Source: a virus
Direction: 5' to 3' (one strand)
DNA length: 64,000 nucleotides
Virus record (IMG/VR): IMGVR_UViG_3300042868_008486
Coordinates: 44,810-108,809 of that record
Shown here in pieces: positions 1-64,000 of this stretch (position 1 is the first letter of the stretch; the number at the start of each line of letters is the position of its first letter). A program made the position numbers and the translations under genes. The notes beneath the pieces are model-generated. The model saw only the letters and a program-made list of their open reading frames with translations, made no database searches and was not told where the DNA came from.

Positions 1-1
1 C

Positions 2-160
2 TTCCAAAAATTCGCAAAAAGTTTAAATAACGCAGTTAAAGATGGTAAGTCTGATAAAGAATTATTAAAACAAGCAATTGAGGATAGAAAAGGAACTCGA
101 TTATTGAGACAGGAAAAAGTTGCAGCAGTATTAACTGACCCTAATTTAAATTTAGCATAA
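2..160 (+). CDS. C-terminal end of an unidentified protein (partial)
   Basis: The frame is open from the window edge to a TAA at 158-160. The 52 visible residues are Lys-rich and end LTDPNLNLA. The stop shares its last base with the next ATG (TAATG), so the two genes are probably translated together. Too little is visible to assign a family. Confidence 0.6.
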   Translation, partial: FQKFAKSLNNAVKDGKSDKELLKQAIEDRKGTRLLRQEKVAAVLTDPNLNLA

Positions 161-1302
161 TGAGAAAATTAATAGAAAGTGTACTCCACGAAGAATTGGG
201 GGTCCCATCAAACATTGTTGAAGCGGCAAAAAGTATTACTGAAAACGTATACTATGAACTAAAAAAAATATTTAGTGGTGATGGTTATCTAACTGAAGAT
301 AATTATCCATTATCATTCCGAATAAATACGAACATTAGTGATTTAACCATCAAAAATATTTCCTTTATGTTAGAAATTAAAGAGGCGGGTGTTGATGAGT
401 TAACTTTGGGAGGTGCAGGATTTAATCCAAGACAAAGTGTTGATTACAATAAATTTGTTTATGTTTCAAAAAAAGACCCAAGTGATTTACACATTATGTT
501 AAAATTCTACATACCTGATGATGAAGATGTTGATGTAACATTTGATGACTTTTTCACATACTATGAAGAAAATTTTAATGATGTTGTAAATAACATTTCA
601 CACGAAATAAAACACGCTTACGACCATTTTAAAAAACCTGAAGAATCTATCCCATCATCAGTTGAATATCAATCATCAATTAATTTTGGATTTGGTATTA
701 GACCATTACAAGAATTCTTTTTTGATGTTTACTACAGTCATCAAACTGAAAATTTGGTGAGAGCCACTGAGATTTATACAAGTGTTAAAACAGAAAAGAT
801 TAATGAAGACAGATTTCTTGAGTTTTTATTAAAGACCGAATCATACAAACGTTATAAGAACCTACAAAATTTTACGTTTGAGCAATTTTATAATTCATTA
901 TTAGATTCGGTTGACGTTATTAAAGAAAGACTTGAGTCAAACGAAATTGATATTCCTGAAACAGATGATGAGGTTGTTAAATTAATTTTACAATTAGCCT
1001 ACACTAACATTACCAATAAAAAAATTGACACTTTAAATAAACATTTAGCAAGTGGTTTTGCCGAAATGTTTATGGGTATTGACCCTGAAAGTGAAAAAGG
1101 TAAATTTTTCAATAAAAACGCATCTAAATTTGGTAGATATGAAAATAATTATTTAGGTTTTTATAAAGACCAAATAAAAAAATTCAATATAGTCGGAGAT
1201 AAAATGGTTAAAAAAATCTCAAAGTTATATGCAATTGCTAACAATGAAGATTCTAACCAAAGTGATATCATCAAAAAAATATATAACAAAGTAAACCCCT
1301 AA
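160..1302 (+). CDS. Putative HExxH metallopeptidase with a prohead-type N-terminal leader
   Basis: 380 aa. The N-terminus MRKLIESVLHEE contains L-H-E, a possible T4-type prohead-protease site. Residues 148-152 read HEIKH inside ISHEIKHAYDH, the zinc-binding signature of gluzincin peptidases, and a later NLVRATEIY segment could supply the third (Glu) ligand. It follows the previous gene by a TAATG overlap and ends in a hairpin terminator. The leader plus a hydrolase motif suggests an enzyme packaged in the head and delivered with DNA; that is inference. Substrate unknown. Confidence 0.6.
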   Translation: MRKLIESVLHEELGVPSNIVEAAKSITENVYYELKKIFSGDGYLTEDNYPLSFRINTNISDLTIKNISFMLEIKEAGVDELTLGGAGFNPRQSVDYNKFVYVSKKDPSDLHIMLKFYIPDDEDVDVTFDDFFTYYEENFNDVVNNISHEIKHAYDHFKKPEESIPSSVEYQSSINFGFGIRPLQEFFFDVYYSHQTENLVRATEIYTSVKTEKINEDRFLEFLLKTESYKRYKNLQNFTFEQFYNSLLDSVDVIKERLESNEIDIPETDDEVVKLILQLAYTNITNKKIDTLNKHLASGFAEMFMGIDPESEKGKFFNKNASKFGRYENNYLGFYKDQIKKFNIVGDKMVKKISKLYAIANNEDSNQSDIIKKIYNKVNP

Positions 1303-1319
1303 TTAAATAGGGGTTTTTT
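1294..1319 (+). terminator. Rho-independent terminator after the HExxH gene
   Basis: An AACCCC/GGGGTT stem followed by a T run overlaps the stop codon of the upstream + strand gene. Confidence 0.8.
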
Positions 1320-1320
1320 A

Positions 1321-1623
1321 TTAATTAGATAAATCAGTGGGTTCAAAACCAAAGAACTCAGATAATTTACTAAACTCCGGTTTCATACCACTTGAGTAAT
1401 CACTATATTTTAAATCTCTACCTTCAGAATCAATTAGACTAAGCATACCACTAACATATTTGAATATGTTTTTATCGTTCAAGATTGCTATTAATTCACG
1501 ATGTTCATCAATCATCATATAACCTTCCATAGTTTTATATGCGGTTAATATGTTTCCCTCCGAATTTAACAATACAATACTTGGGAATTTCTTATTCAAC
1601 AAACTAATTTCTTTTTTCTTCAT
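1321..1623 (-). CDS. Hypothetical protein, 100 aa
   Basis: Not recognised. The N-terminus is basic (MKKKEISLLNKKF), the middle has beta-strand-like segments, and the C-terminus is acidic (FGFEPTDLSN). It lies 3 bp downstream of the next minus-strand gene and probably shares its transcript, which starts at the TATATTTG at 1866-1873. Confidence 0.6.
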   Translation of the reverse strand: MKKKEISLLNKKFPSIVLLNSEGNILTAYKTMEGYMMIDEHRELIAILNDKNIFKYVSGMLSLIDSEGRDLKYSDYSSGMKPEFSKLSEFFGFEPTDLSN

Positions 1624-1626
1624 AAC

Positions 1627-1860
1627 TTAACTTATTATATTGATTTCACTTTCTGTTTCAATGACAACTCTCGCACCACAACTTAATATAGGTTTTTTAT
1701 CCCCACTACCACAATATATTATCTTACTTGGACCAAGTATCTCAACTTCATTACAATAAGTGTTCTTACGTCCTTGTTTTATCGTAATTACGGGTAAGTC
1801 AGTATCTTTTGTTTTGTTTGACCTGATATGATGTTGATTAACGTGTATCCGTGTCTTCAT
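1627..1860 (-). CDS. Hypothetical protein, 77 aa
   Basis: Not recognised. It looks like a small all-beta protein (VITIKQGRKNTYCNEVEIL). A TATATTTG promoter lies only 5 nt upstream of its ATG, so the message may be leaderless or nearly so. Confidence 0.6.
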   Translation of the reverse strand: MKTRIHVNQHHIRSNKTKDTDLPVITIKQGRKNTYCNEVEILGPSKIIYCGSGDKKPILSCGARVVIETESEINIIS

Positions 1861-1865
1861 TTCTT

Positions 1866-1873
1866 CAAATATA
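1866..1873 (-). promoter_or_regulatory. TAnnTTTG promoter
   Basis: TATATTTG on the minus strand, 5 nt before the ATG at 1860, in the short gap after thyA. Confidence 0.6.
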
Positions 1874-1878
1874 ATAAA

Positions 1879-3207
1879 TTAATTTGATAATGGTGCTTTT
1901 ATTGTTGGATGTGATTGATATCCGATAATCTCAAAATCCGTAATTTCCATATTCTTAATAAGAACATCAATATCACTATGTAAAGGACCAACACCACATT
2001 CACCTGATTCAGTAGGCCAAAACTCAGTGTTAATGTTTAATGTTGGTAATTGAAATGGTGTCCTTGTTCTTGTCGGAATTTTAAATTCATCACAAACTTT
2101 TGTGAATTCTTCATCACTCATTCCTTCCTGTATCTTAGACAAATCTAATTTGGGGTTTTCATAACACATACAAACTCTTTCATCAACTCGTAATTCTCTA
2201 CCAATTTGTTCTTTTGCTTGTTCAATATGGTTTGAATATAAATGAGTATCTCCCAAGTTTCCAATTAATTGGTCAGGAACCATATTCACCTCTTTAGCAA
2301 TGATTTCCAATAACAATCCATAAGATGCAATATTGAATGGTAAACCTAAGAATGTATCTACTGAACGTTGATTCCACATTAATGAGATTGCTCTTCTTTG
2401 AGGAACTACATTAGTCCCTAAATTATCTAAAAATTCGTGTCTGTATACTAATTTTAATTCTTCAGTTTCATCAGGGTGATGTGTTTTAGTTAAACAATCT
2501 TCTCTTATTAACGGATTAAATTTATCTGCTATTGACAATCTCTCATCTAAACTCAACTCTCTTGTATAAACTTGAAATCCATAATGACAAGGTGGTAGTA
2601 CCATTGAATCCAATTCTCCAACATTCCAAGCATTTACCATCAAACGTCTTGAATCAGGATTTGTTTTAAGTTCGTTGATTAAACACGAGATTTGGTCAAT
2701 AACTGTTTGGTCAGCTTCTTCATAAATGTTTTCATATGAACCGTCAGTTGAAAAATACATTTTCTTTTTAGTCCATCTTCTCCATTGCTTACCATACACA
2801 GGACCTAAATCACCCCACTTCTTAGCAAACTCATCATCTGTTTTGATTTTGTTGATGAATTCTTCTTGCGTGTAGGAACGTTTGACTGTTTCATCCTCAT
2901 AAAATTCGTGACCATCTTTATAAGCGGTACAGTAATTCTTATAAGCATCACCATCCCAAATATGACAATCATTATCAACAAGGTATTTGATGTTTGTATC
3001 ACCACGTAAGAACCATAACAATTCGGTAATAACTCCTTTCATATACATTTTCTTTGTTGTAAGAAGAGGAAATCCGTCCTTCATATTATGACGAATGGTA
3101 TAACCAAAGATAGATTTAGTTCCCGTACCGGTTCTATCTTTCTTATCAACCCCATAATCTAATATGGTTTGAAGTAAATCTGTGTATTGTTTATCTAACG
3201 TGTTCAT
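1879..3207 (-). CDS. thyA: Thymidylate synthase
   Basis: 442 aa, against about 264 for E. coli ThyA. It converts dUMP to dTMP with methylenetetrahydrofolate. Recognised motifs are DRTGTGT near residue 25, the catalytic Cys207 in VLPPCHYGFQVY, QRSVDTFLGLPFNIASY and GDTHLYSNH. The extra length comes from an insert between about residues 85 and 170 and a second after Cys207 (TRELSLDERLSIADK onward) before the RRAISLMWNQRS strand. With the DHFR at 5859 it gives the phage its own dTMP cycle. Confidence 0.97.
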   Translation of the reverse strand: MNTLDKQYTDLLQTILDYGVDKKDRTGTGTKSIFGYTIRHNMKDGFPLLTTKKMYMKGVITELLWFLRGDTNIKYLVDNDCHIWDGDAYKNYCTAYKDGHEFYEDETVKRSYTQEEFINKIKTDDEFAKKWGDLGPVYGKQWRRWTKKKMYFSTDGSYENIYEEADQTVIDQISCLINELKTNPDSRRLMVNAWNVGELDSMVLPPCHYGFQVYTRELSLDERLSIADKFNPLIREDCLTKTHHPDETEELKLVYRHEFLDNLGTNVVPQRRAISLMWNQRSVDTFLGLPFNIASYGLLLEIIAKEVNMVPDQLIGNLGDTHLYSNHIEQAKEQIGRELRVDERVCMCYENPKLDLSKIQEGMSDEEFTKVCDEFKIPTRTRTPFQLPTLNINTEFWPTESGECGVGPLHSDIDVLIKNMEITDFEIIGYQSHPTIKAPLSN

Positions 3208-3212
3208 ATAAT

Positions 3213-3854
3213 TTATTTTTTCTTTTTTTTGGTTTCAGGATAAACACCTAAAGAATACCCTAACATTAATTCAAGATTCCCTAAGTTTGTTTCAGTTCTC
3301 ACAGGGGTGTCATTATTATAGAATAACGAACAAAGAACTATTTTTTTCTGTGACAAACTATAAACTACTTTCCAACAAATTGAAGGTATCTTCATCCCAT
3401 TCACTTCGATATTTGGGGTTCCCCAATATCCACCTGTATAAATCATTAGTGAATCGGTTTGGGACATTTTCCTAATCTCGGTTTCCATCGCTTTCCAAAT
3501 CCCTCTATTAAGTTTTCTTGTTTGTGGTAATCTATTATAATCTCTAAAAGTTAAAGAATCAAGACGACAGTTATACGCAAAGTCTTCGGCGTTAGCCAAA
3601 TGTCCTTTATCGTATAAAGTCCCTTTATATTGATTCTCATTCACTAATTTTAATTTAGTATCGTTCACCCAATTGGTGGCTCTTTGACACTTACCACCAC
3701 CTTTATACAACTTGTATTTCACATATAATGGTTGTTCTAATTGTTTATTAACGTAAGCGGTGTAAGCTTCATTTATAATTGTCGTGTCAACTTTATATTG
3801 ACTCAATAATGGTAAACTTACCATTAAACATAACACTAAAAAAAATCCTTTCAT
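3213..3854 (-). CDS. Secreted DNA/RNA non-specific endonuclease (NUC1 family)
   Basis: 213 aa with a signal peptide (MKGFFLVLCLMVSLPLLSQ). The family signature DRGHxxPxxD appears as DKGHLANAEDF, with His85 as the likely general base. A downstream N-R pair (DYNRLPQTRKLNRGIW) fits the metal-binding Asn region. Such enzymes hydrolyse DNA and RNA with Mg2+. Export suggests action in the periplasm or outside the cell, for example to scavenge nucleotides or degrade competing DNA. It is 5 bp from thyA, so the two are probably one operon. Confidence 0.85.
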   Translation of the reverse strand: MKGFFLVLCLMVSLPLLSQYKVDTTIINEAYTAYVNKQLEQPLYVKYKLYKGGGKCQRATNWVNDTKLKLVNENQYKGTLYDKGHLANAEDFAYNCRLDSLTFRDYNRLPQTRKLNRGIWKAMETEIRKMSQTDSLMIYTGGYWGTPNIEVNGMKIPSICWKVVYSLSQKKIVLCSLFYNNDTPVRTETNLGNLELMLGYSLGVYPETKKKKK

Positions 3855-4115
3855 TTATTTTGTTTCTTCAATTGTGTATTGTCCACAAATAATAACTCTT
3901 TTATGGTCTTCGTTAATCATACTAAGACAAGATTTATCAATTACCTTATACGTTATTGCGTGATATCGGTATTTATGTGAATCTATAATTAAATACTTAC
4001 ATTGGTTGTATTTGTTATCTTCACATTTTACGAATAACACTGAACTAACAATAATCATTACCATTACAATAATACCAACTATGGCATCAAATTTATTCAT
4101 ATAACCATCCGTCAT
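3855..4115 (-). CDS. Small membrane-anchored protein, 86 aa
   Basis: It has one N-terminal transmembrane segment (IVGIIVMVMIIVSSVLFV) followed by a Cys-containing domain of about 55 residues. The start is supported by an ATGA overlap with the upstream gene. Function unknown; it lies in the same run as the secreted nuclease. Confidence 0.65.
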   Translation of the reverse strand: MTDGYMNKFDAIVGIIVMVMIIVSSVLFVKCEDNKYNQCKYLIIDSHKYRYHAITYKVIDKSCLSMINEDHKRVIICGQYTIEETK

Positions 4116-4408
4116 AACAATTCTGTTATTAATTTAACAACTTCACTCTTGTATCCACCGATAGTCCATTCAGTAATGGTTTCAATATTTGGATTACCAT
4201 ACTTAGCACCATTTTTATAGTTGTAGATATTAGCGACCTCACCGTTTTCAAATTCCACTTTCCATTCAGCATCAACTTTACCATCACCTGACGCCTTTCT
4301 TGGTTCTCCAAATAATTCAACCAACTTAGCGTAAGTTGTTGTGAAATCAGCTTTGTGCGATGTTCCAACCACGTTGATGTGTTCGTCGTTATGTGTTCTA
4401 TATTTCAT
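4112..4408 (-). CDS. Conserved phage hypothetical protein, 98 aa
   Basis: The layout VELFGEP-x-DGKVDAEWKVEF-ANIYNYKNG resembles a small alpha/beta protein that recurs in T4-like phages of aquatic bacteria. No function is known to me. It has its own promoter, TATATTTG 18 nt upstream. Confidence 0.7.
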   Translation of the reverse strand: MKYRTHNDEHINVVGTSHKADFTTTYAKLVELFGEPRKASGDGKVDAEWKVEFENGEVANIYNYKNGAKYGNPNIETITEWTIGGYKSEVVKLITELL

Positions 4409-4426
4409 ATTCTTTAGATTTTAAAA

Positions 4427-4434
4427 CAAATATA
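4427..4434 (-). promoter_or_regulatory. TAnnTTTG promoter
   Basis: TATATTTG directly follows the T run of the upstream terminator and is 18 nt from the ATG at 4408. Confidence 0.65.
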
Positions 4435-4442
4435 AATAAAAA

Positions 4443-4467
4443 ACCCCAAACTTTTTAGATTTGGGGT
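4443..4467 (-). terminator. Rho-independent terminator
   Basis: ACCCCAAA/ATTTGGGGT stem plus T run, ending the transcript of the 310-aa GG-motif gene. Confidence 0.85.
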
Positions 4468-4477
4468 TAAATTATTT

Positions 4478-5410
4478 TTAATAATCTGATATTTGATACG
4501 CTCTGAGTGGTTTGACATCATCTAAACCATAAACCTCACTAAGCCATACCTTTAATAGTGATTGGATTTCATCCCAATCATAACCTAAAACTTCACCAAA
4601 AAACGCCCATACTCTATCATTATCAATATTAACAATATGTCTACCATCATCGTTATAATACGCAAATAATGGTTTACCATTTTCATCACGATAAAACAAA
4701 ACCTCACCTTTCTTAACCGGATTTAAATTATTAAATTGGTTAAGGAATGATAATGGATTATCTTGATATGCTCGTTTGATTATATCTAAATTACCACCGA
4801 ACAATTTAATAGCGTTTTCATATCCCAAGTCTTCGACTGCGTGTCTTACCTTCTTATTTAATGGGTTATCACTTTCTTCTTTTAATACATTTTTGATTGT
4901 ATCTCTTAAAGATTCCCCTTCACGTATCATACCATCCCACAAACCTGTTTTATCAAGTAATCCAAAGGCTTCTTCATCACTAATCACATCTTCATAACCT
5001 GGCCAATTATATGGTCTACCATTGAATGATTTGATAAATAGATTTTGGTGTGATGGGATTTCCAAATCAATATCGTATATTTCAAATCCGTGGTCATCGG
5101 CAACCGCACCAATCCATTGTTTTAATAGATATATCTCTTCACCTGATAGATTTTTAAAATCAACAATCATATCAACAATTATCTCAACAAATTCTTCATC
5201 CATAATATCATAATCCAATATATTAAAATAAAAAAATGCGTCAGGAAAACGTCTTTGTGAAACACTACAACTACCTTTTAAATTGCCAAGATGATGACCT
5301 AATTCAGGGTTATCATCAACCACTTGTTTAAATTTGTAGAAACCACCCAACATTTTAATTGCTTGAGATAGTCCAAACTTTTCAATTAAGTTATTAATTT
5401 TCTCAACCAT
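4478..5410 (-). CDS. GG-motif family protein with two motif copies
   Basis: 310 aa of unknown function. It has two copies of the motif seen throughout this window: LSQAIKMLGG near residue 22 and YENAIKLFGG near residue 205. Its C-terminus (LLKVWLSEVYGLDDVKPL) matches the W-containing tail helix of other family members. The N-terminus MVEKINNLIE lacks the basic leader of most relatives. It sits 4 bp from the leader-bearing gene at 5831 and is probably co-transcribed. Confidence 0.7.
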   Translation of the reverse strand: MVEKINNLIEKFGLSQAIKMLGGFYKFKQVVDDNPELGHHLGNLKGSCSVSQRRFPDAFFYFNILDYDIMDEEFVEIIVDMIVDFKNLSGEEIYLLKQWIGAVADDHGFEIYDIDLEIPSHQNLFIKSFNGRPYNWPGYEDVISDEEAFGLLDKTGLWDGMIREGESLRDTIKNVLKEESDNPLNKKVRHAVEDLGYENAIKLFGGNLDIIKRAYQDNPLSFLNQFNNLNPVKKGEVLFYRDENGKPLFAYYNDDGRHIVNIDNDRVWAFFGEVLGYDWDEIQSLLKVWLSEVYGLDDVKPLRAYQISDY

Positions 5411-5414
5411 AATT

Positions 5415-5831
5415 TTAATCTTGAATACTAGGGATAACTTCCGAATCTAACCAATGTTCAAATTCATAATAACCACCCATTTCTTTTAATACATTTTGTA
5501 ATCGAACATCCTCATCAGATAATGTTGAATAGAAATCAAACTCAAGTAAATAACCACGTTTATCAGTAGCAATAACACCTAAGTATTCATCACCGTAAAA
5601 TCTAATCTCTCCGTAATATTCAATCTCACCATTTTCAATTTCCTTCATTTCAGAATAGGTAAATTTAATGGGTAAAGATTTAATCTCACCTTCAATTGTC
5701 ATACCTTCTTTAGTATCGTATTCCTCATTACCGTAACCGGTATTACTATCGTAATCCTCATCGTCATAAACACTTTGTTCAAACAAGTGTTTGTATTTTT
5801 TATACTGACTTTCTGTAATTATTATTTTCAT
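5415..5831 (-). CDS. Leader-bearing hypothetical protein, 138 aa
   Basis: It begins MKIIITESQYKKYKHLFEQ, with I-T-E as a possible prohead cleavage site, then an acidic Tyr-rich beta domain. TATTTAT lies 5 nt before the ATG. It is divergent from the DHFR gene. Probably an internal virion protein, by inference from the leader. Confidence 0.75.
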   Translation of the reverse strand: MKIIITESQYKKYKHLFEQSVYDDEDYDSNTGYGNEEYDTKEGMTIEGEIKSLPIKFTYSEMKEIENGEIEYYGEIRFYGDEYLGVIATDKRGYLLEFDFYSTLSDEDVRLQNVLKEMGGYYEFEHWLDSEVIPSIQD

Positions 5832-5836
5832 ATACT

Positions 5837-5843
5837 ATAAATA
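5837..5843 (-). promoter_or_regulatory. TATTTAT start element
   Basis: TATTTAT on the coding strand, 5 nt before the ATG at 5831, in the divergent gap to the DHFR gene. Confidence 0.55.
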
Positions 5844-5858
5844 TGTTACATTTTTAAA

Positions 5859-6236
5859 ATGAAAGCAATAATCGCAGTTAACAATTTAGGGTTCATTGGA
5901 ATTGGGGATAAATTATTATGGAAATCAACCGATGACTTAAAACATTTTAAATCACTAACACTGAACCAAACTCTATTAGTTGGTTACAGAACCTTTACAG
6001 GTCTACCACCATTAAAAAATAGAACACTTATTGTTGATGAAAGAGATAAATTAATTACCGATGTTGATTGGTGTATTGGGGGTAAAAAAACGTATGAGAA
6101 ATATTGTCATCTATTTACCGAAATCCATATCTCACATATTGATAATGATGATATTGGTAACGTAACATTTCCTGACCTATCAAACTTGAATCCTGAATGT
6201 AAAGTTTTTAATTACCGGTTCGAATCCCAAAATTGA
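5859..6236 (+). CDS. folA: Dihydrofolate reductase (short form)
   Basis: 125 aa, against about 160 usually. It reduces dihydrofolate to tetrahydrofolate with NADPH and so recycles the cofactor used by ThyA. Recognised elements are IGIGDKLLWKSTDDLKHFK (folate-site Trp and Asp), LLVGYRTF (the usual GRxT stretch with Tyr) and CIGGKKTYEKY (cofactor-binding GG). The C-terminal strands are shortened. It is divergent from the gene at 5831 and overlaps the convergent gene at 6212 by 25 bp. Confidence 0.9.
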   Translation: MKAIIAVNNLGFIGIGDKLLWKSTDDLKHFKSLTLNQTLLVGYRTFTGLPPLKNRTLIVDERDKLITDVDWCIGGKKTYEKYCHLFTEIHISHIDNDDIGNVTFPDLSNLNPECKVFNYRFESQN

Positions 6237-6568
6237 TAATCCATATTATAAATTGTTTGTAACTGAGGTTTTCTTTCACAATTTACCAATAATAAGATAT
6301 TCTCAAGTTTTTCATTAAAGTCGTGAACATCAAAACTTTTTCTCATTACAAAATTAATAATGATTAAACCATTATCAACATTAAACTCAATATTGTATTC
6401 TGATATATTTCTACGGTAGTTCTTATTTACAAATGAGTTAACCATATTGTGAAATAAATGGATGTCATATTGTTCAAAACAAGGACGACTACGATGAATA
6501 TGAATAGGGACTCTACCTATCATAGTATCAAGTCTCCTATCGTTATGTGTTATATTCAGTGTTCCCAT
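6212..6568 (-). CDS. Hypothetical protein, 118 aa
   Basis: Not recognised. I place the start at MGTLNITHNDRR, downstream of the terminator at 6592-6614, because the longer frame reads through that hairpin. It has alternating strands and a C-terminal helix (FNEKLENILLLVNCE). Confidence 0.6.
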   Translation of the reverse strand: MGTLNITHNDRRLDTMIGRVPIHIHRSRPCFEQYDIHLFHNMVNSFVNKNYRRNISEYNIEFNVDNGLIIINFVMRKSFDVHDFNEKLENILLLVNCERKPQLQTIYNMDYQFWDSNR

Positions 6569-6591
6569 AGTTGAAATTATAGTAAATAAAA

Positions 6592-6614
6592 AATCCCCAA
6601 TCAAGTTGGGGATT
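6592..6614 (-). terminator. Rho-independent terminator
   Basis: AATCCCCAA/TTGGGGATT stem plus T run, after the gene that ends at 6622. Confidence 0.85.
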
Positions 6615-6621
6615 ATATGTT

Positions 6622-7011
6622 TTACCACTGAGGGTCTTTATCTTTTCGTTCAATATTATCTTCAATAATCTTAACCTGAATTTCTCTTGACTTACCAACA
6701 GAATTAACTTTGAGGTAATACTCAATATTGTGATATATTTGGAAACAATCAACGAATCTAATACCTCCCAATATTGTTGATACGTGCACTTTAAAAATAG
6801 TTAATGTAAATCCTGGATAAATCTCAGTCTCTTTCTCAACATTATTAACTGTGATTGAGTCAATACTTGTAACGTCATTTAAGATTTCAGGGTCAACCCA
6901 ATCAGGTGTTGCTTGATTTTCATCAGCAATGTCCCATAACAAATTCAAACAATCATCGGTTAATTTTTGATAGAGACCTACTAATTTATTTTCGCTGATT
7001 AAAACTTTCAT
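6622..7011 (-). CDS. Leader-bearing hypothetical protein, 129 aa
   Basis: The start MKVLISENKLVGLYQK is chosen because TATTTAT sits 4 nt before it; I-S-E is the possible cleavage site. The rest is a beta-rich domain (YPGFTLTIFKVHVS) with a Lys-rich tail. Related leader proteins lie at 7289 and 12712. Function unknown. Confidence 0.75.
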   Translation of the reverse strand: MKVLISENKLVGLYQKLTDDCLNLLWDIADENQATPDWVDPEILNDVTSIDSITVNNVEKETEIYPGFTLTIFKVHVSTILGGIRFVDCFQIYHNIEYYLKVNSVGKSREIQVKIIEDNIERKDKDPQW

Positions 7012-7015
7012 ACAA

Positions 7016-7022
7016 ATAAATA
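7016..7022 (-). promoter_or_regulatory. TATTTAT start element
   Basis: Four nt before the ATG at 7011, just after the terminator of the preceding gene. Confidence 0.6.
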
Positions 7023-7037
7023 TGGTGTTAAACAAAA

Positions 7038-7059
7038 AACCCACCTGATGAGGTGGGTT
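7038..7059 (-). terminator. Rho-independent terminator
   Basis: AACCCACC/GGTGGGTT stem plus T run, after the 61-aa gene. Confidence 0.85.
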
Positions 7060-7063
7060 TTAA

Positions 7064-7249
7064 TTAACTCATTAATTTCTTAATGGATAACATAATTTGT
7101 ACTTGTTTATTTTCTAATACTTTAATACGTTTCATCTGTTCATCATTCATTTCAAAGTGTTCAGCTTTAATTTCCGATATTTGATTTCCGACTCTAGTAT
7201 GTTCGTTTAGTAATTGTCCGTACATCTGTGCTTTTTGAGAATTTTCCAT
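7064..7249 (-). CDS. Small helical protein, 61 aa
   Basis: Almost entirely alpha-helical with heptad-like spacing (MENSQKAQMYGQLLNEH...VLENKQVQIMLSIKKLM), so probably a coiled coil. No family recognised. It has its own downstream terminator. Confidence 0.65.
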   Translation of the reverse strand: MENSQKAQMYGQLLNEHTRVGNQISEIKAEHFEMNDEQMKRIKVLENKQVQIMLSIKKLMS

Positions 7250-7288
7250 AACTGTAATATAATAATGTTTGTTTTAATATCAAGGATT

Positions 7289-7843
7289 TTATGCAAATTC
7301 AATTTCACACAGATACCCCATTTTATCTGTGTAATTTTTTTGAAAGTGTTTTGCAGTTAACCATAAAAATTCATCACGATATTCATTAACAACTGCGAAA
7401 TAATCATCATCATCATTTTCAACAGGGTACAATTCATCAAATGGTCTACCACCATCAACGATTGTGCTGAAATCAATATCAATCCAAACCGTAACATCTT
7501 TATCTTTAGTGTTAACATCAATACGAGCGAACCTAACGTCACCACTTAAATCATCATCACTTAATGTTATTTGGATGTAATCTTTCGACATATATAAATG
7601 GGGACTTGATGTTGATTGGTTAAACTTATAACCATCTTCCTCAAAATACTTTAATGGGTTTATGTTATGTTCTTCATTCCATTCTAAAACCCAACCTTCA
7701 AGATGATGGTGAAAAGACATCGGCATACGCATTAACTTCATCAAATTTTCATCAATTGACGCATACCCCCGTTTATCCCAAATCTTTCTAAATGATTTTT
7801 TCCAAACATCCATTAATTGGTCCTCAGTTATTAATACTTTCAT
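7289..7843 (-). CDS. Leader-bearing hypothetical protein, 184 aa
   Basis: The N-terminus MKVLITEDQLMDVWKKS carries I-T-E. A mixed alpha/beta acidic domain follows (DDDDYFAVV). TATTTATG overlaps the start region. It is 5 bp from the glycosyltransferase-like gene and probably co-transcribed with it. Function unknown. Confidence 0.75.
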   Translation of the reverse strand: MKVLITEDQLMDVWKKSFRKIWDKRGYASIDENLMKLMRMPMSFHHHLEGWVLEWNEEHNINPLKYFEEDGYKFNQSTSSPHLYMSKDYIQITLSDDDLSGDVRFARIDVNTKDKDVTVWIDIDFSTIVDGGRPFDELYPVENDDDDYFAVVNEYRDEFLWLTAKHFQKNYTDKMGYLCEIEFA

Positions 7844-7848
7844 AAATA

Positions 7849-8481
7849 TTATGCGTCTTTACGTTTACCTAAACCGGCCTTTGGTATGTAAACAATGGGT
7901 TCCCATAACCAACTAACATTAGGTATTACTTTTGTTAATTTTTCTATAACACGGAAATCACTACAAGACCAAGAATCCCAAATAGCATCTTTCGAATATT
8001 TGAAATTGAATCCAATACAGGACCCCCCAATTTTAGTTAATCTCATATCACCATAACTAAGAGGTAATGTTCTACCACTTGAAAATTTCATCCTCCAAGC
8101 AACTAAAGTATCATCATCAACGGTGTTGATTTTCTTGACCACTTTTTGAACTGAATTTTTATCAATAAATAAATCATCATCATCCAAATAAATTATCCAA
8201 CCATCAGTAACTTTTTCATTTAAAATGTTAAGATATAGGTTATGAACCATTTTACGACTTCTACGTGGTGGTTCAGTGTCCGATTGAATTACATTTTCTT
8301 TATCTATTAGGACATAATCTGTAATCCCCATTTCTTCAATATAAGGGATTGAATCTTTATCATCGGTACAAACAATATGTCGAATATTCTTATATGTTTG
8401 AGACCTAACAGATTCAACATTCCTTTTAAAACCTATTGGTCGTCCTGAAGTTCTTGTTAAAATATTAATTAATGGTTCCAT
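7849..8481 (-). CDS. GT-A type glycosyltransferase
   Basis: 210 aa. The N-terminus (INILTRTSGRPIGFKRNVESV) and IIYLDDDDLFIDKNSVQ, with its metal-binding acidic cluster, are typical of family 2-like transferases that use nucleotide sugars. CIGFNFKYSKDAIWDSW fits the acceptor side. It could glycosylate phage DNA, virion proteins or the host surface; context does not decide. Confidence 0.8.
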   Translation of the reverse strand: MEPLINILTRTSGRPIGFKRNVESVRSQTYKNIRHIVCTDDKDSIPYIEEMGITDYVLIDKENVIQSDTEPPRRSRKMVHNLYLNILNEKVTDGWIIYLDDDDLFIDKNSVQKVVKKINTVDDDTLVAWRMKFSSGRTLPLSYGDMRLTKIGGSCIGFNFKYSKDAIWDSWSCSDFRVIEKLTKVIPNVSWLWEPIVYIPKAGLGKRKDA

Positions 8482-8496
8482 ATATTAATATAAATA

Positions 8497-8889
8497 TTAG
8501 AAAAAAAAGTTACGGGAATGGATTCTACAAACTTCATCATTCAAATGATTCAAATATCTCCCAAATGTTTGGTCAGACCTAATTCCCGACATTATTCCCT
8601 TATCTAAATTGGGGTGTAACATAACAGTATTCTTATCCCCACCATATATATAGATTTTATTATGAAATGGGAACCCATTCATACTATAATAAATTGCGTC
8701 AAAATCAAAAACTTTACCACCAATACGATATCTAACATCAAAACTATTAGGGTCGTACATTGTATAATAATTAGTATTAATCCTGACAAAATAATGGTCC
8801 TCAAAATAACTAATAGTATACTCGCAAGGACAAAAGAAATTCATAAATTTCTCAACTATCCTAAATTTTTTCAATTCAATCTCATCCAT
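8497..8889 (-). CDS. Hypothetical protein, 130 aa
   Basis: Not recognised. Aromatic-rich beta structure (YTISYFEDHYFVRINTNYYTMYD) with a C-terminal RIHSRNFFF. It lies between the glycosyltransferase and a divergent + strand operon. Confidence 0.6.
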   Translation of the reverse strand: MDEIELKKFRIVEKFMNFFCPCEYTISYFEDHYFVRINTNYYTMYDPNSFDVRYRIGGKVFDFDAIYYSMNGFPFHNKIYIYGGDKNTVMLHPNLDKGIMSGIRSDQTFGRYLNHLNDEVCRIHSRNFFF

Positions 8890-8941
8890 ATTAGAATATT
8901 AAATAAAATTTCATTAATTTAGTAGTATCAAATATTGAATT

Positions 8942-9301
8942 ATGGAAAATTTTGACAAAATAAGAGAAGTCGTAATCAAATGTATCAAACGAAAATACGA
9001 CAATAGTAAAATAACCTTCACCAATGATAATAACATATATCAACTTGATATTCGAATTTTTAGTAATTCCCCAACAAAACAATTAGAATGTGTTTGTGAT
9101 GTTGAAGAGATATTAAAATTATGTCACATTAAAGAAGATATTAAAATTAGAGTTAATGACCGTAATCGGTTATTTATTCATATTGACGTAATAAGTGAAA
9201 ATTTAGTAAAATTTAGGAAAAAATTGGATTTACCAACACCAGTAATTACGGCAATACAGAATAGTTCTTATGGAATACATTGTAATACTGACCCAATATG
9301 A
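8942..9301 (+). CDS. Hypothetical protein, 119 aa
   Basis: First gene of a three-gene + strand operon. It has an N-terminal helix (FDKIREVVIKCIKRKY) then strands (IYQLDIRIFSN). It resembles the third gene (9651) in length and layout, so the two may be paralogues. Function unknown. Confidence 0.65.
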   Translation: MENFDKIREVVIKCIKRKYDNSKITFTNDNNIYQLDIRIFSNSPTKQLECVCDVEEILKLCHIKEDIKIRVNDRNRLFIHIDVISENLVKFRKKLDLPTPVITAIQNSSYGIHCNTDPI

Positions 9302-9651
9302 TAGATAATATTTTCAGAAAATTCTTTTGGAGTATAGACGCAATTGAATTACGTTCACAAGATAGAGTTATGACCGTTTACGGTAGACAAGTAGGGTATT
9401 TAACTCTAGGTATCGCACCTAAAAATAAATTAGTTCCTGACGAACTAAAAAGTTATAATGGTGTTGTTGATACCGTCAAAATAATTATTCGTGACCACGC
9501 CAACATTAATCAAGCCCCACTAAGAGAATGGGGTAAAATGTGTTGTATTAAAGAATGTGATTTTGACCATTACATTAAACAAGTTTATATTGAAACATTA
9601 CAACGTAAACGACGAGAAGAATTAATTAAGCCACATAAATTCATTTGGTGA
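9298..9651 (+). CDS. Hypothetical protein, 117 aa
   Basis: Second gene of the operon, overlapping the first by ATGA. It carries a CC pair (WGKMCCIKECDFDHY) and a basic C-terminus (RKRREELIKPHKF). Not recognised. Confidence 0.65.
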   Translation: MIDNIFRKFFWSIDAIELRSQDRVMTVYGRQVGYLTLGIAPKNKLVPDELKSYNGVVDTVKIIIRDHANINQAPLREWGKMCCIKECDFDHYIKQVYIETLQRKRREELIKPHKFIW

Positions 9652-9989
9652 TGAAAGATATTGATATTAGATTATTGATTAAAAAAACAATATGTAAAAT
9701 GGAGTCCCCATTCTCTTCGGTTAATGTGAAGATTTCAAAATTAATGTACTTAGATAGTGAAGTTTCACAACTATCTTTCAGTGCATCAACATATTATCTT
9801 GTAACACAAAATAAAAATATTTATGAAATTGAAGTCATATACCACCCCCGTTCATTTCTGTCATCAACATTTGAACAAAGAAATAAATACGAGAATAGAG
9901 CAACCAATTCAATACAATTAATGTTAGGTGGGTTATTAAAAGTCGAACCTGAAGATATCAAACTCAAGTTCATTATTGGGGGATGTTAA
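9651..9989 (+). CDS. Hypothetical protein, 112 aa
   Basis: Third gene of the operon. The start is the ATG in TGATG overlapping the previous stop. N-terminal helix (DIRLLIKKTICKM), central strands, C-terminal LKFIIGGC. Similar in plan to the 8942 product. Confidence 0.65.
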   Translation: MKDIDIRLLIKKTICKMESPFSSVNVKISKLMYLDSEVSQLSFSASTYYLVTQNKNIYEIEVIYHPRSFLSSTFEQRNKYENRATNSIQLMLGGLLKVEPEDIKLKFIIGGC

Positions 9990-10222
9990 TACTGTTTCAG
10001 TAGAATAGTTGTGTCACTATCGGATTTGAAATTTTCAACTGACTTGTAAGTGTTGTAAGTTACCTTCAACACTTTTTCATCATTGGGGATATTAACATAC
10101 CCGTCGAAATTAGAATAATAAATAGACTTGTCAGTGGTTACTTTAACTGCCGGTAATGTCTCTTTGGTCTCAACATCTAAGAACCAAACCTTAATCATCA
10201 ATGCTAATATTACTGTTTTCAT
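9986..10222 (-). CDS. Small carboxypeptidase-regulatory-like beta-sandwich protein
   Basis: 78 aa. VWFLDVETKETLPAVKV followed by the G-Y-V turn of NFDGYVNIP matches one unit of the CarboxypepD_reg-like fold common in Bacteroidetes surface proteins. A weak N-terminal hydrophobic stretch (VILALMIKVWFL) could be a signal or a first strand. Convergent with the 9651 gene. Confidence 0.6.
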   Translation of the reverse strand: MKTVILALMIKVWFLDVETKETLPAVKVTTDKSIYYSNFDGYVNIPNDEKVLKVTYNTYKSVENFKSDSDTTILLKQY

Positions 10223-10309
10223 ACTAATACGTATATTAAATTTTACTCAAATGGCCCGAAAATTGATTTATTAACGTTTTATTAATATATTTAATAATAA
10301 AGTAACATT

Positions 10310-10654
10310 ATGAAAAAATTTCTAATCTCAGTAATGTTTCTTCTAATCAGTTACATATCATATGCACAAGAAGAAGAAATAACAATGGTTGTTTCAACAT
10401 ACAGTAACAACACCATTGAACAAACAGGTTTCCTTGACAAAAATGGGAAAAAAGATTCCGTATGGACTCAATATAATGAAGTAGGTAAGATAATCGGTGT
10501 GGGGTCATATTCCCACGGGGTTAAAGACGGGTATTGGTATTGTTATAACGATAACGGACGTAAAATCTTTGAAGTCCTATATGTTAACGGAGAAAAAAGA
10601 AAAGGTAAACAATGGGATGATAAGGGACATCTTATTGATAAAAGAAAGTGGTAA
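10310..10654 (+). CDS. Exported MORN/YwqK-like repeat protein
   Basis: 114 aa. A signal peptide (MKKFLISVMFLLISYISYAQ) precedes short repeats of the GxxxGxWxxYxxxG type: GFLDKNGKKDSVWTQYNEVGK, GVKDGYWYCYNDNGRK, GEKRKGKQWDDKGH. Such repeats are frequent in Bacteroidetes and may have come from the host. Likely periplasmic or surface-bound; partner unknown. Confidence 0.8.
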   Translation: MKKFLISVMFLLISYISYAQEEEITMVVSTYSNNTIEQTGFLDKNGKKDSVWTQYNEVGKIIGVGSYSHGVKDGYWYCYNDNGRKIFEVLYVNGEKRKGKQWDDKGHLIDKRKW

Positions 10655-10660
10655 ACAAAA

Positions 10661-10681
10661 ACCCCAAGTTAATCTTGGGGT
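10661..10681. terminator. Bidirectional terminator
   Basis: ACCCCAAG/CTTGGGGT stem between convergent genes, A-rich on the left side; it may serve both. Confidence 0.7.
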
Positions 10682-11124
10682 TCATTAAAATATAATGACT
10701 TATCAACGTTTTTAATTTGAATACTAAAACTAGAACTTGTGAAATTAGGCCCTAACATACGTAAGTCCATTTTTAACATTGTTTGAATATTTGCGACCCA
10801 TATATAAGGATGACCATCTTTATAAATTTTTTCTACAGGATAATTGTATAAACCATTATAATTACCATCATCATTATTAATGAATACAACCCACGGGAAT
10901 GGTTTATCCGGAATTAATTCAAGTACGTAGTCGTAATGTCTTCTAAAATCATCCTCATAATCCCACTGTCTCTCACCCTCAAATAAATCAACAAGTTCAA
11001 CTTCAAATTTAAAATCAGTTTTAATACCTGCATATAATTTAAAATATCGGTTAATCATCACAGTTGCGAATTTTTGAATTGTTTTCAAAACACTCTCATC
11101 GGTAATATCTCTTTTTTTTTCCAT
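10669..11124 (-). CDS. Hypothetical protein, 151 aa
   Basis: The start MEKKRDITDESVLK is preceded at 4 nt by TATTTAT. It lacks a clear (I/L)xE leader, so not every gene with this element encodes one. N-terminal helix, then strands (FEVELVDLF, YVLELIPDKPFPWVVFIN). Function unknown. Confidence 0.7.
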   Translation of the reverse strand: MEKKRDITDESVLKTIQKFATVMINRYFKLYAGIKTDFKFEVELVDLFEGERQWDYEDDFRRHYDYVLELIPDKPFPWVVFINNDDGNYNGLYNYPVEKIYKDGHPYIWVANIQTMLKMDLRMLGPNFTSSSFSIQIKNVDKSLYFNEPQD

Positions 11125-11128
11125 ATCA

Positions 11129-11135
11129 ATAAATA
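11129..11135 (-). promoter_or_regulatory. TATTTAT start element
   Basis: Four nt before the ATG at 11124. Confidence 0.6.
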
Positions 11136-11182
11136 TGTTATTGTTCAATAAACTAACCTAGTTTATCGTAGCAAATTTATGT

Positions 11183-11437
11183 TTATCGTTTCACTTCCAA
11201 ATCCTTAAATGAGTCGGGGTTAATGAATTCTGATTCAAGATAAGTAACAACAGACCTCATCACCTCACCCTCAGTCTGATTACTTTTCTCACCAGCAATA
11301 CGAATTACCATCGCTAACGCACCCGATAATACAGATAATGATTCACCGTATTCTATTGATTCCTTATTAGTCCCCAAATCCAAATACAATCTCCCGTCTT
11401 CACGAACTTCATATCCTATCTTAATGTAATTCTCCAT
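11183..11437 (-). CDS. Hypothetical protein, 84 aa
   Basis: Not recognised. A beta-hairpin start (IKIGYEVREDGRLYLDLG) is followed by a helix-rich C-terminus. TATCTTTG lies 4 nt upstream of the ATG, suggesting a leaderless message. Confidence 0.65.
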   Translation of the reverse strand: MENYIKIGYEVREDGRLYLDLGTNKESIEYGESLSVLSGALAMVIRIAGEKSNQTEGEVMRSVVTYLESEFINPDSFKDLEVKR

Positions 11438-11441
11438 AAAT

Positions 11442-11449
11442 CAAAGATA
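11442..11449 (-). promoter_or_regulatory. TAnnTTTG promoter
   Basis: TATCTTTG, 4 nt before the ATG at 11437. Confidence 0.6.
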
Positions 11450-11457
11450 CAAAAAAA

Positions 11458-11478
11458 CCCCACTTAAAAAAAGAGGGG
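11458..11478 (-). terminator. Rho-independent terminator
   Basis: CCCC/GGGG stem with A-rich loop and T run, after the 404-aa gene. Confidence 0.75.
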
Positions 11479-11487
11479 CTTCATATA

Positions 11488-12702
11488 TTATTTTACCGTA
11501 TCAATACTATTAATTTCCCAATCAATCTCATTGAACATTCGTTTTAATTTATATTCATATGTTCGATTAAACCAATCAACGATTAAATCAGGATTATTAC
11601 CAAAGACTTCAAATAATTTAGAGTATCTTGGTTCCAAATATAATCTCCTATCATCTGAACCATAATCATTATCAAAAAACCCAATTAACTTAGAATTAAG
11701 ATTAAATCTGTCTTTATCTATAACATAGATGTTAACACCATCTTCTGATGGGCTCATTACAAATTTAACATTCTCAGGTAATAACTGAGGGGCAACGTGT
11801 TTGATGTATTTATCAATCGTATTATCTTTTTTAGATTCGGTATTCTCATTAATAGATTTACCCTCATCTTCACTAAACTCTTCCGCATCAACAAGTATTT
11901 GAATTTTATTATGGTCAATTCTATCAAAAAAACTACCGGTGATTGGGATTGAGTTGTTTGTTATCTTATTCCACTTATCAACAATATCCATAGTTAAATG
12001 ACTACGATAATTGGGTTGCCAAGTGGCATAACCACCAGCATCACTCTCCGTATAATGAACTATAACTAATGGAATATCTTTAAATCTTGAGGGATGTAAA
12101 TAGGGGTCTTTTTTTCTTGTTACCTCCAAATGTGAAATATTGGGATATTCTTTATATAACCATTTCTTAAATAATTCAACCCTTTTATCAATTGGAATTG
12201 AAACCCCCTCATTAATTACTTCATCATCATCAACAAACTCTTCAGTATCAATAACAATTTTTGCATTATATCCACTAAATTTCCATCTAGGTATGACAGG
12301 TATTTGACCACCTGTAACTTTATTCCATTCGTCACTTATTTCACCCGCTAACCAAGAGTCGTGATTAACCGCATCACTATCGGTTGTATAATAAATTTTA
12401 ATTAACGGATGACCGTCATATGTTGAGGTTTCCAAAAACGAAATCTCGTCAAAATTATTATGTAACCATTTTTTAAATAAGTTAACACTTTTTTCGGTTG
12501 AAATCTCTTCTTTCAACAATCTAAATCTCAATAACGGTTTACCGTTAATTGTTATATCACCCTTGTCATTCTTACCAATGGTTTTAACAACAACCTTCTT
12601 ATTCTTAAATTTCCCACCCATTAATGTATCCCCAACTTTAATGTCGAGTTTAATCATTTCATTAATGGATTTATATTGTTCTTCAGTTATTATTATTTTC
12701 AT
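11488..12702 (-). CDS. Leader-bearing protein with internal duplication, 404 aa
   Basis: The leader MKIIITEEQYKSINE has two I-x-E sites. A short KOW-like segment (VGDTLMGGKFKNKKVVVK) follows. Then come two related repeats of about 100 aa, each with LFKKWL, a beta segment ending in YTxSDA, and WNKVTGGQIPV / WNKITNNSIPI with IDTEEF / VDAEEF. A separate C-terminal domain follows. Probably an internal or structural virion protein; function unknown. Confidence 0.75.
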   Translation of the reverse strand: MKIIITEEQYKSINEMIKLDIKVGDTLMGGKFKNKKVVVKTIGKNDKGDITINGKPLLRFRLLKEEISTEKSVNLFKKWLHNNFDEISFLETSTYDGHPLIKIYYTTDSDAVNHDSWLAGEISDEWNKVTGGQIPVIPRWKFSGYNAKIVIDTEEFVDDDEVINEGVSIPIDKRVELFKKWLYKEYPNISHLEVTRKKDPYLHPSRFKDIPLVIVHYTESDAGGYATWQPNYRSHLTMDIVDKWNKITNNSIPITGSFFDRIDHNKIQILVDAEEFSEDEGKSINENTESKKDNTIDKYIKHVAPQLLPENVKFVMSPSEDGVNIYVIDKDRFNLNSKLIGFFDNDYGSDDRRLYLEPRYSKLFEVFGNNPDLIVDWFNRTYEYKLKRMFNEIDWEINSIDTVK

Positions 12703-12711
12703 AGTATCATT

Positions 12712-13140
12712 TTAAATTTTAGTCCTCATCCAACTGAACAAATTTGCGAAATTAGATTTTACTGTTTTGATTCCCCTTAAATTATAAACCTCACCCAACC
12801 ACTTCTCTGTAACTTTTTGAATAACAAGGTTGGTCAAATCAAAATATTCATCCAAAACCCACCAAATATCAGAACTAATGTAAACTTCATCATTTCGTCT
12901 GTTGTAAACCATTAAGTTATAACCTTTTTTATAACGAAATAACGTCCAATCACCATCTGTTTCAGATTGAACAACTTCCAAATCATCAAACAGGTGTAAG
13001 AACTCCATAAAAGTATCAATATTCAATACTTTACAAAAAGTATCAAACCCACCCATTAAGTCAATAACCTGTTTAACCCCATTGGTTTTAATCAACTCTT
13101 TAAGTCTCTCAACTTTATTTTCGGTTATTATTATTTTCAT
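12712..13140 (-). CDS. Leader-bearing GG-motif protein, 142 aa
   Basis: MKIIITENKVERLKEL is followed by VKQVIDLMGGFDTFCKVL, so it joins a prohead-type leader to the GG motif. The C-terminus has the family tail helix (VTEKWLGEVYNLRGIKTV). Closely related to the next gene upstream (FLHLFDDLE in both). Overlaps it by ATGA. Confidence 0.8.
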   Translation of the reverse strand: MKIIITENKVERLKELIKTNGVKQVIDLMGGFDTFCKVLNIDTFMEFLHLFDDLEVVQSETDGDWTLFRYKKGYNLMVYNRRNDEVYISSDIWWVLDEYFDLTNLVIQKVTEKWLGEVYNLRGIKTVKSNFANLFSWMRTKI

Positions 13141-13883
13141 ATCATTTTAATATAACTAGGACCCAGTAAAGGTTCTGTTCTCTTTAAGTTTAAGTGGAAA
13201 ACATCTTCAGCCCACTCCTTAGTGTATTCAATAATACTGTAGTATTCAATACCAAGTTTACCATTTAAAAAATCCCAAATTTCTTTTTCACTTATGTAAA
13301 GACACTTTAGGAATTTATCGTAAATCATCACATTATTACCTTCCTGATATCTAAATAAAATGTAATCATTTTTATCTTTTGATTGAACTGCCTCTAAATC
13401 ATCAAATAGATGTAAAAAGTCCATCGGACCACTAAGATTAAATATTTTACAAAATTTATCCCAACCACCCATTAATTTAATTGTGGTATTAGGTCCTTCA
13501 CGATTAAGTATATATTTAAGTTTATCAACTTTATTTTCAGTAATAATACCGTCTTCAAGTTTACCATTAATTAATATTGGGACAATCCAAGGTTTTCCTG
13601 TGTAGTATAATTTTTCACGTAAATATTGTGCAAATCCTTGAACATCATCTTCATCAAAGTAAGCGTCTGCATAAACATCAATATAAACACTTAATGATGG
13701 TTTATGTTTGATATTTATCACTTTAACTTTATCTATATGGCTAAACAATGTTAGATACCAATTACTAGCACTAATCTCTTCATTACGATAACGTTCCTTT
13801 AGTACGGATAATTCTTCATCAATCAATCGTTGGAATAACCCAAAAACCTTTTTATTTACTTCCTCGTTAATTAATATCTTCAT
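13137..13883 (-). CDS. Leader-bearing GG-motif protein with N-terminal extension, 248 aa
   Basis: Leader MKILINEEVNKK (I-N-E). Residues 1-110 form a separate alpha/beta domain. An internal segment near residue 113 (GIITENKVDKLKYIL) resembles another leader and is followed by NTTIKLMGGWDKFCKIF. It looks like two neighbouring leader genes fused. Function unknown. Confidence 0.75.
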   Translation of the reverse strand: MKILINEEVNKKVFGLFQRLIDEELSVLKERYRNEEISASNWYLTLFSHIDKVKVINIKHKPSLSVYIDVYADAYFDEDDVQGFAQYLREKLYYTGKPWIVPILINGKLEDGIITENKVDKLKYILNREGPNTTIKLMGGWDKFCKIFNLSGPMDFLHLFDDLEAVQSKDKNDYILFRYQEGNNVMIYDKFLKCLYISEKEIWDFLNGKLGIEYYSIIEYTKEWAEDVFHLNLKRTEPLLGPSYIKMI

Positions 13884-14373
13884 TGATATAACTGTTTAAT
13901 TTATATTTCTCTATAATTTGTTTGAATATCTGAGTTCTACCTCGTTTACCAATTGTATTTCTTTTTGATATAAATGAATATCCAAATCCTGAGTCACCAC
14001 AAGTACCAAGAACTCTCCTATACTCTTGACCACTATGTCCATTAAATGGTGTAGACGCGTATGCAGTGAACTTATAATTCATACCACCACTAGTCCATTT
14101 AAAATCACCAAGTTTCTTTTCTTTCTTATTCCAACTATCTTCTAAATTAAGTGACTCAATTAATAAATTGTCGATATACATATTCTCACCTGTCGAATCG
14201 AATTTATATGGGACAAAACCTGTTGATTTATAAAATTCCTTTAAATCATCGTTAAATGCTACTTTCAACAAAGTTTTAATACCACCAACCAATTTAACCA
14301 CCTCATTAACACCTTTAGTATTAATTAACTCACGTAATTTTTCACCGGCTGATTCTTTAATCAAAATTCTCAT
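13867..14373 (-). CDS. Leader-bearing GG-motif protein, 168 aa
   Basis: The start MRILIKESAGEKL is chosen from TATTTAT 4 nt upstream; I-K-E is the possible cleavage site. Then VNEVVKLVGGIKTLL. The C-terminal half is basic (KRNTIGKRGRTQIFKQII) and could touch nucleic acid. It overlaps the next gene by 17 bp. Confidence 0.75.
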   Translation of the reverse strand: MRILIKESAGEKLRELINTKGVNEVVKLVGGIKTLLKVAFNDDLKEFYKSTGFVPYKFDSTGENMYIDNLLIESLNLEDSWNKKEKKLGDFKWTSGGMNYKFTAYASTPFNGHSGQEYRRVLGTCGDSGFGYSFISKRNTIGKRGRTQIFKQIIEKYKLNSYINEDIN

Positions 14374-14377
14374 ACCA

Positions 14378-14384
14378 ATAAATA
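14378..14384 (-). promoter_or_regulatory. TATTTAT start element
   Basis: Four nt before the ATG at 14373, directly after a terminator. Confidence 0.6.
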
Positions 14385-14400
14385 TAATAGAAAACAAAAA

Positions 14401-14425
14401 ACCCCCAACTTAAAGAAGGGGGGTT
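14401..14425 (-). terminator. Rho-independent terminator
   Basis: ACCCCC/GGGGGGT stem plus T run, after the 300-aa gene. Confidence 0.85.
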
Positions 14426-15312
14426 TTAGTTAACATTAAACATATCACAGGACAACTATACTCTTTAATACCGGTACTACTGTGATTATATGTGTAAGTC
14501 ACATTTTGGGGGTCCTCAAATGAAATCCCCCTCACTTTTTCTTCAATACCTTCCAAATCATAAGAACCATCAACATCAATGATGAAAAACCTTGGAACAT
14601 TCGAAAATCTTGACTCATCACCTAATTCCATCAAATACTTGGAAACAATATGTGGCTCAGATAACGCAACATCCCTCCAAGATTCCCCATAATAATCCAT
14701 AAATTGATTAGTAACACTTCGAGAAACTTTTTGGTCAAACCCAATTCCGTGAATATAATAATCAATACCACCTCTATGTGAAAATGTTGGAATGATATCT
14801 TCGTCAGCATTAAAAATTAAATACTCCAAATAATCATTACGTAATGTATTGAAGATTTTTAGATATGAGAATTTCTCAATATCCTTTTGCATCTTCTTCA
14901 AACTACCATCAAAATTAGTTTCATCGTAAGCGGAGGGGTAAACAATGGTCTTAACCGCATATGAATCGAACTGAGCGGAAACAAATGGCCACTTATAATC
15001 AACGTAACCCAATTTAAAATACTCGGACTTATAATGATTGAACAATTTAATGGCATTCATACCATTCCTATATTTTTCAGTCGTTCTAAACATTTCACGT
15101 AAAATAACTCTCGCCTCATTGTAATTCCAATGTTCAACAATGAAATCGGTAACGTCAATTAATTTTGTATCAACAACCACATCACCTTTACGATTGACTT
15201 TAACAGGAACGTTCCAAACGTCCTTCATTATTTTTAAAAATAAATGTTGGGTATCCTTTGAGCCAAGAATTAATCCAACTTGTTCTTTTGTGATTCCGTC
15301 CTTAATATTCAT
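14410..15312 (-). CDS. Putative PD-(D/E)xK-fold nuclease-like protein, 300 aa
   Basis: Residues 181-195 read RGGIDYYIHGIGFDQKV: Asp184 followed by a hairpin and Asp193-Gln-Lys195. This matches the hD-x(8-10)-(D/E/Q)xK core of restriction-type nucleases. No leader is present. It has its own TATATTTG promoter 4 nt upstream and its own terminator. Neighbouring leader genes use the other start element, so it is expressed separately. A DNA-cleaving role is inference. Confidence 0.5.
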   Translation of the reverse strand: MNIKDGITKEQVGLILGSKDTQHLFLKIMKDVWNVPVKVNRKGDVVVDTKLIDVTDFIVEHWNYNEARVILREMFRTTEKYRNGMNAIKLFNHYKSEYFKLGYVDYKWPFVSAQFDSYAVKTIVYPSAYDETNFDGSLKKMQKDIEKFSYLKIFNTLRNDYLEYLIFNADEDIIPTFSHRGGIDYYIHGIGFDQKVSRSVTNQFMDYYGESWRDVALSEPHIVSKYLMELGDESRFSNVPRFFIIDVDGSYDLEGIEEKVRGISFEDPQNVTYTYNHSSTGIKEYSCPVICLMLTKTPLL

Positions 15313-15316
15313 AATT

Positions 15317-15324
15317 CAAATATA
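15317..15324 (-). promoter_or_regulatory. TAnnTTTG promoter
   Basis: TATATTTG, 4 nt before the ATG at 15312. Confidence 0.65.
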
Positions 15325-15347
15325 AGAAAAATAAATCGCATAAAAAA

Positions 15348-15368
15348 ACCCCACGGATGAGGTGGGGT
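15348..15368 (-). terminator. Rho-independent terminator
   Basis: ACCCCAC/GTGGGGT-type stem plus T run, after the 167-aa gene. Confidence 0.85.
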
Positions 15369-15379
15369 AATAAAAATTG

Positions 15380-15883
15380 TTAGGCCGTTTGTTGTTTTAA
15401 TGTTTTACAAGCCGTAATATTAAACCCTTTTCCAAATTTCTGAGATAGTTTCCATATCGTATCCCAAGACACTGTGGCCTCACCACTCAAATCTTCATAT
15501 AATGGTTTACCAAATTTTTTATTATATGCGTTTAACACTGAACCCATTTGTTGTTGTGTTTTAATCTCACTAAACACTTTATTTAAATCACCTGAAGTTC
15601 CAATACCTTTAATCGAATTATTTAATCTTAGTATCCAAGACTGAATTGTTTTATCCGCAGGATTTGGTTGACCTGACACTCCTCGTAATTTACTAAATAA
15701 CTCTAAGACTAATTCTGAAGTTTTTTTGGTTTGTTGACATATAGTTTGAGGTGAGGAGTCAACCGCGTCATAACCGGTATCGGGCATTGATTCAAGACCC
15801 CCAAGAGAAAACGCCTGTTCTTTTATAACTCTCTTGACTATTCTAACTAAATCTGATTCAGATAATCTTATTACTTTTTTCAT
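15380..15883 (-). CDS. Leader-bearing protein, 167 aa
   Basis: The N-terminus MKKVIRLSESDLVRIVK, then RVIKE, has L-S-E and I-K-E sites; it is nearly identical to the start of the 20201 product. The C-terminal half has an annexin-repeat-like helix (NAYNKKFGKPLYEDLSGE) seen in other phage virion proteins. Likely an internal or structural component. Confidence 0.75.
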   Translation of the reverse strand: MKKVIRLSESDLVRIVKRVIKEQAFSLGGLESMPDTGYDAVDSSPQTICQQTKKTSELVLELFSKLRGVSGQPNPADKTIQSWILRLNNSIKGIGTSGDLNKVFSEIKTQQQMGSVLNAYNKKFGKPLYEDLSGEATVSWDTIWKLSQKFGKGFNITACKTLKQQTA

Positions 15884-15895
15884 AATAATTTTTAA

Positions 15896-16303
15896 TTAAA
15901 ATTCATCCTCTTCCTCAGAGTCATATCCATTTAATTTGTCTTCACAAAACTCAATAATATCTTTTAAATAATCAATAGCTTCATCATCAGACATTTCCAT
16001 TAGTTCATCTTCAATATCTTGATGAATACTTGGTAGGTCATACATTCTGTAATCACTATCATCTTCCTCCAATTCATTTTCTTCAGAACCCAAAACTTCC
16101 TCATCGTTAACTAATGAGTCAAAATCATCCTCATCTATTTCACTAAACGATTCTAATTGTTCACTAACCAATGGTTTAGCATTACCCAATTTATTTTCTA
16201 CCAAGGCTTTAAACCTTTCAGTCTGTACTTGCAAACTACCGGTATGTTGTGAACGAATACTATTTCTTTCTTCTTCACTCATTTCATTTAAAATGTGTTT
16301 CAT
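15896..16303 (-). CDS. Leader-bearing acidic protein, 135 aa
   Basis: The leader MKHILNEMSEEERNSIRSQH (L-N-E) precedes a very acidic C-terminus (DEDDFDSLVNDEEV onward). T4 internal and scaffold proteins can be similarly charged. TATTTAT lies 15 nt before the ATG. Function unknown. Confidence 0.7.
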   Translation of the reverse strand: MKHILNEMSEEERNSIRSQHTGSLQVQTERFKALVENKLGNAKPLVSEQLESFSEIDEDDFDSLVNDEEVLGSEENELEEDDSDYRMYDLPSIHQDIEDELMEMSDDEAIDYLKDIIEFCEDKLNGYDSEEEDEF

Positions 16304-16318
16304 AATATCTTTTTTAAT

Positions 16319-16325
16319 ATAAATA
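16319..16325 (-). promoter_or_regulatory. TATTTAT element
   Basis: Fifteen nt before the ATG at 16303, about one helical turn further than the usual 4 nt. Confidence 0.45.
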
Positions 16326-16351
16326 GTTACTAGACATAAAAAAACTCAACA

Positions 16352-17680
16352 TTATTTAGAGAGTTCAATCAAATCGGACTCTTTAAACTTATATGTTTTA
16401 CCAACAGTCCCAATTGGGGAATTATTGAAAACATAAACATCCGAACCTTTAATGAATGCCATTCTATCAATAGGTTTATTACTGTAATTAACCGCATTTG
16501 AGAACCCAATATTTGCTGAATAAATACCATCTTTTAATTCAATATTGGATAATGGTTTAATTTGATACGTTACACCATCAATTGTGGCATCAATACCATC
16601 AATTATGTCTTTTTTTGTGCCAAAACCTGAGATTTTAATATCAGAACCCGGATGAAATTGGTCCCTTATTTTTTCAGCATCAAGTTTTTCTTGTCTAAAA
16701 TTGTTAACTATTGATTTAAGTTGGATGTCAAGAAGTTGTTTCATATCATCACTATCAACATCCCTGAATAAATCGGCCATCCAATTAATCATTGACGACT
16801 CAATATTACCCTCATCATATGTAAATTTGTTATCTTTGATGTCTCTAGCCAAAAATAACTTCATTCTTTCGTGAATTGGTAGTTTAGTGTTAAAGAAATT
16901 GACAATTGACCAACCCCTCTTATCAAATGGAATAGGTTTTACACCGACAACACCCGCAACATACTCATTAGTCGATGGTGTCCAATAATCTTTAAAGGCA
17001 ATCTCAAGGGCTTTCTTAATATTTGTTGACTTAATGTAAGACTCAAACTTCACAATATCGGGGAAATATGGAAATACTTTAGAATCAAACACATTTTTCC
17101 ATATATAAATTTTCTTATTCTTAGTTAAAAAGATATCTTTAGACGATAATTCGAAGGTTTCATTAGTAATTGTGTTATGTAATAGTACTTTACAACCCGG
17201 TGTCTCTTTAATTTCATTAAAAACACGTTCAAGTTCAGATGGAGTGTCAGCAATACCATTAATGTATACTAATTCATATTGAAATCCAAAATTAGTGTAA
17301 TCAATTTCAATTACACATTCATCAATTGGTTCATCAGGAACCAAATCCAACTCCTGTTCATTCAAACTATCTTGTAATATCACCTCATTTGTGAATATCT
17401 TTAAATGGGGGAAACTTTTTCTAAGTCTATATTGTATTTCACTTGTTAAAAAATCAAAATCAAAGGTATCATCATAACCATAAATGTCAATCCAAACTTT
17501 AATTCCATCATTATATGTCATATGATTAATCTCAACACCATCAATTGATGCTATTGCGTCCTGTGCATCCCAAGAAAACCCCTCACTATTAGATAGTATA
17601 TCCTCAACTTGAACATTAATTAAATATTCAAGGATTTCTTTCAGTTTAGTTTCCTTACTCTCAGTAATTATTACTTTCAT
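16352..17680 (-). CDS. Leader-bearing protein with restriction-nuclease-like C-terminus, 442 aa
   Basis: The leader is MKVIITESKETKLKE (I-T-E). Near the C-terminus GIDATIDGVTYQIKP places Asp364 and Gln373-x-Lys375 in the D-x(8)-QxK arrangement of PD-(D/E)xK nucleases. The middle is alpha/beta without clear motifs. TATTTAT is 4 nt from the ATG. If the leader targets it to the capsid, this would be an injected nuclease; the nuclease call rests on one motif. Confidence 0.6.
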   Translation of the reverse strand: MKVIITESKETKLKEILEYLINVQVEDILSNSEGFSWDAQDAIASIDGVEINHMTYNDGIKVWIDIYGYDDTFDFDFLTSEIQYRLRKSFPHLKIFTNEVILQDSLNEQELDLVPDEPIDECVIEIDYTNFGFQYELVYINGIADTPSELERVFNEIKETPGCKVLLHNTITNETFELSSKDIFLTKNKKIYIWKNVFDSKVFPYFPDIVKFESYIKSTNIKKALEIAFKDYWTPSTNEYVAGVVGVKPIPFDKRGWSIVNFFNTKLPIHERMKLFLARDIKDNKFTYDEGNIESSMINWMADLFRDVDSDDMKQLLDIQLKSIVNNFRQEKLDAEKIRDQFHPGSDIKISGFGTKKDIIDGIDATIDGVTYQIKPLSNIELKDGIYSANIGFSNAVNYSNKPIDRMAFIKGSDVYVFNNSPIGTVGKTYKFKESDLIELSK

Positions 17681-17684
17681 ATTG

Positions 17685-17691
17685 ATAAATA
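17685..17691 (-). promoter_or_regulatory. TATTTAT start element
   Basis: Four nt before the ATG at 17680. Confidence 0.6.
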
Positions 17692-17699
17692 CTTACATA

Positions 17700-18029
17700 T
17701 TATGATTTGGATTCATACCAGGCTCGACTATTTGGATATTTTTCCCTATGTATACCAATTAACTCAACGGCCCTATCGTAATCATAGACTAGTTCTTTCT
17801 CAAAAATATCAAGTGTCTCACCACCTAATCCTCTTTCTACAAATAAAACGTGGGGAGATTCAAAACACTCATCAACAATATAACCCATTTCATTCGCATA
17901 TTCCCTCACATAAGAGTAAGATTTATCTAATAGCACTGAAAACTTCTTTAAACTATTAGTTAGACATACCACATTAACCTCAACACCGTTGATTTTTGTG
18001 GTTAACATATATTGTTTCAATTTTCCCAT
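17700..18029 (-). CDS. Hypothetical protein, 109 aa
   Basis: The start MGKLKQYMLTTKING is set by a TATATTTG only 4 nt upstream; the longer frame runs through that promoter and a terminator. It has beta strands early and a helical C-terminus (DYDRAVELIGIHREKYP). Not recognised. Confidence 0.65.
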   Translation of the reverse strand: MGKLKQYMLTTKINGVEVNVVCLTNSLKKFSVLLDKSYSYVREYANEMGYIVDECFESPHVLFVERGLGGETLDIFEKELVYDYDRAVELIGIHREKYPNSRAWYESKS

Positions 18030-18033
18030 ACAA

Positions 18034-18041
18034 CAAATATA
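18034..18041 (-). promoter_or_regulatory. TAnnTTTG promoter
   Basis: TATATTTG, 4 nt before the ATG at 18029. Confidence 0.65.
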
Positions 18042-18054
18042 ATAAAAAAAAGAA

Positions 18055-18076
18055 ACCCCACCTAATAAAAGATGGG
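18055..18076 (-). terminator. Rho-independent terminator
   Basis: ACCCCA/TGGGGT stem plus T run, directly upstream of the TATATTTG at 18034. Confidence 0.8.
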
Positions 18077-18109
18077 GTCGGACCATAAATACTATCTATG
18101 GTGGAGTAA

Positions 18110-18385
18110 CTATTTATTCATTTTATATATTTCAATCAACTCGTCACCAAACATACTCATAATCTCATTATGAATATCTTCATCAAACGATTGTGAGAAA
18201 TCTCTAGCACAATAACCTCTAAGAGTTGCCGTAATAACGTACTTATACGTGCTCCATTCAAACGAACTTGGGGGAACAGTTAATTTCTCCTCGCCACTTT
18301 TTAATTGGTCAACATAATCTCTCATACAATGATATCGTCGTTTCAGATAAATACTATACTGTCGTTCAGTTATAATGATTTTCAT
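18110..18385 (-). CDS. Leader-bearing hypothetical protein, 91 aa
   Basis: MKIIITERQYSIYLKRRYH carries I-T-E and the Q-Y that often follows it. The rest is mostly helical (YCARDFSQSFDEDIHNEIMS). TATTTAT is 4 nt before the ATG. Function unknown. Confidence 0.7.
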   Translation of the reverse strand: MKIIITERQYSIYLKRRYHCMRDYVDQLKSGEEKLTVPPSSFEWSTYKYVITATLRGYCARDFSQSFDEDIHNEIMSMFGDELIEIYKMNK

Positions 18386-18389
18386 ATCA

Positions 18390-18396
18390 ATAAATA
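18390..18396 (-). promoter_or_regulatory. TATTTAT start element
   Basis: Four nt before the ATG at 18385. Confidence 0.6.
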
Positions 18397-18414
18397 CCTA
18401 CAAATCATAAAAAA

Positions 18415-18435
18415 CCCCACCTGTTATAGATGGGG
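18415..18435 (-). terminator. Rho-independent terminator
   Basis: CCCCA/TGGGG stem plus T run, after the 276-aa gene. Confidence 0.75.
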
Positions 18436-18454
18436 AAATTTAGTATTATTATGT

Positions 18455-19285
18455 TTAGTTTTTCACTTGAATACTCTTCTTAAAGGTTAACGTAATATAT
18501 GTATCATCATTACCGTATAAGTATAATTTACCAAATAAATCATAACCTAAAAATTTACTTCTCATTCTCAAAGGTCCGGCAACATCTAACTCAGCATTAA
18601 CTGATTGATTTGGTGTCCGTCCGTCACCGTTTTTATTTAAATCCTCAACTTTAATAAATACTTGAAAAGGACCTGTAGATTGTTTAGGTTGTAATGTCAT
18701 AGGTACTTTTAAATCTGAAGTAACTAAATCAGTATCACCATTGAATACTTTAATAGTGATTGGGGTTGTTGAGTTATTAGTAAAACCTTCAAATTTAAAT
18801 GGTACTAACGTACCAACAGTTGTTGTTGTTGGTTTTTCCGATTTTGTTAAATCAAGATTTCTATTACCTACCAACTCTTCAACCTTACCTTCGCCAACTT
18901 GAGGTTTACCATCAGCACCAACTGTACCAACTTGAGGTTTACCATCAGCACCAACTGTACCAACTTGAGGTTTACCATCAGCACCAACTGTACCAACTTG
19001 AGGTTTACCATCAGCACCAACTTGAGGGTTATTTACAGGTGCTTTTCCACCCGGAAATTGAGTCTCCAATTTTTGAATGGTGGTGGGGTATTTTGATATA
19101 TCTAAAATCTTACCTGATTTATTCTTTGCAACCCACTTATTATTCTGTTTCTGATATGTATAATTTTTATCACCAGGAACTGTTAACCAAGTATTATCAA
19201 CAACCTGTTCTTTTAACAACCTTCTTTCTTCAAGTAATCTATTTGATTCCTGAATATGTCGTATCTTACTATAACTTCGATTCAT
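18455..19285 (-). CDS. Leader-bearing modular protein with tandem linker repeats, 276 aa
   Basis: The N-terminus MNRSYSKIRHIQESNRLLEE has I-Q-E and L-E-E. A small domain (VPGDKNYTYQKQNNKWVAK) follows that also occurs at the C-terminus of the 39344 product. Next come four copies of an 11-residue linker, GADGKPQVGTV, encoded by 33-bp direct repeats, and then a beta-sandwich-like C-terminal domain. Looks like a virion protein with a flexible spacer. Confidence 0.7.
   Translation of the reverse strand: MNRSYSKIRHIQESNRLLEERRLLKEQVVDNTWLTVPGDKNYTYQKQNNKWVAKNKSGKILDISKYPTTIQKLETQFPGGKAPVNNPQVGADGKPQVGTVGADGKPQVGTVGADGKPQVGTVGADGKPQVGEGKVEELVGNRNLDLTKSEKPTTTTVGTLVPFKFEGFTNNSTTPITIKVFNGDTDLVTSDLKVPMTLQPKQSTGPFQVFIKVEDLNKNGDGRTPNQSVNAELDVAGPLRMRSKFLGYDLFGKLYLYGNDDTYITLTFKKSIQVKN
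18896..19021. repeat. 33-bp tandem coding repeat
   Basis: Three full and one partial unit, nearly identical in DNA, encoding the GADGKPQVGTV linker. The near identity suggests recent slippage or recombination. Confidence 0.9.
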
Positions 19286-19299
19286 AATTAATTTTAATA

Positions 19300-19306
19300 A
19301 TAAATA
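19300..19306 (-). promoter_or_regulatory. TATTTAT element
   Basis: Fourteen nt before the ATG at 19285. Confidence 0.5.
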
Positions 19307-19348
19307 TAAACCAAAATAATAAATCGCGGCGGGGAAGAAACAAAAGGA

Positions 19349-19361
19349 CGACCGAAGGTCG
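19349..19361 (-). terminator. Small hairpin, likely terminator
   Basis: On the minus strand CGACC-TTC-GGTCG, a very stable TTCG-type loop, followed by a T-rich stretch. It follows the 110-aa gene. Confidence 0.6.
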
Positions 19362-19404
19362 GAAACGGTTACCGGTAAATAAGAGAATTTCTTACTTTTT
19401 TATC

Positions 19405-19737
19405 CTATTTTTTAGGACTTGTATCAACTAATTGTTCTAATGTTGGTAAAGTTACCCCACTGATTTTTTTTGCAACCAAATCGTCCTGAACAAGTTTAAT
19501 TACTTGTGGGTATAATTGTGTAACATCAGCACCTTCTGAACCTTGACTAGTAATGATTTGACTTGTCGTTTTATCAACCACTTTAATATCTAATCGACAA
19601 CTACCAAAAAAACAAAACTTAGTTCCCGCGGCAACGTATTGTGTATTAGGGGTTTGTCCTGATGGGGCAGGTGCTGCCTGTTCATATAATCCCTTTATAT
19701 GTTTCTTATCGGCTTCAGTAATTATAAACTTTTTCAT
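19405..19737 (-). CDS. Leader-bearing protein, 110 aa
   Basis: The leader MKKFIITEADKKHIKGLYEQ (I-T-E) is followed by an Ala/Pro/Thr-rich linker and a small domain with a Cys pair (FCFFGSCRLDIKVVD), possibly a disulphide. TATTTAT lies 14 nt upstream in a sequence shared with the 20201 gene. Confidence 0.7.
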   Translation of the reverse strand: MKKFIITEADKKHIKGLYEQAAPAPSGQTPNTQYVAAGTKFCFFGSCRLDIKVVDKTTSQIITSQGSEGADVTQLYPQVIKLVQDDLVAKKISGVTLPTLEQLVDTSPKK

Positions 19738-19751
19738 ATATACTTTTTATC

Positions 19752-19758
19752 ATAAATA
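19752..19758 (-). promoter_or_regulatory. TATTTAT element
   Basis: Fourteen nt before the ATG at 19737; the intervening sequence is the same as before the 20201 gene, so the start regions are duplicated. Confidence 0.5.
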
Positions 19759-19773
19759 TTGTATAAAACAAAA

Positions 19774-19796
19774 AACCCCACGGATGAGGTGGGGGG
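19774..19796 (-). terminator. Rho-independent terminator
   Basis: ACCCCAC/GTGGGGG-type stem plus T run, after the 134-aa gene. Confidence 0.8.
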
Positions 19797-20201
19797 TTAA
19801 TCAATCTCTTTTCTTGATTTCTTATTTAATACATTGTCTATGTGGTCACTTAACCTTTGACAAATAGGGGTTAAATCTTCAATATCTTCCTCATTATCAC
19901 CAACAATAAAAAATGCAGATTCAATGTATGATTTTAAATATACACTCCACTCTTCTTTTTCTTCTTGTGTTAAATCGTCTGCCACATCGTAAGTCAACTG
20001 AAGTATTGGGATTTGAAGTTGTTGTTTAGCTCTTTCAAGACGAGTTTGCACTTTAGGTTTCTCACCACTAAAAAAAGAACTACCCCCAAGAAAATAATCT
20101 CCATTATTAAATTGAACAACATCTAAATCATCTGACTCATTAATAACCCTTTTAACAATTCTAACTAAATCAGATTCTGTTAGTCTTATAACTTTTTTCA
20201 T
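19797..20201 (-). CDS. Leader-bearing protein, 134 aa
   Basis: MKKVIRLTESDLVRIVKRVI then NE gives L-T-E and I-N-E sites and matches the 15883 leader closely. The rest is helical and charged (LERAKQQLQIPILQLTYDVAD). Likely an internal virion protein. Confidence 0.75.
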   Translation of the reverse strand: MKKVIRLTESDLVRIVKRVINESDDLDVVQFNNGDYFLGGSSFFSGEKPKVQTRLERAKQQLQIPILQLTYDVADDLTQEEKEEWSVYLKSYIESAFFIVGDNEEDIEDLTPICQRLSDHIDNVLNKKSRKEID

Positions 20202-20215
20202 ATATACTTTTTATC

Positions 20216-20222
20216 ATAAATA
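20216..20222 (-). promoter_or_regulatory. TATTTAT element
   Basis: Fourteen nt before the ATG at 20201. Confidence 0.5.
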
Positions 20223-20237
20223 TTATATAAAACAAAA

Positions 20238-20261
20238 AACCCCACCTAAATAAGTGGGGGT
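20238..20261 (-). terminator. Rho-independent terminator
   Basis: ACCCCAC/GTGGGGG stem plus T run, after the 104-aa gene. Confidence 0.8.
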
Positions 20262-20265
20262 AATA

Positions 20266-20580
20266 TTATTCTTCTTCTTCACTTTCAAATAGTTCTCTCC
20301 ATTTCTTACTTTCCTCATATGGATTGTTAACATAATCATTAACACATTCCATAGCCTCTTTAACACTTCTAAAAGGAATGTCCTTACATCCTACACTAAC
20401 AACACAACCAACACTTAAAAATTTAATACGAAGCTCGTATTCCCTAAGTATTTCCTGTTTGTTAGGTTTATACATAAGTTTTTGACCCAATTCAGGACCT
20501 CTATCATAACCTCTCGGTGCCCCCTCCATCATTCCCATATCTTGAACTGGAACAGGTTCATTTACATCGTAATCTCTCAT
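20266..20580 (-). CDS. Conserved phage hypothetical protein, 104 aa
   Basis: The C-terminal half (ELRIKFLSVGCVVSVGCKDI then FRSVKEAMECVNDYVNNP) follows a pattern I recognise from small proteins of cyanophages and other T4-like phages, with two conserved Cys. The N-terminus is Gly/Met/Pro-rich and probably disordered. Role unknown. Confidence 0.7.
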   Translation of the reverse strand: MRDYDVNEPVPVQDMGMMEGAPRGYDRGPELGQKLMYKPNKQEILREYELRIKFLSVGCVVSVGCKDIPFRSVKEAMECVNDYVNNPYEESKKWRELFESEEEE

Positions 20581-20632
20581 AATCTTTTTTATTTAATAAT
20601 ACAGAATATATTTGATGAGGTCAAATAAAAAA

Positions 20633-20652
20633 CCCCTCCGTTGAAGAGGGGG
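20633..20652 (-). terminator. Rho-independent terminator
   Basis: CCCCTC/GAGGGG stem plus T run, after the DGQHR-domain gene. Confidence 0.85.
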
Positions 20653-20660
20653 TGGTAAGA

Positions 20661-21530
20661 TTAATTTGTAATCTCTAATTTATATTTATTACCCAATCTA
20701 TCCAATGATGTAACACCAATTAAATTCTTTCTAAGGTTATGATTATATAAATCCAATACCAAGTGATTAAGTGAGTGTCTAACACTACCTGAGTATAACA
20801 AATAATCAGTTGCGGTACTATTAACTCTCTTGAAGATAACCTCATCCAAACGTTTTAGATTAACCCCATTCAAGTAATATAAATCTAACAACGCTTTCAA
20901 GTAATATCTCTTACCATACTTCTCAACAATCGGTAAGTATTTCTCCAACCATTTGAATGTGTTGGAAATCTCTTCAAACATATCATTAGTAAGAGTTAAC
21001 AAACCATCCTTAAACTTTGAATGGTTCATTGATAACCCATTCTTTTTCATCACATAGAAGAATAACTCGTGTTCAAAATCAAATCTCTCATATAATGATT
21101 TGTATTTGGTATAGTTAATATCCCCAACTTCACTCTTTGAACCCATAAAGTTTGTAACATCCCATTCCAAACCTGATGTGTTTATTAACTCAATGATTCT
21201 TAATATCTCTTCTTCAGGAATGTCAGCAATAACAAAACTAATCGGAATGTTTTCCTCAGATATAGCACTGTGTCTGTGTTGTCCATCTATAATTAAAAAT
21301 GGACAACCATCAGTTAAAAAGTTGGGATTCCTTACAACAATGATTGGAACCTCCTTCACATACTTCTTTCTAATTGATTGTCTAAGTTTCTTGATGTGGG
21401 AATTACTGATATTCCTGTTCCCCTTGATTTTACCAAATAACTTGTAGTTAGTTGTTTGATAAATTTTTGTTAATTCATAACACTCTGTTCTTAATACTTC
21501 ATTGATTAAGTCATTCATTAAATTTTCCAT
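20661..21530 (-). CDS. ParB/sulfiredoxin-like DGQHR-domain protein
   Basis: 289 aa. LIIDGQHRHSAISEENIPIS, with Asp82-Gly-Gln-His-Arg86, is the signature of the ParB/DGQHR superfamily, which includes nucleotide-binding partition and DNA-modification proteins. VPIIVVRNP upstream and ELINTSGLEWDVTNF downstream fit DGQHR proteins. It lies beside the G-rich non-coding zone and has its own promoter (21586) and terminator. Roles in DNA processing or regulation are possible; none is proven. Confidence 0.75.
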   Translation of the reverse strand: MENLMNDLINEVLRTECYELTKIYQTTNYKLFGKIKGNRNISNSHIKKLRQSIRKKYVKEVPIIVVRNPNFLTDGCPFLIIDGQHRHSAISEENIPISFVIADIPEEEILRIIELINTSGLEWDVTNFMGSKSEVGDINYTKYKSLYERFDFEHELFFYVMKKNGLSMNHSKFKDGLLTLTNDMFEEISNTFKWLEKYLPIVEKYGKRYYLKALLDLYYLNGVNLKRLDEVIFKRVNSTATDYLLYSGSVRHSLNHLVLDLYNHNLRKNLIGVTSLDRLGNKYKLEITN

Positions 21531-21585
21531 AATACTTTTTTTTGTCGGGTCTAATTACCCATTGTTTTGTGGTCTATTACCAAAT

Positions 21586-21593
21586 CAAAGATA
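21586..21593 (-). promoter_or_regulatory. TAnnTTTG promoter with long leader
   Basis: TATCTTTG about 55 nt before the ATG at 21530, an unusually long 5' leader for this window; regulation in the leader is possible. From here to 21731 I see no gene, only AT-rich sequence. Confidence 0.5.
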
Positions 21594-21731
21594 TATATAA
21601 TCCCCTAATTTATCAAAATTTTTTCCAGAAATTTTTTTTCACTATTAGACCCCTTTTTAGAATATGTCGATTTTTTCAGGAAATTTAAACATATCACCCC
21701 AATATGTACATTCAATAAACATATAACAAAA

Positions 21732-21755
21732 AACCCCTCCGTTGAAGGAAGGGTT
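21732..21755 (-). terminator. Rho-independent terminator
   Basis: ACCCCTCC/GGAAGGGTT stem plus T run, after the 122-aa gene. Confidence 0.75.
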
Positions 21756-21775
21756 CTAATTAATTATATTGGGGA

Positions 21776-22144
21776 TTATACAATGTTAGCCCCCACAACA
21801 CTCTTAATGTTATAATCAGGAAAATATTTGTTGAAGACATATTCCACAAAATATTTCTCATTACTCATCCACATCAGGTTAGGTAATAACTCCTCAATCT
21901 CCCCAATAAACTTATGGTCATAATATAAACACTCATTAACTTTCTTATACCTCATAATAACATTCATATCCTTGTCATATAATTCCACCTTATCATCATT
22001 CTCCCCATACCCTTTTAGTTTCCTAACCATCATTTTAGATACCACCCCTTTGTAAGTGTCAAATAACTTCTCAGCCTCCTTATTCTCATATTGAGAAAAT
22101 CTTCTAATCTCCCCCAATTGTTTCTCTGTAACTATAATCTTCAT
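21776..22144 (-). CDS. Leader-bearing hypothetical protein, 122 aa
   Basis: The start MKIIVTEKQLGEIRRF is set by TATTTAT 4 nt upstream. The leader has V-T-E instead of I-T-E. The middle is basic (VSKMMVRKLKGYG) and the C-terminus (KYFVEYVFNKYFPDYNIKSV) resembles GG-family tails. It is the last gene before the G-rich zone. Confidence 0.7.
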   Translation of the reverse strand: MKIIVTEKQLGEIRRFSQYENKEAEKLFDTYKGVVSKMMVRKLKGYGENDDKVELYDKDMNVIMRYKKVNECLYYDHKFIGEIEELLPNLMWMSNEKYFVEYVFNKYFPDYNIKSVVGANIV

Positions 22145-22148
22145 ATCA

Positions 22149-22155
22149 ATAAATA
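22149..22155 (-). promoter_or_regulatory. TATTTAT start element
   Basis: Four nt before the ATG at 22144. Confidence 0.6.
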
Positions 22156-22277
22156 TATACCTGTTCAAATAGGGGGACCCTTTTTCCCCCAAAATTTTTC
22201 TAGAATTTTTTTTGGTATTTTTAGTTGTACGCTTTCACGAAAGTATTATCCCCCCTTTTTGACCCCCAAAATAGACG

Positions 22278-22341
22278 GAAGGGGAGGGGGGATACGTAGG
22301 GGGGAGGGGTGTATAGGGGGTACAGGGGGGTGTAGGGAGGA
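22278..22341 (+). other. G-quadruplex-prone tract
   Basis: At least seven runs of three to six G within 64 bases of the + strand, separated by 1-7 bases; this easily meets the G3+N1-7 quadruplex pattern. Confidence 0.7.
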
Positions 22342-22410
22342 GTTCTCCCCCCGTCTGAGTGTTCAAACCAAATTACCCCTCCCTCTCTGTATGGTCTTAT
22401 ATGGGGGTGA

Positions 22411-22541
22411 TGTCAGAACAGTGACATATCCAAATAAAGTTATGAACCTGACAGGGTGTCAGTGTGGGGGTTATTAACAATGGGGGTGTTGATAACTTCT
22501 TGGGGGTGACAGTGTGTCAGTTAATAAGATGTTAATAACTT
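22411..22541. repeat. Repeat block A: TGTCAG dyads and TGTTRATAACTT repeats
   Basis: Contains ATGTCA/TGACAT (22411 on), CTGACA-GGG-TGTCAG (22448 on), TGACAGTGTGTCAG (22507 on), TGTTGATAACTT (22489) and TGTTAATAACTT (22531). The reverse complements TTATCAACA and TTATTAACA resemble DnaA boxes. Confidence 0.6.
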
Positions 22542-22563
22542 AGTGGGTGATTATAGTTGGGGG

Positions 22564-22593
22564 TGTCATAATAATTTGTATCTTTGTATGACA
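22564..22593. repeat. 7-bp inverted repeat around a promoter-like element
   Basis: TGTCATA (22564-22570) pairs with TATGACA (22587-22593) and encloses TATCTTTG; this is an operator-like arrangement. Confidence 0.55.
22579..22586 (+). promoter_or_regulatory. TAnnTTTG promoter for a possible RNA
   Basis: TATCTTTG on the + strand with TTG 19 nt upstream (22557-22559), fitting the Bacteroidetes -33/-7 layout. The first downstream ATG-start frame worth naming is 220 nt away. Confidence 0.45.
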
Positions 22594-22790
22594 GGTATTG
22601 GGGGTTACACCTCAGACGACTACTCTTAAAGGTGAGAAGCAAGTAGACTCCAACCTGCCTTATACTTTCGTTTATCTTGGGGGTTGATAGCAGGTTCCCT
22701 TAGAACACCCCACACTAAGTTTATAGTCCGCCCGTCTTAACTACTCTCGTAAGTGACATAGCTAAGATACAACTTTTATTTGATTTTCCC
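22594..22790 (+). ncRNA. Candidate structured non-coding RNA
   Basis: It follows the promoter-like TATCTTTG, has no credible frame, and contains a 7-bp stem AACCTGC (22652-22658)/GCAGGTT (22690-22696). It does not match tmRNA, RNase P, 6S or SRP RNA motifs that I know. Ends are guesses. Confidence 0.3.
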
Positions 22791-22813
22791 CATATATAAA
22801 TGTATAATTAATT

Positions 22814-22981
22814 ATGATTATACTATTTTTTATTTGGTTGGTCCTGACTTGTATAGTTGGGGTCTTCTTTATCTTGGAGACAGTCATCAGGAGTCTACCT
22901 GAAGGTAATAGAGTTCGTGTATGGTGGAACGATAATGTGATTACTGAGTTACACCCTGATGATACGAGAGAAGACTATTAA
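22814..22981 (+). CDS. Small single-span membrane protein, 55 aa
   Basis: The frame starts ATGATTATACT and encodes one transmembrane segment (LFFIWLVLTCIVGVFFI) and a polar C-terminus (RVWWNDNVITELHPDDT). It is the only + strand gene in the G-rich zone and overlaps the convergent 22941 gene by 41 bp. A membrane peptide of this size could act on the host envelope or in lysis control; function unknown. Confidence 0.55.
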   Translation: MIILFFIWLVLTCIVGVFFILETVIRSLPEGNRVRVWWNDNVITELHPDDTREDY

Positions 22982-23240
22982 GAGAGTGTTCTCTTATCCC
23001 CATTTGAACCTCATTGAAATCATCTGATGACAGTGGGGTTTTCTTATGTATATACTCTATCACATCCCCCATTTCTGAATGGGTTAGTAAGTATATTGTT
23101 CCTGATTGGAATTTAGATTGTGGTCTTGTCTCTACATATGTACAGGACCCTGAGTAGTTCCCATTAGAATATTCCACTCTATATATTGGGGACTCATTTA
23201 TTATCTCTGTGTTGAAGTCATTTAATATTTCCATAGTCAT
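22941..23240 (-). CDS. Hypothetical protein, 99 aa
   Basis: The start MTMEILNDFNTE is supported by TATTTAT overlapping the start region; longer frames read through repeats. Beta-rich (YRVEYSNGNYSGSCTYVE) with a C-terminal helix. Isolated inside the G-rich zone. Not recognised. Confidence 0.55.
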   Translation of the reverse strand: MTMEILNDFNTEIINESPIYRVEYSNGNYSGSCTYVETRPQSKFQSGTIYLLTHSEMGDVIEYIHKKTPLSSDDFNEVQMGIREHSLNSLLSYHQGVTQ

Positions 23241-23245
23241 AAATA
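23239..23245 (-). promoter_or_regulatory. TATTTAT element overlapping a start
   Basis: TATTTAT ends within the ATG at 23240, unlike the usual 4-nt spacing; a weak example. Confidence 0.35.
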
Positions 23246-23276
23246 TAATCCCCCACCATAGTATGTCAAGTTGTCG

Positions 23277-23392
23277 TGTTGATAACTTTCTTGTGGTACA
23301 GTAAAATATAGTTATGAACACCATTATTGTTGATAACTTTATTGGGGGAAGTGGACCTGACACTATGTCAGGGGGAAATTGTTAATAACTTT
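23277..23392. repeat. Repeat block B, related to block A
   Basis: TGTTGATAACTT at 23277 and 23330, TGTTAATAACTT at 23381, AGTTATGAAC near 23308 (also near 22438), and CCTGACA-CTA-TGTCAGG near 23355. The same elements occur in block A on the other side of the two small genes. Confidence 0.6.
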
Positions 23393-24139
23393 TTATGTTA
23401 AAAAACTTGATTTTGTCAGAATGTCAGTCACGTTTGACGATGGGGATAATCGCTACACGGGTTTTCAGTCCCCACTTATAGTAATAACGTTACCACATTT
23501 TACCACCGAATATGGTCTTGTTGATAGTGTAGTGACCAAAAAATCCCCTCTGTAGGGGTCTACAGGTCTAGTTTTTTAGGTATAGGTAAAACCCAGCTAA
23601 TTACGATAGTTATGGTACATAGGCGGTTGACAGTCCTTTAGGACGTTATAATATTACTTCAACGGTCCGTCAGGATGGAATTATATATACCCCCGACATA
23701 TAAAGATTACTAAAAAACATATAAAGAAAGTGGTAATTAGTGGGATAAAATAATGATTTAAAAGGGTTGGGGATTTCATCCCCCAATAATAAATCACTAA
23801 TAAATCCCATTCATATACTTTACTAAGATGATTCAGGAATAAAGGGAGTTCTTATGTTCACAATATGTGAACGTTCACAATAAAATGAACATTTATATAT
23901 AGGGAAAAGATGAATCACCCTATAGGTTTGTCATTATAATCTTCTTAGATATTAGGGGGTTTAATATAATGGGGGGGAATGTTCAGTAATCTATAGTGTT
24001 CATTGTCACTGAACGGGTTAATATAATGAACAGGAGGGAAAATATCTATATGATTATAGTATGAATGGATAACGTAGTGGAGTGATAACGGAACGGGAGT
24101 TAGGAATGAATAGTGTAATCGTATATATATTTTTATCTA
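23393..24139. other. Non-coding region, right part
   Basis: About 750 bases with no convincing gene. Seen here: TGTCAG direct repeats (23416 on), hairpins (GTCCTTTAGGAC near 23633; TTGGGGAT/ATCCCCCAA near 23768), GTTCAC dyads, a GTTCAGT/ACTGAAC pair (about 23980-24014) and two TTAATATAATG boxes near 23962 and 24018. May hold RNA structures or protein-binding sites. Confidence 0.5.
23856..23890. repeat. GTTCAC inverted repeats
   Basis: GTTCACA-ATA-TGTGAAC (23856-23872, perfect 7-bp arms) is followed at once by GTTCA...TGAAC (23873-23890): tandem operator-like dyads. Confidence 0.7.
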
Positions 24140-24511
24140 TTACTCAAGTAAATTGATTTCTGAAAGATTGGTCTCAAATCTATTGTTTAGTATTGGTAGT
24201 AATTCATCTTCTATTTCTTCATCCGTATATTCTAATAAGTTGAAGTACATCCATAACTTTGAGGTTATATGGAAATTGTCTTTACTTTGAAGTACAAAAT
24301 ATATACCATCATCATTACTTAATACTTTATAATTGTCCCCAAATCTTGTAATTGGTTTTACTTTTAGGTTATCAATAAACTCGTATATAAATGTATTATT
24401 ATTCTTTAGGAAATTGGTAATAGGTTTGCCATACCCTCCGAAAAGTTTTAGAGTTTTATCTAACCCGTCGGATATAAGTAAATTACGAATGATGTTATCT
24501 TTATTGGTCAT
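24140..24511 (-). CDS. GG-motif family protein, 123 aa
   Basis: MTNKDNIIRNLLISDGLDKT then LKLFGGYGKPITNF. No leader. The C-terminus (IEDELLPILNNRFETNLSEI) corresponds to the family tail helix. Last gene of the 26079-24140 operon. Start chosen to avoid overlap with the upstream gene. Confidence 0.7.
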   Translation of the reverse strand: MTNKDNIIRNLLISDGLDKTLKLFGGYGKPITNFLKNNNTFIYEFIDNLKVKPITRFGDNYKVLSNDDGIYFVLQSKDNFHITSKLWMYFNLLEYTDEEIEDELLPILNNRFETNLSEINLLE

Positions 24512-24528
24512 AATTGTTTGTATAGTAA

Positions 24529-24996
24529 TTAACTTCCACACTCGTATAATGATTCCCCTATACCATCTAACAGACCTGCGTCTTTCCATTTTCTTTTAAT
24601 GTCATCAATCTCGGAATATACTGTTGGTATTCTTCCCGATAGTGATGGAATGTGTTTATATAACCACTCGGATATTATACATCTTATTTTGGTATCATCG
24701 AATTGCATAATGGATTTATAGAAATGGTTCCATATAAAATCATCCACATAAACTACCCCATCGTTATCGTAAGTGGTAAAAATGGTTCGTTTAAAGTTAT
24801 ATGACCACGCTGTTTTAGTATAACTATTACCTTTAGTTATCATTAGGTTACCGATTAAATAATCTAAATAAGATTCGGGGTTATCTGTATATACTTTTTG
24901 TATAATATCTTTATTCCCCCCTAATAGTTTTATTGCATTGGATAGACCATCGTCTGCGACCATTTTTTTGATTCTATCTATATGTTGTTGGTTCAT
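24529..24996 (-). CDS. GG-motif family protein, 155 aa
   Basis: MNQQHIDRIKKMVADDGLSN, then AIKLLGGNKDIIQKVYTDNP. The central DDFIWNHFYKSIMQF and tail CIISEWLYKHIPS are shared with the 25400 product. No leader, so this subgroup is probably cytoplasmic. Function unknown. Confidence 0.75.
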   Translation of the reverse strand: MNQQHIDRIKKMVADDGLSNAIKLLGGNKDIIQKVYTDNPESYLDYLIGNLMITKGNSYTKTAWSYNFKRTIFTTYDNDGVVYVDDFIWNHFYKSIMQFDDTKIRCIISEWLYKHIPSLSGRIPTVYSEIDDIKRKWKDAGLLDGIGESLYECGS

Positions 24997-25001
24997 AACA
25001 A

Positions 25002-25403
25002 TTATACGCTATTTGGTATTGGTTTTAGGTTTTTAATAATAACAATAAGGTCATAGTGTTTAACTAACCAACCTTTGATTAAATCACACGTTTGACGTGT
25101 ATCTAATTCCATAATGGATTTGTAGAACTTATATTCAGTTGTATGATTATTAATAATAAGATGGTTACTCCCCAGGTCAACCCAAGCGAAATTGTAGTTT
25201 CTATCACCTCTCACTTTAAACAGTATTCTGTCGGCTGCTTTATATACATAGGGTTTATGTTTTAGATTCTCAAGATAAGATATTGGGTTATCCGTATATA
25301 CTTTTTGTATAATATCTTTATTCCCCCCTAATAGTTTTAGTGTGTCTCGAATTCCGACATCAGTCACCATTTTTTTGATTCTATCTATATGTTCTTGTTT
25401 CAT
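25002..25403 (-). CDS. GG-motif family protein, 133 aa
   Basis: The start MKQEHIDRIKKMV is fixed by an ATGA overlap with the upstream gene and strong similarity to the 24996 start. Contains TLKLLGGNKDIIQKVYTDNP and tail DLIKGWLVKHYDL. Recent paralogue of its neighbours. Confidence 0.75.
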   Translation of the reverse strand: MKQEHIDRIKKMVTDVGIRDTLKLLGGNKDIIQKVYTDNPISYLENLKHKPYVYKAADRILFKVRGDRNYNFAWVDLGSNHLIINNHTTEYKFYKSIMELDTRQTCDLIKGWLVKHYDLIVIIKNLKPIPNSV

Positions 25404-25846
25404 ATCACATAATTTGATTTTCTCACTGTTATATTTTCTTGATAAAATTCCTGTGATTTGGATATTGGTGTTAAGTGTTTTGTTGATGGGATATGTTTTT
25501 CTAACCACGACTTGAGTATCGCTCTTGTTTCAGTATTATTATAATCCATAATATGTAGGAAGAAGTAGTTCCATATGAAATCATCTACGATTATTTTCCC
25601 CTCGTTTTTTAGTTCATATTCATATTTTTTACATAGGAATATAGTTGTATTACCATACATAAAATAGATATTATCTGTGAAGTTTATTCCATACCTTGTG
25701 ATAATATTACCTATTAGATAATCTAAGTATGATTCAGGATTATCACTATATGCTTGTTTTATGATATCTTTATTCCCCCCGAATAGTTTTAGTGCGGTTA
25801 TGAGACCGAATTTATTTACGGCTTCTTTTATTTTATCGTGTTTCAT
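25400..25846 (-). CDS. GG-motif family protein, 148 aa
   Basis: MKHDKIKEAVNKFGLITALK then LFGGNKDIIKQAYSDNP. VDDFIWNYFFLHIMDYN and AILKSWLEKHIPS follow. Overlaps the 78-aa gene upstream by ATGA. Confidence 0.75.
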   Translation of the reverse strand: MKHDKIKEAVNKFGLITALKLFGGNKDIIKQAYSDNPESYLDYLIGNIITRYGINFTDNIYFMYGNTTIFLCKKYEYELKNEGKIIVDDFIWNYFFLHIMDYNNTETRAILKSWLEKHIPSTKHLTPISKSQEFYQENITVRKSNYVI

Positions 25847-26079
25847 AATCTTTTTCTTACGAATGAATCTACATAATACACAACTGTTGACTTGCTATAA
25901 GTTGTTTCATCTGACAAACCTTTTTCCATCACCCCTTTTTTAACAAGTTGGTTTGCTTGTTTAATTTCGGTTGATGTCATTAGTTTTCTTAATACTGAAT
26001 CATCCCCGAAGTTAATTAGGAATTCTCTTTCTTTTGGTGATAGAGTGTTGATTACTGATATTATCGTTTCGTTTGTCAT
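25843..26079 (-). CDS. Hypothetical protein, 78 aa
   Basis: First gene of the GG-motif operon. Helical: ISVINTLSPKEREFLINFG, then TEIKQANQLVKKGVMEKG. The compact helical pattern could be DNA-binding, but no known HTH is clear. TATATTTG lies 4 nt before the ATG. Confidence 0.65.
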   Translation of the reverse strand: MTNETIISVINTLSPKEREFLINFGDDSVLRKLMTSTEIKQANQLVKKGVMEKGLSDETTYSKSTVVYYVDSFVRKRL

Positions 26080-26083
26080 AGAA

Positions 26084-26091
26084 CAAATATA
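26084..26091 (-). promoter_or_regulatory. TAnnTTTG promoter
   Basis: TATATTTG, 4 nt before the ATG at 26079, directly after a terminator hairpin. Confidence 0.7.
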
Positions 26092-26100
26092 ATAAAAAAA

Positions 26101-26120
26101 GGGATAACTTTGATTATCCC
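26101..26120 (-). terminator. Rho-independent terminator
   Basis: GGGATAA/TTATCCC stem plus T run. First of the repeated terminator-promoter units. Confidence 0.9.
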
Positions 26121-26596
26121 CTCGTTTTTATTTTATACGATTTTGCGTATGGTTGGTGGTGGTAATCTATTGGTGTAACAATTCTCCCCAATCTTATTTT
26201 GTTTCTCACCTCATCTTTCTTCTCTCTTAACTTTTGATATGTGTTGTGGATTTCCTCTATTGGATTTTGTTTAAGTCTCGTTAAATCGAAGTATTCGGGT
26301 ATTAAAAGATGGTCTATACCAACGCTATAAGTTTCTTTCTTTTGGAATCTACCATCAGGTAGTATATCATAGTCATTAGGGTTAGAGTTAGGACCTAGAC
26401 TATCGTATGGGTCATATTTGATATGATGATATATATTGGGGTATTTATCTTCTAATTCTGAGTAGATTAGTACATCTTTAAATACTTCAGCGATATGAGT
26501 ATTTGGTACGTACTCATTTATTTGAGTATCGGTCTTTAGAGTTTGTTTTATATACTCTCTTATTGTTTTGTCTATTGTCTTGAAGGTTTCTAAGTT
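26114..26596 (-). pseudogene. Open frame of 160 codons lacking a usable start
   Basis: The frame continues directly, in register, from the TAA at 26597-26599 that ends the gene upstream, and stays open to a TAA inside the terminator hairpin. It encodes protein-like sequence (HIAEVFKDVLIYSELEDKYP, YSVGIDHLLIPEYFDLTRL, HNTYQKLREKKDEVRNKIRL). No ATG, GTG or TTG start exists in its first 100 codons. It is either the 3' part of a gene that lost its start, a stop-codon-interrupted fusion, or a readthrough product. Confidence 0.6.
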
Positions 26597-26797
26597 TTAG
26601 TTATGGTATGAATTACATTTATAACAGAAGAAAGTATCTATATCACCATTAAGATATTTTTCTTTATTAACTCTGCCACCAATAATATATCCAGCTTCAC
26701 TTATTGTCAAAACTTGACCTTTATTTGGATTACAAATTTCAAAAGATTTGAATCTTCTAAGGTGCTCTTCTTTAGTTATCTTTCTTTTAGTTGTCAT
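26597..26797 (-). CDS. Hypothetical protein with Cys pair, 66 aa
   Basis: The start MTTKRKITKEEHLRRF lies downstream of the promoter at 26818; the longer frame (MKVIPFF...) is a translation of the terminator. Ends FFCYKCNSYHN, half of a zinc ribbon. The next frame continues in register after its TAA (see 26114). Confidence 0.6.
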   Translation of the reverse strand: MTTKRKITKEEHLRRFKSFEICNPNKGQVLTISEAGYIIGGRVNKEKYLNGDIDTFFCYKCNSYHN

Positions 26798-26817
26798 AGT
26801 GTCTATGTTTGTTCGGA

Positions 26818-26825
26818 CAAATATA
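26818..26825 (-). promoter_or_regulatory. TAnnTTTG promoter
   Basis: TATATTTG, 20 nt before the ATG at 26797, following a terminator. Confidence 0.7.
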
Positions 26826-26834
26826 ATAAAAAAA

Positions 26835-26855
26835 GGGATAACTTTCATTATCCCC
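26835..26855 (-). terminator. Rho-independent terminator
   Basis: GGGATAA/TTATCCC stem plus T run. Between it and 27066 there is no convincing gene, only the direct repeat below and a possible remnant of a small membrane-protein gene (minus strand, about 26870-26950). Confidence 0.85.
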
Positions 26856-26959
26856 CAATATTATTTAATACGTTATTTATTTTTGAATTTTGTAATAATC
26901 TGTGTTTTGGTGGTATTATTTGGTTGGTTTATAACAAAAGATATAAATAATGTGGCTGT

Positions 26960-27023
26960 TTGCTTACACACTTAACAACGGTGGCTTACATTTGGGATTG
27001 CTTACACACTTAACAACGGTGGC
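26960..27023. repeat. 26-bp direct repeat
   Basis: Two exact copies of 26 bases beginning TTGCTTACACACTTAACAAC at 26960-26985 and 26998-27023, 38 bp apart, in a gene-free gap. Possibly a recombination scar or binding site. Confidence 0.85.
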
Positions 27024-27066
27024 GGTCCTTCACCACACTACTTATATCTTCAACCGTTATATTCAA

Positions 27067-27333
27067 TTAAAAATGGTCAGGGTCATAAAATTCTCTATCC
27101 ACAAAAATAAGTTCACCACCAAATATAGAATCATAACCTTCCATAAAAGTATCCAAATCTCTAATACCACAACGATAAAACAGAAGTGGTCTTAAATCTG
27201 AATTATATAGATGAATTACTTTATAGAGTTTATCTCCTTTCCCATCTACTTTTACCGTATCACCTTCCATTATCTCAATGAGATTTGATTTATTTCCATT
27301 AATACTTGGTTTATAATATAATTTATGTATCAT
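27067..27333 (-). CDS. Hypothetical protein, 88 aa
   Basis: Small beta-rich protein; EIMEGDTVKVDGKGDKLYKV resembles a KOW/SH3-like barrel. No family assigned. Confidence 0.6.
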   Translation of the reverse strand: MIHKLYYKPSINGNKSNLIEIMEGDTVKVDGKGDKLYKVIHLYNSDLRPLLFYRCGIRDLDTFMEGYDSIFGGELIFVDREFYDPDHF

Positions 27334-27350
27334 CGGACGTTAGTATTAAT

Positions 27351-27581
27351 TTATTTATCCCCATCAATCTTTATCTCTCTATACAAGGAAGGATTTACAG
27401 GTTTATTTTTGTAGATATGTGTGTTCTTCAAATACTTTGGTTTAATGAAGAAATGTTTTATCTTCAAAAGTAAATTCTTCCATTTATTTGCATACCACAC
27501 TGTTTCACCGTTTATTGATGTACTTACAGTTTTGATTGTATAAGGCACCCAAACAATTCCTTTATCTTTATTATCTTCCAT
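27351..27581 (-). CDS. Hypothetical protein, 76 aa
   Basis: Basic and aromatic (WYANKWKNLLLKIKHFFIKP). Not recognised. The helix at KWKNLLLKIKHFF could be amphipathic and membrane-associated. Confidence 0.55.
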   Translation of the reverse strand: MEDNKDKGIVWVPYTIKTVSTSINGETVWYANKWKNLLLKIKHFFIKPKYLKNTHIYKNKPVNPSLYREIKIDGDK

Positions 27582-27588
27582 TTTTATA

Positions 27589-27852
27589 TTATTTAACTAA
27601 CATAGCACCATTTAATGCTTGAATGATTGCGTCTCTAACTGAATGACAATCTTGGTATGTTTGAACATCATACATACCTGTTTTAATGTCAATCACATCA
27701 ATTAAAAATCTTTTTAATTGTCTGTATTTAGGTTCCCCAAAGCCGTGGTCAGTGGTGATGTAAATACGTTTCCCTTTATAAACGGCTTCAAATTCATTTT
27801 CCGTGTTTATTGTTATATTACGGTTTTGAAAAACACATCCAGCAACTTTCAT
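27589..27852 (-). CDS. Hypothetical protein, 87 aa
   Basis: Alpha/beta: a beta-rich start (NITINTENEFEAVYKGKRIY), then KYRQLKRFLIDVIDIKTG and a C-terminal helix. Not recognised. Abuts the next gene by 1 bp. Confidence 0.6.
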   Translation of the reverse strand: MKVAGCVFQNRNITINTENEFEAVYKGKRIYITTDHGFGEPKYRQLKRFLIDVIDIKTGMYDVQTYQDCHSVRDAIIQALNGAMLVK

Positions 27853-27853
27853 A

Positions 27854-28066
27854 TTAATTTTGTTTTGATAGTTTTTGTATAATTTGAATTAATTCCCATT
27901 TAGTTTTATCTTCTAAATTATATGGATGATATTCACCGAATTCTTTACTATCAACACATATCCCTAAACTCTTTTTACCCTTGCAACCTTTGTGAGTTGT
28001 AACTGTAGGATTTGAGTCGTGAAAAAACTCATCACATCCATAACAAAAATGTCCCACACTTTCCAT
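27854..28066 (-). CDS. Cys-rich small protein, 70 aa
   Basis: HFCYGCDEFFHDSN with further Cys and His (HKGCKGKKSLGICVD) suggests a zinc-binding fold. The C-terminal helix (KTKWELIQIIQKLSKQ) is typical of small phage regulators. Function unknown. Confidence 0.6.
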   Translation of the reverse strand: MESVGHFCYGCDEFFHDSNPTVTTHKGCKGKKSLGICVDSKEFGEYHPYNLEDKTKWELIQIIQKLSKQN

Positions 28067-28067
28067 A

Positions 28068-28367
28068 TTATTTAGAATTATTACTTATTAACCACTCCGT
28101 AAACGTTTTCGTTGTTTTTTGATTTTCTTTAATCCAATCATCATAAAGTTTCTGTGGATTGTTATTGTATATTCTCCATAAAGCAAGTCTCATTAGAACA
28201 CTTTGTCTTAAACATTCAGGATGTTTTTTAACAATTAAATCAACCTTTTGGTCGTCGGTTAAACAATGTCTCCACCATAATTCCGCATCTTTTGATGCTT
28301 CAACTCCTTTAGCTATGTGTGATGTGTTGGATTTATATCCATATCCTAATTGGGGGAATGCTGCCAT
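28068..28367 (-). CDS. Hypothetical protein, 99 aa
   Basis: Helical and Trp-rich (DAELWWRHCLTDDQKVDLIV; LRQSVLMRLALWRIYNN). Not recognised. One bp from its neighbours on both sides, so clearly in an operon. Confidence 0.6.
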   Translation of the reverse strand: MAAFPQLGYGYKSNTSHIAKGVEASKDAELWWRHCLTDDQKVDLIVKKHPECLRQSVLMRLALWRIYNNNPQKLYDDWIKENQKTTKTFTEWLISNNSK

Positions 28368-28368
28368 A

Positions 28369-28743
28369 TTATTTAGATTTTAAGTTATCAATTTCAGCTT
28401 GTAGTTGTGCGATTCTTGCTTGTTTTTTAGCGTCCTCTAATATTCTAACAGTTTCCAAATGTTCATCAATTTCTTCTTGTGTTGAAGGTTTATAATTAAC
28501 ACCCTCAATTTCAACTTCATTATGGTCACAATGATACCCAACTCTCACATAATTAGCACCATCTTTTTCCAACTGATTAAGAATTTCTCTCATATCATTA
28601 ATACTAATCATACCACCATCAACTCTTTCTCTATCACCGATTTCGTCATATCTACCGTCATTATCCCAATCATAACCATTTTCACCTGCTGGGTCACAAT
28701 AGTGTTGCTCAATACCAATATTTTTTTGTGTGAAGTATTTCAT
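28369..28743 (-). CDS. Hypothetical protein with C-terminal coiled coil, 124 aa
   Basis: The Asp/Gly-rich N-terminus (DNDGRYDEIGDRERVDGG) could bind metal. A beta domain follows, then a coiled coil (DAKKQARIAQLQAEIDNLKS). First gene after the promoter at 28767. Confidence 0.65.
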   Translation of the reverse strand: MKYFTQKNIGIEQHYCDPAGENGYDWDNDGRYDEIGDRERVDGGMISINDMREILNQLEKDGANYVRVGYHCDHNEVEIEGVNYKPSTQEEIDEHLETVRILEDAKKQARIAQLQAEIDNLKSK

Positions 28744-28766
28744 AGTCCTTATCTTTTAATGTTCAA

Positions 28767-28774
28767 CAAATATA
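28767..28774 (-). promoter_or_regulatory. TAnnTTTG promoter
   Basis: TATATTTG, 23 nt before the ATG at 28743. Confidence 0.7.
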
Positions 28775-28783
28775 ATAAAAAAA

Positions 28784-28804
28784 GGGATAACTTTCATTAT
28801 CCCC
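28784..28804 (-). terminator. Rho-independent terminator
   Basis: GGGATAA/TTATCCC stem plus T run, same unit as at 26835. Confidence 0.9.
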
Positions 28805-28816
28805 CAATTTTATTAT

Positions 28817-28981
28817 TTAACTAATCCCACTGTCATATTCATAACCACATTGGAAACACTCAACCCACATTGTATCAGTACCATCATTTCGGTAAGCCCC
28901 TAAATTGTGATTTTGTTCTCCACAATCTTTACAAGGTTCATCCAATAAGTCGTCTATTAAATCAAAATCTTCCTGTTTCAT
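28817..28981 (-). CDS. Zinc-ribbon protein, 54 aa
   Basis: Two CxxC knuckles (CKDCGEQN and CFQCGYEY) 22 residues apart form a standard zinc ribbon. The start MKQEDFDLIDD is fixed by an ATGA overlap with the upstream Cys-rich gene. A nucleic-acid or RNA-polymerase contact is plausible. Confidence 0.7.
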   Translation of the reverse strand: MKQEDFDLIDDLLDEPCKDCGEQNHNLGAYRNDGTDTMWVECFQCGYEYDSGIS

Positions 28982-29625
28982 CTTCCATATTCTTGAATTA
29001 AACCAATTTCTTGTTTTCGGAACAGTATTCTCAATGTAAAACCCCCGCATTTAAAGATTCTTGACCCTATTGGAGACACTTCAAGATATACCTTACCCTT
29101 TATACCATCTTGTCGGAATTTGTTCGTTACGGCGTATTTTAAGAACTTTTTTCTTTTACGTGGTATTCTACGTTTTGAATCATCAAAAAATCCCCCACTG
29201 TTTGGGTCTTTAGGTTTAACTCTATTGTGTTTTTTACAGTAATGGTTTCCTTTATAATCCACAGAATATCTTGTTGGTATTCCACACTTACAACACTTAT
29301 CTAACGGTTCAAACACCATAGATGAGTATGAACAATATTTACAATATCCATAACCGTCTCTACGGTCTCTTCGTTCCATTTCGTGGTTACAGGTGGTAAC
29401 TTTAAGATACTTTTCCCAACATTGTTCTTCGGCTTCTTGAATTGAACTACCTTCACCTCTCAAGAAACAACTCGGATTCTTGGGGAATGCCTCAAAGAAT
29501 GCGGTATTATAACTTCCCTTTTTTGAAAGTACTAAACCTCTATCACCACATTGGACACCACAGTCTTCAGGCCATTCTTTTTGGCAATCATAATCTTCAC
29601 CAAAACTTTTTCTTGCTTTTTTCAT
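28978..29625 (-). CDS. Cys-rich multi-zinc-knuckle protein, 215 aa
   Basis: It has several CxxC or similar pairs (CKYCSYSSM, CCKCGIPTRYS, HYCKKH) and a strongly basic stretch (KRRIPRKRKKFLKYA). Looks like a nucleic-acid-binding zinc protein. The start MKKARKSFGEDYD is preferred over an upstream TTG. Function unknown. Confidence 0.65.
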   Translation of the reverse strand: MKKARKSFGEDYDCQKEWPEDCGVQCGDRGLVLSKKGSYNTAFFEAFPKNPSCFLRGEGSSIQEAEEQCWEKYLKVTTCNHEMERRDRRDGYGYCKYCSYSSMVFEPLDKCCKCGIPTRYSVDYKGNHYCKKHNRVKPKDPNSGGFFDDSKRRIPRKRKKFLKYAVTNKFRQDGIKGKVYLEVSPIGSRIFKCGGFTLRILFRKQEIGLIQEYGR

Positions 29626-29636
29626 TATCACCAATA

Positions 29637-29987
29637 TTATTTATTATCTGTAAATAACTCCATTGTATTTTCCATATGAAGATTTATATGTTTGTCGTTC
29701 CCATCTACGTTTACCACCATTGTTATGGATGTTCCTTCATAATCCATATGATATCCTGATACGGATACTATTGTTCCTACGTGTTTCTTTATCTGTAAAT
29801 CATCCCAATGGGTCTTGAGTTGATATGCTTCTTTGTTTTCTTCATTGTTATTGATGTACCAATGAGATATTCTTCTGTTGTTTGTAACCCAATTGTCACT
29901 ATAAACAAATAAAGCATCGTATTCATATACAACCACGGACCTACCTTTAAGGGTTTCGGTTATTATGTCATTTAGTGTTGTATTCAT
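29637..29987 (-). CDS. Hypothetical protein, 116 aa
   Basis: Not recognised. Beta-rich with an N-terminal helix (NTTLNDIITETLKGRSVVVYE) and a KOW-like stretch (KKHVGTIVSVSGYHMDYEG). Confidence 0.6.
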   Translation of the reverse strand: MNTTLNDIITETLKGRSVVVYEYDALFVYSDNWVTNNRRISHWYINNNEENKEAYQLKTHWDDLQIKKHVGTIVSVSGYHMDYEGTSITMVVNVDGNDKHINLHMENTMELFTDNK

Positions 29988-29988
29988 A

Positions 29989-30321
29989 TTATATTAAACC
30001 GTTAGGTGACCCTTTTCTCAATTCATCAGCCAATATGTTGAATGTTTCCTTAATTATCGGATGATTTTTATAAGGTTTACCAAATACTAGTAGAGTTCTT
30101 AATATCCCCCGATTTGTTTCGTTGGTATATTTCATCAGGTATTCGTTGTATTTTGTCATTACCTCATCGGATGGTGGACCTGATTTCTTACCTGTGAATG
30201 GTTCAAGATATTTTTCGGCTCCTAATATTTCAGCACAATCTTCTCTGATTTCGTGGAAAATCTTAAAGTTATCGTTAGTTCCCTCAGAAAACATTGGGTT
30301 GTATTTAAATTCTCGTCTCAT
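29989..30321 (-). CDS. Hypothetical protein, 110 aa
   Basis: Helical, charged. TNDNFKIFHEIREDCAEIL and GILRTLLVFGKPYKNHP are the most regular parts. First gene after the promoter at 30338. Not recognised. Confidence 0.6.
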   Translation of the reverse strand: MRREFKYNPMFSEGTNDNFKIFHEIREDCAEILGAEKYLEPFTGKKSGPPSDEVMTKYNEYLMKYTNETNRGILRTLLVFGKPYKNHPIIKETFNILADELRKGSPNGLI

Positions 30322-30337
30322 ATTATTATCGTTTCAA

Positions 30338-30345
30338 CAAATATA
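30338..30345 (-). promoter_or_regulatory. TAnnTTTG promoter
   Basis: TATATTTG, 16 nt before the ATG at 30321. Confidence 0.7.
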
Positions 30346-30354
30346 ATAAAAAAA

Positions 30355-30377
30355 GGGATAACTTTCATTACCCCCCA
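30355..30377 (-). terminator. Rho-independent terminator
   Basis: Same unit as at 28784, with one changed base in the stem. Confidence 0.8.
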
Positions 30378-30384
30378 ATATTAT

Positions 30385-30606
30385 TCATTTCTTTAAATTT
30401 AATATTGTTTGTAAAAATGGTTTAATTAAATCATTCATTGTAACTTCTTCTAAACCTACGTTGTGATAATCAGTATGATTGGCAATTTTAACCATCCAAT
30501 CACATTCACTTCTATTAACTCTAATACCATCAATCTCAATTTCAAATGGACCAATATCTTTTATCATAAAGGTGTGGTCAAAATCAGGATGTTTATATTC
30601 TCTCAT
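30385..30606 (-). CDS. Hypothetical protein, 73 aa
   Basis: Beta-rich first half (FMIKDIGPFEIEIDGIRVN), helical C-terminus (MNDLIKPFLQTILNL). Overlaps its upstream gene by 14 bp. Not recognised. Confidence 0.6.
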   Translation of the reverse strand: MREYKHPDFDHTFMIKDIGPFEIEIDGIRVNRSECDWMVKIANHTDYHNVGLEEVTMNDLIKPFLQTILNLKK

Positions 30607-31030
30607 CTTTTAAGTTTTCTTTTTTGTAAACAAGTAATGCACTTCCTTGACCGTGAATTATTTCAAACACCCAATTATCTAAATAATACATTGAACCTGT
30701 AAACATTCCACAATACTTATTGAATTCTTCCTCGGTGAACTCTGTTCCGTATTTATTAGCATAAGTTGACATAACCCAAAGAAGTGTTTCCCTTGGTTCA
30801 TATCCTAAACTATGTTCGCGACTAATATACTCACTTGAATCATATTTATCTATCAACTTTTGAATTATTTCATCTAACCTATCTCGATAATTGTCGTGAA
30901 TATACTGAATGTATCTTTCCTTTCTTTCTTCATCGGCTTTAAGTTTTTCGGAAAATCTTTTCATACTTTCTTCACCTTCAGGTGAGTTAAGAAAATCTTT
31001 TAATGCCAGTAAATTTTTATTATAATCCAT
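30593..31030 (-). CDS. Hypothetical protein, 145 aa
   Basis: Highly charged helical N-terminal half (SMKRFSEKLKADEERKERY), then an aromatic C-terminal domain (MYYLDNWVFEIIHGQGSALL). Not recognised. Confidence 0.6.
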   Translation of the reverse strand: MDYNKNLLALKDFLNSPEGEESMKRFSEKLKADEERKERYIQYIHDNYRDRLDEIIQKLIDKYDSSEYISREHSLGYEPRETLLWVMSTYANKYGTEFTEEEFNKYCGMFTGSMYYLDNWVFEIIHGQGSALLVYKKENLKDERI

Positions 31031-31031
31031 T

Positions 31032-31211
31032 TTAATTTTTTAAATCATCAATAATCTCACGAAACTTAATCATATAATCATAGTTCTCGTTTTCGTTATG
31101 AACGTTCTTCATTCTATCGTATATCCATTCTAAATGAATAATATTCTCCTGTTTCTTTTTTAGTCTTTCGGCTAGTTCTCGGAGAAGTTGTATTTGGTAT
31201 TGGTGGGTCAT
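31032..31211 (-). CDS. Small helical protein, 59 aa
   Basis: The frame overlaps the upstream stop by ATGA and ends 1 bp before the next gene, so it is clearly part of the operon. Entirely helical (LLRELAERLKKKQENIIHLE), probably a coiled coil. Confidence 0.7.
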   Translation of the reverse strand: MTHQYQIQLLRELAERLKKKQENIIHLEWIYDRMKNVHNENENYDYMIKFREIIDDLKN

Positions 31212-31441
31212 AAACTATTAATTACGATATAATTTAAACAATCATCTGCGGCTTCATCCATTGTTTCAAAACCCCACCATTCACAAGATTTAATAACATT
31301 GTTACCTGGTAATCCTACGTGTGTCCAAGTAATTCTTGTGTACCATTCACCGTCTTTGCGTCTAATTTTATTTTGGAATACGACAGACATACTTGAATTG
31401 AAGATTGCGTTCATTTTTTGACTTAATGTAATTTCTTCCAT
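31208..31441 (-). CDS. Hypothetical protein, 77 aa
   Basis: Beta sheet with one helix (WYTRITWTHVGLPGNNVIKS then TMDEAADDCLNYIV), resembling small dsRBD- or HicB-like folds, but no catalytic or binding motif is clear. Confidence 0.55.
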   Translation of the reverse strand: MEEITLSQKMNAIFNSSMSVVFQNKIRRKDGEWYTRITWTHVGLPGNNVIKSCEWWGFETMDEAADDCLNYIVINSL

Positions 31442-31453
31442 TGTTTTTTATAA

Positions 31454-31636
31454 TTAAGGTAAGTATTTTACTATTAATACGATTCCCATTATACTAGAAT
31501 ATATGATTGACATTGCTAATAGAAAGGTCCACGCTTTCATATCTTCATCAAATATGGTATAATGTCCATATAATTTTTTAAACTTCATCAATCCGAAGAT
31601 TGAATATAATATAGTGATAGTTGTTAGTGTAATCAT
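31454..31636 (-). CDS. Small two-span membrane protein, 60 aa
   Basis: Hydrophobic segments TLTTITILYSIFGLM and WTFLLAMSIIYSSIMGIVL flank a short polar loop. It lies beside a lipoprotein and another membrane protein, forming a small envelope cluster. Confidence 0.65.
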   Translation of the reverse strand: MITLTTITILYSIFGLMKFKKLYGHYTIFDEDMKAWTFLLAMSIIYSSIMGIVLIVKYLP

Positions 31637-31637
31637 T

Positions 31638-31904
31638 TTATTCTCTTATTAATTTATATTCTACAGTATCTACTACTGTTACTTTATTTTCTTTATGGAT
31701 TGGGTTATTACAGGTTCCTTTATGTGTTCCCCAATCAGTATTAAAACCACCAAACTGACCAATATATTGGCAACCATCAATAACAATTTCTTCTAATTCA
31801 TCACCATCACCATATCTAATCCCCGTATATTTTCTATCTACATTAGGTTCAGTACAACTACCGATTGTGAGACCTATAACCAAAGTTAATAATAATTTTC
31901 TCAT
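31638..31904 (-). CDS. Small lipoprotein, 88 aa
   Basis: MRKLLLTLVIGLTIGSC is a signal peptide ending in a lipobox Cys. The mature part has two more Cys (DGCQYIG, KGTCNNP). Phage lipoproteins of this size are known to block receptors (for example T5 Llp), but no specific similarity is seen. Confidence 0.75.
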   Translation of the reverse strand: MRKLLLTLVIGLTIGSCTEPNVDRKYTGIRYGDGDELEEIVIDGCQYIGQFGGFNTDWGTHKGTCNNPIHKENKVTVVDTVEYKLIRE

Positions 31905-31913
31905 TTCTATATA

Positions 31914-32150
31914 TTAATATAATTTATTGACAACATATTCTCCTAATATGTAGATGAGAAGTAATCCGACTAAACAAACAGCGACAACCGCAAAACCTAA
32001 AAGTCCGTGAAGTATTATCTCAATAAATTCAGGATTATCATCTTCATCAAAATCTTGAGATAATCTAATCATTAACTTACCCATACCATATAATATACCC
32101 ACGAATGAAGCCGCTATTGCCAACCCTATTATAAAATTCACTACAATCAT
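31914..32150 (-). CDS. Two-span membrane protein, 78 aa
   Basis: Two hydrophobic segments (FIIGLAIAASFVGILYG and LLGFAVVAVCLVGLLLIYI) with an acidic loop between. Function unknown. Confidence 0.65.
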   Translation of the reverse strand: MIVVNFIIGLAIAASFVGILYGMGKLMIRLSQDFDEDDNPEFIEIILHGLLGFAVVAVCLVGLLLIYILGEYVVNKLY

Positions 32151-32386
32151 TGTTTTTTATTTAATTCAATTAATAATAATTCGGTTGCTTGAACGGCTTT
32201 AATTGCTGCGGATGATAACGTGTCATTTTCAGCAATTAATTGTGTCATCAATTGTGTTGCAATATATTCTCTTTTGGTTAATCCTGTATTAGGAAATCCT
32301 GAACCTGTATATAATGGGAATGCTAGTTGTCTTCCTGATTCCATCGCTTGTTCTCTGTTTAATTTGTTTGCGTCGTCCTGTGTCAT
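32147..32386 (-). CDS. Hypothetical protein, 79 aa
   Basis: Helical C-terminal half (ATQLMTQLIAENDTLSSAAI). The pattern ESGRQLAFPLYTGSG then GLTKREYIATQL resembles small phage proteins of unknown role annotated in many genomes. Overlaps the gene downstream by ATGA. Confidence 0.65.
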   Translation of the reverse strand: MTQDDANKLNREQAMESGRQLAFPLYTGSGFPNTGLTKREYIATQLMTQLIAENDTLSSAAIKAVQATELLLIELNKKQ

Positions 32387-32429
32387 AATTTCAGATGTAT
32401 TTATTACTCTCGTTTATATTATAGGGGTA

Positions 32430-32990
32430 AGATTTACCCTCGTTTAATTTAATGTATCTTCCACCTCATCTTCGCAGTCATCTAATAGGGACCACGTTGA
32501 ATCTACCTTAATATTTAAGGTCTCTTCCACCGAAAACGGTTGAATTTTATTTGAATGGTTTGTTGAGAGTACCTTACAATTTAGGGTGTCTTCCACCACA
32601 CCACGATTCTCATTTTCATCAAAATAAGTTGAATCTACCTTAATATTTAGGGTCTCTTCCACATTTAAGTGTTGTGATAACCCAAAATCAACTGATTCTA
32701 CCTTACAATTTAGGGTGTCTTCCACCACCTCTACCAATCGTTGACCATAATTCTTTGTTGTGAGTACCTTACAATTTAGGGTGTCTTCCACCTTTGAAAT
32801 AAGAATTAATTCATTCGGATTAGTTGAGAGTACCTTACAATTTAGGGTGTCTTGCACCAGCTTGCGTTGTGAAGACAATCGTTCCGGTGTTGAGAGTACC
32901 TTACAATTTAGGGTGTCTTGCACCGCGGTATTTTCATCTAAGTTGTGTAATTCAGTTCTACCTACCTTAGCATTTAGTTTATTTTCCACC
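32430..32990. repeat. CRISPR-like array inside an open reading frame: 36-bp repeats, 27-30-bp unique spacers
   Basis: Nine repeats start at 32430, 32496, 32562, 32628, 32691, 32757, 32823, 32889 and 32955. The first is truncated or degenerate and the last degenerate. The eight spacers are 30 bp (one 27 bp) and unlike each other. Internal repeats begin GTTG (ACTG in one) and end in TTCCACC or TTGCACC. ACCTTA near base 10 can pair with TAGGGT (or TAAGGT in the 32496 copy, a compensatory change) around a 5-nt loop. Size and hairpin resemble type VI-B arrays, but the whole array is translated in the minus-strand gene 32444-33235 and no cas gene is in the window. Confidence 0.8.
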
Positions 32991-33235
32991 CATTCAGAGA
33001 TTAATTCCTGAAAGACCTCACTAGACATAGAAAATAACGTCATATAAGATTTGAAGAAATCATATCTCCACCACAGGTAATTGGTTTCAACTTTATATTC
33101 TAAGTACCAATATTTTTCTTCTCGGTTAACAAACCAAATACCTTTTGTGTTTGGGTTATAAATAATCTCACATTTATTGAGTTCTGTCTCAATCTGTTTA
33201 ATAAACCCTTGTTTAAATTTCTCAGGATAATTCAT
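32444..33235 (-). CDS. GG-family-like protein with eight C-terminal 22-residue repeats
   Basis: 263 aa. Residues 1-85 form a compact domain whose end (VFQELISEWVENKLNAKV) matches the tail helix of GG-motif proteins. That tail is then repeated: VEDTLNCKVLST or VEETLNIKVDST, each followed by 9-10 residues that differ completely between units (PERLSSQRKL, NPNELILISK, KNYGQRLVEV and others). The conserved 12 residues correspond to the 36-bp DNA repeat. The protein ends within the first repeat (EVEDTLN). Function unknown; the array may matter as protein, RNA or DNA. Confidence 0.7.
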   Translation of the reverse strand: MNYPEKFKQGFIKQIETELNKCEIIYNPNTKGIWFVNREEKYWYLEYKVETNYLWWRYDFFKSYMTLFSMSSEVFQELISEWVENKLNAKVGRTELHNLDENTAVQDTLNCKVLSTPERLSSQRKLVQDTLNCKVLSTNPNELILISKVEDTLNCKVLTTKNYGQRLVEVVEDTLNCKVESVDFGLSQHLNVEETLNIKVDSTYFDENENRGVVEDTLNCKVLSTNHSNKIQPFSVEETLNIKVDSTWSLLDDCEDEVEDTLN

Positions 33236-33591
33236 AATGGTTTATTATTAATTGCCTCATTGTGGTATTGTTTTAATTTAGAGATTCTATTCTTCATTTT
33301 AACTGACATAAATTTCTCTAAAGTAACTTTATTATATTCAAATTTAAGTGCTGGGTTAGTCATTTTCCCTGCGTATTTATGATATCCCATACCCCAATTC
33401 ATTCCGTTATCCACAACATCATAAACATTTATGATAACATTTTTATCTGTAACACTTTGAACTATAGCAAGGACCTCCTGAGTTGGGTGGTATAATGAAT
33501 TTGTAAACTCAGGTTGTCTTGGGTTGCTAACATATCCGTATACGTTTTTTAACTCGTCAATAACGTTTTTCATCATTTGGTCCTTGTTCAT
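33232..33591 (-). CDS. Hypothetical protein, 119 aa
   Basis: Alpha/beta: helical start (MMKNVIDELKNVYGYV), strands (VLAIVQSVTDKNVIINVY), basic helical end (VKMKNRISKLKQYHNEA). It overlaps the repeat-array gene by ATGA and shares its promoter at 33620, so the two probably act together. Confidence 0.65.
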   Translation of the reverse strand: MNKDQMMKNVIDELKNVYGYVSNPRQPEFTNSLYHPTQEVLAIVQSVTDKNVIINVYDVVDNGMNWGMGYHKYAGKMTNPALKFEYNKVTLEKFMSVKMKNRISKLKQYHNEAINNKPL

Positions 33592-33619
33592 AGTATCAGT
33601 GTTTTAGTGGTTTGTCTTA

Positions 33620-33627
33620 CAAATATA
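33620..33627 (-). promoter_or_regulatory. TAnnTTTG promoter for the repeat-array operon
   Basis: TATATTTG, 28 nt before the ATG at 33591; it would transcribe 33591-32444 including the array. Confidence 0.7.
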
Positions 33628-33634
33628 ATAAAAA

Positions 33635-33658
33635 AACCCCAACTTATCATTGGGGGTT
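33635..33658 (-). terminator. Rho-independent terminator
   Basis: AACCCCAA/TTGGGGGTT stem plus T run, just upstream of the array-operon promoter. Confidence 0.85.
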
Positions 33659-33661
33659 GAA

Positions 33662-34027
33662 TTATATTTCTTTAATTACTTTAAGTTTTTTTTCTTCTTC
33701 TTTTTGGAACTTATTTTGGAGTATTTTAGTTTCTCTTCTGCTCAATGCACCGTTAACCCAATCCTTAATATATTCAGATTTGAAATAGAAATTATCATTA
33801 AGAAGTCTATATTGTTCCATACGAAGATTTGGGGAATCCTCACATTCAAATTCTTCAATTTTCAATTTAAAGAACCACCACTTTTTTGTTACGTATTTCC
33901 TAACCGTTACACTCACCCAAGGTTTACTTAGGTGTCTACTAGAACTATACTCAAAATAACAATCATATGTTATTTCATCAATGGTACATTTAACCCAATC
34001 TTTCTCTTTAACATATTCTTGTTCCAT
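33662..34027 (-). CDS. Hypothetical protein, 121 aa
   Basis: The start MEQEYVKEKDWVKC lies just after the upstream stop. Beta-rich with a Lys-rich C-terminus (QNKFQKEEEKKLKVIKE). Not recognised. Confidence 0.6.
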   Translation of the reverse strand: MEQEYVKEKDWVKCTIDEITYDCYFEYSSSRHLSKPWVSVTVRKYVTKKWWFFKLKIEEFECEDSPNLRMEQYRLLNDNFYFKSEYIKDWVNGALSRRETKILQNKFQKEEEKKLKVIKEI

Positions 34028-34028
34028 A

Positions 34029-34661
34029 CTATTTCTTTTTATTTTCTTCAAACCAAACATTGAAGTTTGCCGTTCTTATTTCTTTTTGAACTGTAACCAA
34101 TGACCCACAAAGTTTATCATCATTATGTGTTAAACCTTTAATAAGTAATTCTCTAACCTCATCTTCAGTATATTTAACTTGTTTAGGTCTTTCCATAGTA
34201 ATAATCACGTCAGCATTATCCGCAAAATATTTCCCTGTTTCATCTTGTTTAGGTTCATCTTGTGGTATGATGATTTTGTATTCTCTAATATCATTGTGTG
34301 CTATAAAGCCAATATGAGCATATTCACAAGTAGGATTCTTAACAAACCACTCTAAGAACTCATCATCAATATCTTGAATGCCATCAGCAATTAGTTTTTG
34401 GTCTGTTGTTAAGATGATTTTTTTAACATAGGGATTATTTAACATTTTTCCCTTAGATATCATTACTTCACCGTTTACTATATCTAATATATGGTCACCA
34501 ACTTTAATCTCTTCTGAAGATGTGATGTAGATGTTTTGATTAGATAAATGTACTGATTCTTTTTCTGATTGGATATTATCAAATAAGATTAGTTTTCCAG
34601 TATTAACATTCAATTGTAACCTACTTGGTTGGTCTGTTGGGATTATAAATATATTTTTCAT
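34029..34661 (-). CDS. Hypothetical protein, 210 aa
   Basis: KNIFIIPTDQPSRLQLNVNT then IYITSSEEIKVGDHILD and VMISKGKML form a beta-rich pattern common to phage and Bacteroidetes hypothetical proteins. A helical C-terminal region follows (EDEVRELLIKGLTH). Function unknown. Confidence 0.65.
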   Translation of the reverse strand: MKNIFIIPTDQPSRLQLNVNTGKLILFDNIQSEKESVHLSNQNIYITSSEEIKVGDHILDIVNGEVMISKGKMLNNPYVKKIILTTDQKLIADGIQDIDDEFLEWFVKNPTCEYAHIGFIAHNDIREYKIIIPQDEPKQDETGKYFADNADVIITMERPKQVKYTEDEVRELLIKGLTHNDDKLCGSLVTVQKEIRTANFNVWFEENKKK

Positions 34662-34672
34662 ACTATTTCTTT

Positions 34673-34846
34673 TTAAAAATTATACTTATCTGACCTACTC
34701 TTTAAAAACTTTGTAATTTTCCTTGAACAGAATAATCGTTCAAACCAATTAAGGCCCATAATAAACTTTTCAGCATCAATATATCTTTCCGTCAGTTGTT
34801 CCATTTTTTCTAATGAGAATTCAGTAACATTCTTAGTTTTATCCAT
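34673..34846 (-). CDS. Hypothetical protein, 57 aa
   Basis: The start MDKTKNVTEFSLEKME lies 17 nt after a TATATTTG; the longer frame translates the terminator. Helical with a Cys and basic end (LFCSRKITKFLKSRSDK). Confidence 0.6.
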   Translation of the reverse strand: MDKTKNVTEFSLEKMEQLTERYIDAEKFIMGLNWFERLFCSRKITKFLKSRSDKYNF

Positions 34847-34863
34847 ATCTCTTATTGTTTCAA

Positions 34864-34871
34864 CAAATATA
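34864..34871 (-). promoter_or_regulatory. TAnnTTTG promoter
   Basis: TATATTTG, 17 nt before the ATG at 34846. Confidence 0.7.
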
Positions 34872-34880
34872 ATAAAAAAA

Positions 34881-34900
34881 GGGATAATTTTCATTATCCC
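34881..34900 (-). terminator. Rho-independent terminator
   Basis: GGGATAA/TTATCCC stem plus T run, same unit as at 26835. Confidence 0.9.
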
Positions 34901-34925
34901 CCAATATTAAATTTTCTTTCCGAAA

Positions 34926-35408
34926 TCATTGGTAATTTACAATTTTAACACACCCTTGTGTTGACTTAATGTAGTCATCAATTTGTTCTTGAGTACAATC
35001 ATTAATGAATTTAAATTCAATCATACCCCAATCACTATCTGTTACTTCAGTTATAATTGGGATGGTTAATACATCATCACTATGGTAAATATAGATAGTA
35101 TCGTGTTCAACCTCATCATTAACAATTACATTAAATCGACCCCCAATCTTATTATCATCTTTGTTATAGTATTCCAATGTTTCAATTAACGGCATTAATG
35201 ATGGGTGTAATTTAACTGTATTTGGTCCACCTCTACGTGAACTTTGGTATATGTGAGCACCAATATAATTAATACGAGTCATTAATGTTTGGTTCCAATC
35301 TTTTTGTGAGTAACTGATTGTTTCAACCAATTCTTTAGCACCTTGGTAATCCCAATCTTTGCTATGTGCACAATTTTCTTTTGTTAATTCTCTATAATTC
35401 TTCTTCAT
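34926..35408 (-). CDS. Hypothetical protein, 160 aa
   Basis: The start MKKNYRELTKENCAHS overlaps the upstream gene by 17 bp. RINYIGAHIYQSSRRGGPNT is distinctive, and a beta-rich C-terminus ends ...QGCVKIVNYQ. Its plan resembles small phage proteins of unknown role. Confidence 0.6.
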   Translation of the reverse strand: MKKNYRELTKENCAHSKDWDYQGAKELVETISYSQKDWNQTLMTRINYIGAHIYQSSRRGGPNTVKLHPSLMPLIETLEYYNKDDNKIGGRFNVIVNDEVEHDTIYIYHSDDVLTIPIITEVTDSDWGMIEFKFINDCTQEQIDDYIKSTQGCVKIVNYQ

Positions 35409-35607
35409 AATTAAATGTTGTCCAATTATTAACATATTTTTGTTTATCCCACCCTTGTAGGTTCATAAAGATTGGTTCACCTTCATCAGTTCTAATAACA
35501 ACCCAATCTTCACCTTCGGCTTCAATAATACTACCTGTTAAGTCATATCTTCTACCTGCGAAACCATTACAGAAGAAGTCCTTAATTTCTTTTCCGATGT
35601 TACTCAT
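35392..35607 (-). CDS. Hypothetical protein, 71 aa
   Basis: SNIGKEIKDFFCNGFAGRRY then LTGSIIEAEGEDWVVIRTDE reads like a small beta barrel after an N-terminal helix. Not recognised. Confidence 0.6.
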   Translation of the reverse strand: MSNIGKEIKDFFCNGFAGRRYDLTGSIIEAEGEDWVVIRTDEGEPIFMNLQGWDKQKYVNNWTTFNYEEEL

Positions 35608-35803
35608 TCGTCCAATTCTTTAATTCTTCAACAACGTTATTATTTATATCCGTACAGAAATCTCGTTCTAAGATATTCAACAATGCTTGTTCAGCATCAA
35701 GACCATACTCATTGGTTGCCAAGTCAATACACTCATCATCAGTTTTATTATGCCAGAATGATAAATGTTTTAATAAATCATTCCCATCTATATTAATCTT
35801 CAT
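35600..35803 (-). CDS. Hypothetical protein, 67 aa
   Basis: Helical and acidic (LATNEYGLDAEQALLNILER). Overlaps neighbours on both sides. Not recognised. Confidence 0.6.
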   Translation of the reverse strand: MKINIDGNDLLKHLSFWHNKTDDECIDLATNEYGLDAEQALLNILERDFCTDINNNVVEELKNWTNE

Positions 35804-36072
35804 AATTTTGATTTAATGTATTTGTTAATTTCTTTTCTAACTCTAATGTAAATTTTATCACGAACATCATCACTAAGAATGTTATTCACCTTAATACCTT
35901 TGAGTAATATAATAACATCACCAATATTAACTGCGTGATTCCAATATATTTCATCAGTTAAATTTGGAACATCCTGATATAAACTTCTATCGTATATCTT
36001 CAATTCTAAATTAATATCAAATTGAAATTCTTTGTTATACTTAACAGTAAAGTTTTTTTTAACGATTTCCAT
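35800..36072 (-). CDS. Hypothetical protein, 90 aa
   Basis: The start MEIVKKNFTVKYNK is chosen just downstream of the upstream stop. Strands then a long basic C-terminal helix (VRDKIYIRVRKEINKYIKSK). Not recognised. Confidence 0.6.
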   Translation of the reverse strand: MEIVKKNFTVKYNKEFQFDINLELKIYDRSLYQDVPNLTDEIYWNHAVNIGDVIILLKGIKVNNILSDDVRDKIYIRVRKEINKYIKSKL

Positions 36073-36073
36073 A

Positions 36074-36304
36074 TTATCTTTCCGTTTCAGCAATCAAAGA
36101 CATTATCTCATCCTTTAAGGTCTCACAAGTATTTGCTAATCGGTTTATAATATCAACAACATCATCATTTGTCTTATCAAATTTCTCATCCGAGATAATT
36201 GAAGATAATGTCCAAAATGGTGTTAATTTGTTCCTAAGTTTGGCTTGGGGTGTTTCATCAACCCAAACCCCATTAATATCTCTGTGTCCCGTTTTCTCAC
36301 TCAT
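36074..36304 (-). CDS. Hypothetical protein, 76 aa
   Basis: Helical (FDKTNDDVVDIINRLANTCE). N-terminal INGVWVDETPQAKLRNKL. Not recognised. Confidence 0.6.
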   Translation of the reverse strand: MSEKTGHRDINGVWVDETPQAKLRNKLTPFWTLSSIISDEKFDKTNDDVVDIINRLANTCETLKDEIMSLIAETER

Positions 36305-36308
36305 ATTC

Positions 36309-36605
36309 TTATTCGTTATCGTATTTGAAATCCATAAATTTAGGTTCTAATATATCACCTAATGGTTCAAGTTTATCCAAACTTGTTGATACTTCTCCGT
36401 GAATAACTTTCAATAAACCAGGTATTATTAATCCAAACGTAACTTCATATAAATCACCGAAAAAACAAGTATCACTATTCCAAATTGTATGCGTAACTTC
36501 TACAACATATTCTCTAGTCGTAATAAACGATTGTTGTAAATTAACAAACCAAAGTTGTGTTCCGATTGGGACAATATATCTATCCCCAATTTTAACCTTT
36601 CCCAT
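36309..36605 (-). CDS. Small beta-barrel-like protein, 98 aa
   Basis: MGKVKIGDRYIVPIGTQLWF and a series of strands suggest a small barrel. Overlaps the upstream gene by 14 bp. Function unknown. Confidence 0.6.
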   Translation of the reverse strand: MGKVKIGDRYIVPIGTQLWFVNLQQSFITTREYVVEVTHTIWNSDTCFFGDLYEVTFGLIIPGLLKVIHGEVSTSLDKLEPLGDILEPKFMDFKYDNE

Positions 36606-36792
36606 ATTTCTCACTAGCTTTTAAAGCACTTGAAAGGTAATCCCAAGCACCATCATTAACTTCTTTACCATTAACTTGCATTACCGTGTATGCCCATTCA
36701 TTATAGTGGTTTTGTTCGAAAATAACAACCACATCGTCATTTGAATTACGGGTTGTTATTTTTCTATGTGATACGTATTTATTTTTACCCAT
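36592..36792 (-). CDS. Hypothetical protein, 66 aa
   Basis: Beta-rich with a C-terminal helix (DYLSSALKASEKYGKG). Shares a base with the upstream lipoprotein gene. Confidence 0.6.
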   Translation of the reverse strand: MGKNKYVSHRKITTRNSNDDVVVIFEQNHYNEWAYTVMQVNGKEVNDGAWDYLSSALKASEKYGKG

Positions 36793-37007
36793 TAATTTAA
36801 TTCTAATTCTGACGCTTCTTTACAACTATTACAATCAGGTTCGGCTTGTATTTTATAGTAAGGTTTTCCGTTTTTAGTTAAAGTATCCAATATCAATACT
36901 CGGTTACTATATAACTTATAAGTTGTTACATCCCCAATATCGTGTTTGAATCCATCATCGCAGGATAGTAATAACCCAAACAATCCGATTAATAATAATT
37001 TTCTCAT
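36792..37007 (-). CDS. Small lipoprotein, 71 aa
   Basis: MRKLLLIGLFGLLLSC is a lipoprotein signal. The mature part (YSNRVLILDTLTKNGKPYYK) is similar to the next gene upstream, and the two follow each other, so they are tandem paralogues. A CNSC pair lies near the end. Confidence 0.75.
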   Translation of the reverse strand: MRKLLLIGLFGLLLSCDDGFKHDIGDVTTYKLYSNRVLILDTLTKNGKPYYKIQAEPDCNSCKEASELELN

Positions 37008-37008
37008 A

Positions 37009-37251
37009 TTAATGAATTTCACTAAGTTCAACTTTATATAACTTGTACTCTTCAATAACTCGGTGTTTACCAGTACCACTAATTAATTTATAACATTGTT
37101 CATTATTTTTAGTTATTGTATCTTGAACAACTAATAACCCTTTAACAAGTTTTTGTTCTACCAAATCCCCTTTTTTAAATCTCCATTCTTTTTGGTCGCA
37201 ATTACAGGATAGTAATACACCGACTAAAACTATTAATATTATTTTTTTCAT
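37009..37251 (-). CDS. Small lipoprotein, 80 aa
   Basis: MKKIILIVLVGVLLSCNC ends in a lipobox Cys. LVVQDTITKNNEQCYKLI parallels the 36792 product. Predicted to be bound to a membrane. An exclusion role is possible but unproven. Confidence 0.75.
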   Translation of the reverse strand: MKKIILIVLVGVLLSCNCDQKEWRFKKGDLVEQKLVKGLLVVQDTITKNNEQCYKLISGTGKHRVIEEYKLYKVELSEIH

Positions 37252-37586
37252 TTTATCACTTTAAAACATTTTACACAACAAATATTCCCTGTTGTACTAA
37301 TATAGGTATTTTCATTAGGATGTTCACCACATATTTTGTTATTGTAGAGGTTTTTAGTTATATCACTAATAAAATCATACATTTCAATATGACCATTAGT
37401 ACAATGAACTTCAAAACCTCTGTGATGTTTAATAGGATTACCTATCTCCCACCCATCCTTATCAACTTTAAAATTGGTTTCAATAAGTTCGTTAATATAC
37501 TCAACTTCTAATTCAACAAACGTTTCTTTTGTTGGTATTTTAATACCTAACCCACCAAATCCTGATATTCTTTCTTGTTGTACCAT
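37248..37586 (-). CDS. Hypothetical protein with C-terminal Cys pair, 112 aa
   Basis: Ends ISTTGNICCVKCFKVIK, a half zinc ribbon. N-terminal FVELEVEYINELIETNFKV is beta then helix. Overlaps the lipoprotein gene by ATGA. Confidence 0.6.
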   Translation of the reverse strand: MVQQERISGFGGLGIKIPTKETFVELEVEYINELIETNFKVDKDGWEIGNPIKHHRGFEVHCTNGHIEMYDFISDITKNLYNNKICGEHPNENTYISTTGNICCVKCFKVIK

Positions 37587-37597
37587 TTTTTAAAAAA

Positions 37598-37753
37598 TTA
37601 ATTAAATTTTTCAATTATTTCCATAGCTTTTTCCAAACCGTCAATTTGACCGTTAACATATGTGTTGATAAACATATTATCATCATCACGTTCATTTTTT
37701 AATGATGTAATTTTATCCTGAATCTCCACCAATATTTCACTTAGATAATTCAT
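37598..37753 (-). CDS. Small helical protein, 51 aa
   Basis: MNYLSEILVEIQDKITSLKN and GQIDGLEKAMEIIEKFN. Its ATG overlaps the upstream stop (ATGA). Likely a coiled coil. Confidence 0.65.
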   Translation of the reverse strand: MNYLSEILVEIQDKITSLKNERDDDNMFINTYVNGQIDGLEKAMEIIEKFN

Positions 37754-38046
37754 ATTATTTCTCCCCTTTCAATTTCTAATTTTCTATCCAACAATTCAAC
37801 CTTTCTTCGAATCTTATCTCTAATATCTTGTTTAGTATATGTTTCATCCTCAATATCCAAATAGAGTTTAAAGATTAACTTTGGTTGTTCAACCGTAATT
37901 TTAGGGCCGAATAACCAATGTTTTCGTTTAGTAACCATTTCAGTTCCTTCATAAAACTCCGTCTCGTATGTTAGCCCGTCATATTCATTACAATCCGAAA
38001 AAATTTCGTATTGGAACTCTCTACCGTGATAATTAATCGTTTTCAT
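37750..38046 (-). CDS. Hypothetical protein, 98 aa
   Basis: Beta-rich with a basic helical C-terminus (KQDIRDKIRRKVELLDRKLE). Same overall plan as the 35800 product. Not recognised. Confidence 0.6.
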   Translation of the reverse strand: MKTINYHGREFQYEIFSDCNEYDGLTYETEFYEGTEMVTKRKHWLFGPKITVEQPKLIFKLYLDIEDETYTKQDIRDKIRRKVELLDRKLEIERGEII

Positions 38047-38240
38047 TCTTCATCAATTTTTTCAATACTTGAAATTATTGTTTTGTCAATTGGGTAACAA
38101 GCTACAAGTATGTTCTCATCATAAAATGAGTAAAACCCTGAACTTGTACTGCTATTTGTTGTAGTATGAAATTTGGTCGCAAATACTGAGACGGTCCAAT
38201 GTGTATGACCTGCAAGAACTATTAAATTGTATTTATTCAT
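38043..38240 (-). CDS. Hypothetical protein, 65 aa
   Basis: All-beta pattern (YNLIVLAGHTHWTVSVFATK, SGFYSFYDENILVACYPI). Overlaps the next gene downstream by ATGA. Not recognised. Confidence 0.55.
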   Translation of the reverse strand: MNKYNLIVLAGHTHWTVSVFATKFHTTTNSSTSSGFYSFYDENILVACYPIDKTIISSIEKIDEE

Positions 38241-38242
38241 AT

Positions 38243-38446
38243 CTAATATTGTTTAACTATTTGGTCACTTAAATATACATTACTAACTTCCATCCCGATA
38301 ATATTAGTACCAACACCAAGATGAACTTGTCTTCCATCTATTTTGGTAATCTTACCTGAATCCTCAACTGAACCTGTAATTCGGTTAATAACCTTAACAT
38401 AATCACCTACTTTGATGTATCTTCCGTTTTTATCTGTCGTTTCCAT
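38243..38446 (-). CDS. KOW/SH3-like small protein, 67 aa
   Basis: RYIKVGDYVKVINRITGSVE then SGKITKIDGRQVHLGVG matches the small barrel pattern of KOW-like proteins. TATATTTG lies 4 nt upstream of the ATG. Confidence 0.6.
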   Translation of the reverse strand: METTDKNGRYIKVGDYVKVINRITGSVEDSGKITKIDGRQVHLGVGTNIIGMEVSNVYLSDQIVKQY

Positions 38447-38449
38447 AAA

Positions 38450-38671
38450 TCAAATATAATAAAAAAAACTTAACAAACACCCAACTACAACAATAAAAAA
38501 TATTGTTAGATAAAAAAATGACTGATAAAAAAAATATCGTTGTTCAAACTTTGATAATTCGTTAGAGACATCCCTCCAAGTCTTATCAGGTATCGGTCTA
38601 CCTCTCTTTGATTCCCAATTACTTTTTTGATAATCCAATAATATCTCTCTAGTTTTATTTAACTTAACCAT
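38450..38671 (-). CDS. C-terminally anchored membrane protein, 73 aa
   Basis: The start MVKLNKTREILL lies 15 nt after a TATATTTG. The soluble part is basic; the C-terminal FFYLTIFFIVVVGCLLSFFY is a transmembrane tail. Confidence 0.65.
   Translation of the reverse strand: MVKLNKTREILLDYQKSNWESKRGRPIPDKTWRDVSNELSKFEQRYFFYQSFFYLTIFFIVVVGCLLSFFYYI
38451..38458 (-). promoter_or_regulatory. TAnnTTTG promoter
   Basis: TATATTTG, 4 nt before the ATG at 38446; it overlaps the stop of the upstream gene. Confidence 0.65.
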
Positions 38672-38686
38672 CCCGTGTATTTTTAC

Positions 38687-38694
38687 CAAATATA
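38687..38694 (-). promoter_or_regulatory. TAnnTTTG promoter
   Basis: TATATTTG, 15 nt before the ATG at 38671. Confidence 0.65.
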
Positions 38695-38716
38695 ATAAAA
38701 AAAAACCATCTATTAT

Positions 38717-39268
38717 TTAGTTTTCCCAATCAATTTTAGGACAATACTTATGGTACTTCGCTTTGATGAATTCAATTAGTATACTTGGTTTAGATTCAAC
38801 GTAATGTGGGTTTGGAACATAATCACCAACATTATCATCCCATATAGTCCGTTTAGTTCGTCTGTCTCGGATTCTACGTTTAAGTTCCAATACACCCCAA
38901 GTAATTGAACCTATCAACCCAATAAAAGTTACAACACCACCTGTAAGATATAATGAATAACCTAATGTTTTTTGATAATATATTATCCAATAAGAAGATA
39001 TGAAAACACCGACTCCGATTACTGCTAAGATAGCCGCATATATTAAAAGTCCCATAACCGCATAAGGTCCTATTGGAACATTTTCATCAATATCATTTGT
39101 CACTTTTCTAACAATCCAAGTTGGTAACAACAATGGTGAAAGTATAATTGTTAATACCCAAGCAAAAACAAGTTTCCAAAAATAAGGACAAAGTGTTTCA
39201 GGCATTCGGTGTGTGTCATAAAACCATCTATATAGTTTTGACGATGTTGAGTTGTAATTAATTTTCAT
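38717..39268 (-). CDS. Multi-span membrane protein, 183 aa
   Basis: The start MKINYNSTSSKLYRWFYD is preferred over an upstream TTG. About three transmembrane segments: LVFAWVLTIILSPLLLPTW, AVMGLLIYAAILAVIGVGVF and YLTGGVVTFIGLIGSITWG. A basic C-terminal tail (LKRRIRDRRTKRT) faces the cytoplasm by the positive-inside rule. This type is common in large phages. Function unknown. Confidence 0.75.
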   Translation of the reverse strand: MKINYNSTSSKLYRWFYDTHRMPETLCPYFWKLVFAWVLTIILSPLLLPTWIVRKVTNDIDENVPIGPYAVMGLLIYAAILAVIGVGVFISSYWIIYYQKTLGYSLYLTGGVVTFIGLIGSITWGVLELKRRIRDRRTKRTIWDDNVGDYVPNPHYVESKPSILIEFIKAKYHKYCPKIDWEN

Positions 39269-39283
39269 AGGTTCTTTTTTTAA

Positions 39284-39291
39284 CAAATATA
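39284..39291 (-). promoter_or_regulatory. TAnnTTTG promoter
   Basis: TATATTTG, 15 nt before the ATG at 39268. Confidence 0.7.
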
Positions 39292-39300
39292 ATAAAAAAA

Positions 39301-39320
39301 GGGATAACTTTCATTATCCC
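39301..39320 (-). terminator. Rho-independent terminator
   Basis: GGGATAA/TTATCCC stem plus T run, same unit as at 26835. Confidence 0.9.
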
Positions 39321-39343
39321 TCACATATTATTTTATTCGTTTT

Positions 39344-40153
39344 TTAAAGTTTTTTTGCGAGTTTTAAAAACCCTAAAGCTATTTCGTAATTTGAATCACT
39401 GAGTGCTGATTTTAGTGAGGTATAGCTACCATTATTTAGTTTTGCCTCCCATTCTTTATCCTTGGTTAGTTTATAGGTCCATTGTTCGTCACCTTTTATT
39501 TTATATTCACCAGGTTCCCAACTTTTAAATTCTTTTTCTTTAGATGAGCTCGCACCATTACCACTACTACTTCCACTACCACCAACTTTAATGTCGTTAG
39601 GTAATTCCTTTGGGTTACACATTGTGTATTTTAAGAAGTATTGTCTAATTTTAATTGGTTTGGATATGTTTAAATCAAGAACAGGGGTCCAATTACAGAA
39701 TTTTGGGTTCTTAGATTTTAATCCTGACAATTGACCTTGAGCTCGACTATCAGCACCACCACCTGCGGAACCTCTACTAGCCACACCGACGTAAGCTTTA
39801 CCATCAGTACTTTCATCAATTACGGCTTCCCATTCAACGGTATAATCACTATTAACTCTAATTGAAATACTTTTAACGTCAGGTTTAATCCCTTTCTTTG
39901 CTAATTCCACCAATACTTGGTTAATACCTTTTCCTTGGTCTAATTTAACTTTTGATGAGAAGTTTGATGGTATCGGTCCACCTGTTAACATATAACCTCC
40001 GAAATGGTCTGATTTTCGTCTATCAAACGAGTGTAAGGCATCACCATCACCTTTTGGTGCTTGGTAACTACCACTTAATTTTATTGGTAAACTAACCGAT
40101 TCAGTTAGTAATTCCTCCTTTAATATTCTTTTTATATTTTCTTTAATATTCAT
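39344..40153 (-). CDS. Leader-bearing protein, 269 aa
   Basis: MNIKENIKRILKEELLTES has I-K-E and L-K-E. The central domain includes VKSISIRVNSDYTVEWEAVI and a Gly-rich turn (ASRGSAGGGADSRAQ). A Ser/Gly linker leads to a small C-terminal domain (KIKGDEQWTYKLTKDKEWEA) related to the one in the 18455 product. Likely a virion protein. Confidence 0.7.
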   Translation of the reverse strand: MNIKENIKRILKEELLTESVSLPIKLSGSYQAPKGDGDALHSFDRRKSDHFGGYMLTGGPIPSNFSSKVKLDQGKGINQVLVELAKKGIKPDVKSISIRVNSDYTVEWEAVIDESTDGKAYVGVASRGSAGGGADSRAQGQLSGLKSKNPKFCNWTPVLDLNISKPIKIRQYFLKYTMCNPKELPNDIKVGGSGSSSGNGASSSKEKEFKSWEPGEYKIKGDEQWTYKLTKDKEWEAKLNNGSYTSLKSALSDSNYEIALGFLKLAKKL

Positions 40154-40457
40154 CACATTCTTCATTATAGAATTGTTTTAAGTCATTTAACATATATTTT
40201 TTAATATATTCAACACCTTCTTCATATGTTAACCAATTAGACACAGGACCATCCATACCATCACCAACCTCAATAAGGTCCACAATTTCAGCATTAATAC
40301 CTCTAATAAATCTTTCAAAACTTTCAAATTCACAAGGGTTTTGGGTAACATAACAATCCCATATAAACGCATCAAATCCACCGACTCTTCGTTTAAATTC
40401 GTTTGAGAATTGTATATCTTCCCTTAACACTCTTCTTATAGTTTCTTGTAAGTTCAT
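40143..40457 (-). CDS. Leader-bearing protein, 104 aa
   Basis: MNLQETIRRVLREDIQFSNE has L-Q-E and L-R-E. The remaining region (FDAFIWDCYVTQNPCEFESF) resembles the 50399 product, which reads LDFVNPCRFETYEKYESHF. Likely a paralogue. Confidence 0.7.
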   Translation of the reverse strand: MNLQETIRRVLREDIQFSNEFKRRVGGFDAFIWDCYVTQNPCEFESFERFIRGINAEIVDLIEVGDGMDGPVSNWLTYEEGVEYIKKYMLNDLKQFYNEECDEY

Positions 40458-40458
40458 A

Positions 40459-40938
40459 TCACATACTTTGTTTAATTTTATCACCAACCTTTTGGAAGAA
40501 TTCTAATAGACCCTCTTCAAGTTCGTCATCAAACTCTTCATAATCATCACCATTATGTAAATCAAATGAATGAACGTCGTAGTTCTCATCGGCATACATA
40601 GTAGCATAATATTCTTCACCATCAATAAAGAATTCACCCGTATGTTTATATTCCATAGGGTCTTCGTCCCATTCTTCGGTTTCTTCGTAAATGAATTTAA
40701 CATCATAATCATCAACAGTATCGTTAAACTCATAACCTGAATCAATACTCACGATATCTTCCAATTCATCATCAACAACATCTTGTGATTTATTATCTAA
40801 GTATTGTTTTTCGGCATTGGATAATGATTCCATTCCGAATTGATTAATTTTATCTAAAATACGATTGGTTAATTCATCATTTTCACTGATGATACCCATC
40901 ATTTCTTTAATCCTATTTATATTTTCGTGTAGGTTCAT
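40459..40938 (-). CDS. Leader-bearing acidic protein, 159 aa
   Basis: MNLHENINRIKEMMGIISEN has L-H-E, I-K-E and I-S-E. Next, RILDKINQFGMESLSNAEKQ resembles the DUF6576-type motif (helix-G-SLT-x-EK). The C-terminal two thirds are Asp/Glu/Tyr-rich and probably partly disordered. TAATG overlap with the gene upstream. Confidence 0.7.
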   Translation of the reverse strand: MNLHENINRIKEMMGIISENDELTNRILDKINQFGMESLSNAEKQYLDNKSQDVVDDELEDIVSIDSGYEFNDTVDDYDVKFIYEETEEWDEDPMEYKHTGEFFIDGEEYYATMYADENYDVHSFDLHNGDDYEEFDDELEEGLLEFFQKVGDKIKQSM

Positions 40939-41714
40939 TACTTTTTTATCTCTGGAAGTTTAGTGTCTTTAATAAATTTACCGTGGGACTTTTTATAAGA
41001 ATTTTTAGTCTCATCATTAGCATCTTTAGTGTATTGCCAATTCCAATAAAACTTATCATTTGGCTTGAATCCGTAAAACTCGTGAACTTTCTTCTGTACT
41101 TCAGTAACATTCTCACCATTCCAATTTTGACCAACACAGATAAATCCCGATTCAATATCTTTAACAAGATTAGATTCCCCTAATGTTGAATGTATATTTT
41201 CAATCCAAGTTAGTCGTTCAATTAAATTTTGGTAATACATATTTGTTTGTCCCCATCTTACGGAACTAAAGAATATCACGGCATCAGATTCAAATAGTTC
41301 TTTAGAAATTTTCCATAACTCATCTGATTTATTGTTAAGACTAGCCCAACATCTATGATTACCTGATGGGTTCTTATCTTTATCTTTAAGCATCGCTTTC
41401 ATTAGTCCACAAGAATTACCATCCTTTCTTGATACATTACCTTCACAAGGGAATATTTTAAGTTCGGGAACATCTATTAGAACTGACTTATCCCCCAACT
41501 CATCGTGGAGGTACATCGCAATCATTTTTGATTTTGGGATATCAACATCTTTATCATCCCAATTATATCTATTGGAACAACTAAGTAGTAGGACTTTTTT
41601 CTTATCTTTAAGACTATCTAAAGTATTCTTTAAGGCTTTCCAAGCATCTGATTGGACCATTTCCTCAGAGACCATCATTTGTCTAATCCTTATTATGTTT
41701 TCTTGTAGATTCAT
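40938..41714 (-). CDS. Flavodoxin-like NAD(P)H-dependent oxidoreductase with leader
   Basis: 258 aa. The leader MNLQENIIRIRQMM (L-Q-E) precedes a flavodoxin-like fold: KVLLLSCSNRYNW (FMN phosphate loop region), SKMIAMYLHDEL, and FESDAVIFFSSVRWGQTNMY, the conserved VxGSPVYxGxxS-type region of FMN reductases. It probably binds FMN and reduces quinones or flavins. A redox enzyme with a packaging-type leader is unusual. TATTTAT is 4 nt from the ATG. Confidence 0.7.
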   Translation of the reverse strand: MNLQENIIRIRQMMVSEEMVQSDAWKALKNTLDSLKDKKKVLLLSCSNRYNWDDKDVDIPKSKMIAMYLHDELGDKSVLIDVPELKIFPCEGNVSRKDGNSCGLMKAMLKDKDKNPSGNHRCWASLNNKSDELWKISKELFESDAVIFFSSVRWGQTNMYYQNLIERLTWIENIHSTLGESNLVKDIESGFICVGQNWNGENVTEVQKKVHEFYGFKPNDKFYWNWQYTKDANDETKNSYKKSHGKFIKDTKLPEIKK

Positions 41715-41718
41715 AACA

Positions 41719-41725
41719 ATAAATA
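41719..41725 (-). promoter_or_regulatory. TATTTAT start element
   Basis: Four nt before the ATG at 41714. Confidence 0.6.
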
Positions 41726-41754
41726 TTGTCCAATAACAAATAATTTCGGACTAA

Positions 41755-41928
41755 TTACTTATTCAAGTAATAACCAACTAAGAACGACAATGTGACCGCA
41801 ACCCAATAGAAGAGGGATTTAATTTTAAACGCTGATTTATTAGTCTCACCATTCACTACAACTGATGTTGCGAATATCCAACAGAATGCCAACATCAATA
41901 CCATCACTAAAAATAAAACTATCTTCAT
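41755..41928 (-). CDS. Two-span membrane protein, 57 aa
   Basis: MKIVLFLVMVLMLAFCWIFA and LFYWVAVTLSFLVGYYL flank a short loop. The start lies 15 nt after TATATTTG. Function unknown; size is compatible with a holin-like or exclusion peptide. Confidence 0.6.
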   Translation of the reverse strand: MKIVLFLVMVLMLAFCWIFATSVVVNGETNKSAFKIKSLFYWVAVTLSFLVGYYLNK

Positions 41929-41943
41929 ATCATATATTTTTAT

Positions 41944-41951
41944 CAAATATA
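41944..41951 (-). promoter_or_regulatory. TAnnTTTG promoter
   Basis: TATATTTG, 15 nt before the ATG at 41928. Confidence 0.65.
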
Positions 41952-41958
41952 GTAAAAA

Positions 41959-42264
41959 TTATCCTTGTTCATATGAAGCATCAACAATTATAAAATCATC
42001 ATCAACAACAAACCTATAATCTCGTGACCAACCTTGTGTATCACTTTCATTTTGACCTCCCGTTTCACTGAAACAGAATATTAAGAAAGGGTTTTGATAG
42101 TAACATTCGTCAGGTAATAATTCAACCTCACTATCTTTAATAAATGATTTTATCACCTCAATTGAATTGACTTTATTATCATCTTCCATACAATCCATTG
42201 AAGTTTCTAAACAAACCTCATTCTCCCAAATCTCACCCCAATCTATATACTTATTGATATTCAT
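41959..42264 (-). CDS. Hypothetical protein, 101 aa
   Basis: Acidic, with GQNESDTQGWSRDYRFVVDD and DDFIIVDASYEQG near the end. Start MNINKYIDWGEIW. Not recognised. Confidence 0.6.
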   Translation of the reverse strand: MNINKYIDWGEIWENEVCLETSMDCMEDDNKVNSIEVIKSFIKDSEVELLPDECYYQNPFLIFCFSETGGQNESDTQGWSRDYRFVVDDDFIIVDASYEQG

Positions 42265-42697
42265 ATACCTCAAAGGTTTTACCTGACATTCCCTTTAATT
42301 TTTGAATCCAATCTTTAGCCTCTTGGTCAGTGTCAAAACTTCTACTGAAGGTTGATTTATAACCTAAATTAACCTCAACGTAGGATTTAACCCAAACTTC
42401 TTTAGATTCAGATATACCACCAATAATACCAACATCTTTAATGATATAACCACACTTAATTAAATAATCTTCAGAAATAAATAACCAAAACACATCACCG
42501 TCACCATAATCGTAATAACTATGTCTACGTTCATAGAATCCTTCAGGTTTAATATCTAAACCACTCTCCCATTTAAACCATAGAAACTTTTTGTACTTTC
42601 GAGTTATCGTTTCGTTTCTCCACTTATAAGTGTCATTATGATATGACGGTCTAAAACTAATCTTACCAATAAGATTAACATCAAAATTTATTTCCAT
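42251..42697 (-). CDS. Hypothetical protein, 148 aa
   Basis: Beta-rich and aromatic (KKFLWFKWESGLDIKPEGFY, GDGDVFWLFISEDYLI), with a helical C-terminus (DQEAKDWIQKLKG). Not recognised. Confidence 0.6.
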   Translation of the reverse strand: MEINFDVNLIGKISFRPSYHNDTYKWRNETITRKYKKFLWFKWESGLDIKPEGFYERRHSYYDYGDGDVFWLFISEDYLIKCGYIIKDVGIIGGISESKEVWVKSYVEVNLGYKSTFSRSFDTDQEAKDWIQKLKGMSGKTFEVYEYQ

Positions 42698-42698
42698 A

Positions 42699-42899
42699 TT
42701 ACAACTTTTCTATTTTAACATCAATTGTCACTTTCACTTCTTCATTAACGTGGTGTCTCAACATACTATCTATGAAATCACTTGGTGCCGATAAACTAAC
42801 AGAGTTTTCACCTGTTCTTGTTTCAATCACCATATTGTCTTTGGCTTCAAATACTCTACCTGAGTATACACCCCACGTTTCTCTTAAAACTTGTCCCAT
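42699..42899 (-). CDS. Hypothetical protein, 66 aa
   Basis: All-beta (GRVFEAKDNMVIETRTGENS), probably a small barrel. Not recognised. One bp from its downstream neighbour. Confidence 0.6.
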   Translation of the reverse strand: MGQVLRETWGVYSGRVFEAKDNMVIETRTGENSVSLSAPSDFIDSMLRHHVNEEVKVTIDVKIEKL

Positions 42900-42913
42900 A
42901 ATTCATATTATTT

Positions 42914-43162
42914 TTATGACCACGCAGCTAAAAGTTCTTCAAGATATTTTACCCTATCTTCTTTACCTTCCACACCTCGTATTTCGTTTAGTTCTTTGTT
43001 TATTGTATCTAAAGCGTGGTTATGTACTGATTGATACATTTCCGCCATTCTTCTTGGCATATCCTCCGTCGGTATTCCTTCTATTGAATCCGCAAGACTT
43101 CTTGCTTGTATGTTTTTAACTATAGGAAATCTAATATCCTCCCATTTTGTTTTATCTTCCAT
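42914..43162 (-). CDS. Hypothetical helical protein, 82 aa
   Basis: Helical throughout (DTINKELNEIRGVEGKEDRV, KYLEELLAAWS). Overlaps the upstream gene by 11 bp. Not recognised. Confidence 0.6.
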   Translation of the reverse strand: MEDKTKWEDIRFPIVKNIQARSLADSIEGIPTEDMPRRMAEMYQSVHNHALDTINKELNEIRGVEGKEDRVKYLEELLAAWS

Positions 43163-43472
43163 TATATCTTATATTTTTGAATATCCACTCATCATCTTCA
43201 TCGAAGTAATAACTCATAGTACTTTTGTTATCAGTTACTGATACGAAACATTCATACTCGTGACATATCTCTTCACATAGTAATGTATCAATCATTTTGA
43301 TATCATCACCCTCAACATTTATATTTATACTAAACAACTCATCATCTTCGTTATAATTAACCTCTGAGGTTGCGTCAGGATAATCCTGTTTGAATCGGTC
43401 AACAATGTTATTACCAAGTTCACCTAAAACACTTGTATCGTCGGTGTAGATGTAAAATTCAACTATTACCAT
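43152..43472 (-). CDS. Hypothetical protein, 106 aa
   Basis: Ferredoxin-like alternation: EFYIYTDDTSVLGELGNNIV, FSININVEGDDIKMIDTLLC. Not recognised. Confidence 0.6.
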   Translation of the reverse strand: MVIVEFYIYTDDTSVLGELGNNIVDRFKQDYPDATSEVNYNEDDELFSININVEGDDIKMIDTLLCEEICHEYECFVSVTDNKSTMSYYFDEDDEWIFKNIRYNGR

Positions 43473-43473
43473 A

Positions 43474-43638
43474 TTATTTCATTTTATTAAATCGTCTTTC
43501 AACTATCTCTTCTAATTTGTCAGTGATTTCTTTTTCAATCTCATCATCAAGGTTATACCACCAATCATCGAATCCATTTCTATCACATAATTCATCAATG
43601 ATTTCACCAACACATTTTTTAATCTCTCGTTTTTCCAT
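43474..43638 (-). CDS. Small helical protein, 54 aa
   Basis: MEKREIKKCVGEIIDELCDR and LEEIVERRFNKMK. Its ATG overlaps the upstream stop (TGATG). Likely real by context; function unknown. Confidence 0.65.
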   Translation of the reverse strand: MEKREIKKCVGEIIDELCDRNGFDDWWYNLDDEIEKEITDKLEEIVERRFNKMK

Positions 43639-43883
43639 CATTCCACCATTTTGAATGTTGTTGATTTAACACTATTATTTAATCTTTGGGATTCAAACTC
43701 TTTTTCTCTATTAATAGCACTCAACGCACTTTCTTCAGTTGTGTGTATAATACCATTAACATTTTCCCAAACAATTCTTGGTCTTTTAATCCAACCACCA
43801 TTAATTTCCATTTTCATAACTTGAGCAACATATCGTTTCTCACCGTTATTTAATTCATCAATTTTAATTCTATATCTACTCAT
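43638..43883 (-). CDS. Hypothetical protein, 81 aa
   Basis: The start MSRYRIKIDELNNGEKRY overlaps the HNH gene end. Strands (YVAQVMKMEI) then a helix (SALSAINREKEFESQRL). Resembles small HicB-like folds without a recognisable motif. Confidence 0.6.
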   Translation of the reverse strand: MSRYRIKIDELNNGEKRYVAQVMKMEINGGWIKRPRIVWENVNGIIHTTEESALSAINREKEFESQRLNNSVKSTTFKMVE

Positions 43884-44250
43884 CATTAAAATGTTTCTCA
43901 AAATAAAATATAACTTTATTTTCTGTTACATTCAATAAACCATAATCTTTTGCTAATCTAAAGTTAGGTGTGTCACGTTCCAATCTGTTTATGGAATTTT
44001 GAACCACTTCTCTAAACATTCCTAAAGAAAAGGTTGATTTCCATTTATTACATCTAACACAAGATGGATTTAAATTATCCATATCGTCAGTTCCTCGCTC
44101 AACACCCCAAACAACAAGTGTTTCATCTTTATCATTACGATATAGCGGTTTGATATGGTCTATCTGCATTTGTTTCATAGTTATTTCAGTTCCACAATAT
44201 GCACACTTTTTATCACATTTTAACCAAACTTCTTCCCTGTTAATTTTCAT
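43876..44250 (-). CDS. HNH endonuclease
   Basis: 124 aa. CDKKCAYCGTEITMKQMQID followed by HIKPLYRND, then DMDNLNPSCVRCNKWKSTF, form the HNH fold with two CxxC zinc knuckles. No group I intron is visible around it, so it may be a free-standing homing-type or packaging-linked nuclease. Start at MKINREEVWLKC; an upstream in-frame ATG at 44262 is possible. Confidence 0.9.
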   Translation of the reverse strand: MKINREEVWLKCDKKCAYCGTEITMKQMQIDHIKPLYRNDKDETLVVWGVERGTDDMDNLNPSCVRCNKWKSTFSLGMFREVVQNSINRLERDTPNFRLAKDYGLLNVTENKVIFYFEKHFNDE

Positions 44251-44461
44251 ACCAATTCTCATTTGGATTATCGTGTGCGATTACTACGAAAGCAACACCA
44301 TTACCTGGGTCTTTACTTGAGAAAGAATAAAAACCATTACAATATTTCGTCGGGTCTTTAGTCGCCAAACATATTTCACCATTTTTACCAGGCCGTCTTT
44401 CATAGACATAACAATAACCTTTATAATCTATGTGGTCAAGCACTCTTGTTCCGTCATTCAT
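44240..44461 (-). CDS. Hypothetical protein, 73 aa
   Basis: VLDHIDYKGYCYVYERRPGK then GFYSFSSKDPGNGVAFVVIA. Overlaps neighbours. Not recognised. Confidence 0.6.
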   Translation of the reverse strand: MNDGTRVLDHIDYKGYCYVYERRPGKNGEICLATKDPTKYCNGFYSFSSKDPGNGVAFVVIAHDNPNENWYEN

Positions 44462-44760
44462 TTTTGTCTAAAATAATTAATACTCCGTTTTGAAATTGGA
44501 TGTTCTTTACCTTTAGTATCTTTAACCATATACAAACCCGCTTTAGTTTTTTTGGTTATAATAAAAACCTCATCAGATTTATAACTTCTCCAAGGTTGTG
44601 ACATTCTCAAATCCCCACCAAAATCAATTGTAGTTTCTTTCCCTATGTAATCTTCTTCAGTCATAATATCCTCAATTGTTTCTTTTTGCCCATAAGCTAA
44701 TGGTGACGGCATACCACTGTAATGACACCATAAATCATCATCCAAATTTTCTTCTTTCAT
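44458..44760 (-). CDS. Hypothetical protein, 100 aa
   Basis: LWCHYSGMPSPLAYGQKETI early; beta-rich C-terminus (VFIITKKTKAGLYMVKDTKG). Overlaps upstream and downstream genes by ATGA. Not recognised. Confidence 0.6.
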   Translation of the reverse strand: MKEENLDDDLWCHYSGMPSPLAYGQKETIEDIMTEEDYIGKETTIDFGGDLRMSQPWRSYKSDEVFIITKKTKAGLYMVKDTKGKEHPISKRSINYFRQK

Positions 44761-45008
44761 TTTATATCTTTAAAAAATTGTTGAACAATATAATCAGGTG
44801 CGGGTAAAATATCAAGACGGTGAGCAATCTCAGTTAAACCAAATTCTTCATCACTCATTAATTCCTTTCTTAAATTAGTCGCATCAACTATTGTTGGTTC
44901 TTCCCAATATCCAACAAAGTGTAAGATATCCATCATTTCACCTTCTTGAGTTGGGTCAATAACCATCAACCCATATTTAATATCTTTTATATTATGTTCT
45001 TTACTCAT
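44757..45008 (-). CDS. Hypothetical protein, 83 aa
   Basis: DIKYGLMVIDPTQEGEMMDI then HFVGYWEEP, and a helical C-terminus. The phrase resembles small phage proteins of unknown role. Not assigned. Confidence 0.6.
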   Translation of the reverse strand: MSKEHNIKDIKYGLMVIDPTQEGEMMDILHFVGYWEEPTIVDATNLRKELMSDEEFGLTEIAHRLDILPAPDYIVQQFFKDIK

Positions 45009-45252
45009 CTTTATTTAACTTTTCCAATAGATTATTCATAGTGTCCATAATAGTTTCACCAACAGAATAAGGACACGGACTAACATTTTCTTCTAACCAT
45101 TCTTCAAGTCGGTATGAAACCTCTTCATTATTTACCTCTTGTACAAAACTAGCATCTTCCTCAGCCATAAATGCAACATAACCCTTAAACCTTAAATTAA
45201 TTAATGTTAGTGGATAGATATCTTCCCACGTTTTATAAACTCGTTTACTCAT
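45001..45252 (-). CDS. Hypothetical protein, 83 aa
   Basis: Acidic helical protein (EDASFVQEVNNEEVSYRLEE; TIMDTMNNLLEKLNKDE). Not recognised. Confidence 0.6.
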   Translation of the reverse strand: MSKRVYKTWEDIYPLTLINLRFKGYVAFMAEEDASFVQEVNNEEVSYRLEEWLEENVSPCPYSVGETIMDTMNNLLEKLNKDE

Positions 45253-45365
45253 CTTTGTTTTGTTTTTAATAATCTACTCCAAATTTTTATTACCATATCT
45301 CTTTTAGGTGATGGTTTTAAAGTTTTCCATCTATCAATCCAATGTTGTATTTCTTCTTTACTCAT
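45249..45365 (-). CDS. Very small protein, 38 aa
   Basis: MSKEEIQHWIDRWKTLKPSP then KRDMVIKIWSRLLKTKQR. It fills the gap exactly, with an ATGA overlap. The HWIDRW motif resembles a small helical peptide I have seen in other phages. Role unknown. Confidence 0.6.
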   Translation of the reverse strand: MSKEEIQHWIDRWKTLKPSPKRDMVIKIWSRLLKTKQR

Positions 45366-45369
45366 AATA

Positions 45370-45639
45370 TTAATTTAACGTCATTGTTCCTTGGAATTCG
45401 TGACTTGTTTTTAACTTAACCTCAGCCAATGTTTCAAATTCTGATATTTTACTTTCTTTAATACCAATAACCACATCAACCATATTACCACTATTTTGTT
45501 TTCTATCGTACTTCTCAAGACCCAAATGGTCAATAGTATTTATTTGACCCTTAACCATAAAGAGAGCGTATAAAAACTTACTCATCTTTTTATCACTGAC
45601 AGGTATTTTAACATACCTATAAACTAATTCTTCATTCAT
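45370..45639 (-). CDS. Hypothetical protein, 89 aa
   Basis: Strand-helix alternation (VYRYVKIPVSDKKMSKFLYA; MVDVVIGIKESKISEFE), possibly ferredoxin-like. Not recognised. Confidence 0.6.
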   Translation of the reverse strand: MNEELVYRYVKIPVSDKKMSKFLYALFMVKGQINTIDHLGLEKYDRKQNSGNMVDVVIGIKESKISEFETLAEVKLKTSHEFQGTMTLN

Positions 45640-46063
45640 AATAACTAACAGTTTCGTTTTTATACTCTAATTTTATTTCATTAGATGGTACGGGATATAA
45701 CTCATCAATCTCTTTGTGAGAAACTTCATAAAAATCAAATGGGTCAAATACCGAATATGTTTTAGATGCTAGGTCCAACCTTTCTTCAATACTCAACTCA
45801 CGTTCAACAATCTTTAATCCCCACCTTTCTGAGAACACACTATTGATTTTACATTTGTTAATGAATTCTTCATTAGTGTGTGGTCTATAACCATATTGAA
45901 ATGTAGGATTTGAAAAGTGTTCGTAATAACCATCAAATTCAACTAAACAATCATCTAAATAACCTTTTATTTTATCAAAACCATTGTTCACCCCTTCAAT
46001 AATATAAACATTATACTCATTATATACTTCATTAATTATCTCGTCGTATCTTTCTTTACTCAT
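45632..46063 (-). CDS. Conserved phage protein, paralogue A, 143 aa
   Basis: The start MSKERYDEIINEVYNEYN is supported by similarity to paralogue B. Contains RERELSIEERLDL-like ERELSIEERLDLASKTY and ends LEYKNETVSYYE, the same last 10 residues as B. The RELS(L/I)(D/E)ER block also occurs in the ThyA insert. Function unknown. Confidence 0.7.
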   Translation of the reverse strand: MSKERYDEIINEVYNEYNVYIIEGVNNGFDKIKGYLDDCLVEFDGYYEHFSNPTFQYGYRPHTNEEFINKCKINSVFSERWGLKIVERELSIEERLDLASKTYSVFDPFDFYEVSHKEIDELYPVPSNEIKLEYKNETVSYYE

Positions 46064-46454
46064 AATAACTAACAGTTTCGTTTTTATATTTAAGTCTATA
46101 TTGTTTGGTGGGGATGTTAAATTTATCACAATGATAGATTTGTTGTTCAACTAATGCAGGATATTTTTCTTGTATTTTACCACCCATCAATTCAATCCTG
46201 TCTTTATCACTCAACTCTAATTCCCAAATCTTAACATCCAATTGAAACTCTTTAAGAACACTACCACCATTCTTTATTTCCTCAATCAATTCTTCTTTGG
46301 TTAATCTTTTTGGATATGGAGCACTAAATGGGGGATAATACGAATCAAATAGTTTATCGTATTTTTTGTATACCACATCAATAATCTCGTTGAATCTATT
46401 TTTCCAAACTAAATTATGTGCAGGTCCTTCGAACATTTCAGCAATACTTTTCAT
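46056..46454 (-). CDS. Conserved phage protein, paralogue B, 132 aa
   Basis: NRFNEIIDVVYKKYDKLFDS, TKEELIEEIKNGGSVLKEFQ, WELELSDKDRIELMGGK and the ending LKYKNETVSYYE. A tandem duplicate of the 45632 gene, whose last bases it repeats at the DNA level. Confidence 0.7.
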   Translation of the reverse strand: MKSIAEMFEGPAHNLVWKNRFNEIIDVVYKKYDKLFDSYYPPFSAPYPKRLTKEELIEEIKNGGSVLKEFQLDVKIWELELSDKDRIELMGGKIQEKYPALVEQQIYHCDKFNIPTKQYRLKYKNETVSYYE

Positions 46455-46672
46455 TGTCTTTCTCTTGGATGTAACAAAATACCATTAGGTGTTAGTTGTG
46501 AATCACTTAAAACATTAAATTCACCATCCCACCAATTAGCTCTAGGTTTTTTCATAACGAGTGTTGATGTGACATACCCTGTTAAGTTAAAACCGTTTTC
46601 ATAACCCGGTATTAATACCAACATATCATCGTCATACTGACTTAATATCTCAACCAATTCTTTTTTTGTCAT
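46451..46672 (-). CDS. Conserved small protein, 73 aa
   Basis: MTKKELVEILSQYDDDMLVL then IPGYENGFNLTGY matches a widespread small phage/bacterial protein (helix, then strand with PGY). Start set at this ATG by that similarity. Role unknown. Confidence 0.7.
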   Translation of the reverse strand: MTKKELVEILSQYDDDMLVLIPGYENGFNLTGYVTSTLVMKKPRANWWDGEFNVLSDSQLTPNGILLHPRERQ

Positions 46673-46713
46673 ACCATTTATTTTTGTAAATATAATCAAA
46701 ATTATTCAATAAT

Positions 46714-47289
46714 TTACCCCCTTAACTTATTATAATATGAAATTGGTTGATTCCAAAGGGTACATTTTTTACCATAGTAGTTATAAACCGATTCCCAAAA
46801 CAAAAAATCTTTTTGATTAACACCCTTAATATGTGTTTTTGGCCATCTACATTCAGTTAAAGATGAGTGATGTGAAATAACGTTACCGGTATCAATTCTA
46901 CCATATTTTGGATAATTAGCTTTTAATCTTATCCCACCGACCTTTTTTGTCTGTTCACCAACCAACATACCAATAAAGTTATGCTCAAGACATTCACGAT
47001 ATTTGAGATACATATTTTCGTGAAAAATAGTATCATCATCTAAAAAACAAAAGTAACCATCATTTATAGTTTCAAGAACCGCATTTCGTTTAGATGTTGT
47101 ATCAGTATCTTCACAATCAACATTATATAACCTGATTCTTTTATCAGTTTTAATAAAATCATTAGTTAAATCTTCTCTTTTGTTTGACTTGGAAATATGC
47201 CAAATTAAATCTTCATTAAGATTAATTGAATTATATATTTTCTCAAGATATTCAAACCTATATAAAGCCGTTATAATATGTAATGTCAT
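46714..47289 (-). CDS. GT-A family glycosyltransferase
   Basis: 191 aa. LHIITALYRFEYLEKIYNSI then a conserved GYFCFLDDDTIFHENMYLKY with the DDD metal site. Short for family 2, so probably a single-domain transferase. It overlaps the aminotransferase gene by ATGA and belongs to a four-gene sugar cassette that may decorate host glycans, phage DNA or virions. Confidence 0.8.
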   Translation of the reverse strand: MTLHIITALYRFEYLEKIYNSINLNEDLIWHISKSNKREDLTNDFIKTDKRIRLYNVDCEDTDTTSKRNAVLETINDGYFCFLDDDTIFHENMYLKYRECLEHNFIGMLVGEQTKKVGGIRLKANYPKYGRIDTGNVISHHSSLTECRWPKTHIKGVNQKDFLFWESVYNYYGKKCTLWNQPISYYNKLRG

Positions 47290-47915
47290 TGGGTGTATAT
47301 TTTAAATTTGGACAAATCAGGATATGGTAATTCTACATCCTCATTTATTATTTTATTACCTTTATTATCATAAAATTGATTCATCATTAATAAACCTCTC
47401 ACAGATATTTCAGGCATCATATAAAAATTCCAACCCAACATATCAAATTCATCGTCGTGATAAGAACATTCATTACGACCACTAAATCTTGCACGTTTAA
47501 ACCATTCATACGCTTTAACATCATCAGTCAGTATTGCACCACCTTTTGATAATTTTAAATGTTTATACGCACCTGTAAATGACAAACACATATGTGTATT
47601 AGGTTTATACATATCCGCAGTAAACCTTAATGCCGAATCCCAAACTTTAGTTGGTTTTAATTGGTAAGCCCCCTTCAATTTGTCACTCCCAATTTCATAA
47701 AATTTAACCTTACCACCTGCGTGTATTATTTCACAAGGTACTGATGGATAAGTTCTATTAGGGATTTCAATTTCTTTTCCTTTTATACCTTCATAATATA
47801 ACGATAAAAACAACGCATTACTTTGATTATCCACTGTTACCACATATGGAGCACCTGTGTAATCAGAAATCTTTTTTTCAAATTCTTCAGTAATTTTATA
47901 TATACCTTCAGCCAT
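47286..47915 (-). CDS. Short DegT/DnrJ/EryC1-type sugar aminotransferase
   Basis: 209 aa, against about 370 in the family. Recognised parts are YVVTVDNQSNALFLSLYYEG, KVWDSALRF (Asp for the PLP ring nitrogen) and LSFTGAYKHLKLSKGGAILT, where the Lys after TGAY sits at the PLP-binding position. The usual C-terminal domain is missing, so it may be a reduced but active form or a degenerate enzyme. Partner of the NeuD-like gene, 8 bp overlap. Confidence 0.75.
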   Translation of the reverse strand: MAEGIYKITEEFEKKISDYTGAPYVVTVDNQSNALFLSLYYEGIKGKEIEIPNRTYPSVPCEIIHAGGKVKFYEIGSDKLKGAYQLKPTKVWDSALRFTADMYKPNTHMCLSFTGAYKHLKLSKGGAILTDDVKAYEWFKRARFSGRNECSYHDDEFDMLGWNFYMMPEISVRGLLMMNQFYDNKGNKIINEDVELPYPDLSKFKIYTQ

Positions 47916-48552
47916 TTTCTCTAATTATTTTACAAGGGTTTCCATACGCAACAACATTATCGGGAATGTCTTTAGTAACTAATGAACCAGCACCAATTAT
48001 GGTATTATCACCTATCTTAACACCATCAATTATGTTAACACCAATACCTATTTGACAACACTCACCAATTGTTACATTACCTGCAATATTAACGCCAGGG
48101 TTTATTGTACTATATTCACCAATTACGGTATGATGACCAATACTAACATTTCTATTAATAAAAACAAAATCACCAATTTTAGTGTGTCCTGCAATACAAG
48201 ACATAGTATTAATAACAACGCCTTTACCAATATCAATAGTGTCAGAGACATCGCTATTCTTTGAAATTAAACTCACATAAGAATTATCATCTAAATCTTT
48301 GAAGGTCTCTCGGACTTTCTTTCTCAAATGTGGTTTTACAACCCCTAAAGTTATTAGTTCATTTTTTATTGTTGCAGCATTATCAACAATTTTTATTAAA
48401 AATTTGGGATGTTCGTATTCTTTAATTGGTTCCAACCCCAAATTATTTACCACATTAATCTCAGGATAATTATCTTGTGAGTCTAAAATATCCAATAACA
48501 TTGTTATTGTTGCCTCACTAAACCCTAGTATTATTAATTTTTCTATTACCAT
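47908..48552 (-). CDS. NeuD/PglD-type sugar acyltransferase
   Basis: 214 aa. A Rossmann-like N-terminal domain (KLIILGFSEATITMLLDIL) is followed by hexapeptide repeats (IGKGVVINTMSCIAGHTKIG, NRNVSIGHHTVIGEYSTINP, VNIAGNVTIGECCQIGIGVN), a left-handed beta helix ending IPDNVVAYGNPCKII. His in GHHT is the family's catalytic base. It would acetylate an amino sugar made by the aminotransferase. Confidence 0.9.
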   Translation of the reverse strand: MVIEKLIILGFSEATITMLLDILDSQDNYPEINVVNNLGLEPIKEYEHPKFLIKIVDNAATIKNELITLGVVKPHLRKKVRETFKDLDDNSYVSLISKNSDVSDTIDIGKGVVINTMSCIAGHTKIGDFVFINRNVSIGHHTVIGEYSTINPGVNIAGNVTIGECCQIGIGVNIIDGVKIGDNTIIGAGSLVTKDIPDNVVAYGNPCKIIRENG

Positions 48553-49351
48553 ACCCCAATTCTCTAAATTCTTTAGGTGTCATTATAATAACCCCCAATT
48601 CTTCTTTGATTTTATTAATTCGATTTAATAGCCACATATTTGTTGTTTTATTTTTACCAACAGAATATAAGTTATCCTCAAGACCAATTCTAATACCATC
48701 AGCATATAATAAACCCATTATATTTGATTTCAATTGTTCTTTACCTATACCACCTAAACAAAGTATACTATTTTTAGGTTTATTAGTCAATATTGACGAA
48801 ATTGTCGGTAAATCAGATTGAGCATTGTATATATTACCCAAAATAACATTGATATAATGAGGTCCGTCAAGTATACCTTTATTAATTAAATAATTAGTGT
48901 AGTTTAACATACCACTATCAAAACATTCGATTTCAGGTATAACACCATATGTTTTCATTTTATCAATTAACTTTAAAATCATATCGGGAGAATTAACCGA
49001 CTCACCCGTTGGAAAATTGATTGATGACATAGTTAGAGAACCCATATCAGGTAATAATTCCAAAACTTCTGACCTTAAATTAAAGTCAGGTTCCAATCTA
49101 CCCGTAAGTGAGGTACAAATAACCAAATCAGGACAGTGTTGTCTAATACCTTCAATTATTGGTCTATAATGGTTTTTATCATTACTATTTTTTAGTGTCT
49201 CAGGATGTCTTGAATGGATATGTGTCATTGTTATCCCATATTCATATGCCTCGTGAACCTCCTCAATAATTTGATTTGGTTCAAGTGGTGCGTATGAATT
49301 CTCTCTAGTAGGTTGTGTACCTGTTGGTGCAAAATTAATTATTTTTTTCAT
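48518..49351 (-). CDS. BKACE family enzyme (DUF849, beta-keto acid cleavage)
   Basis: 277 aa. MTHIHSRHPET gives the metal-binding HxH. SLTGRLEPDFNLRSEVLELL, MSSINFP and the C-terminal GIRIGLEDNLYSVGKNKTTN (substrate-binding Arg and catalytic Glu region) are family hallmarks. These enzymes cleave beta-keto acids with acetyl-CoA. Its overlap (35 bp) with the NeuD-like gene implies a role in the same sugar pathway. Unusual in a phage. Confidence 0.9.
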   Translation of the reverse strand: MKKIINFAPTGTQPTRENSYAPLEPNQIIEEVHEAYEYGITMTHIHSRHPETLKNSNDKNHYRPIIEGIRQHCPDLVICTSLTGRLEPDFNLRSEVLELLPDMGSLTMSSINFPTGESVNSPDMILKLIDKMKTYGVIPEIECFDSGMLNYTNYLINKGILDGPHYINVILGNIYNAQSDLPTISSILTNKPKNSILCLGGIGKEQLKSNIMGLLYADGIRIGLEDNLYSVGKNKTTNMWLLNRINKIKEELGVIIMTPKEFRELGYGNRKINNTRV

Positions 49352-49622
49352 CTATTTTCTTTAGAATTATACAATAGTTCTCATCTAATTTATTTCTAAC
49401 ACCACCTGTAGGATAAATTGTTTCAAGTGATTTTGGGACATATTTCACATAACGTTCAGTAACAATTTCCACCTCACCTTTACCATAAACCTCATCACAG
49501 TTTTCTTTGGATAGTTTATCTATTGACCCATCAACTTTAAGCATTATTTTATCTGTTGTTGCAATTGTGTTATCATTTTCATCAACCAAATAATAATCAC
49601 CAAAATCTAATTGTAGTTCCAT
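49335..49622 (-). CDS. Hypothetical protein, 95 aa
   Basis: The start MELQLDFGDYYLVDENDN is chosen over longer frames. Beta-rich (VEIVTERYVKYVP). First gene of the sugar cassette by position; overlaps the BKACE gene by 17 bp. Not recognised. Confidence 0.6.
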   Translation of the reverse strand: MELQLDFGDYYLVDENDNTIATTDKIMLKVDGSIDKLSKENCDEVYGKGEVEIVTERYVKYVPKSLETIYPTGGVRNKLDENYCIILKKIDEKNN

Positions 49623-49666
49623 ATATATTAATTTACATAAAAATAGTAATTTCGATTTTAATAGTC

Positions 49667-49673
49667 TATTTAT
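49667..49673 (+). promoter_or_regulatory. TATTTAT element upstream of the holin-like gene
   Basis: TATTTAT within GTCTATTTAT on the + strand, 29 nt before the ATG at 49703; the same GTCTATTTAT precedes the 50399 gene. Confidence 0.45.
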
Positions 49674-49702
49674 ATCTAAATAAACATTTAACAAATTAGG
49701 AA

Positions 49703-49867
49703 ATGAATAAAGAACAAACTTTAGGAATTGTTAGACACGTATTAACCTTTTTAGGTGGTATTGTAGTTATGAAAGGATTAGCATCCGATTCAATGATTCA
49801 AGAAATTATTGGAACAACATTAACATTAGTTGGTAGTATTTGGTCGGTAGTTGCTAAACAAAATTAA
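49703..49867 (+). CDS. Putative holin, 54 aa
   Basis: MNKEQTLGIVRHVLTFLGGI then VVMKGLASDS, and TLTLVGSIWSVVAK: two hydrophobic segments with a short turn and a basic end. The pattern RHVLTFxGGxxVxKG...GxxxTLxGxxWS matches small phage holins of the Pam3 gp28-like type. It would form membrane lesions for lysis. The + strand lipoprotein at 49931 may be a lysis partner. Confidence 0.7.
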   Translation: MNKEQTLGIVRHVLTFLGGIVVMKGLASDSMIQEIIGTTLTLVGSIWSVVAKQN

Positions 49868-49930
49868 GATTATTATATAAGAATCATTTTAAATTATATA
49901 TCTTAGTAAAAACATTTAAAGACTCACACT

Positions 49931-50275
49931 ATGAAAAACGTAATAACAATTTTAATTGGAGGATTATTAATCACTTCTTGTTCTATCTCTAAAAATGTAT
50001 CTACAAATGTTGTTGACCCAACAGTTAGTACATCTATCACTGATTCAACAAATATGAGTGTTAGTGTAATATTACCTGGCGATGTTGATGTTCCAACTAA
50101 TTATGATTCTGACACAACACACTATAACGTGTATAATGTTACATACAAAAAAACAGGTATCACTCAAGTATTTGTTTTAGGTCAAAAACTTAATCTTACT
50201 GATATGGTATCTATAGGTGAGGTTGAAAAAATTGACACTCTTCAAACTAATGTATTATTAGTCGATGTTGAATAA
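49931..50275 (+). CDS. Lipoprotein, 114 aa
   Basis: MKNVITILIGGLLITSC is a lipoprotein signal. The mature part is Thr/Ser/Asp-rich (DPTVSTSITDSTNMSVSVIL) and ends in a small beta domain. Following the holin-like gene on the same strand, it could be an outer-membrane spanin-like or exclusion protein; neither is shown. Confidence 0.7.
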   Translation: MKNVITILIGGLLITSCSISKNVSTNVVDPTVSTSITDSTNMSVSVILPGDVDVPTNYDSDTTHYNVYNVTYKKTGITQVFVLGQKLNLTDMVSIGEVEKIDTLQTNVLLVDVE

Positions 50276-50280
50276 TTAAT

Positions 50281-50305
50281 GGGGTTATTTAATAACCCCC
50301 TTTTT
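50281..50305 (+). terminator. Rho-independent terminator
   Basis: GGGGTTATT/AATAACCCC stem plus T run, after the lipoprotein gene. Confidence 0.9.
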
Positions 50306-50387
50306 CTCGTAATACATTTGGGTAATTCTTTTTTTACCATTCCAATATTTTTTTAAGATAAAGATTGTGATTTTGATTTGAACAGTC

Positions 50388-50394
50388 TATTTAT
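50388..50394 (+). promoter_or_regulatory. TATTTAT start element
   Basis: On the + strand, 4 nt before the ATG at 50399; it shows the element follows gene orientation. Confidence 0.65.
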
Positions 50395-50398
50395 GTAT

Positions 50399-50707
50399 AT
50401 GAAAATAATAATTACTGAAGAACAATACGATAGAGTCGCAAAGAACTCTAACCGAATTTGGTTACTAAGAAATTTCCCAATAGTTAAGGCAGGTTTAATT
50501 GAAACTTTAGATTTCGTCAACCCTTGTAGATTTGAAACCTATGAAAAATATGAATCACATTTTTTTAATGTTTTTATGGACGAATTACACCCACATTATT
50601 ATTTGATTGATAACTTTGACTATGATGGGGTTAAGTCAGAATTGTCCGATATGTTCTATGTTGATACTACTGAAACGTATTACGAAGCTAAAGAGAAATG
50701 TGAATAA
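50399..50707 (+). CDS. Leader-bearing protein, 102 aa
   Basis: MKIIITEEQYDRVAKNS (I-T-E), then LDFVNPCRFETYEKYESHFF and a helical end. Similar to the 40143 product. The only leader gene on the + strand in this half. Start fixed by the 4-nt spacing of TATTTAT. Confidence 0.75.
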   Translation: MKIIITEEQYDRVAKNSNRIWLLRNFPIVKAGLIETLDFVNPCRFETYEKYESHFFNVFMDELHPHYYLIDNFDYDGVKSELSDMFYVDTTETYYEAKEKCE

Positions 50708-50709
50708 AT

Positions 50710-51198
50710 TTACCTATATAAAAACTTATCATAATTAGTGTAATTATCAATAACCGCATCAAATATTTCGTATAAATGAATGGTATCTAATACATAATTA
50801 CCATTGCGGAATTTTGAATCATAGTTGAATGATAACCAATCAGAAGGTTCTTCATCATAATTACCATCATCATCTTTTTCATAGGTGACTATTTCAATAC
50901 CATTTTTGTCAATAAAACTTAAATTACTTAATAAACCGTTACTTTCATTAAGTTTAATTTCTTCCAACCCTAATTCTTGCATTGAGAATCCTCCTTTTTC
51001 TTTACAAACATCAATAATAGTATTAACCATAATATCTCTATTCAACCAATTAATACCCTTTAATTGACGTTTTAAATTGTCAAGACCACCAAGTAATTTA
51101 ATTGTCGTTAACACACCATTCTGATTGATGTATTCCAATAATTTCGATTGTTTACTACTAACCTCTTCCTTCAAGATTTTTCTTATGATATCTTTCAT
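50710..51198 (-). CDS. Leader-bearing GG-motif protein, 162 aa
   Basis: MKDIIRKILKEEVSSKQSKL (L-K-E), then VLTTIKLLGGLDNLKRQL. A beta-rich acidic domain follows and the end is DAVIDNYTNYDKFLYR. Convergent with the 50399 gene, 2 bp apart. Confidence 0.8.
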   Translation of the reverse strand: MKDIIRKILKEEVSSKQSKLLEYINQNGVLTTIKLLGGLDNLKRQLKGINWLNRDIMVNTIIDVCKEKGGFSMQELGLEEIKLNESNGLLSNLSFIDKNGIEIVTYEKDDDGNYDEEPSDWLSFNYDSKFRNGNYVLDTIHLYEIFDAVIDNYTNYDKFLYR

Positions 51199-51202
51199 AC
51201 CA

Positions 51203-51209
51203 ATAAATA
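51203..51209 (-). promoter_or_regulatory. TATTTAT start element
   Basis: Four nt before the ATG at 51198. Confidence 0.6.
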
Positions 51210-51210
51210 C

Positions 51211-51483
51211 TCAAATAACCCCATTTGATTCTTTAACTTTCAATAATTCAATATTAAATTCATTAATCATTCGTTGTAAACCCTCATCAGTTTTACCCAA
51301 TTTATTAAGTTTACCCCAAGTTGTTTTTGAAAAGTCGTGACCCGCTCTACCCAAAATATTGTTAGGAGTACCGTAAGACTTATCAGGATAATTAAGTCTA
51401 ACATATAACTCAATTTTGTCTTCAATACCCCCAAGTTTCATTGCTTGTCCGTAATTTAATATCATTCCTTTAGTCATACTCAT
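51211..51483 (-). CDS. Hypothetical protein, 90 aa
   Basis: Helical and basic (GQAMKLGGIEDKIELYVRLN; LNKLGKTDEGLQRMINEFNI). Start MSMTKGMILNYG. Not recognised. Confidence 0.6.
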   Translation of the reverse strand: MSMTKGMILNYGQAMKLGGIEDKIELYVRLNYPDKSYGTPNNILGRAGHDFSKTTWGKLNKLGKTDEGLQRMINEFNIELLKVKESNGVI

Positions 51484-51498
51484 ATCTCAGATTTTTAT

Positions 51499-51506
51499 CA
51501 AATATA
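51499..51506 (-). promoter_or_regulatory. TAnnTTTG promoter
   Basis: TATATTTG, 15 nt before the ATG at 51483. Confidence 0.7.
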
Positions 51507-51515
51507 ATAAAAAAA

Positions 51516-51536
51516 GGGATAACTATTGATTATCCC
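51516..51536 (-). terminator. Rho-independent terminator
   Basis: GGGATAA/TTATCCC stem plus T run, a relative of the repeated units at 26-39 kb. Confidence 0.9.
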
Positions 51537-51545
51537 TTTATTTTT

Positions 51546-51953
51546 TTAGTAATTAATTACTTTATCAACAAACTCTTTTGTTTCTTCCGCGTGCCAAGAA
51601 TACTCAAGGTCCCAATCTTTATCTTTGAAGTATTGTTTAAGTTCGTCAATCGTGTCATACCATTTGATGCTAGTCTCAAGGTTTTCCATTAAATCTTGAA
51701 TCTCCCATATATTACCACAGGCCTGCAATGAGTCACAACCTGAACAACTACCCCAACCAAAGATTAGGAAACCATACTTACCATCTTTTTCATATAGAAT
51801 TCTACTATCCCCTTGGTAATCATTATCATCCACTTGTACCAACACGTTACCCAATTCATCTATGATTGGTTGGTAATTACCAGGTCCATAGAAACTTCCA
51901 TTTTTTTGTTCTTCTTCCCAATAAGATGGGTATATTTCTTTCGCACTTCTCAT
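51546..51953 (-). CDS. Conserved hypothetical protein with CxxC motif, 135 aa
   Basis: KYGFLIFGWGSCSGCDSLQA is a distinctive motif seen in small proteins of phages and bacteria. A helical acidic region follows (IQDLMENLETSIKWYDTIDE). Function unknown to me. ATGA overlap with the gene upstream. Confidence 0.7.
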   Translation of the reverse strand: MRSAKEIYPSYWEEEQKNGSFYGPGNYQPIIDELGNVLVQVDDNDYQGDSRILYEKDGKYGFLIFGWGSCSGCDSLQACGNIWEIQDLMENLETSIKWYDTIDELKQYFKDKDWDLEYSWHAEETKEFVDKVINY

Positions 51954-52219
51954 ATCTTTATATTTAACGAATTAAAATCAATATTAAACCAAAATTTACA
52001 AACAATCAAATTAACCCCAAACATATATGATGGAACTAAGTTATCGGAATCAAACATTGCTTTACCTTTCTTCCTTCTACCGACAACCATATCTTTTCTC
52101 CAAAATAAACCCAACTGTTTGGTGTTAAATTCAGAATATATTCTTTGTTGTTCTTTTTCCCATTTATGTCTGAACACAAATAATAAATTTAATTTACCTA
52201 TATTAAAATCTTTAGTCAT
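51950..52219 (-). CDS. Hypothetical protein, 89 aa
   Basis: KEQQRIYSEFNTKQLGLFWR then a basic loop (MVVGRRKKGKAMFDSD). Probably a small alpha/beta protein; Phe-rich. Preceded by TATATTTG 18 nt upstream. Confidence 0.6.
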   Translation of the reverse strand: MTKDFNIGKLNLLFVFRHKWEKEQQRIYSEFNTKQLGLFWRKDMVVGRRKKGKAMFDSDNLVPSYMFGVNLIVCKFWFNIDFNSLNIKI

Positions 52220-52237
52220 ATAATTTTGTTATTAACA

Positions 52238-52245
52238 CAAATATA
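52238..52245 (-). promoter_or_regulatory. TAnnTTTG promoter
   Basis: TATATTTG, 18 nt before the ATG at 52219. Confidence 0.65.
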
Positions 52246-52260
52246 GGTAAAATAAAAAAA

Positions 52261-52279
52261 CCCCCAAGGTTATTGGAGG
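52261..52279 (-). terminator. Rho-independent terminator
   Basis: CCTCCAA/TTGGGGG stem plus T run, after the tRNA-like element and the 52374 gene. Confidence 0.75.
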
Positions 52280-52302
52280 TTTTATTTTCATCTATTTGAT
52301 TG

Positions 52303-52367
52303 GGGAATTTAACCCGAATCGACTCACCCGATTCTTAATGGTCAGATTATAAGTTAGGAGTTCTGAC
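52303..52367 (-). other. Structured intergenic element, possibly a decayed tRNA
   Basis: On the minus strand: GTCAGA/TCTGAC (6 bp), an anticodon-loop-like CTTATAA, a GAATCG/CGATTC arm like a long variable arm, and GGG-TTAAATT-CCC like a T arm. No acceptor stem pairs and the D arm is missing, so it is not a working tRNA. It could instead be an unrelated RNA structure. Confidence 0.3.
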
Positions 52368-52373
52368 ATCCTT

Positions 52374-52832
52374 CTATAAATAATAGTCAACTAATATTTC
52401 AAATATTTTGTTTAACCACACTTCTTTTAACTGAGTTAATTTAATGTGATAACCATCAACCTCTTCATCATACATTTCACCTTCCTCATCATATTCATAA
52501 ACAGAAACACCTACGGTTTCATCACCAACAAATGTTATATAATCTTCTTGAGTGTGACCGTCTTCAATTTCTTCCTCCCAAATTTTAATATCCGCACCAT
52601 TTATTTCATACATATAGATATAACCTTCATCTTTATCATTATCAACAATACCATTAATCAAATCAACTTTATGGTCTCTGTTACTAAAATAATCAGGTAA
52701 TAATTTTTGAAATCTTTCATACCCACCAAACATTTTGATTGTTGTGAATATTCCATTTTTTTCAATGACACTATTAACTTTAGACTCCATTGAACTTTCT
52801 TCTTTTAATATTTTTCTAATTAACTTTTTCAT
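52374..52832 (-). CDS. Leader-bearing GG-motif protein, 152 aa
   Basis: MKKLIRKILKEESSMESKVN (L-K-E), then IFTTIKMFGGYERFQKLLPD. Acidic beta domain and a helical tail (LKEVWLNKIFEILVDYYL). Close paralogue of the gene upstream. Confidence 0.8.
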   Translation of the reverse strand: MKKLIRKILKEESSMESKVNSVIEKNGIFTTIKMFGGYERFQKLLPDYFSNRDHKVDLINGIVDNDKDEGYIYMYEINGADIKIWEEEIEDGHTQEDYITFVGDETVGVSVYEYDEEGEMYDEEVDGYHIKLTQLKEVWLNKIFEILVDYYL

Positions 52833-52835
52833 TAT

Positions 52836-53300
52836 CTATAAATATTCATCAACTATTATTTCAAAAATATCATTAAGAGCCGAATTTTCCAAATAACTTA
52901 ATTGAAGGTAACCACTATCAATTGGGTCGTCATACATAGTCCCATCCTCACCGTCATACATATAAACGTAATATCCCGCACTATCAGTGTCAATTGACGA
53001 TATATAAGTAACCACATCATTACCCTCATCGTCAACACTTGAATCTAAAGTATAATCTTGTCCAATTAATTCATATAAATAAATTGGCCCTTCTTCCACT
53101 TGTTGATTTTTTTCAACAAGTTCATTAATTAATTCAATTTTATTATTCTTGTCAAAATAGTCAGGTAAAAGTTTAACAAACATTTCATATCCACCAACCA
53201 TTTTAATGGTCTGTTGAATACCCAACTTTTCAATTGCATTTAATAATTTAGTCTGAATCGAACTCTCTTCTTTTAGTATTTGTTTAATTAGTTTTTTCAT
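52836..53300 (-). CDS. Leader-bearing GG-motif protein, 154 aa
   Basis: MKKLIKQILKEESSIQTKLL (L-K-E), then IQQTIKMVGGYEMFVKLLPD. Same domain order and length as the 52374 product, so a tandem duplication. Overlaps the HELGH gene by 17 bp. Confidence 0.8.
   Translation of the reverse strand: MKKLIKQILKEESSIQTKLLNAIEKLGIQQTIKMVGGYEMFVKLLPDYFDKNNKIELINELVEKNQQVEEGPIYLYELIGQDYTLDSSVDDEGNDVVTYISSIDTDSAGYYVYMYDGEDGTMYDDPIDSGYLQLSYLENSALNDIFEIIVDEYL
52838..52844 (-). promoter_or_regulatory. TATTTAT start element
   Basis: Five nt before the ATG at 52832, at the junction with the paralogue upstream. Confidence 0.5.
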
Positions 53301-53838
53301 TCTCTTTAATCAACTCATACATCAATGTTGAAATTCCTTCAGGTGTTGTCACATTATTTTTAACAAACTCCGCCTTAAATTCTTCAATCACTGACCTTAT
53401 TTTCTCATCCGAGATATCTTTATAAATACGAGGTGGATTGAAACCTGGTATTAAATACCCATAGTTTACAAACTCCCTAATTTTTCGAATGGCAAATTCA
53501 TCGGCAGTTATCTCAATATTTCTAACGAAATTAATTGACTCCTTAATTGTCATATCACCTAAGTAACATTCGTACATTTGGTCAACCCCGTACTTTTTGA
53601 ATTGATACTGATGACCCAACTCGTGAAAGATAACAAACAATACCATAGGTAATGTTCCATCTAATAAATCACGATTAATCATTACACCATTATGGACCGC
53701 ACATCCTAACGCCCGATGCTTGAATTTCGCAAACTCAATACTTTGACATCCCGACTTAACTATTACTTCAATAATCTTATCTTGATATTCTTTAACTTGG
53801 GGGAAATGACTTATTAATTCATCAATGAATTTATCCAT
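53284..53838 (-). CDS. Zinc metallopeptidase-like protein (HELGH)
   Basis: 184 aa. PMVLFVIFHELGHQYQFKKY places the HExxH zinc site at residues 72-76; EITADEFAIRKI downstream could give the third ligand, as in ImmA/M48-like gluzincins. No leader or signal peptide, so probably cytoplasmic. TATTTAT lies 4 nt before the ATG, grouping it with the late-type genes. Target unknown. Confidence 0.75.
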   Translation of the reverse strand: MDKFIDELISHFPQVKEYQDKIIEVIVKSGCQSIEFAKFKHRALGCAVHNGVMINRDLLDGTLPMVLFVIFHELGHQYQFKKYGVDQMYECYLGDMTIKESINFVRNIEITADEFAIRKIREFVNYGYLIPGFNPPRIYKDISDEKIRSVIEEFKAEFVKNNVTTPEGISTLMYELIKENEKTN

Positions 53839-53842
53839 ACTA

Positions 53843-53849
53843 ATAAATA
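53843..53849 (-). promoter_or_regulatory. TATTTAT start element
   Basis: Four nt before the ATG at 53838. Confidence 0.6.
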
Positions 53850-54053
53850 TTAATCATTGGTAATATGTCCAATGAATCCCACGATGATAGTGAAAACAAT
53901 TGTTAGAATAGATAAGGTTAGATTAATCTCCCACAAAGAAATTGTTAAAATTGCGGGGAACAATAGGTTGACATCTATTTTACCTTTACTCGAATGGTCA
54001 ATGAAACTTAATATCATACCAATTGTACTTAGAATTGCGATTGTAATTAACAT
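53850..54053 (-). CDS. Two-span membrane protein, 67 aa
   Basis: MLITIAILSTIGMILSFI and LLFPAILTISLWEINLTLSI plus a hydrophobic C-terminus. The ATG at 54053 is used because the longer TTG frame overlaps the promoter. Function unknown. Confidence 0.6.
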   Translation of the reverse strand: MLITIAILSTIGMILSFIDHSSKGKIDVNLLFPAILTISLWEINLTLSILTIVFTIIVGFIGHITND

Positions 54054-54068
54054 AATTAGTTTTTTCCA

Positions 54069-54076
54069 CAAATATA
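54069..54076 (-). promoter_or_regulatory. TAnnTTTG promoter
   Basis: TATATTTG, 15 nt before the ATG at 54053. Confidence 0.65.
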
Positions 54077-54086
54077 AATAAAAAAA

Positions 54087-54104
54087 GGATAACTTTCGTT
54101 ATCC
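54087..54104 (-). terminator. Rho-independent terminator
   Basis: GGATAAC/GTTATCC stem plus T run, a variant of the repeated unit. Confidence 0.85.
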
Positions 54105-54129
54105 CACCACAATTCAGTTATGAAATATA

Positions 54130-54675
54130 TCATACAAATAATTTCATCAATTTTGTTATACATTGATACGTTTTTGGTAGATAAACATTATAAAACCATT
54201 CAACCACTTTATCAACACTATCTAATTGTTTATAATCAACCTTGAAAAAATCGTAATATTCGTCAAAATTTTCAATTTCATCCGTAATGTCCATAGCCTC
54301 GTCACCATCAATATTATCAACCCAAACATTTGATAAATTAATCGGAACTTTAGGTTCTGCATTATAAAATGGTGTTGCGTAAAATTCAAAAGACACACCA
54401 CCACCATTATTTTCAACATATAAACCATTATTCCAAGTCAACAATCCATCAAATTTATCATAACTTATCGAAAATTCTTTATAATGTATATAACCACCAG
54501 GTTTGTTATCTATGTCTAGAAATACATCCAACATAATCTCAAATATTATTTCAGGATTATCCACAGGATAATCACTATATTTAACTAGCTGGCTAGTTGA
54601 CATATGTAAAATCTCACCAACTTGTTCTAAACCAAATTCATCAATTTTACTCCTTAACAATTCTTTTTTATCCAT
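54130..54675 (-). CDS. Hypothetical protein, diverged GG-family relative, 181 aa
   Basis: KKELLRSKIDEFGLEQVGEI occupies the place of the GG motif but lacks GG (ILHMSTSQLVKYSDYP, possibly helix-turn-helix-like). A beta domain and a helical tail (VVEWFYNVYLPKTYQ) follow, as in family members. TATTTAT is 4 nt upstream. No leader. Confidence 0.65.
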   Translation of the reverse strand: MDKKELLRSKIDEFGLEQVGEILHMSTSQLVKYSDYPVDNPEIIFEIMLDVFLDIDNKPGGYIHYKEFSISYDKFDGLLTWNNGLYVENNGGGVSFEFYATPFYNAEPKVPINLSNVWVDNIDGDEAMDITDEIENFDEYYDFFKVDYKQLDSVDKVVEWFYNVYLPKTYQCITKLMKLFV

Positions 54676-54679
54676 ACTA

Positions 54680-54686
54680 ATAAATA
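54680..54686 (-). promoter_or_regulatory. TATTTAT start element
   Basis: Four nt before the ATG at 54675. Confidence 0.6.
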
Positions 54687-54691
54687 TGGCG

Positions 54692-55360
54692 TTAGTTAAT
54701 TAATTTCTCAGGGAATTCGGACCCATTAATTCTATTAAAGTTACGTGAGACACCAACTAAATCATATTCATCAAGACACCTCCAAGGATTTGAAAATAAA
54801 ATACGATTATATCCAATTTCATCAACTCTTTTGTAATACTCTAATGATTCGTCATCTATAACGAGAAAACGTCTGTAACCCTCTGATTTCATCTTTAAAA
54901 CATATCCCGCTCTATCATCACAGTCACCGATAGTAAGACCATTAACTATAATCCCCCGACTAATTAAAAAATCTTTAAATTCATCAGGTTTATCACGGTA
55001 ACTTCTACCCCAAGTTGAAACAACACATATGTGGGCATCAAACATTGAAATGATTGAGTTTAAGGTCTCGACGGCTTTGGGTACGAATGAATGTTTACCA
55101 TCATCGTCAAAATCTCTTAACTTTAAATAGGACACCAACACACCGTCAATGTCCAAATAAACTATAAAAGGTTTTTCATCATTCATATCCTCGTTCTTAT
55201 ATTTTTCTTGTAGTTCGTCGAAGTAGTCTTTTAATTCCTGAGTATGTTCTGTCTTGAGTTGTCTTCTCATTATATTCATAAGTTCAATCTCAACCTGTTT
55301 GTCAATCTCAGGGTCACCGTGTTTGTCCAACCAATCAGATATGATATTGTTTTTTTTCAT
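54692..55360 (-). CDS. HAD-superfamily phosphatase-like protein
   Basis: 222 aa. FIVYLDIDGVLVSYLKLRDF carries the DxD nucleophile motif, AHICVVSTWGRSYRDK motif II, and GYRRFLVIDDESLEYYKR motif IV. This is the HAD type found in Swiss Army Knife RNA-repair proteins and phage 5'/3'-phosphatases. A role in RNA or nucleotide end processing is likely; the ligase or kinase partner is not in the window. Confidence 0.8.
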   Translation of the reverse strand: MKKNNIISDWLDKHGDPEIDKQVEIELMNIMRRQLKTEHTQELKDYFDELQEKYKNEDMNDEKPFIVYLDIDGVLVSYLKLRDFDDDGKHSFVPKAVETLNSIISMFDAHICVVSTWGRSYRDKPDEFKDFLISRGIIVNGLTIGDCDDRAGYVLKMKSEGYRRFLVIDDESLEYYKRVDEIGYNRILFSNPWRCLDEYDLVGVSRNFNRINGSEFPEKLIN

Positions 55361-55830
55361 TATCTATATTTATTCAATTGTTCTCTAATTTTTGCAGCTG
55401 TTTCAAAGTCCTCAGATTCAAGTGCTTGTTTAAGATAAACTTGACATTCAATTTCCGACATTAGTTCAATAACTTTACCATCACAAACTGTTGATTTATC
55501 ACTTATCGGTTGTAACCCAGGTTTAAAACCAGGTTCAGTTTTCATAAGTGTTTTACATTCATTATAATTACGTCTCCATATTGCGGATTTATTATGACCT
55601 ACATTATCCATATCAATTTTATGTGTGATACCATCAACTTGAACATAAACGTGATTAAGTGTCCAACCCAATAATTTAAATAACTTATCTTCTTTTCTCA
55701 AAAAAACAGAGTCACCAACTTGCCAATCTTTAATTTCTTTTTTGGTTTTTGAAACTGAATATAAATGTCCTAAAATTAAACCCCCAATAAAACAACCAAC
55801 AACCCCTAAAATTATCGCTAATACTATCAT
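55360..55830 (-). CDS. Membrane-anchored protein with C-terminal UVR motif
   Basis: 156 aa. An N-terminal membrane segment (IILGVVGCFIGGLILGHLY) and a small barrel domain (WQVGDSVFLRKEDKLFKLLG) precede CQVYLKQALESEDFETAAKI then REQLNKYR, the UVR motif of UvrB/UvrC and protein-quality adaptors. It probably mediates protein interaction at the membrane. Confidence 0.7.
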   Translation of the reverse strand: MIVLAIILGVVGCFIGGLILGHLYSVSKTKKEIKDWQVGDSVFLRKEDKLFKLLGWTLNHVYVQVDGITHKIDMDNVGHNKSAIWRRNYNECKTLMKTEPGFKPGLQPISDKSTVCDGKVIELMSEIECQVYLKQALESEDFETAAKIREQLNKYR

Positions 55831-56180
55831 AACTTATCAGTAATTTCTGTGAAATAATTCTCTACATTGTAACCTTCTTCATTCAATCGGTCATACTCAT
55901 CTTTAGTGAAAGGTTTAACTTCATAATCCAACCAATCATCCATTTCTTGTTCGTAGATTTCGTAAGCTTCATCCTCATCCACCTCATCTTCATCAATAAT
56001 GTCTTGGATTTCTCTAAGACCATTGGAACCTGCGTAACTTTCATATTCTTCAACGGCCATTAGTCTTGCTTGGTCCTCAGCGTTACTCTCAGATGATGCT
56101 TCAATTACAACATAATTTTGGATGCCACCGAAACCACCTGATAAACCATAACCAACTATAAATAAATTTTCTGTTCCCAT
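55827..56180 (-). CDS. Acidic hypothetical protein, 117 aa
   Basis: The start MGTENLFIVGYGLSGGFG is preferred. Asp/Glu-rich helices (IIDEDEVDEDEAYEIYEQEM) resemble DNA-mimic or scaffold-like acidic proteins. Function unknown; ATGA overlap with the next gene. Confidence 0.6.
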   Translation of the reverse strand: MGTENLFIVGYGLSGGFGGIQNYVVIEASSESNAEDQARLMAVEEYESYAGSNGLREIQDIIDEDEVDEDEAYEIYEQEMDDWLDYEVKPFTKDEYDRLNEEGYNVENYFTEITDKL

Positions 56181-56202
56181 AATTTCTTTTTTTACGAATA
56201 TA

Positions 56203-56745
56203 CTAATTTTCTTCAAATAACTTGATTAAATATTGAAACATTTCTTCAAGTGGATGTTCGTTATTAGTATACCCCAAATGTTCCATAAACCCCTCGTTCT
56301 CTTTTTTGTACATTTGAAACATACGAGATTGTGTCATTTTTGAATACTGAACATTAGCAATTCTATCACATAACTTAACAAAGACCGCGTTTTCAGTTGT
56401 TCTAATACCTTCATAGTATTTATCGTTCCCACGTTCTTTTCTATTCTTACCTTTCTCATTAGTAAGTGCATAGACAGTCTCTGCAACATCAAACCCTAAA
56501 TTCTCACCGACATCATTATATGATGTTCTTGTATCTTCAATTAAATCGTGACCCCAAGCACTCAAAATAATATTTTCATAATTAGGATTTGCAGGATGAA
56601 TGTATGATTTGGGGATAATTAAATCCATAAATTTATTAGCCACATTAACCACCATTCTTAAATGGAATTCATATGGTAAATACTTATCATACATATGATT
56701 CGTATTCCAATGTTGTTCTTTTATCCAATTAATCTTTTCTTTCAT
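56203..56745 (-). CDS. RelA/SpoT-type HD hydrolase (small alarmone hydrolase-like)
   Basis: 180 aa. FHLRMVVNVANKF (first His), WGHDLIEDTRTS with His66-Asp67 and Glu70-Asp71 (the HDxxED motif), and VFVKLCDRIANVQ (KLxDRxxN) match the hydrolase domain of RelA/SpoT enzymes. There is no synthetase or ACT domain, so it is a small alarmone hydrolase-like protein that may remove (p)ppGpp or related nucleotides. Own TATATTTG promoter 14 nt upstream. Confidence 0.8.
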   Translation of the reverse strand: MKEKINWIKEQHWNTNHMYDKYLPYEFHLRMVVNVANKFMDLIIPKSYIHPANPNYENIILSAWGHDLIEDTRTSYNDVGENLGFDVAETVYALTNEKGKNRKERGNDKYYEGIRTTENAVFVKLCDRIANVQYSKMTQSRMFQMYKKENEGFMEHLGYTNNEHPLEEMFQYLIKLFEEN

Positions 56746-56759
56746 AACTTCTTTTTTTA

Positions 56760-56767
56760 CAAATATA
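56760..56767 (-). promoter_or_regulatory. TAnnTTTG promoter for the HD hydrolase
   Basis: TATATTTG, 14 nt before the ATG at 56745. Confidence 0.65.
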
Positions 56768-56775
56768 ATAAAAAA

Positions 56776-56970
56776 TTACGGATGAGTACCATCAGATAAA
56801 GAAATTCCGTGTCTTAATCCTGCTAAAAAATCATCAAGTTCGTCTTTAGTCATAGTTTTACCTAATACAATACCAACCTCATTACCAATATCAGAATAAT
56901 CACCATATTCGTAAGTGACTTTATCCAAACTAACACTAAGGTCTTTTAATATTTCTTTAAAGTTTTCCAT
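56776..56970 (-). CDS. Hypothetical protein, 64 aa
   Basis: FKEILKDLSVSLDKVTYEYG then GIVLGKTMTKDELDDFLAGL. The latter pattern recurs in small phage proteins of unknown role. Not assigned. Confidence 0.6.
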   Translation of the reverse strand: MENFKEILKDLSVSLDKVTYEYGDYSDIGNEVGIVLGKTMTKDELDDFLAGLRHGISLSDGTHP

Positions 56971-56972
56971 AA

Positions 56973-57170
56973 TTAATCCTCTTCAAAAAAATCAGGTTTA
57001 TTTGCCAAACCATCAGCATAAGCACTAATTTGTCCTTGTCGGTATGGTCCTCTAAATTTCATATCATAACTATCAGTTCCCCAAACTGTATCAAGTAATG
57101 GGAATTCCATACATTGGTCGTGATATCCCATTTCATACCATTTCTTGTTTTCTAAATCTTCAGTATTCAT
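56973..57170 (-). CDS. Hypothetical protein, 65 aa
   Basis: The start MNTEDLENKKWYEMGYHD is preferred; the longer frame overlaps the 57182 gene. Acidic. Not recognised. Confidence 0.6.
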   Translation of the reverse strand: MNTEDLENKKWYEMGYHDQCMEFPLLDTVWGTDSYDMKFRGPYRQGQISAYADGLANKPDFFEED

Positions 57171-57181
57171 ATCATAAATTT

Positions 57182-57343
57182 TTATTTTAAATGTATACAA
57201 ACGTGCCACCAAATAAACATAAATCTCACACCCCAACTATGAATTTGGATACCTAAATCATAGTGTTTATATCCGAGGTGAAGGATAAAGACATCATTAT
57301 GTTTTTCAACATATCTCGATTTAATTATTGCAACACTACTCAT
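57182..57343 (-). CDS. Small protein, 53 aa
   Basis: MSSVAIIKSRYVEKHNDVFI then HLGYKHYDLGIQIHSWGVRF and an aromatic end (MFIWWHVCIHLK). It fills the gap between neighbours with an ATGA overlap at its start. Function unknown. Confidence 0.6.
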   Translation of the reverse strand: MSSVAIIKSRYVEKHNDVFILHLGYKHYDLGIQIHSWGVRFMFIWWHVCIHLK

Positions 57344-57426
57344 AATTCCCATACACTTTTTCGTTTACGTTTTGGTAATTTGTAATATAACCACAACGCT
57401 ACTTTCAAAATCAATTTTTTAACCAT
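57340..57426 (-). CDS. Very small basic protein, 28 aa
   Basis: MVKKLILKVALWLYYKLPKR then KRKSVWEL. Its stop overlaps the next ATG. Hydrophobic then strongly basic, so possibly membrane-active. Weakly supported because of its size. Confidence 0.45.
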   Translation of the reverse strand: MVKKLILKVALWLYYKLPKRKRKSVWEL

Positions 57427-57434
57427 CAATTATT

Positions 57435-57836
57435 TTAGTGAATATAATAATTAAAATAATAATTAACTTTACCCATTGGGAATGAATCTTCAACCTCAGC
57501 AAAAATGTAAAACCTAACTTTATACACATCCATTTTCACCATTTCACTCAACACCGCACGATATAATTTAATTGATTCAAACGCCCCATTCAAATATGAT
57601 TCACCATACTGTGTTGTTTTAATTTGAAACTGATACGGTAATGAATATCTATCAGTTTTAACTGAAGAATTAATCCCCATTTTAGATAAAACCCCAATCA
57701 TATCTTTCTCAATCTTCTTCTCAAGATTAATCATAGATTCTTCATATTTTTCAGGAGTTCGGTCTTCCCTTTTACCATTTTTACCATCCATAAAGAACAG
57801 TAATTGGTTTTCCATATTTGGTATGTTTCTTATCAT
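57435..57836 (-). CDS. Hypothetical protein, 133 aa
   Basis: Helical N-terminal half (EKYEESMINLEKKIEKDMIG) then strands (YRAVLSEMVKMDVYKVRFYI). Overlaps the DUF3307-like gene by ATGA. Not recognised. Confidence 0.6.
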   Translation of the reverse strand: MIRNIPNMENQLLFFMDGKNGKREDRTPEKYEESMINLEKKIEKDMIGVLSKMGINSSVKTDRYSLPYQFQIKTTQYGESYLNGAFESIKLYRAVLSEMVKMDVYKVRFYIFAEVEDSFPMGKVNYYFNYYIH

Positions 57837-58246
57837 CGTGTTAAAAAATAATAGGTCAAAAATAATTGGAAGTAATGTAGTACTTGGTCAAATCCAATAA
57901 CTGTAAATCCACCTGTGTTTGGAATTGGGGAACCATATTCTTTTCTTTCAAACTTTCGACTCACCCATTTACTTGTAAAGAAATCAGTTATCGTATGACA
58001 AATAAATGTTATAAAAACAAACACCATCGTATCATTAACCAAGTCCTTCACTTCTTGGTGGGGATTGTTAAATCCGAATAATAAACACATCGGAATAACC
58101 CATAACCCTGAATAAGTTATAGTATGACTTAACAACGCTCCGATGTTCTTACTTTTGTTGTTCGCCCATTCCTCAGCTTGGAATATGAAATCAAAAACCC
58201 AATGACTTAATACGATGGTTAACACCGCAACTAAACTAATACTCAT
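57833..58246 (-). CDS. DUF3307-like membrane protein
   Basis: 137 aa. Several membrane segments: AVLTIVLSHWVFDFIFQAEE, GALLSHTITYSGLWVIPMCL, VFITFICHTITDFFTSKWV and VIGFDQVLHYFQLFLTYYFL, with conserved His/Asp (SHWVFDF, CHTITDF, FDQVLHY) typical of DUF3307. Function unknown in the family; found in phages and bacteria. Confidence 0.8.
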   Translation of the reverse strand: MSISLVAVLTIVLSHWVFDFIFQAEEWANNKSKNIGALLSHTITYSGLWVIPMCLLFGFNNPHQEVKDLVNDTMVFVFITFICHTITDFFTSKWVSRKFERKEYGSPIPNTGGFTVIGFDQVLHYFQLFLTYYFLTR

Positions 58247-58956
58247 AACAATTCATTTAAAATTAATTCAACACCTTCTGTTGCAGGTTTCTCAATGTAT
58301 GTAATATCTTTACCACTGTGGTCCAAATATCTACTAGGTTGGGGGTCTATATAATAAACCTTACAAGTATCACTAACACTTGATAATAAATTCAGAGTGT
58401 AACCAATCATCAAACTAGTTCCGATTATAATTAAGACATCAGCTTCAATCATTGCGTCGTAACTTTCCTCAACATTGAAAGGGTATTCCTCAAACCATAC
58501 AATGTGGGGTCTTAATTGTGAATCACTAAGAGGACATTTATCACCAATGTTAATATCATTGTATCCGATGTTGATTAGACTATCAAATGAAGTTGTATTA
58601 TGTCGGAACATAGACCCACGAGCTTTTGTCAACTCACCGTGTAAATGTAATATCTTAGATGAACCCGCTCTTTCGTGTAGGTCATCAACATTTTGTGTCA
58701 CGATAGTTACATCATATTTATCTTCTAACTTAACCAAACCTGTGTGGGCTGAGTTAGGTTCAACAGTTGGTAATTGTCTTCGTCTATCATTATAAAAGTT
58801 CAATACTTTCTCACGGTCTTTCTTCCAACCATCAGGTGTACAGACATCATCAATGTTATGGTTCTCCCATAATCCGTCAACCGAATCTCTAAACGTCAAG
58901 ACACCACTCTCTTTAGAAACACCAGCACCTGTGAATACTACAATCTTTTTCTTCAT
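58243..58956 (-). CDS. Sirtuin (Sir2-family NAD-dependent deacylase)
   Basis: 237 aa. VVFTGAGVSKESGVLTFRD (NAD-binding loop), VTIVTQNVDDLHERAG, HLHGEL with catalytic His106, and LIIGTSL-type VLIIIGTSLMIGYTLNLL are diagnostic. FYNDRRRQL gives Tyr55-x-x-Arg58, the acyl-pocket pair of class III (CobB/SIRT5) desuccinylases. Only one Cys remains in the usual four-Cys zinc region, so zinc binding looks lost. Start at MKKKIVV rather than an upstream TTG. Confidence 0.93.
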   Translation of the reverse strand: MKKKIVVFTGAGVSKESGVLTFRDSVDGLWENHNIDDVCTPDGWKKDREKVLNFYNDRRRQLPTVEPNSAHTGLVKLEDKYDVTIVTQNVDDLHERAGSSKILHLHGELTKARGSMFRHNTTSFDSLINIGYNDINIGDKCPLSDSQLRPHIVWFEEYPFNVEESYDAMIEADVLIIIGTSLMIGYTLNLLSSVSDTCKVYYIDPQPSRYLDHSGKDITYIEKPATEGVELILNELL

Positions 58957-58957
58957 A

Positions 58958-59542
58958 CTAATCTCCAATATAATAACTTAATGTAAATAACCTTTTTACT
59001 TGTACATAAGTGTAGAATGTATTTGTCTTTTTATCAATAAGAATACAAACATTTATCACTTTATTTCGTTTAGATAATACTCGTTTCATAATATCTTTAT
59101 GTGAGGTTATTTCGGAAATAACTTGGTCAACACAAGAACAATCACCCATATCGTAATAGAAGTCAGTTACCATCAAAGGTATTTGTCGTCTCCCATAAAA
59201 ATCAAAGATACTTTCTTCCGCATAACCGTATTCATCTTCAGCATACGTCTCATCATTAGTTATTTTATTTAACCCTTTACTAACTCTAAGTTTATTTAAT
59301 GAGTCAACAACTTGTCTCGCCATATAAGATAAAACACCCATAGTGTCCCGTTTAGTAATATTTTCCCTTTTAAGGTAACTATCACTTGGGTCCGACTCAA
59401 TAATCCTAACTTTCTCAGTAGTATTATCTTTAAAGGTTACGGTCTTAATCCAATACAATTCATAATAAACAACACTATCCTCAGATTGTCCAAACACTAC
59501 TGACGATAACATCAAACAAATACCTAACAATAATTTTCTCAT
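58958..59542 (-). CDS. Exported protein, 194 aa
   Basis: Signal peptide MRKLLLGICLMLSSVVFGQ. VVDSLNKLRVSKGLNKITND is CAP/SCP-like in its N-x-x-R-x-x-x-G-L pattern, but the rest does not confirm it. A Cys pair (DMGDCSCVDQV) may form a disulphide. It abuts the sirtuin gene. Confidence 0.65.
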   Translation of the reverse strand: MRKLLLGICLMLSSVVFGQSEDSVVYYELYWIKTVTFKDNTTEKVRIIESDPSDSYLKRENITKRDTMGVLSYMARQVVDSLNKLRVSKGLNKITNDETYAEDEYGYAEESIFDFYGRRQIPLMVTDFYYDMGDCSCVDQVISEITSHKDIMKRVLSKRNKVINVCILIDKKTNTFYTYVQVKRLFTLSYYIGD

Positions 59543-59555
59543 ACACTCACTTTTT

Positions 59556-59942
59556 TTAATTAATATTTAACCATCGACCATCAGTTTGTAACTGATATGA
59601 ACCAATTAATTGGTATTTATAATTCCATTCACTTGGTGATATTATTGATAAAAATTCATCATTAACATCTTTTTTGTAAAGATAATAAGTTTTCCCGACT
59701 ATTGGTTGAAAATTGTATTTAGACTCATAAATTCTTTCATTCATTGAAATGTCCTCCATTAGTTTCTGATATTCGTTTTTCAATTCTTCGAACTTCGAAA
59801 CATAATGGTGTTTCAATTTATTTGACTTATCAATTTTAAATAATTGAATCTCATCAGGCTTAAATGGTTGCGAACCTATCTCAGTCGGATATGATTTTAT
59901 TGACCTATCAAAAACATAACTATCGGGTTTTTTTTCTTCCAT
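59556..59942 (-). CDS. Hypothetical protein, 128 aa
   Basis: FKIDKSNKLKHHYVSKFEEL with a helical middle (KNEYQKLMEDISMNERIY) and beta C-terminus (YKYQLIGSYQLQTDGRWLN). Not recognised. Confidence 0.6.
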   Translation of the reverse strand: MEEKKPDSYVFDRSIKSYPTEIGSQPFKPDEIQLFKIDKSNKLKHHYVSKFEELKNEYQKLMEDISMNERIYESKYNFQPIVGKTYYLYKKDVNDEFLSIISPSEWNYKYQLIGSYQLQTDGRWLNIN

Positions 59943-60037
59943 ATTTTAAAATATACGAATAAGTTTCAACATTAACCACACTTGAAGTTTAGATTTATTA
60001 ACTATCTTCGTATCCATAACCAATTAAAACAGACATT

Positions 60038-60541
60038 ATGAATCTTAAAGAATTGAGAAATGCCACGTTTATTTTTGTTTTAGGTATGTTCTACCACAAG
60101 TACGTAACATATATGATGGACCTAGCAAAAACAATGAATGAAAAACCATTGGTCTGTGAAGTGAAGAAACCTGTTGAAGTGAAAGTGGATGTTAAACCTA
60201 AAAAACGTAAGATTGTCAAACTTCACGTTACCGCAACAATGTATTACCCTGTTGTTAATCAATGTGATAAGGACCCATTAGTTACCGCGGGAATGTTCAA
60301 AATCAATCCTCGTAAAGCAAGTGAACACAAATGGATTGCTATGAGTAGAAACCTACTTAAAAGATGGAAGGGTGATTTTGATTACGGGGATATTGTTGAG
60401 ATAAAAGGTGCGGGAAAAAAGAGTGGTGTTTATAAAGTTGTCGACACAATGAACAAAAGATATAAAGACCGAATTGATATTCTTGAGACAGAAGGAACTT
60501 CATTCTACAAATTCGAAGATATACAAATCGCCAAACTATAA
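60038..60541 (+). CDS. 3D/RlpA-like double-psi barrel protein, membrane-anchored
   Basis: 167 aa. An N-terminal membrane segment (ATFIFVLGMFYHKYVTYMM) and a Lys/Val linker precede a domain with VTATMYYPVVNQCDKDPLVT, RKASEHKWIAMSRNLL, GDIVEIKGAG and YKVVDTMNKRYKDRIDIL, the layout of 3D-domain/RlpA barrels. Such domains occur in lytic transglycosylases, so a cell-wall or lysis role is likely. No catalytic Asp can be fixed with certainty. Confidence 0.75.
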   Translation: MNLKELRNATFIFVLGMFYHKYVTYMMDLAKTMNEKPLVCEVKKPVEVKVDVKPKKRKIVKLHVTATMYYPVVNQCDKDPLVTAGMFKINPRKASEHKWIAMSRNLLKRWKGDFDYGDIVEIKGAGKKSGVYKVVDTMNKRYKDRIDILETEGTSFYKFEDIQIAKL

Positions 60542-60547
60542 AAAGAA

Positions 60548-60572
60548 AACCCCCAATGTAATGTTGGGGGTT
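60548..60572. terminator. Bidirectional terminator
   Basis: AACCCCCAA/TTGGGGGTT stem between convergent genes, T run on the right and A run on the left. Confidence 0.85.
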
Positions 60573-60575
60573 TCA

Positions 60576-61115
60576 TTATTCTATCACATTAAACTCGTCA
60601 ATTTCAACTTGAATACCCGTGTATTTTGTTATATTATCCTTTAGATAATCTTTAATATCGTTAACTATCATATCCCGAATATCCGACCCTTCAGACATAT
60701 CTAACTCCGAATAAAATTCAGATAGTGATGAATCTCTATATGTATATTCTTCTAAGTCATCATCCCAAAACTGAGCATTATATAACTCACCTTCAACATC
60801 CACAGACAATTCAAGTTCGTTCCAATCATTCATTTTACTATCCCAAATCCCAAAAAATAACTCACCATCTAATTGAGATTTGAATGGAATGTTGTTTGGT
60901 AATTTAGAAATTAATTCCTTAGTTTTTTCAATGGCAATTTCCATACCACCATTGTACTCAATTAGATATTCATATAATGATTCATCTAAAAATGGTAATC
61001 TAAACAATTTAAATAAGTCAGGTTCAACGGTAATTTCTTTACCACTTGATTTAAGTTTATCCCAATATCTAAAAATCCCTTTTTTAATATGGTTTTCTGT
61101 TATTATTATTTTCAT
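60576..61115 (-). CDS. Leader-bearing protein, 179 aa
   Basis: The start MKIIITENHIKKGIFRYWDK (I-T-E) overlaps the upstream stop by ATGA. Later PFLDESLYEYLIEYNGGMEI and an acidic C-terminal domain. It resembles the 7289 product in plan (LDExL...). Function unknown. Confidence 0.75.
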   Translation of the reverse strand: MKIIITENHIKKGIFRYWDKLKSSGKEITVEPDLFKLFRLPFLDESLYEYLIEYNGGMEIAIEKTKELISKLPNNIPFKSQLDGELFFGIWDSKMNDWNELELSVDVEGELYNAQFWDDDLEEYTYRDSSLSEFYSELDMSEGSDIRDMIVNDIKDYLKDNITKYTGIQVEIDEFNVIE

Positions 61116-61534
61116 TCTACCCAACCAACTTTAAGACCTGTTTTATCTTGAAACCATTTTTTAAATGTATCTTTCCATTCATAACCATCAAATAATTCAT
61201 CCAAGTCATTATACACCCAACCAGCAATATCCAATTTACTACTCTCAGTATCATCATATGTGAAATAGTCATAAGCATTTCGGTCATTTACAACAAATGA
61301 GAATGAGCCATATCTTTCAACCTCATCTTGATAATAATCTTTATGTTCCCAATTATAATCAGGATAATACTTCTCACTTAAATACTGATAGATATAACCA
61401 GGAACACTATCGTACCCTAATACGGTCGCTAAGGTTTTAAATCCGCCCATTAATTGAGCGGCTTGTTTAACACCTAAATCTTTTATTAATTGATTTAGTT
61501 TTTCGATTTTATTTTCTGTGATTATTATCTTCAT
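61112..61534 (-). CDS. Leader-bearing GG-motif protein, 140 aa
   Basis: MKIIITENKIEKLNQLIKDL, then VKQAAQLMGGFKTLATVLGY. Acidic and aromatic middle, tail FDGYEWKDTFKKWFQDKTG. Shares a base with the upstream gene. Confidence 0.8.
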   Translation of the reverse strand: MKIIITENKIEKLNQLIKDLGVKQAAQLMGGFKTLATVLGYDSVPGYIYQYLSEKYYPDYNWEHKDYYQDEVERYGSFSFVVNDRNAYDYFTYDDTESSKLDIAGWVYNDLDELFDGYEWKDTFKKWFQDKTGLKVGWVE

Positions 61535-61986
61535 TATAAATAGTATTTTACCATTAAATCAAATATTTGGTTAAATATCTTAGTATTCAATTCATCAAAT
61601 TCTATGTCATAAGCATCATACCCATCTTCATCCACCAACTCATCATTTTCATCAAACTCCCACACCTGAATTGTCGCCCAACCTTGTTTGACACAATCAA
61701 CATAATATTTAAGGTCAGTACCATTATTTGTTTTGTGAGTACCAACTAAAATAAGTTTTTCAGTTAAATCGGACATATAAATCCGTCCATTAACTTTTAA
61801 GTCATCATCAGATTCAATTAACTGATTAAGTAATTCAATTTTATGTTCCTTACTGTCAAAATAATCAGGCAATATACGTTTAAAATTAACATACCCACTC
61901 ATTGACTTAACAACGGTTAACACACTCGTTGTTTGAATCAATCGTTTAAGTTTCTCAATTTTATTTTCATTGATTATTATTTTCAT
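61534..61986 (-). CDS. Leader-bearing GG-motif protein, 150 aa
   Basis: MKIIINENKIEKLKRLIQTT (I-N-E), then VVKSMSGYVNFKRILPDYFD, where GG is replaced by SG. The tail is similar to the 52374/52836 products (IFDLMVKYYL). First gene of a three-gene leader operon. Confidence 0.8.
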   Translation of the reverse strand: MKIIINENKIEKLKRLIQTTSVLTVVKSMSGYVNFKRILPDYFDSKEHKIELLNQLIESDDDLKVNGRIYMSDLTEKLILVGTHKTNNGTDLKYYVDCVKQGWATIQVWEFDENDELVDEDGYDAYDIEFDELNTKIFNQIFDLMVKYYL

Positions 61987-61990
61987 ACCA

Positions 61991-61997
61991 ATAAATA
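61991..61997 (-). promoter_or_regulatory. TATTTAT start element
   Basis: Four nt before the ATG at 61986; it would drive three leader genes. Confidence 0.6.
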
Positions 61998-62049
61998 TAA
62001 CAAAACCCCAACATTTTTATGCTGAGGTCTTTATTTTGTTAATTATAAT

Positions 62050-62262
62050 TTATTCTTCTGTACTTATATATGATTTAAACTCCAATAAACTTACCACCAT
62101 CCATATTACTGCGGGTATTGGTAAATAATGAATGAATAATGATATTGAAATAACTGCCGATATTAACATTAAACAGAATGAGAATACCTTCCATTCCAAA
62201 TCAAAAAAGATATCAATAAATAGTAAACCAAAGTACAATACAATTAGTTGAAGTATTAGCAT
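62050..62262 (-). CDS. Three-span membrane protein, 70 aa
   Basis: LILQLIVLYFGLLFIDIFF, FSFCLMLISAVISISLFI and IPAVIWMVVSLLEF are hydrophobic segments with little between them. Function unknown. Confidence 0.65.
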   Translation of the reverse strand: MLILQLIVLYFGLLFIDIFFDLEWKVFSFCLMLISAVISISLFIHYLPIPAVIWMVVSLLEFKSYISTEE

Positions 62263-62498
62263 CTCAATAACTCTTTGTCAGGATTTAAACTTGGGTAAAG
62301 TATATTACCACCTGATGGTGAATGTATTTCATTTAAAACTTGTTGATGTTTCTCATCACCCATACTTGGGTCAATCTCGTGTTTGAATACAAGATTCAAA
62401 TGTTTTTTAATTAATTGTGTTTCTTTTTCACCAATTTTAATTGGGTTAGCCATTTCAAAAAACCCTTGTAACCAAAACGCAAAATCTCTACTTGTCAT
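62256..62498 (-). CDS. Conserved small phage protein, 80 aa
   Basis: MTSRDFAFWLQGFFEMANPI then a Lys-rich helix and HEIDPSMG. The DFAFWLQGFFE motif is common in small phage proteins of unknown function. Overlaps both neighbours. Confidence 0.75.
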   Translation of the reverse strand: MTSRDFAFWLQGFFEMANPIKIGEKETQLIKKHLNLVFKHEIDPSMGDEKHQQVLNEIHSPSGGNILYPSLNPDKELLRC

Positions 62499-63210
62499 AT
62501 CTAATAATTTTTATTAAATTATCGGTTAAATCTTTGATATTGTCAAACACCCTGACATTATATTTCTCACAAACAATATCAACATTACCCTTTCTCCAAA
62601 ACCCTTCAGGACAACATACCAACATCTTACCACTTGACGCATATAATCCCAACTCCAATAAAGATATCGGTGATTTAGTGTCAGGTAAAAAATTCATAAC
62701 GATAATATCACTCTTATCTAAACCGTTTAATTCCCAATTAACTTGTTGGTAAAATTGGGGATTCTCAATTGATTGTTCCCAACTTGAATCCCAAGATTCT
62801 CGTCTTGGATTAATAAATGTTACCTTCCAATTATCAACAACCTCATTAACTCTTTCCGATAATTCTGTTTGCCAATCTTCAGCAACACCCATTTCAATTG
62901 AACCACCCAAAAATACTCTAACAGTATCTTTAAATTGGTTTATTGATTGTGGTGGTTTAATTACATTTGTAGACATATTATTATTAAATTTTGTTTGAGT
63001 TATAAATGGTTGATATGGTGTATTGATTTTAGGCATACCATATTTCTTTGGATTAGGGACCATTGTGTTTGCCATTACACAACCACAAATACCTGAACCC
63101 CCATTTATTGGATTACAGGAACACGTAGTACTATATGGAACCATATCATCATTAAGGTAACACATACAAGTCCCATACATATTACATTTATCACATCTAC
63201 TTGCTATCAT
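62488..63210 (-). CDS. Nucleoside 2-deoxyribosyltransferase-like protein with Cys-rich N-terminus
   Basis: 240 aa. Residues 1-50 are Cys-rich (RCDKCNMYGTCMCYLNDD and more), possibly a metal site. From about residue 95: VRVFLGGSIEMGVAEDWQTE, FINPRRESWDSSWEQS, GLDKSDIIVMNFLPDTKSPI and SLLELGLYASSGKMLV match the Nuc_deoxyri_tr2-like fold, with Glu in LELGLYA as the likely nucleophile. It would exchange or hydrolyse bases of deoxynucleosides, fitting nucleotide salvage. Confidence 0.85.
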   Translation of the reverse strand: MIASRCDKCNMYGTCMCYLNDDMVPYSTTCSCNPINGGSGICGCVMANTMVPNPKKYGMPKINTPYQPFITQTKFNNNMSTNVIKPPQSINQFKDTVRVFLGGSIEMGVAEDWQTELSERVNEVVDNWKVTFINPRRESWDSSWEQSIENPQFYQQVNWELNGLDKSDIIVMNFLPDTKSPISLLELGLYASSGKMLVCCPEGFWRKGNVDIVCEKYNVRVFDNIKDLTDNLIKIIRYDK

Positions 63211-63217
63211 AATTCAA

Positions 63218-63478
63218 TCACATATCAGTTACTTCAATGGTTAATGGCTCACCGTTAATAATACCGTTAATTTCGTTATCTAACACACCTAAAGGAATAA
63301 ACCTATTAAGTTCACTGACACTCCATCTTAGGTGTCTTAGAATGAGTATTATATTTTTACCAACAATTTGTTGGATATTTTCAATAGATTGTAATGTTTC
63401 ATCTATCGTGTTGGGATTTTCATCATTTGTAACTGATTTTTTGAATGTCCCTTTTGTGTCAACTATATTAACTATCAT
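63218..63478 (-). CDS. Hypothetical protein, 86 aa
   Basis: IDETLQSIENIQQIVGKNII then LILRHLRWSVSELNRFIPLG. Not recognised. ATGA overlap with the gene upstream. Confidence 0.6.
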   Translation of the reverse strand: MIVNIVDTKGTFKKSVTNDENPNTIDETLQSIENIQQIVGKNIILILRHLRWSVSELNRFIPLGVLDNEINGIINGEPLTIEVTDM

Positions 63479-63837
63479 ATATTTTCTAAATCACCTGTTT
63501 TATTTATTGTTATATTAACTTCAATGTGTTGAAGACATTTCTTAGGTACAAAATTAACAAACCCGTTTTCGGATATAACAAATTCACCAATGTCGTGTTT
63601 AAAACTAATTGGAAAATCTCTTTTATACATTGGAACATTCGATAAATATTCATTTAACGCAACATCCAAATCAGATTGTATCTTCATCAATAACGTCTCT
63701 TCAAGTTCCGAACCAACATAACTATCCAATACTTTTATTGCTTCAGTTTTAAACCCCTCTTCACCGGTAATTTTATCCATAAACTTTGAATACTCATCGT
63801 CGGATGGTAACTCAATTTCATCTTTCCAATCATTCAT
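63475..63837 (-). CDS. Hypothetical protein, 120 aa
   Basis: An acidic N-terminus, a helix (VALNEYLSNVPMYKRDFPIS) and a beta C-terminus (LQHIEVNITINKTGDLEN). The upstream gene's stop overlaps its ATG region. Confidence 0.6.
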   Translation of the reverse strand: MNDWKDEIELPSDDEYSKFMDKITGEEGFKTEAIKVLDSYVGSELEETLLMKIQSDLDVALNEYLSNVPMYKRDFPISFKHDIGEFVISENGFVNFVPKKCLQHIEVNITINKTGDLENI

Positions 63838-64000
63838 AATTGTTACTTAGGTTTAAGATTTTCCTAATCTTATTATCGTTTATTTTTGTGGGTAAACCAC
63901 TCAAGTATTTAATACATTGGGGTCTAGTTAAATTAGAAAATGTGGACTCAGGCCATTCACCCGATGTCTCATCCCATTTATCATAATCAACATTTTTCCA
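63830..64000 (-). CDS. C-terminal part of an unidentified protein (partial)
   Basis: The frame is open from the window edge to a TGA at 63830-63832 and encodes 56 residues (WDETSGEWPESTFSNLTRPQ; KINDNKIRKILNLSNNYE). Overlaps the next gene start by 8 bp. Family unknown. Confidence 0.6.
   Translation of the reverse strand, partial: WKNVDYDKWDETSGEWPESTFSNLTRPQCIKYLSGLPTKINDNKIRKILNLSNNYE

Follow-up and report, generated by a model that had tools for sequence, protein, structure and literature searches.

A translated phage gene carries an array of repeats that resemble CRISPR direct repeats

A repeat/spacer array within an open reading frame

The analysed stretch of DNA (the window) comprises 64,000 nucleotides and belongs to a virus record of 186,832 bases. 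Gene 32444-33235 on its minus strand encodes 263 amino acids plus the stop codon and consists of a folded N-terminal domain followed by a translated repeat/spacer array. The first-pass annotation had described nine 36-nt repeats and eight spacers (30 nt each, except for one of 27 nt), with degenerate end repeats, inside this gene; our coordinates agree with that layout, and the reading frame is open throughout. Residues 1-82 (32990-33235) form the N-terminal part that is conserved in alignments. The array lies on the same strand and, in the coding direction, begins with a degenerate direct-repeat-like (DR-like) repeat at 32955-32990 (WVENKLNAKVGRT), which has a weak DR score (p ~0.01). It is followed by spacer 1 (32925-32954), repeat 2 (32889-32924), spacer 2 (32859-32888), repeat 3 (32823-32858), spacer 3 (32793-32822), repeat 4 (32757-32792), spacer 4 (32727-32756), repeat 5 (32691-32726), the 27-nt spacer 5 (32664-32690), repeat 6 (32628-32663), spacer 6 (32598-32627), repeat 7 (32562-32597), spacer 7 (32532-32561), repeat 8 (32496-32531), spacer 8 (32466-32495), and a terminal degenerate repeat that holds the stop codon (32430-32465). 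Within the array, repeat 4 has the top score in the type VI-B matrix described below. The period is 66 nt, with one interval of 63 nt. The core repeat has six matches at three or fewer mismatches, compared with none expected in shuffled sequence. Repeats 6 and 8 are of the IKVDST type, and repeat 8 has a perfect central palindrome. The hairpin previously proposed for the repeat (ACCTTA..TAAGGT) is present as a palindrome, but it is weak. A hairpin (GGGTAAATCTTACCC) with its following sequence, located just 3' of the array stop (32404-32440), is near-identical in the related phages G000 and G001. Elsewhere in the window, a perfect 33-bp tandem repeat of 3.9 copies occupies 18894-19022.

Conservation extends over exactly 36 nt. 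This block starts at the third, wobble position of the final variable codon and ends at the second base of a threonine codon. G is the final base of 37 of 40 spacers, and the information content drops from ~1.5 to ~0.3 bits at position 37, just past the block. In the protein, the tail consists of 22-residue units with ~12 near-constant residues (VEDTLNCKVLST) and ~10 hypervariable ones. AlphaFold2 predicted a confident domain at residues 1-97 (pLDDT ~85), whose final helix and strand come from the first repeat, and an unstructured array tail (pLDDT <45); the further repeat units are unlikely to fold by themselves according to this model. A PDB fold search with the protein gave no match, and Pfam, PHROG, and Rfam gave no convincing match. 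In BFVD, paralogues from uncultured phages were matched.

The GG family (12712-14397 and 61112-61986 in the window) is a paralogue-rich group of small phage proteins with an MKIIITE... start and a W-motif towards the C terminus. In some members there is one solitary CRISPR-repeat-like segment. In gene 12712-13140, a solitary DR-like 36-mer (12764-12799, minus strand) is located in the C-terminal coding part, in the same codon phase and after a Trp codon. Across the wider family, an older protein motif, W[VL]xExxNxKV, occupies the position of the repeats, and most other W-motif paralogues of the GG family show no CRISPR-repeat likeness. The link that had been drawn between the array and the C-terminal motif of this family is real. 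Judged from the predicted domain, the array looks as if it has grown from a C-terminal coding segment.

Likeness of the repeats to class 2 CRISPR repeats

Host repeats were first retrieved with a pattern common to the phage repeat and VI-B repeats, which biases that set. An independent set consisted of five repeats from arrays beside Bacteroidota hits to the F. beibuense Cas13b protein. A position matrix built from these five repeats was scanned over five phage genomes (1,117,166 positions), and the array and GG-family copies occupied nearly all of the top ranks. Matrices from 6 and 10 repeats had the same outcome. When the genes were recoded synonymously with the amino acids fixed, the observed score was reached in 4 of 20000 recodings for G000 and in 0 of 20000 for each of G002, L083, and L092; for the solitary GG-family 36-mer, it was reached in 1 of 20000. 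As the repeats are homologous, the array lineages do not count as separate trials, although any one of the tests is strong by itself. Column-permuted matrices never reached the observed score. It is the coding strand that resembles the CRISPR repeats, with sense and antisense matrix scores of 11 versus -10 in G000 and 32 versus 0 in L083. The earlier description of the array as CRISPR-like stands with a change of orientation: read as CRISPR repeats, the copies fit best on the coding strand rather than on the plus strand of the window. The best identity to the F. beibuense repeat is 26/36 in G000 and 29/36 in L083 (overall VI-B range of 18-29/36 on the coding strand), compared with 26-34/36 between a host repeat and its nearest other host repeat.

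Because synonymous recodings almost never reach the observed score, the encoded protein does not account for the likeness, which goes beyond what that protein requires. The repeats very probably mimic CRISPR direct repeats. A purely protein-level repeat, in which recombining 22-residue units form a hypervariable and probably disordered tail and the CRISPR likeness is an accident or a by-product of DNA homogenisation, would agree with the frame being open in 14 of 14 array genes, with spacers that resemble in-frame coding sequence, and with the descent of the motif from a C-terminal helix and strand found in array-less paralogues. However, the likeness holds only with the actual codons, the block boundaries disregard codons, and most other W-motif paralogues lack the likeness. 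Furthermore, conservation between distant phages extends to synonymous sites (in distant gene pairs, the same codon is used at identical residues at a rate of 0.83 in the repeats versus 0.51 in the N-domain), and the 36/30 geometry is exactly that of class 2 arrays. We consider this explanation rather unlikely.

The coding-array repeats deviate from cas13b-linked repeats at position 2, where they have G instead of T. Because of this replacement, the terminal GUUG/CAAC stem retains 3-4 of 5 pairs, whereas the central stem is kept. The minimum-energy fold of the coding-array repeat is not the canonical whole-repeat hairpin. Among homologous genes in contig L081, a DR-like 36-mer lies on the antisense strand. 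WVExTLQ-motif homologues in L081 (5106, 8628, and 9020, plus strand), L082, and L084 carry such an antisense 36-mer, with second copies that are 65-67 nt off and out of frame.

Similar repeats are found in non-coding phage arrays of L080, L085, and L087, directly behind Cas12u3/Cas12f-like genes. We had considered these as VI-B-like phage arrays, and the adjoining Cas12u/f-like genes weaken the effector claim for the coding arrays. In these large phage contigs, the loci with Cas12u3/Cas12f-like genes and 36/30 arrays straight after them are at 40-1387 (L080), 633-1421 on the reverse strand (L085), and 7809-10007 (L087). The coding-array repeats are approximately as close to the Cas12u/f-type phage repeats as to those of VI-B, and those of G000-G004 are slightly closer to the former. 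Thus, the type VI-B comparison made in the first-pass annotation is backed by the independent matrix and the recoding tests, but not to the exclusion of Cas12u/f-type repeats. The assignment best fitted by the sequences is a Bacteroidota class 2 type, with Cas13b favoured and Cas12u/f a close second. No cas13b was found in G000-G004 or the other array contigs, which are mostly fragments, with a query that does detect bacterial cas13b. Likewise, no Cas12f-like gene was found in the array phages (most records being fragments), and no Cas12u/f effector adjoins the coding array. The reported absence of cas genes holds for both gene types across the whole 187-kb record. A separate 36/30 array from Tenacibaculum (L053) is located near an oligonucleotide-cyclase (CBASS-type) gene and a 1082-aa protein with R....H motifs, for which no PADLOC model gave a match.

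Content and turnover of the spacers

The array is not unique to the window. Fourteen array genes, including that of the window, were identified in 10-11 uncultivated phage contigs of IMG/VR, and no relatives were found in bacterial genomes or cultured phages. The number of repeats ranges from one (L089) to sixteen (G001) per gene, and contig L083 has four copies of the gene. The nearest cultured phages for the thymidylate synthase of the window (1879-3207) are Flavobacterium phages (immuto), and a Bacteroidota host is therefore likely on the basis of this sequence relationship.

Across the 14 genes, there are 72 distinct 30-nt spacers and a few of other lengths, all of which keep the frame. 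Stop codons are absent from the 648 in-frame spacer codons of the array genes, whereas host VI-B spacers contain ~5-7% stops in every frame. A spurious ORF over a genuine non-coding CRISPR array is a known class of annotation error (PMC7673337), but it is already contradicted by this difference and by the conserved N-domain in the same frame, and we regard it as extremely improbable.

In a phase model, 55% (40-67%) of the coding-array spacers correspond to sense, in-frame coding sequence. This signal exceeds that of a stop filter acting on randomly oriented coding DNA, which reached it in 0 of 150 simulations. For host VI-B spacers, the same model gives 35% antisense and 7% sense; guides against mRNA should be antisense. 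Comparison of the array spacers with their own and sister genomes (five phages) and with cultured phages yielded nothing beyond chance or shared arrays, as did an IMG/VR scan with spacers 2 and 4. Host VI-B spacers had no match in the array phages. The sense-coding nature of the spacers, together with the lack of matches, argues against a targeting array. A working mini-CRISPR array, whose gene-derived crRNAs would direct an effector of the host at competing phages or at the host itself, would be in line with the array architecture, the diversity and turnover of the spacers, and the phage-borne guide arrays already known (PMC6858448, PMC7162821). We judge it quite unlikely because, in addition to the missing matches and the sense orientation, no host array found in one pattern scan over genome contigs has near-identical repeats (best 29/36), and stop codons are excluded, which guides do not require.

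Most spacers are replaced between related phages. The close relatives G000 and G001 have only the first, the last, and one internal spacer in common, and G003 and G004 have one. In the window, spacer 1 is identical in G001, spacer 8 is identical to the last spacer of G001, and spacer 6 has 29/30 identity to a G001 spacer at a different position. The spacers are exchanged in frame between related phages with the repeats retained, and the turnover lies inside the array, not at one of its ends. No leader sequence was identified for the array. The first-pass annotation had expected an ordinary repeat protein to show spacers without external matches, stable spacer content across relatives, and repeats conserved purely at the protein level. 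The first was found in the five phage genomes, the phage collection, and, for two spacers, IMG/VR. The second is contradicted by the replacement of spacers, and the third by repeats that are conserved at the nucleotide level too.

The insertion of spacers by host Cas1-Cas2 at a cryptic landing site, with duplication of the repeat and survival of in-frame products that have no decoy role, would account for several of these features: 30-nt spacers and whole-repeat duplication match the adaptation of Flavobacterium columnare (PMC8092290), 66 is divisible by 3, and DR-like copies occur in both orientations among homologous genes. It is nonetheless distinctly unlikely in view of the in-frame sense signal beyond the stop filter, the internal turnover, and the lack of an identified leader. 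Also unlikely, in our estimation, is a dual-coding CRISPR array, in which one transcript would be both a translated hypervariable-tail gene and a source of CRISPR-type RNA, and host adaptation machinery would insert spacers in frame. If so, the phage would diversify a protein and an RNA simultaneously.

A putative decoy and its known counterparts

Starting from the observed array geometry, repeat mimicry, kept translation, spacer turnover, and lack of a detected effector gene, we propose, with a probability of approximately one half, that the phage mRNA also acts as a decoy that presents CRISPR-like repeats to a host Cas13b or a Cas12u relative. Between the two options offered in the first-pass annotation, a protein with hypervariable inserts or a coding segment that has become CRISPR-like or decoy RNA, the latter is the better, and from it we infer the decoy role. 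Cas13b recognises the whole-repeat hairpin and cuts at the 3' end of the repeat, and an excess of extraneous crRNA or repeat RNA reportedly sequesters Cas13b and cuts phage defence ~1000-fold (PMC13187072). The phage mRNA would display many repeat mimics to which the effector of the host binds, as a coding-embedded analogue of RNA anti-CRISPRs, and Cas13b, which itself binds and processes repeats, would be loaded with spacers guiding to nothing. Binding and sequestration of the effector would then benefit the phage. The frame may be kept because the small folded protein is also made from this gene, and the array has to remain translatable. The repeats may serve as recombination points, which would explain the rapid in-frame exchange of spacers. 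The G at position 2 weakens the terminal stem and, speculatively, might permit binding without normal processing.

Several observations count against the decoy. Spacer diversity is not required for it, binding of the effector would have to compete with translation, and the older W[VL]xExxNxKV motif is present at the repeat site. The antisense 36-mers in the L081 homologues are unexplained by a sense-mRNA decoy. The position-2 G, the incomplete terminal stem, the non-canonical fold, and the slightly closer match of the G000-G004 repeats to Cas12u/f-type repeats also count against it.

Among known systems, the type VI-B arrays of Bacteroidota Cas13b share the 36-nt repeat, the 30-nt spacer, and 18-29/36 repeat identity on the coding strand. 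The phage array differs in that it lacks cas13b, lies inside a translated gene, has sense-coding spacers, and has G instead of T at position 2. The Cas12u3/Cas12f-like phage arrays (L080, L085, and L087) have the same GTTG...GGTA..CAAC repeat class and 36/30 geometry, but they adjoin a Cas12u/f-like gene, are non-coding, and have stops in their spacers. Virus mini-CRISPR arrays (PMC6858448; huge phages, PMC7162821) are likewise effector-less arrays in viruses. They are, however, non-coding, with repeats identical to those of the host and spacers that target related viruses, and neither such repeats nor such targets were found for the phage array. RNA anti-CRISPRs (Racr; PMC10651486) are alike in being phage-borne mimics of CRISPR repeats without cas genes. 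The known Racr, which act against other CRISPR types, are solitary, non-coding small RNAs, whereas the phage repeats form arrays within an ORF, and the GG-family copies are solitary but coding. The Racr survey covered intergenic regions only, with ORFs masked, and reported none for type VI (PMC10651486). The present comparison suggests that CRISPR-repeat mimicry, for Cas13b or its neighbours, can hide in translated phage genes in arrayed rather than single form, and that ORF masking in surveys may overlook a class of counter-defence.
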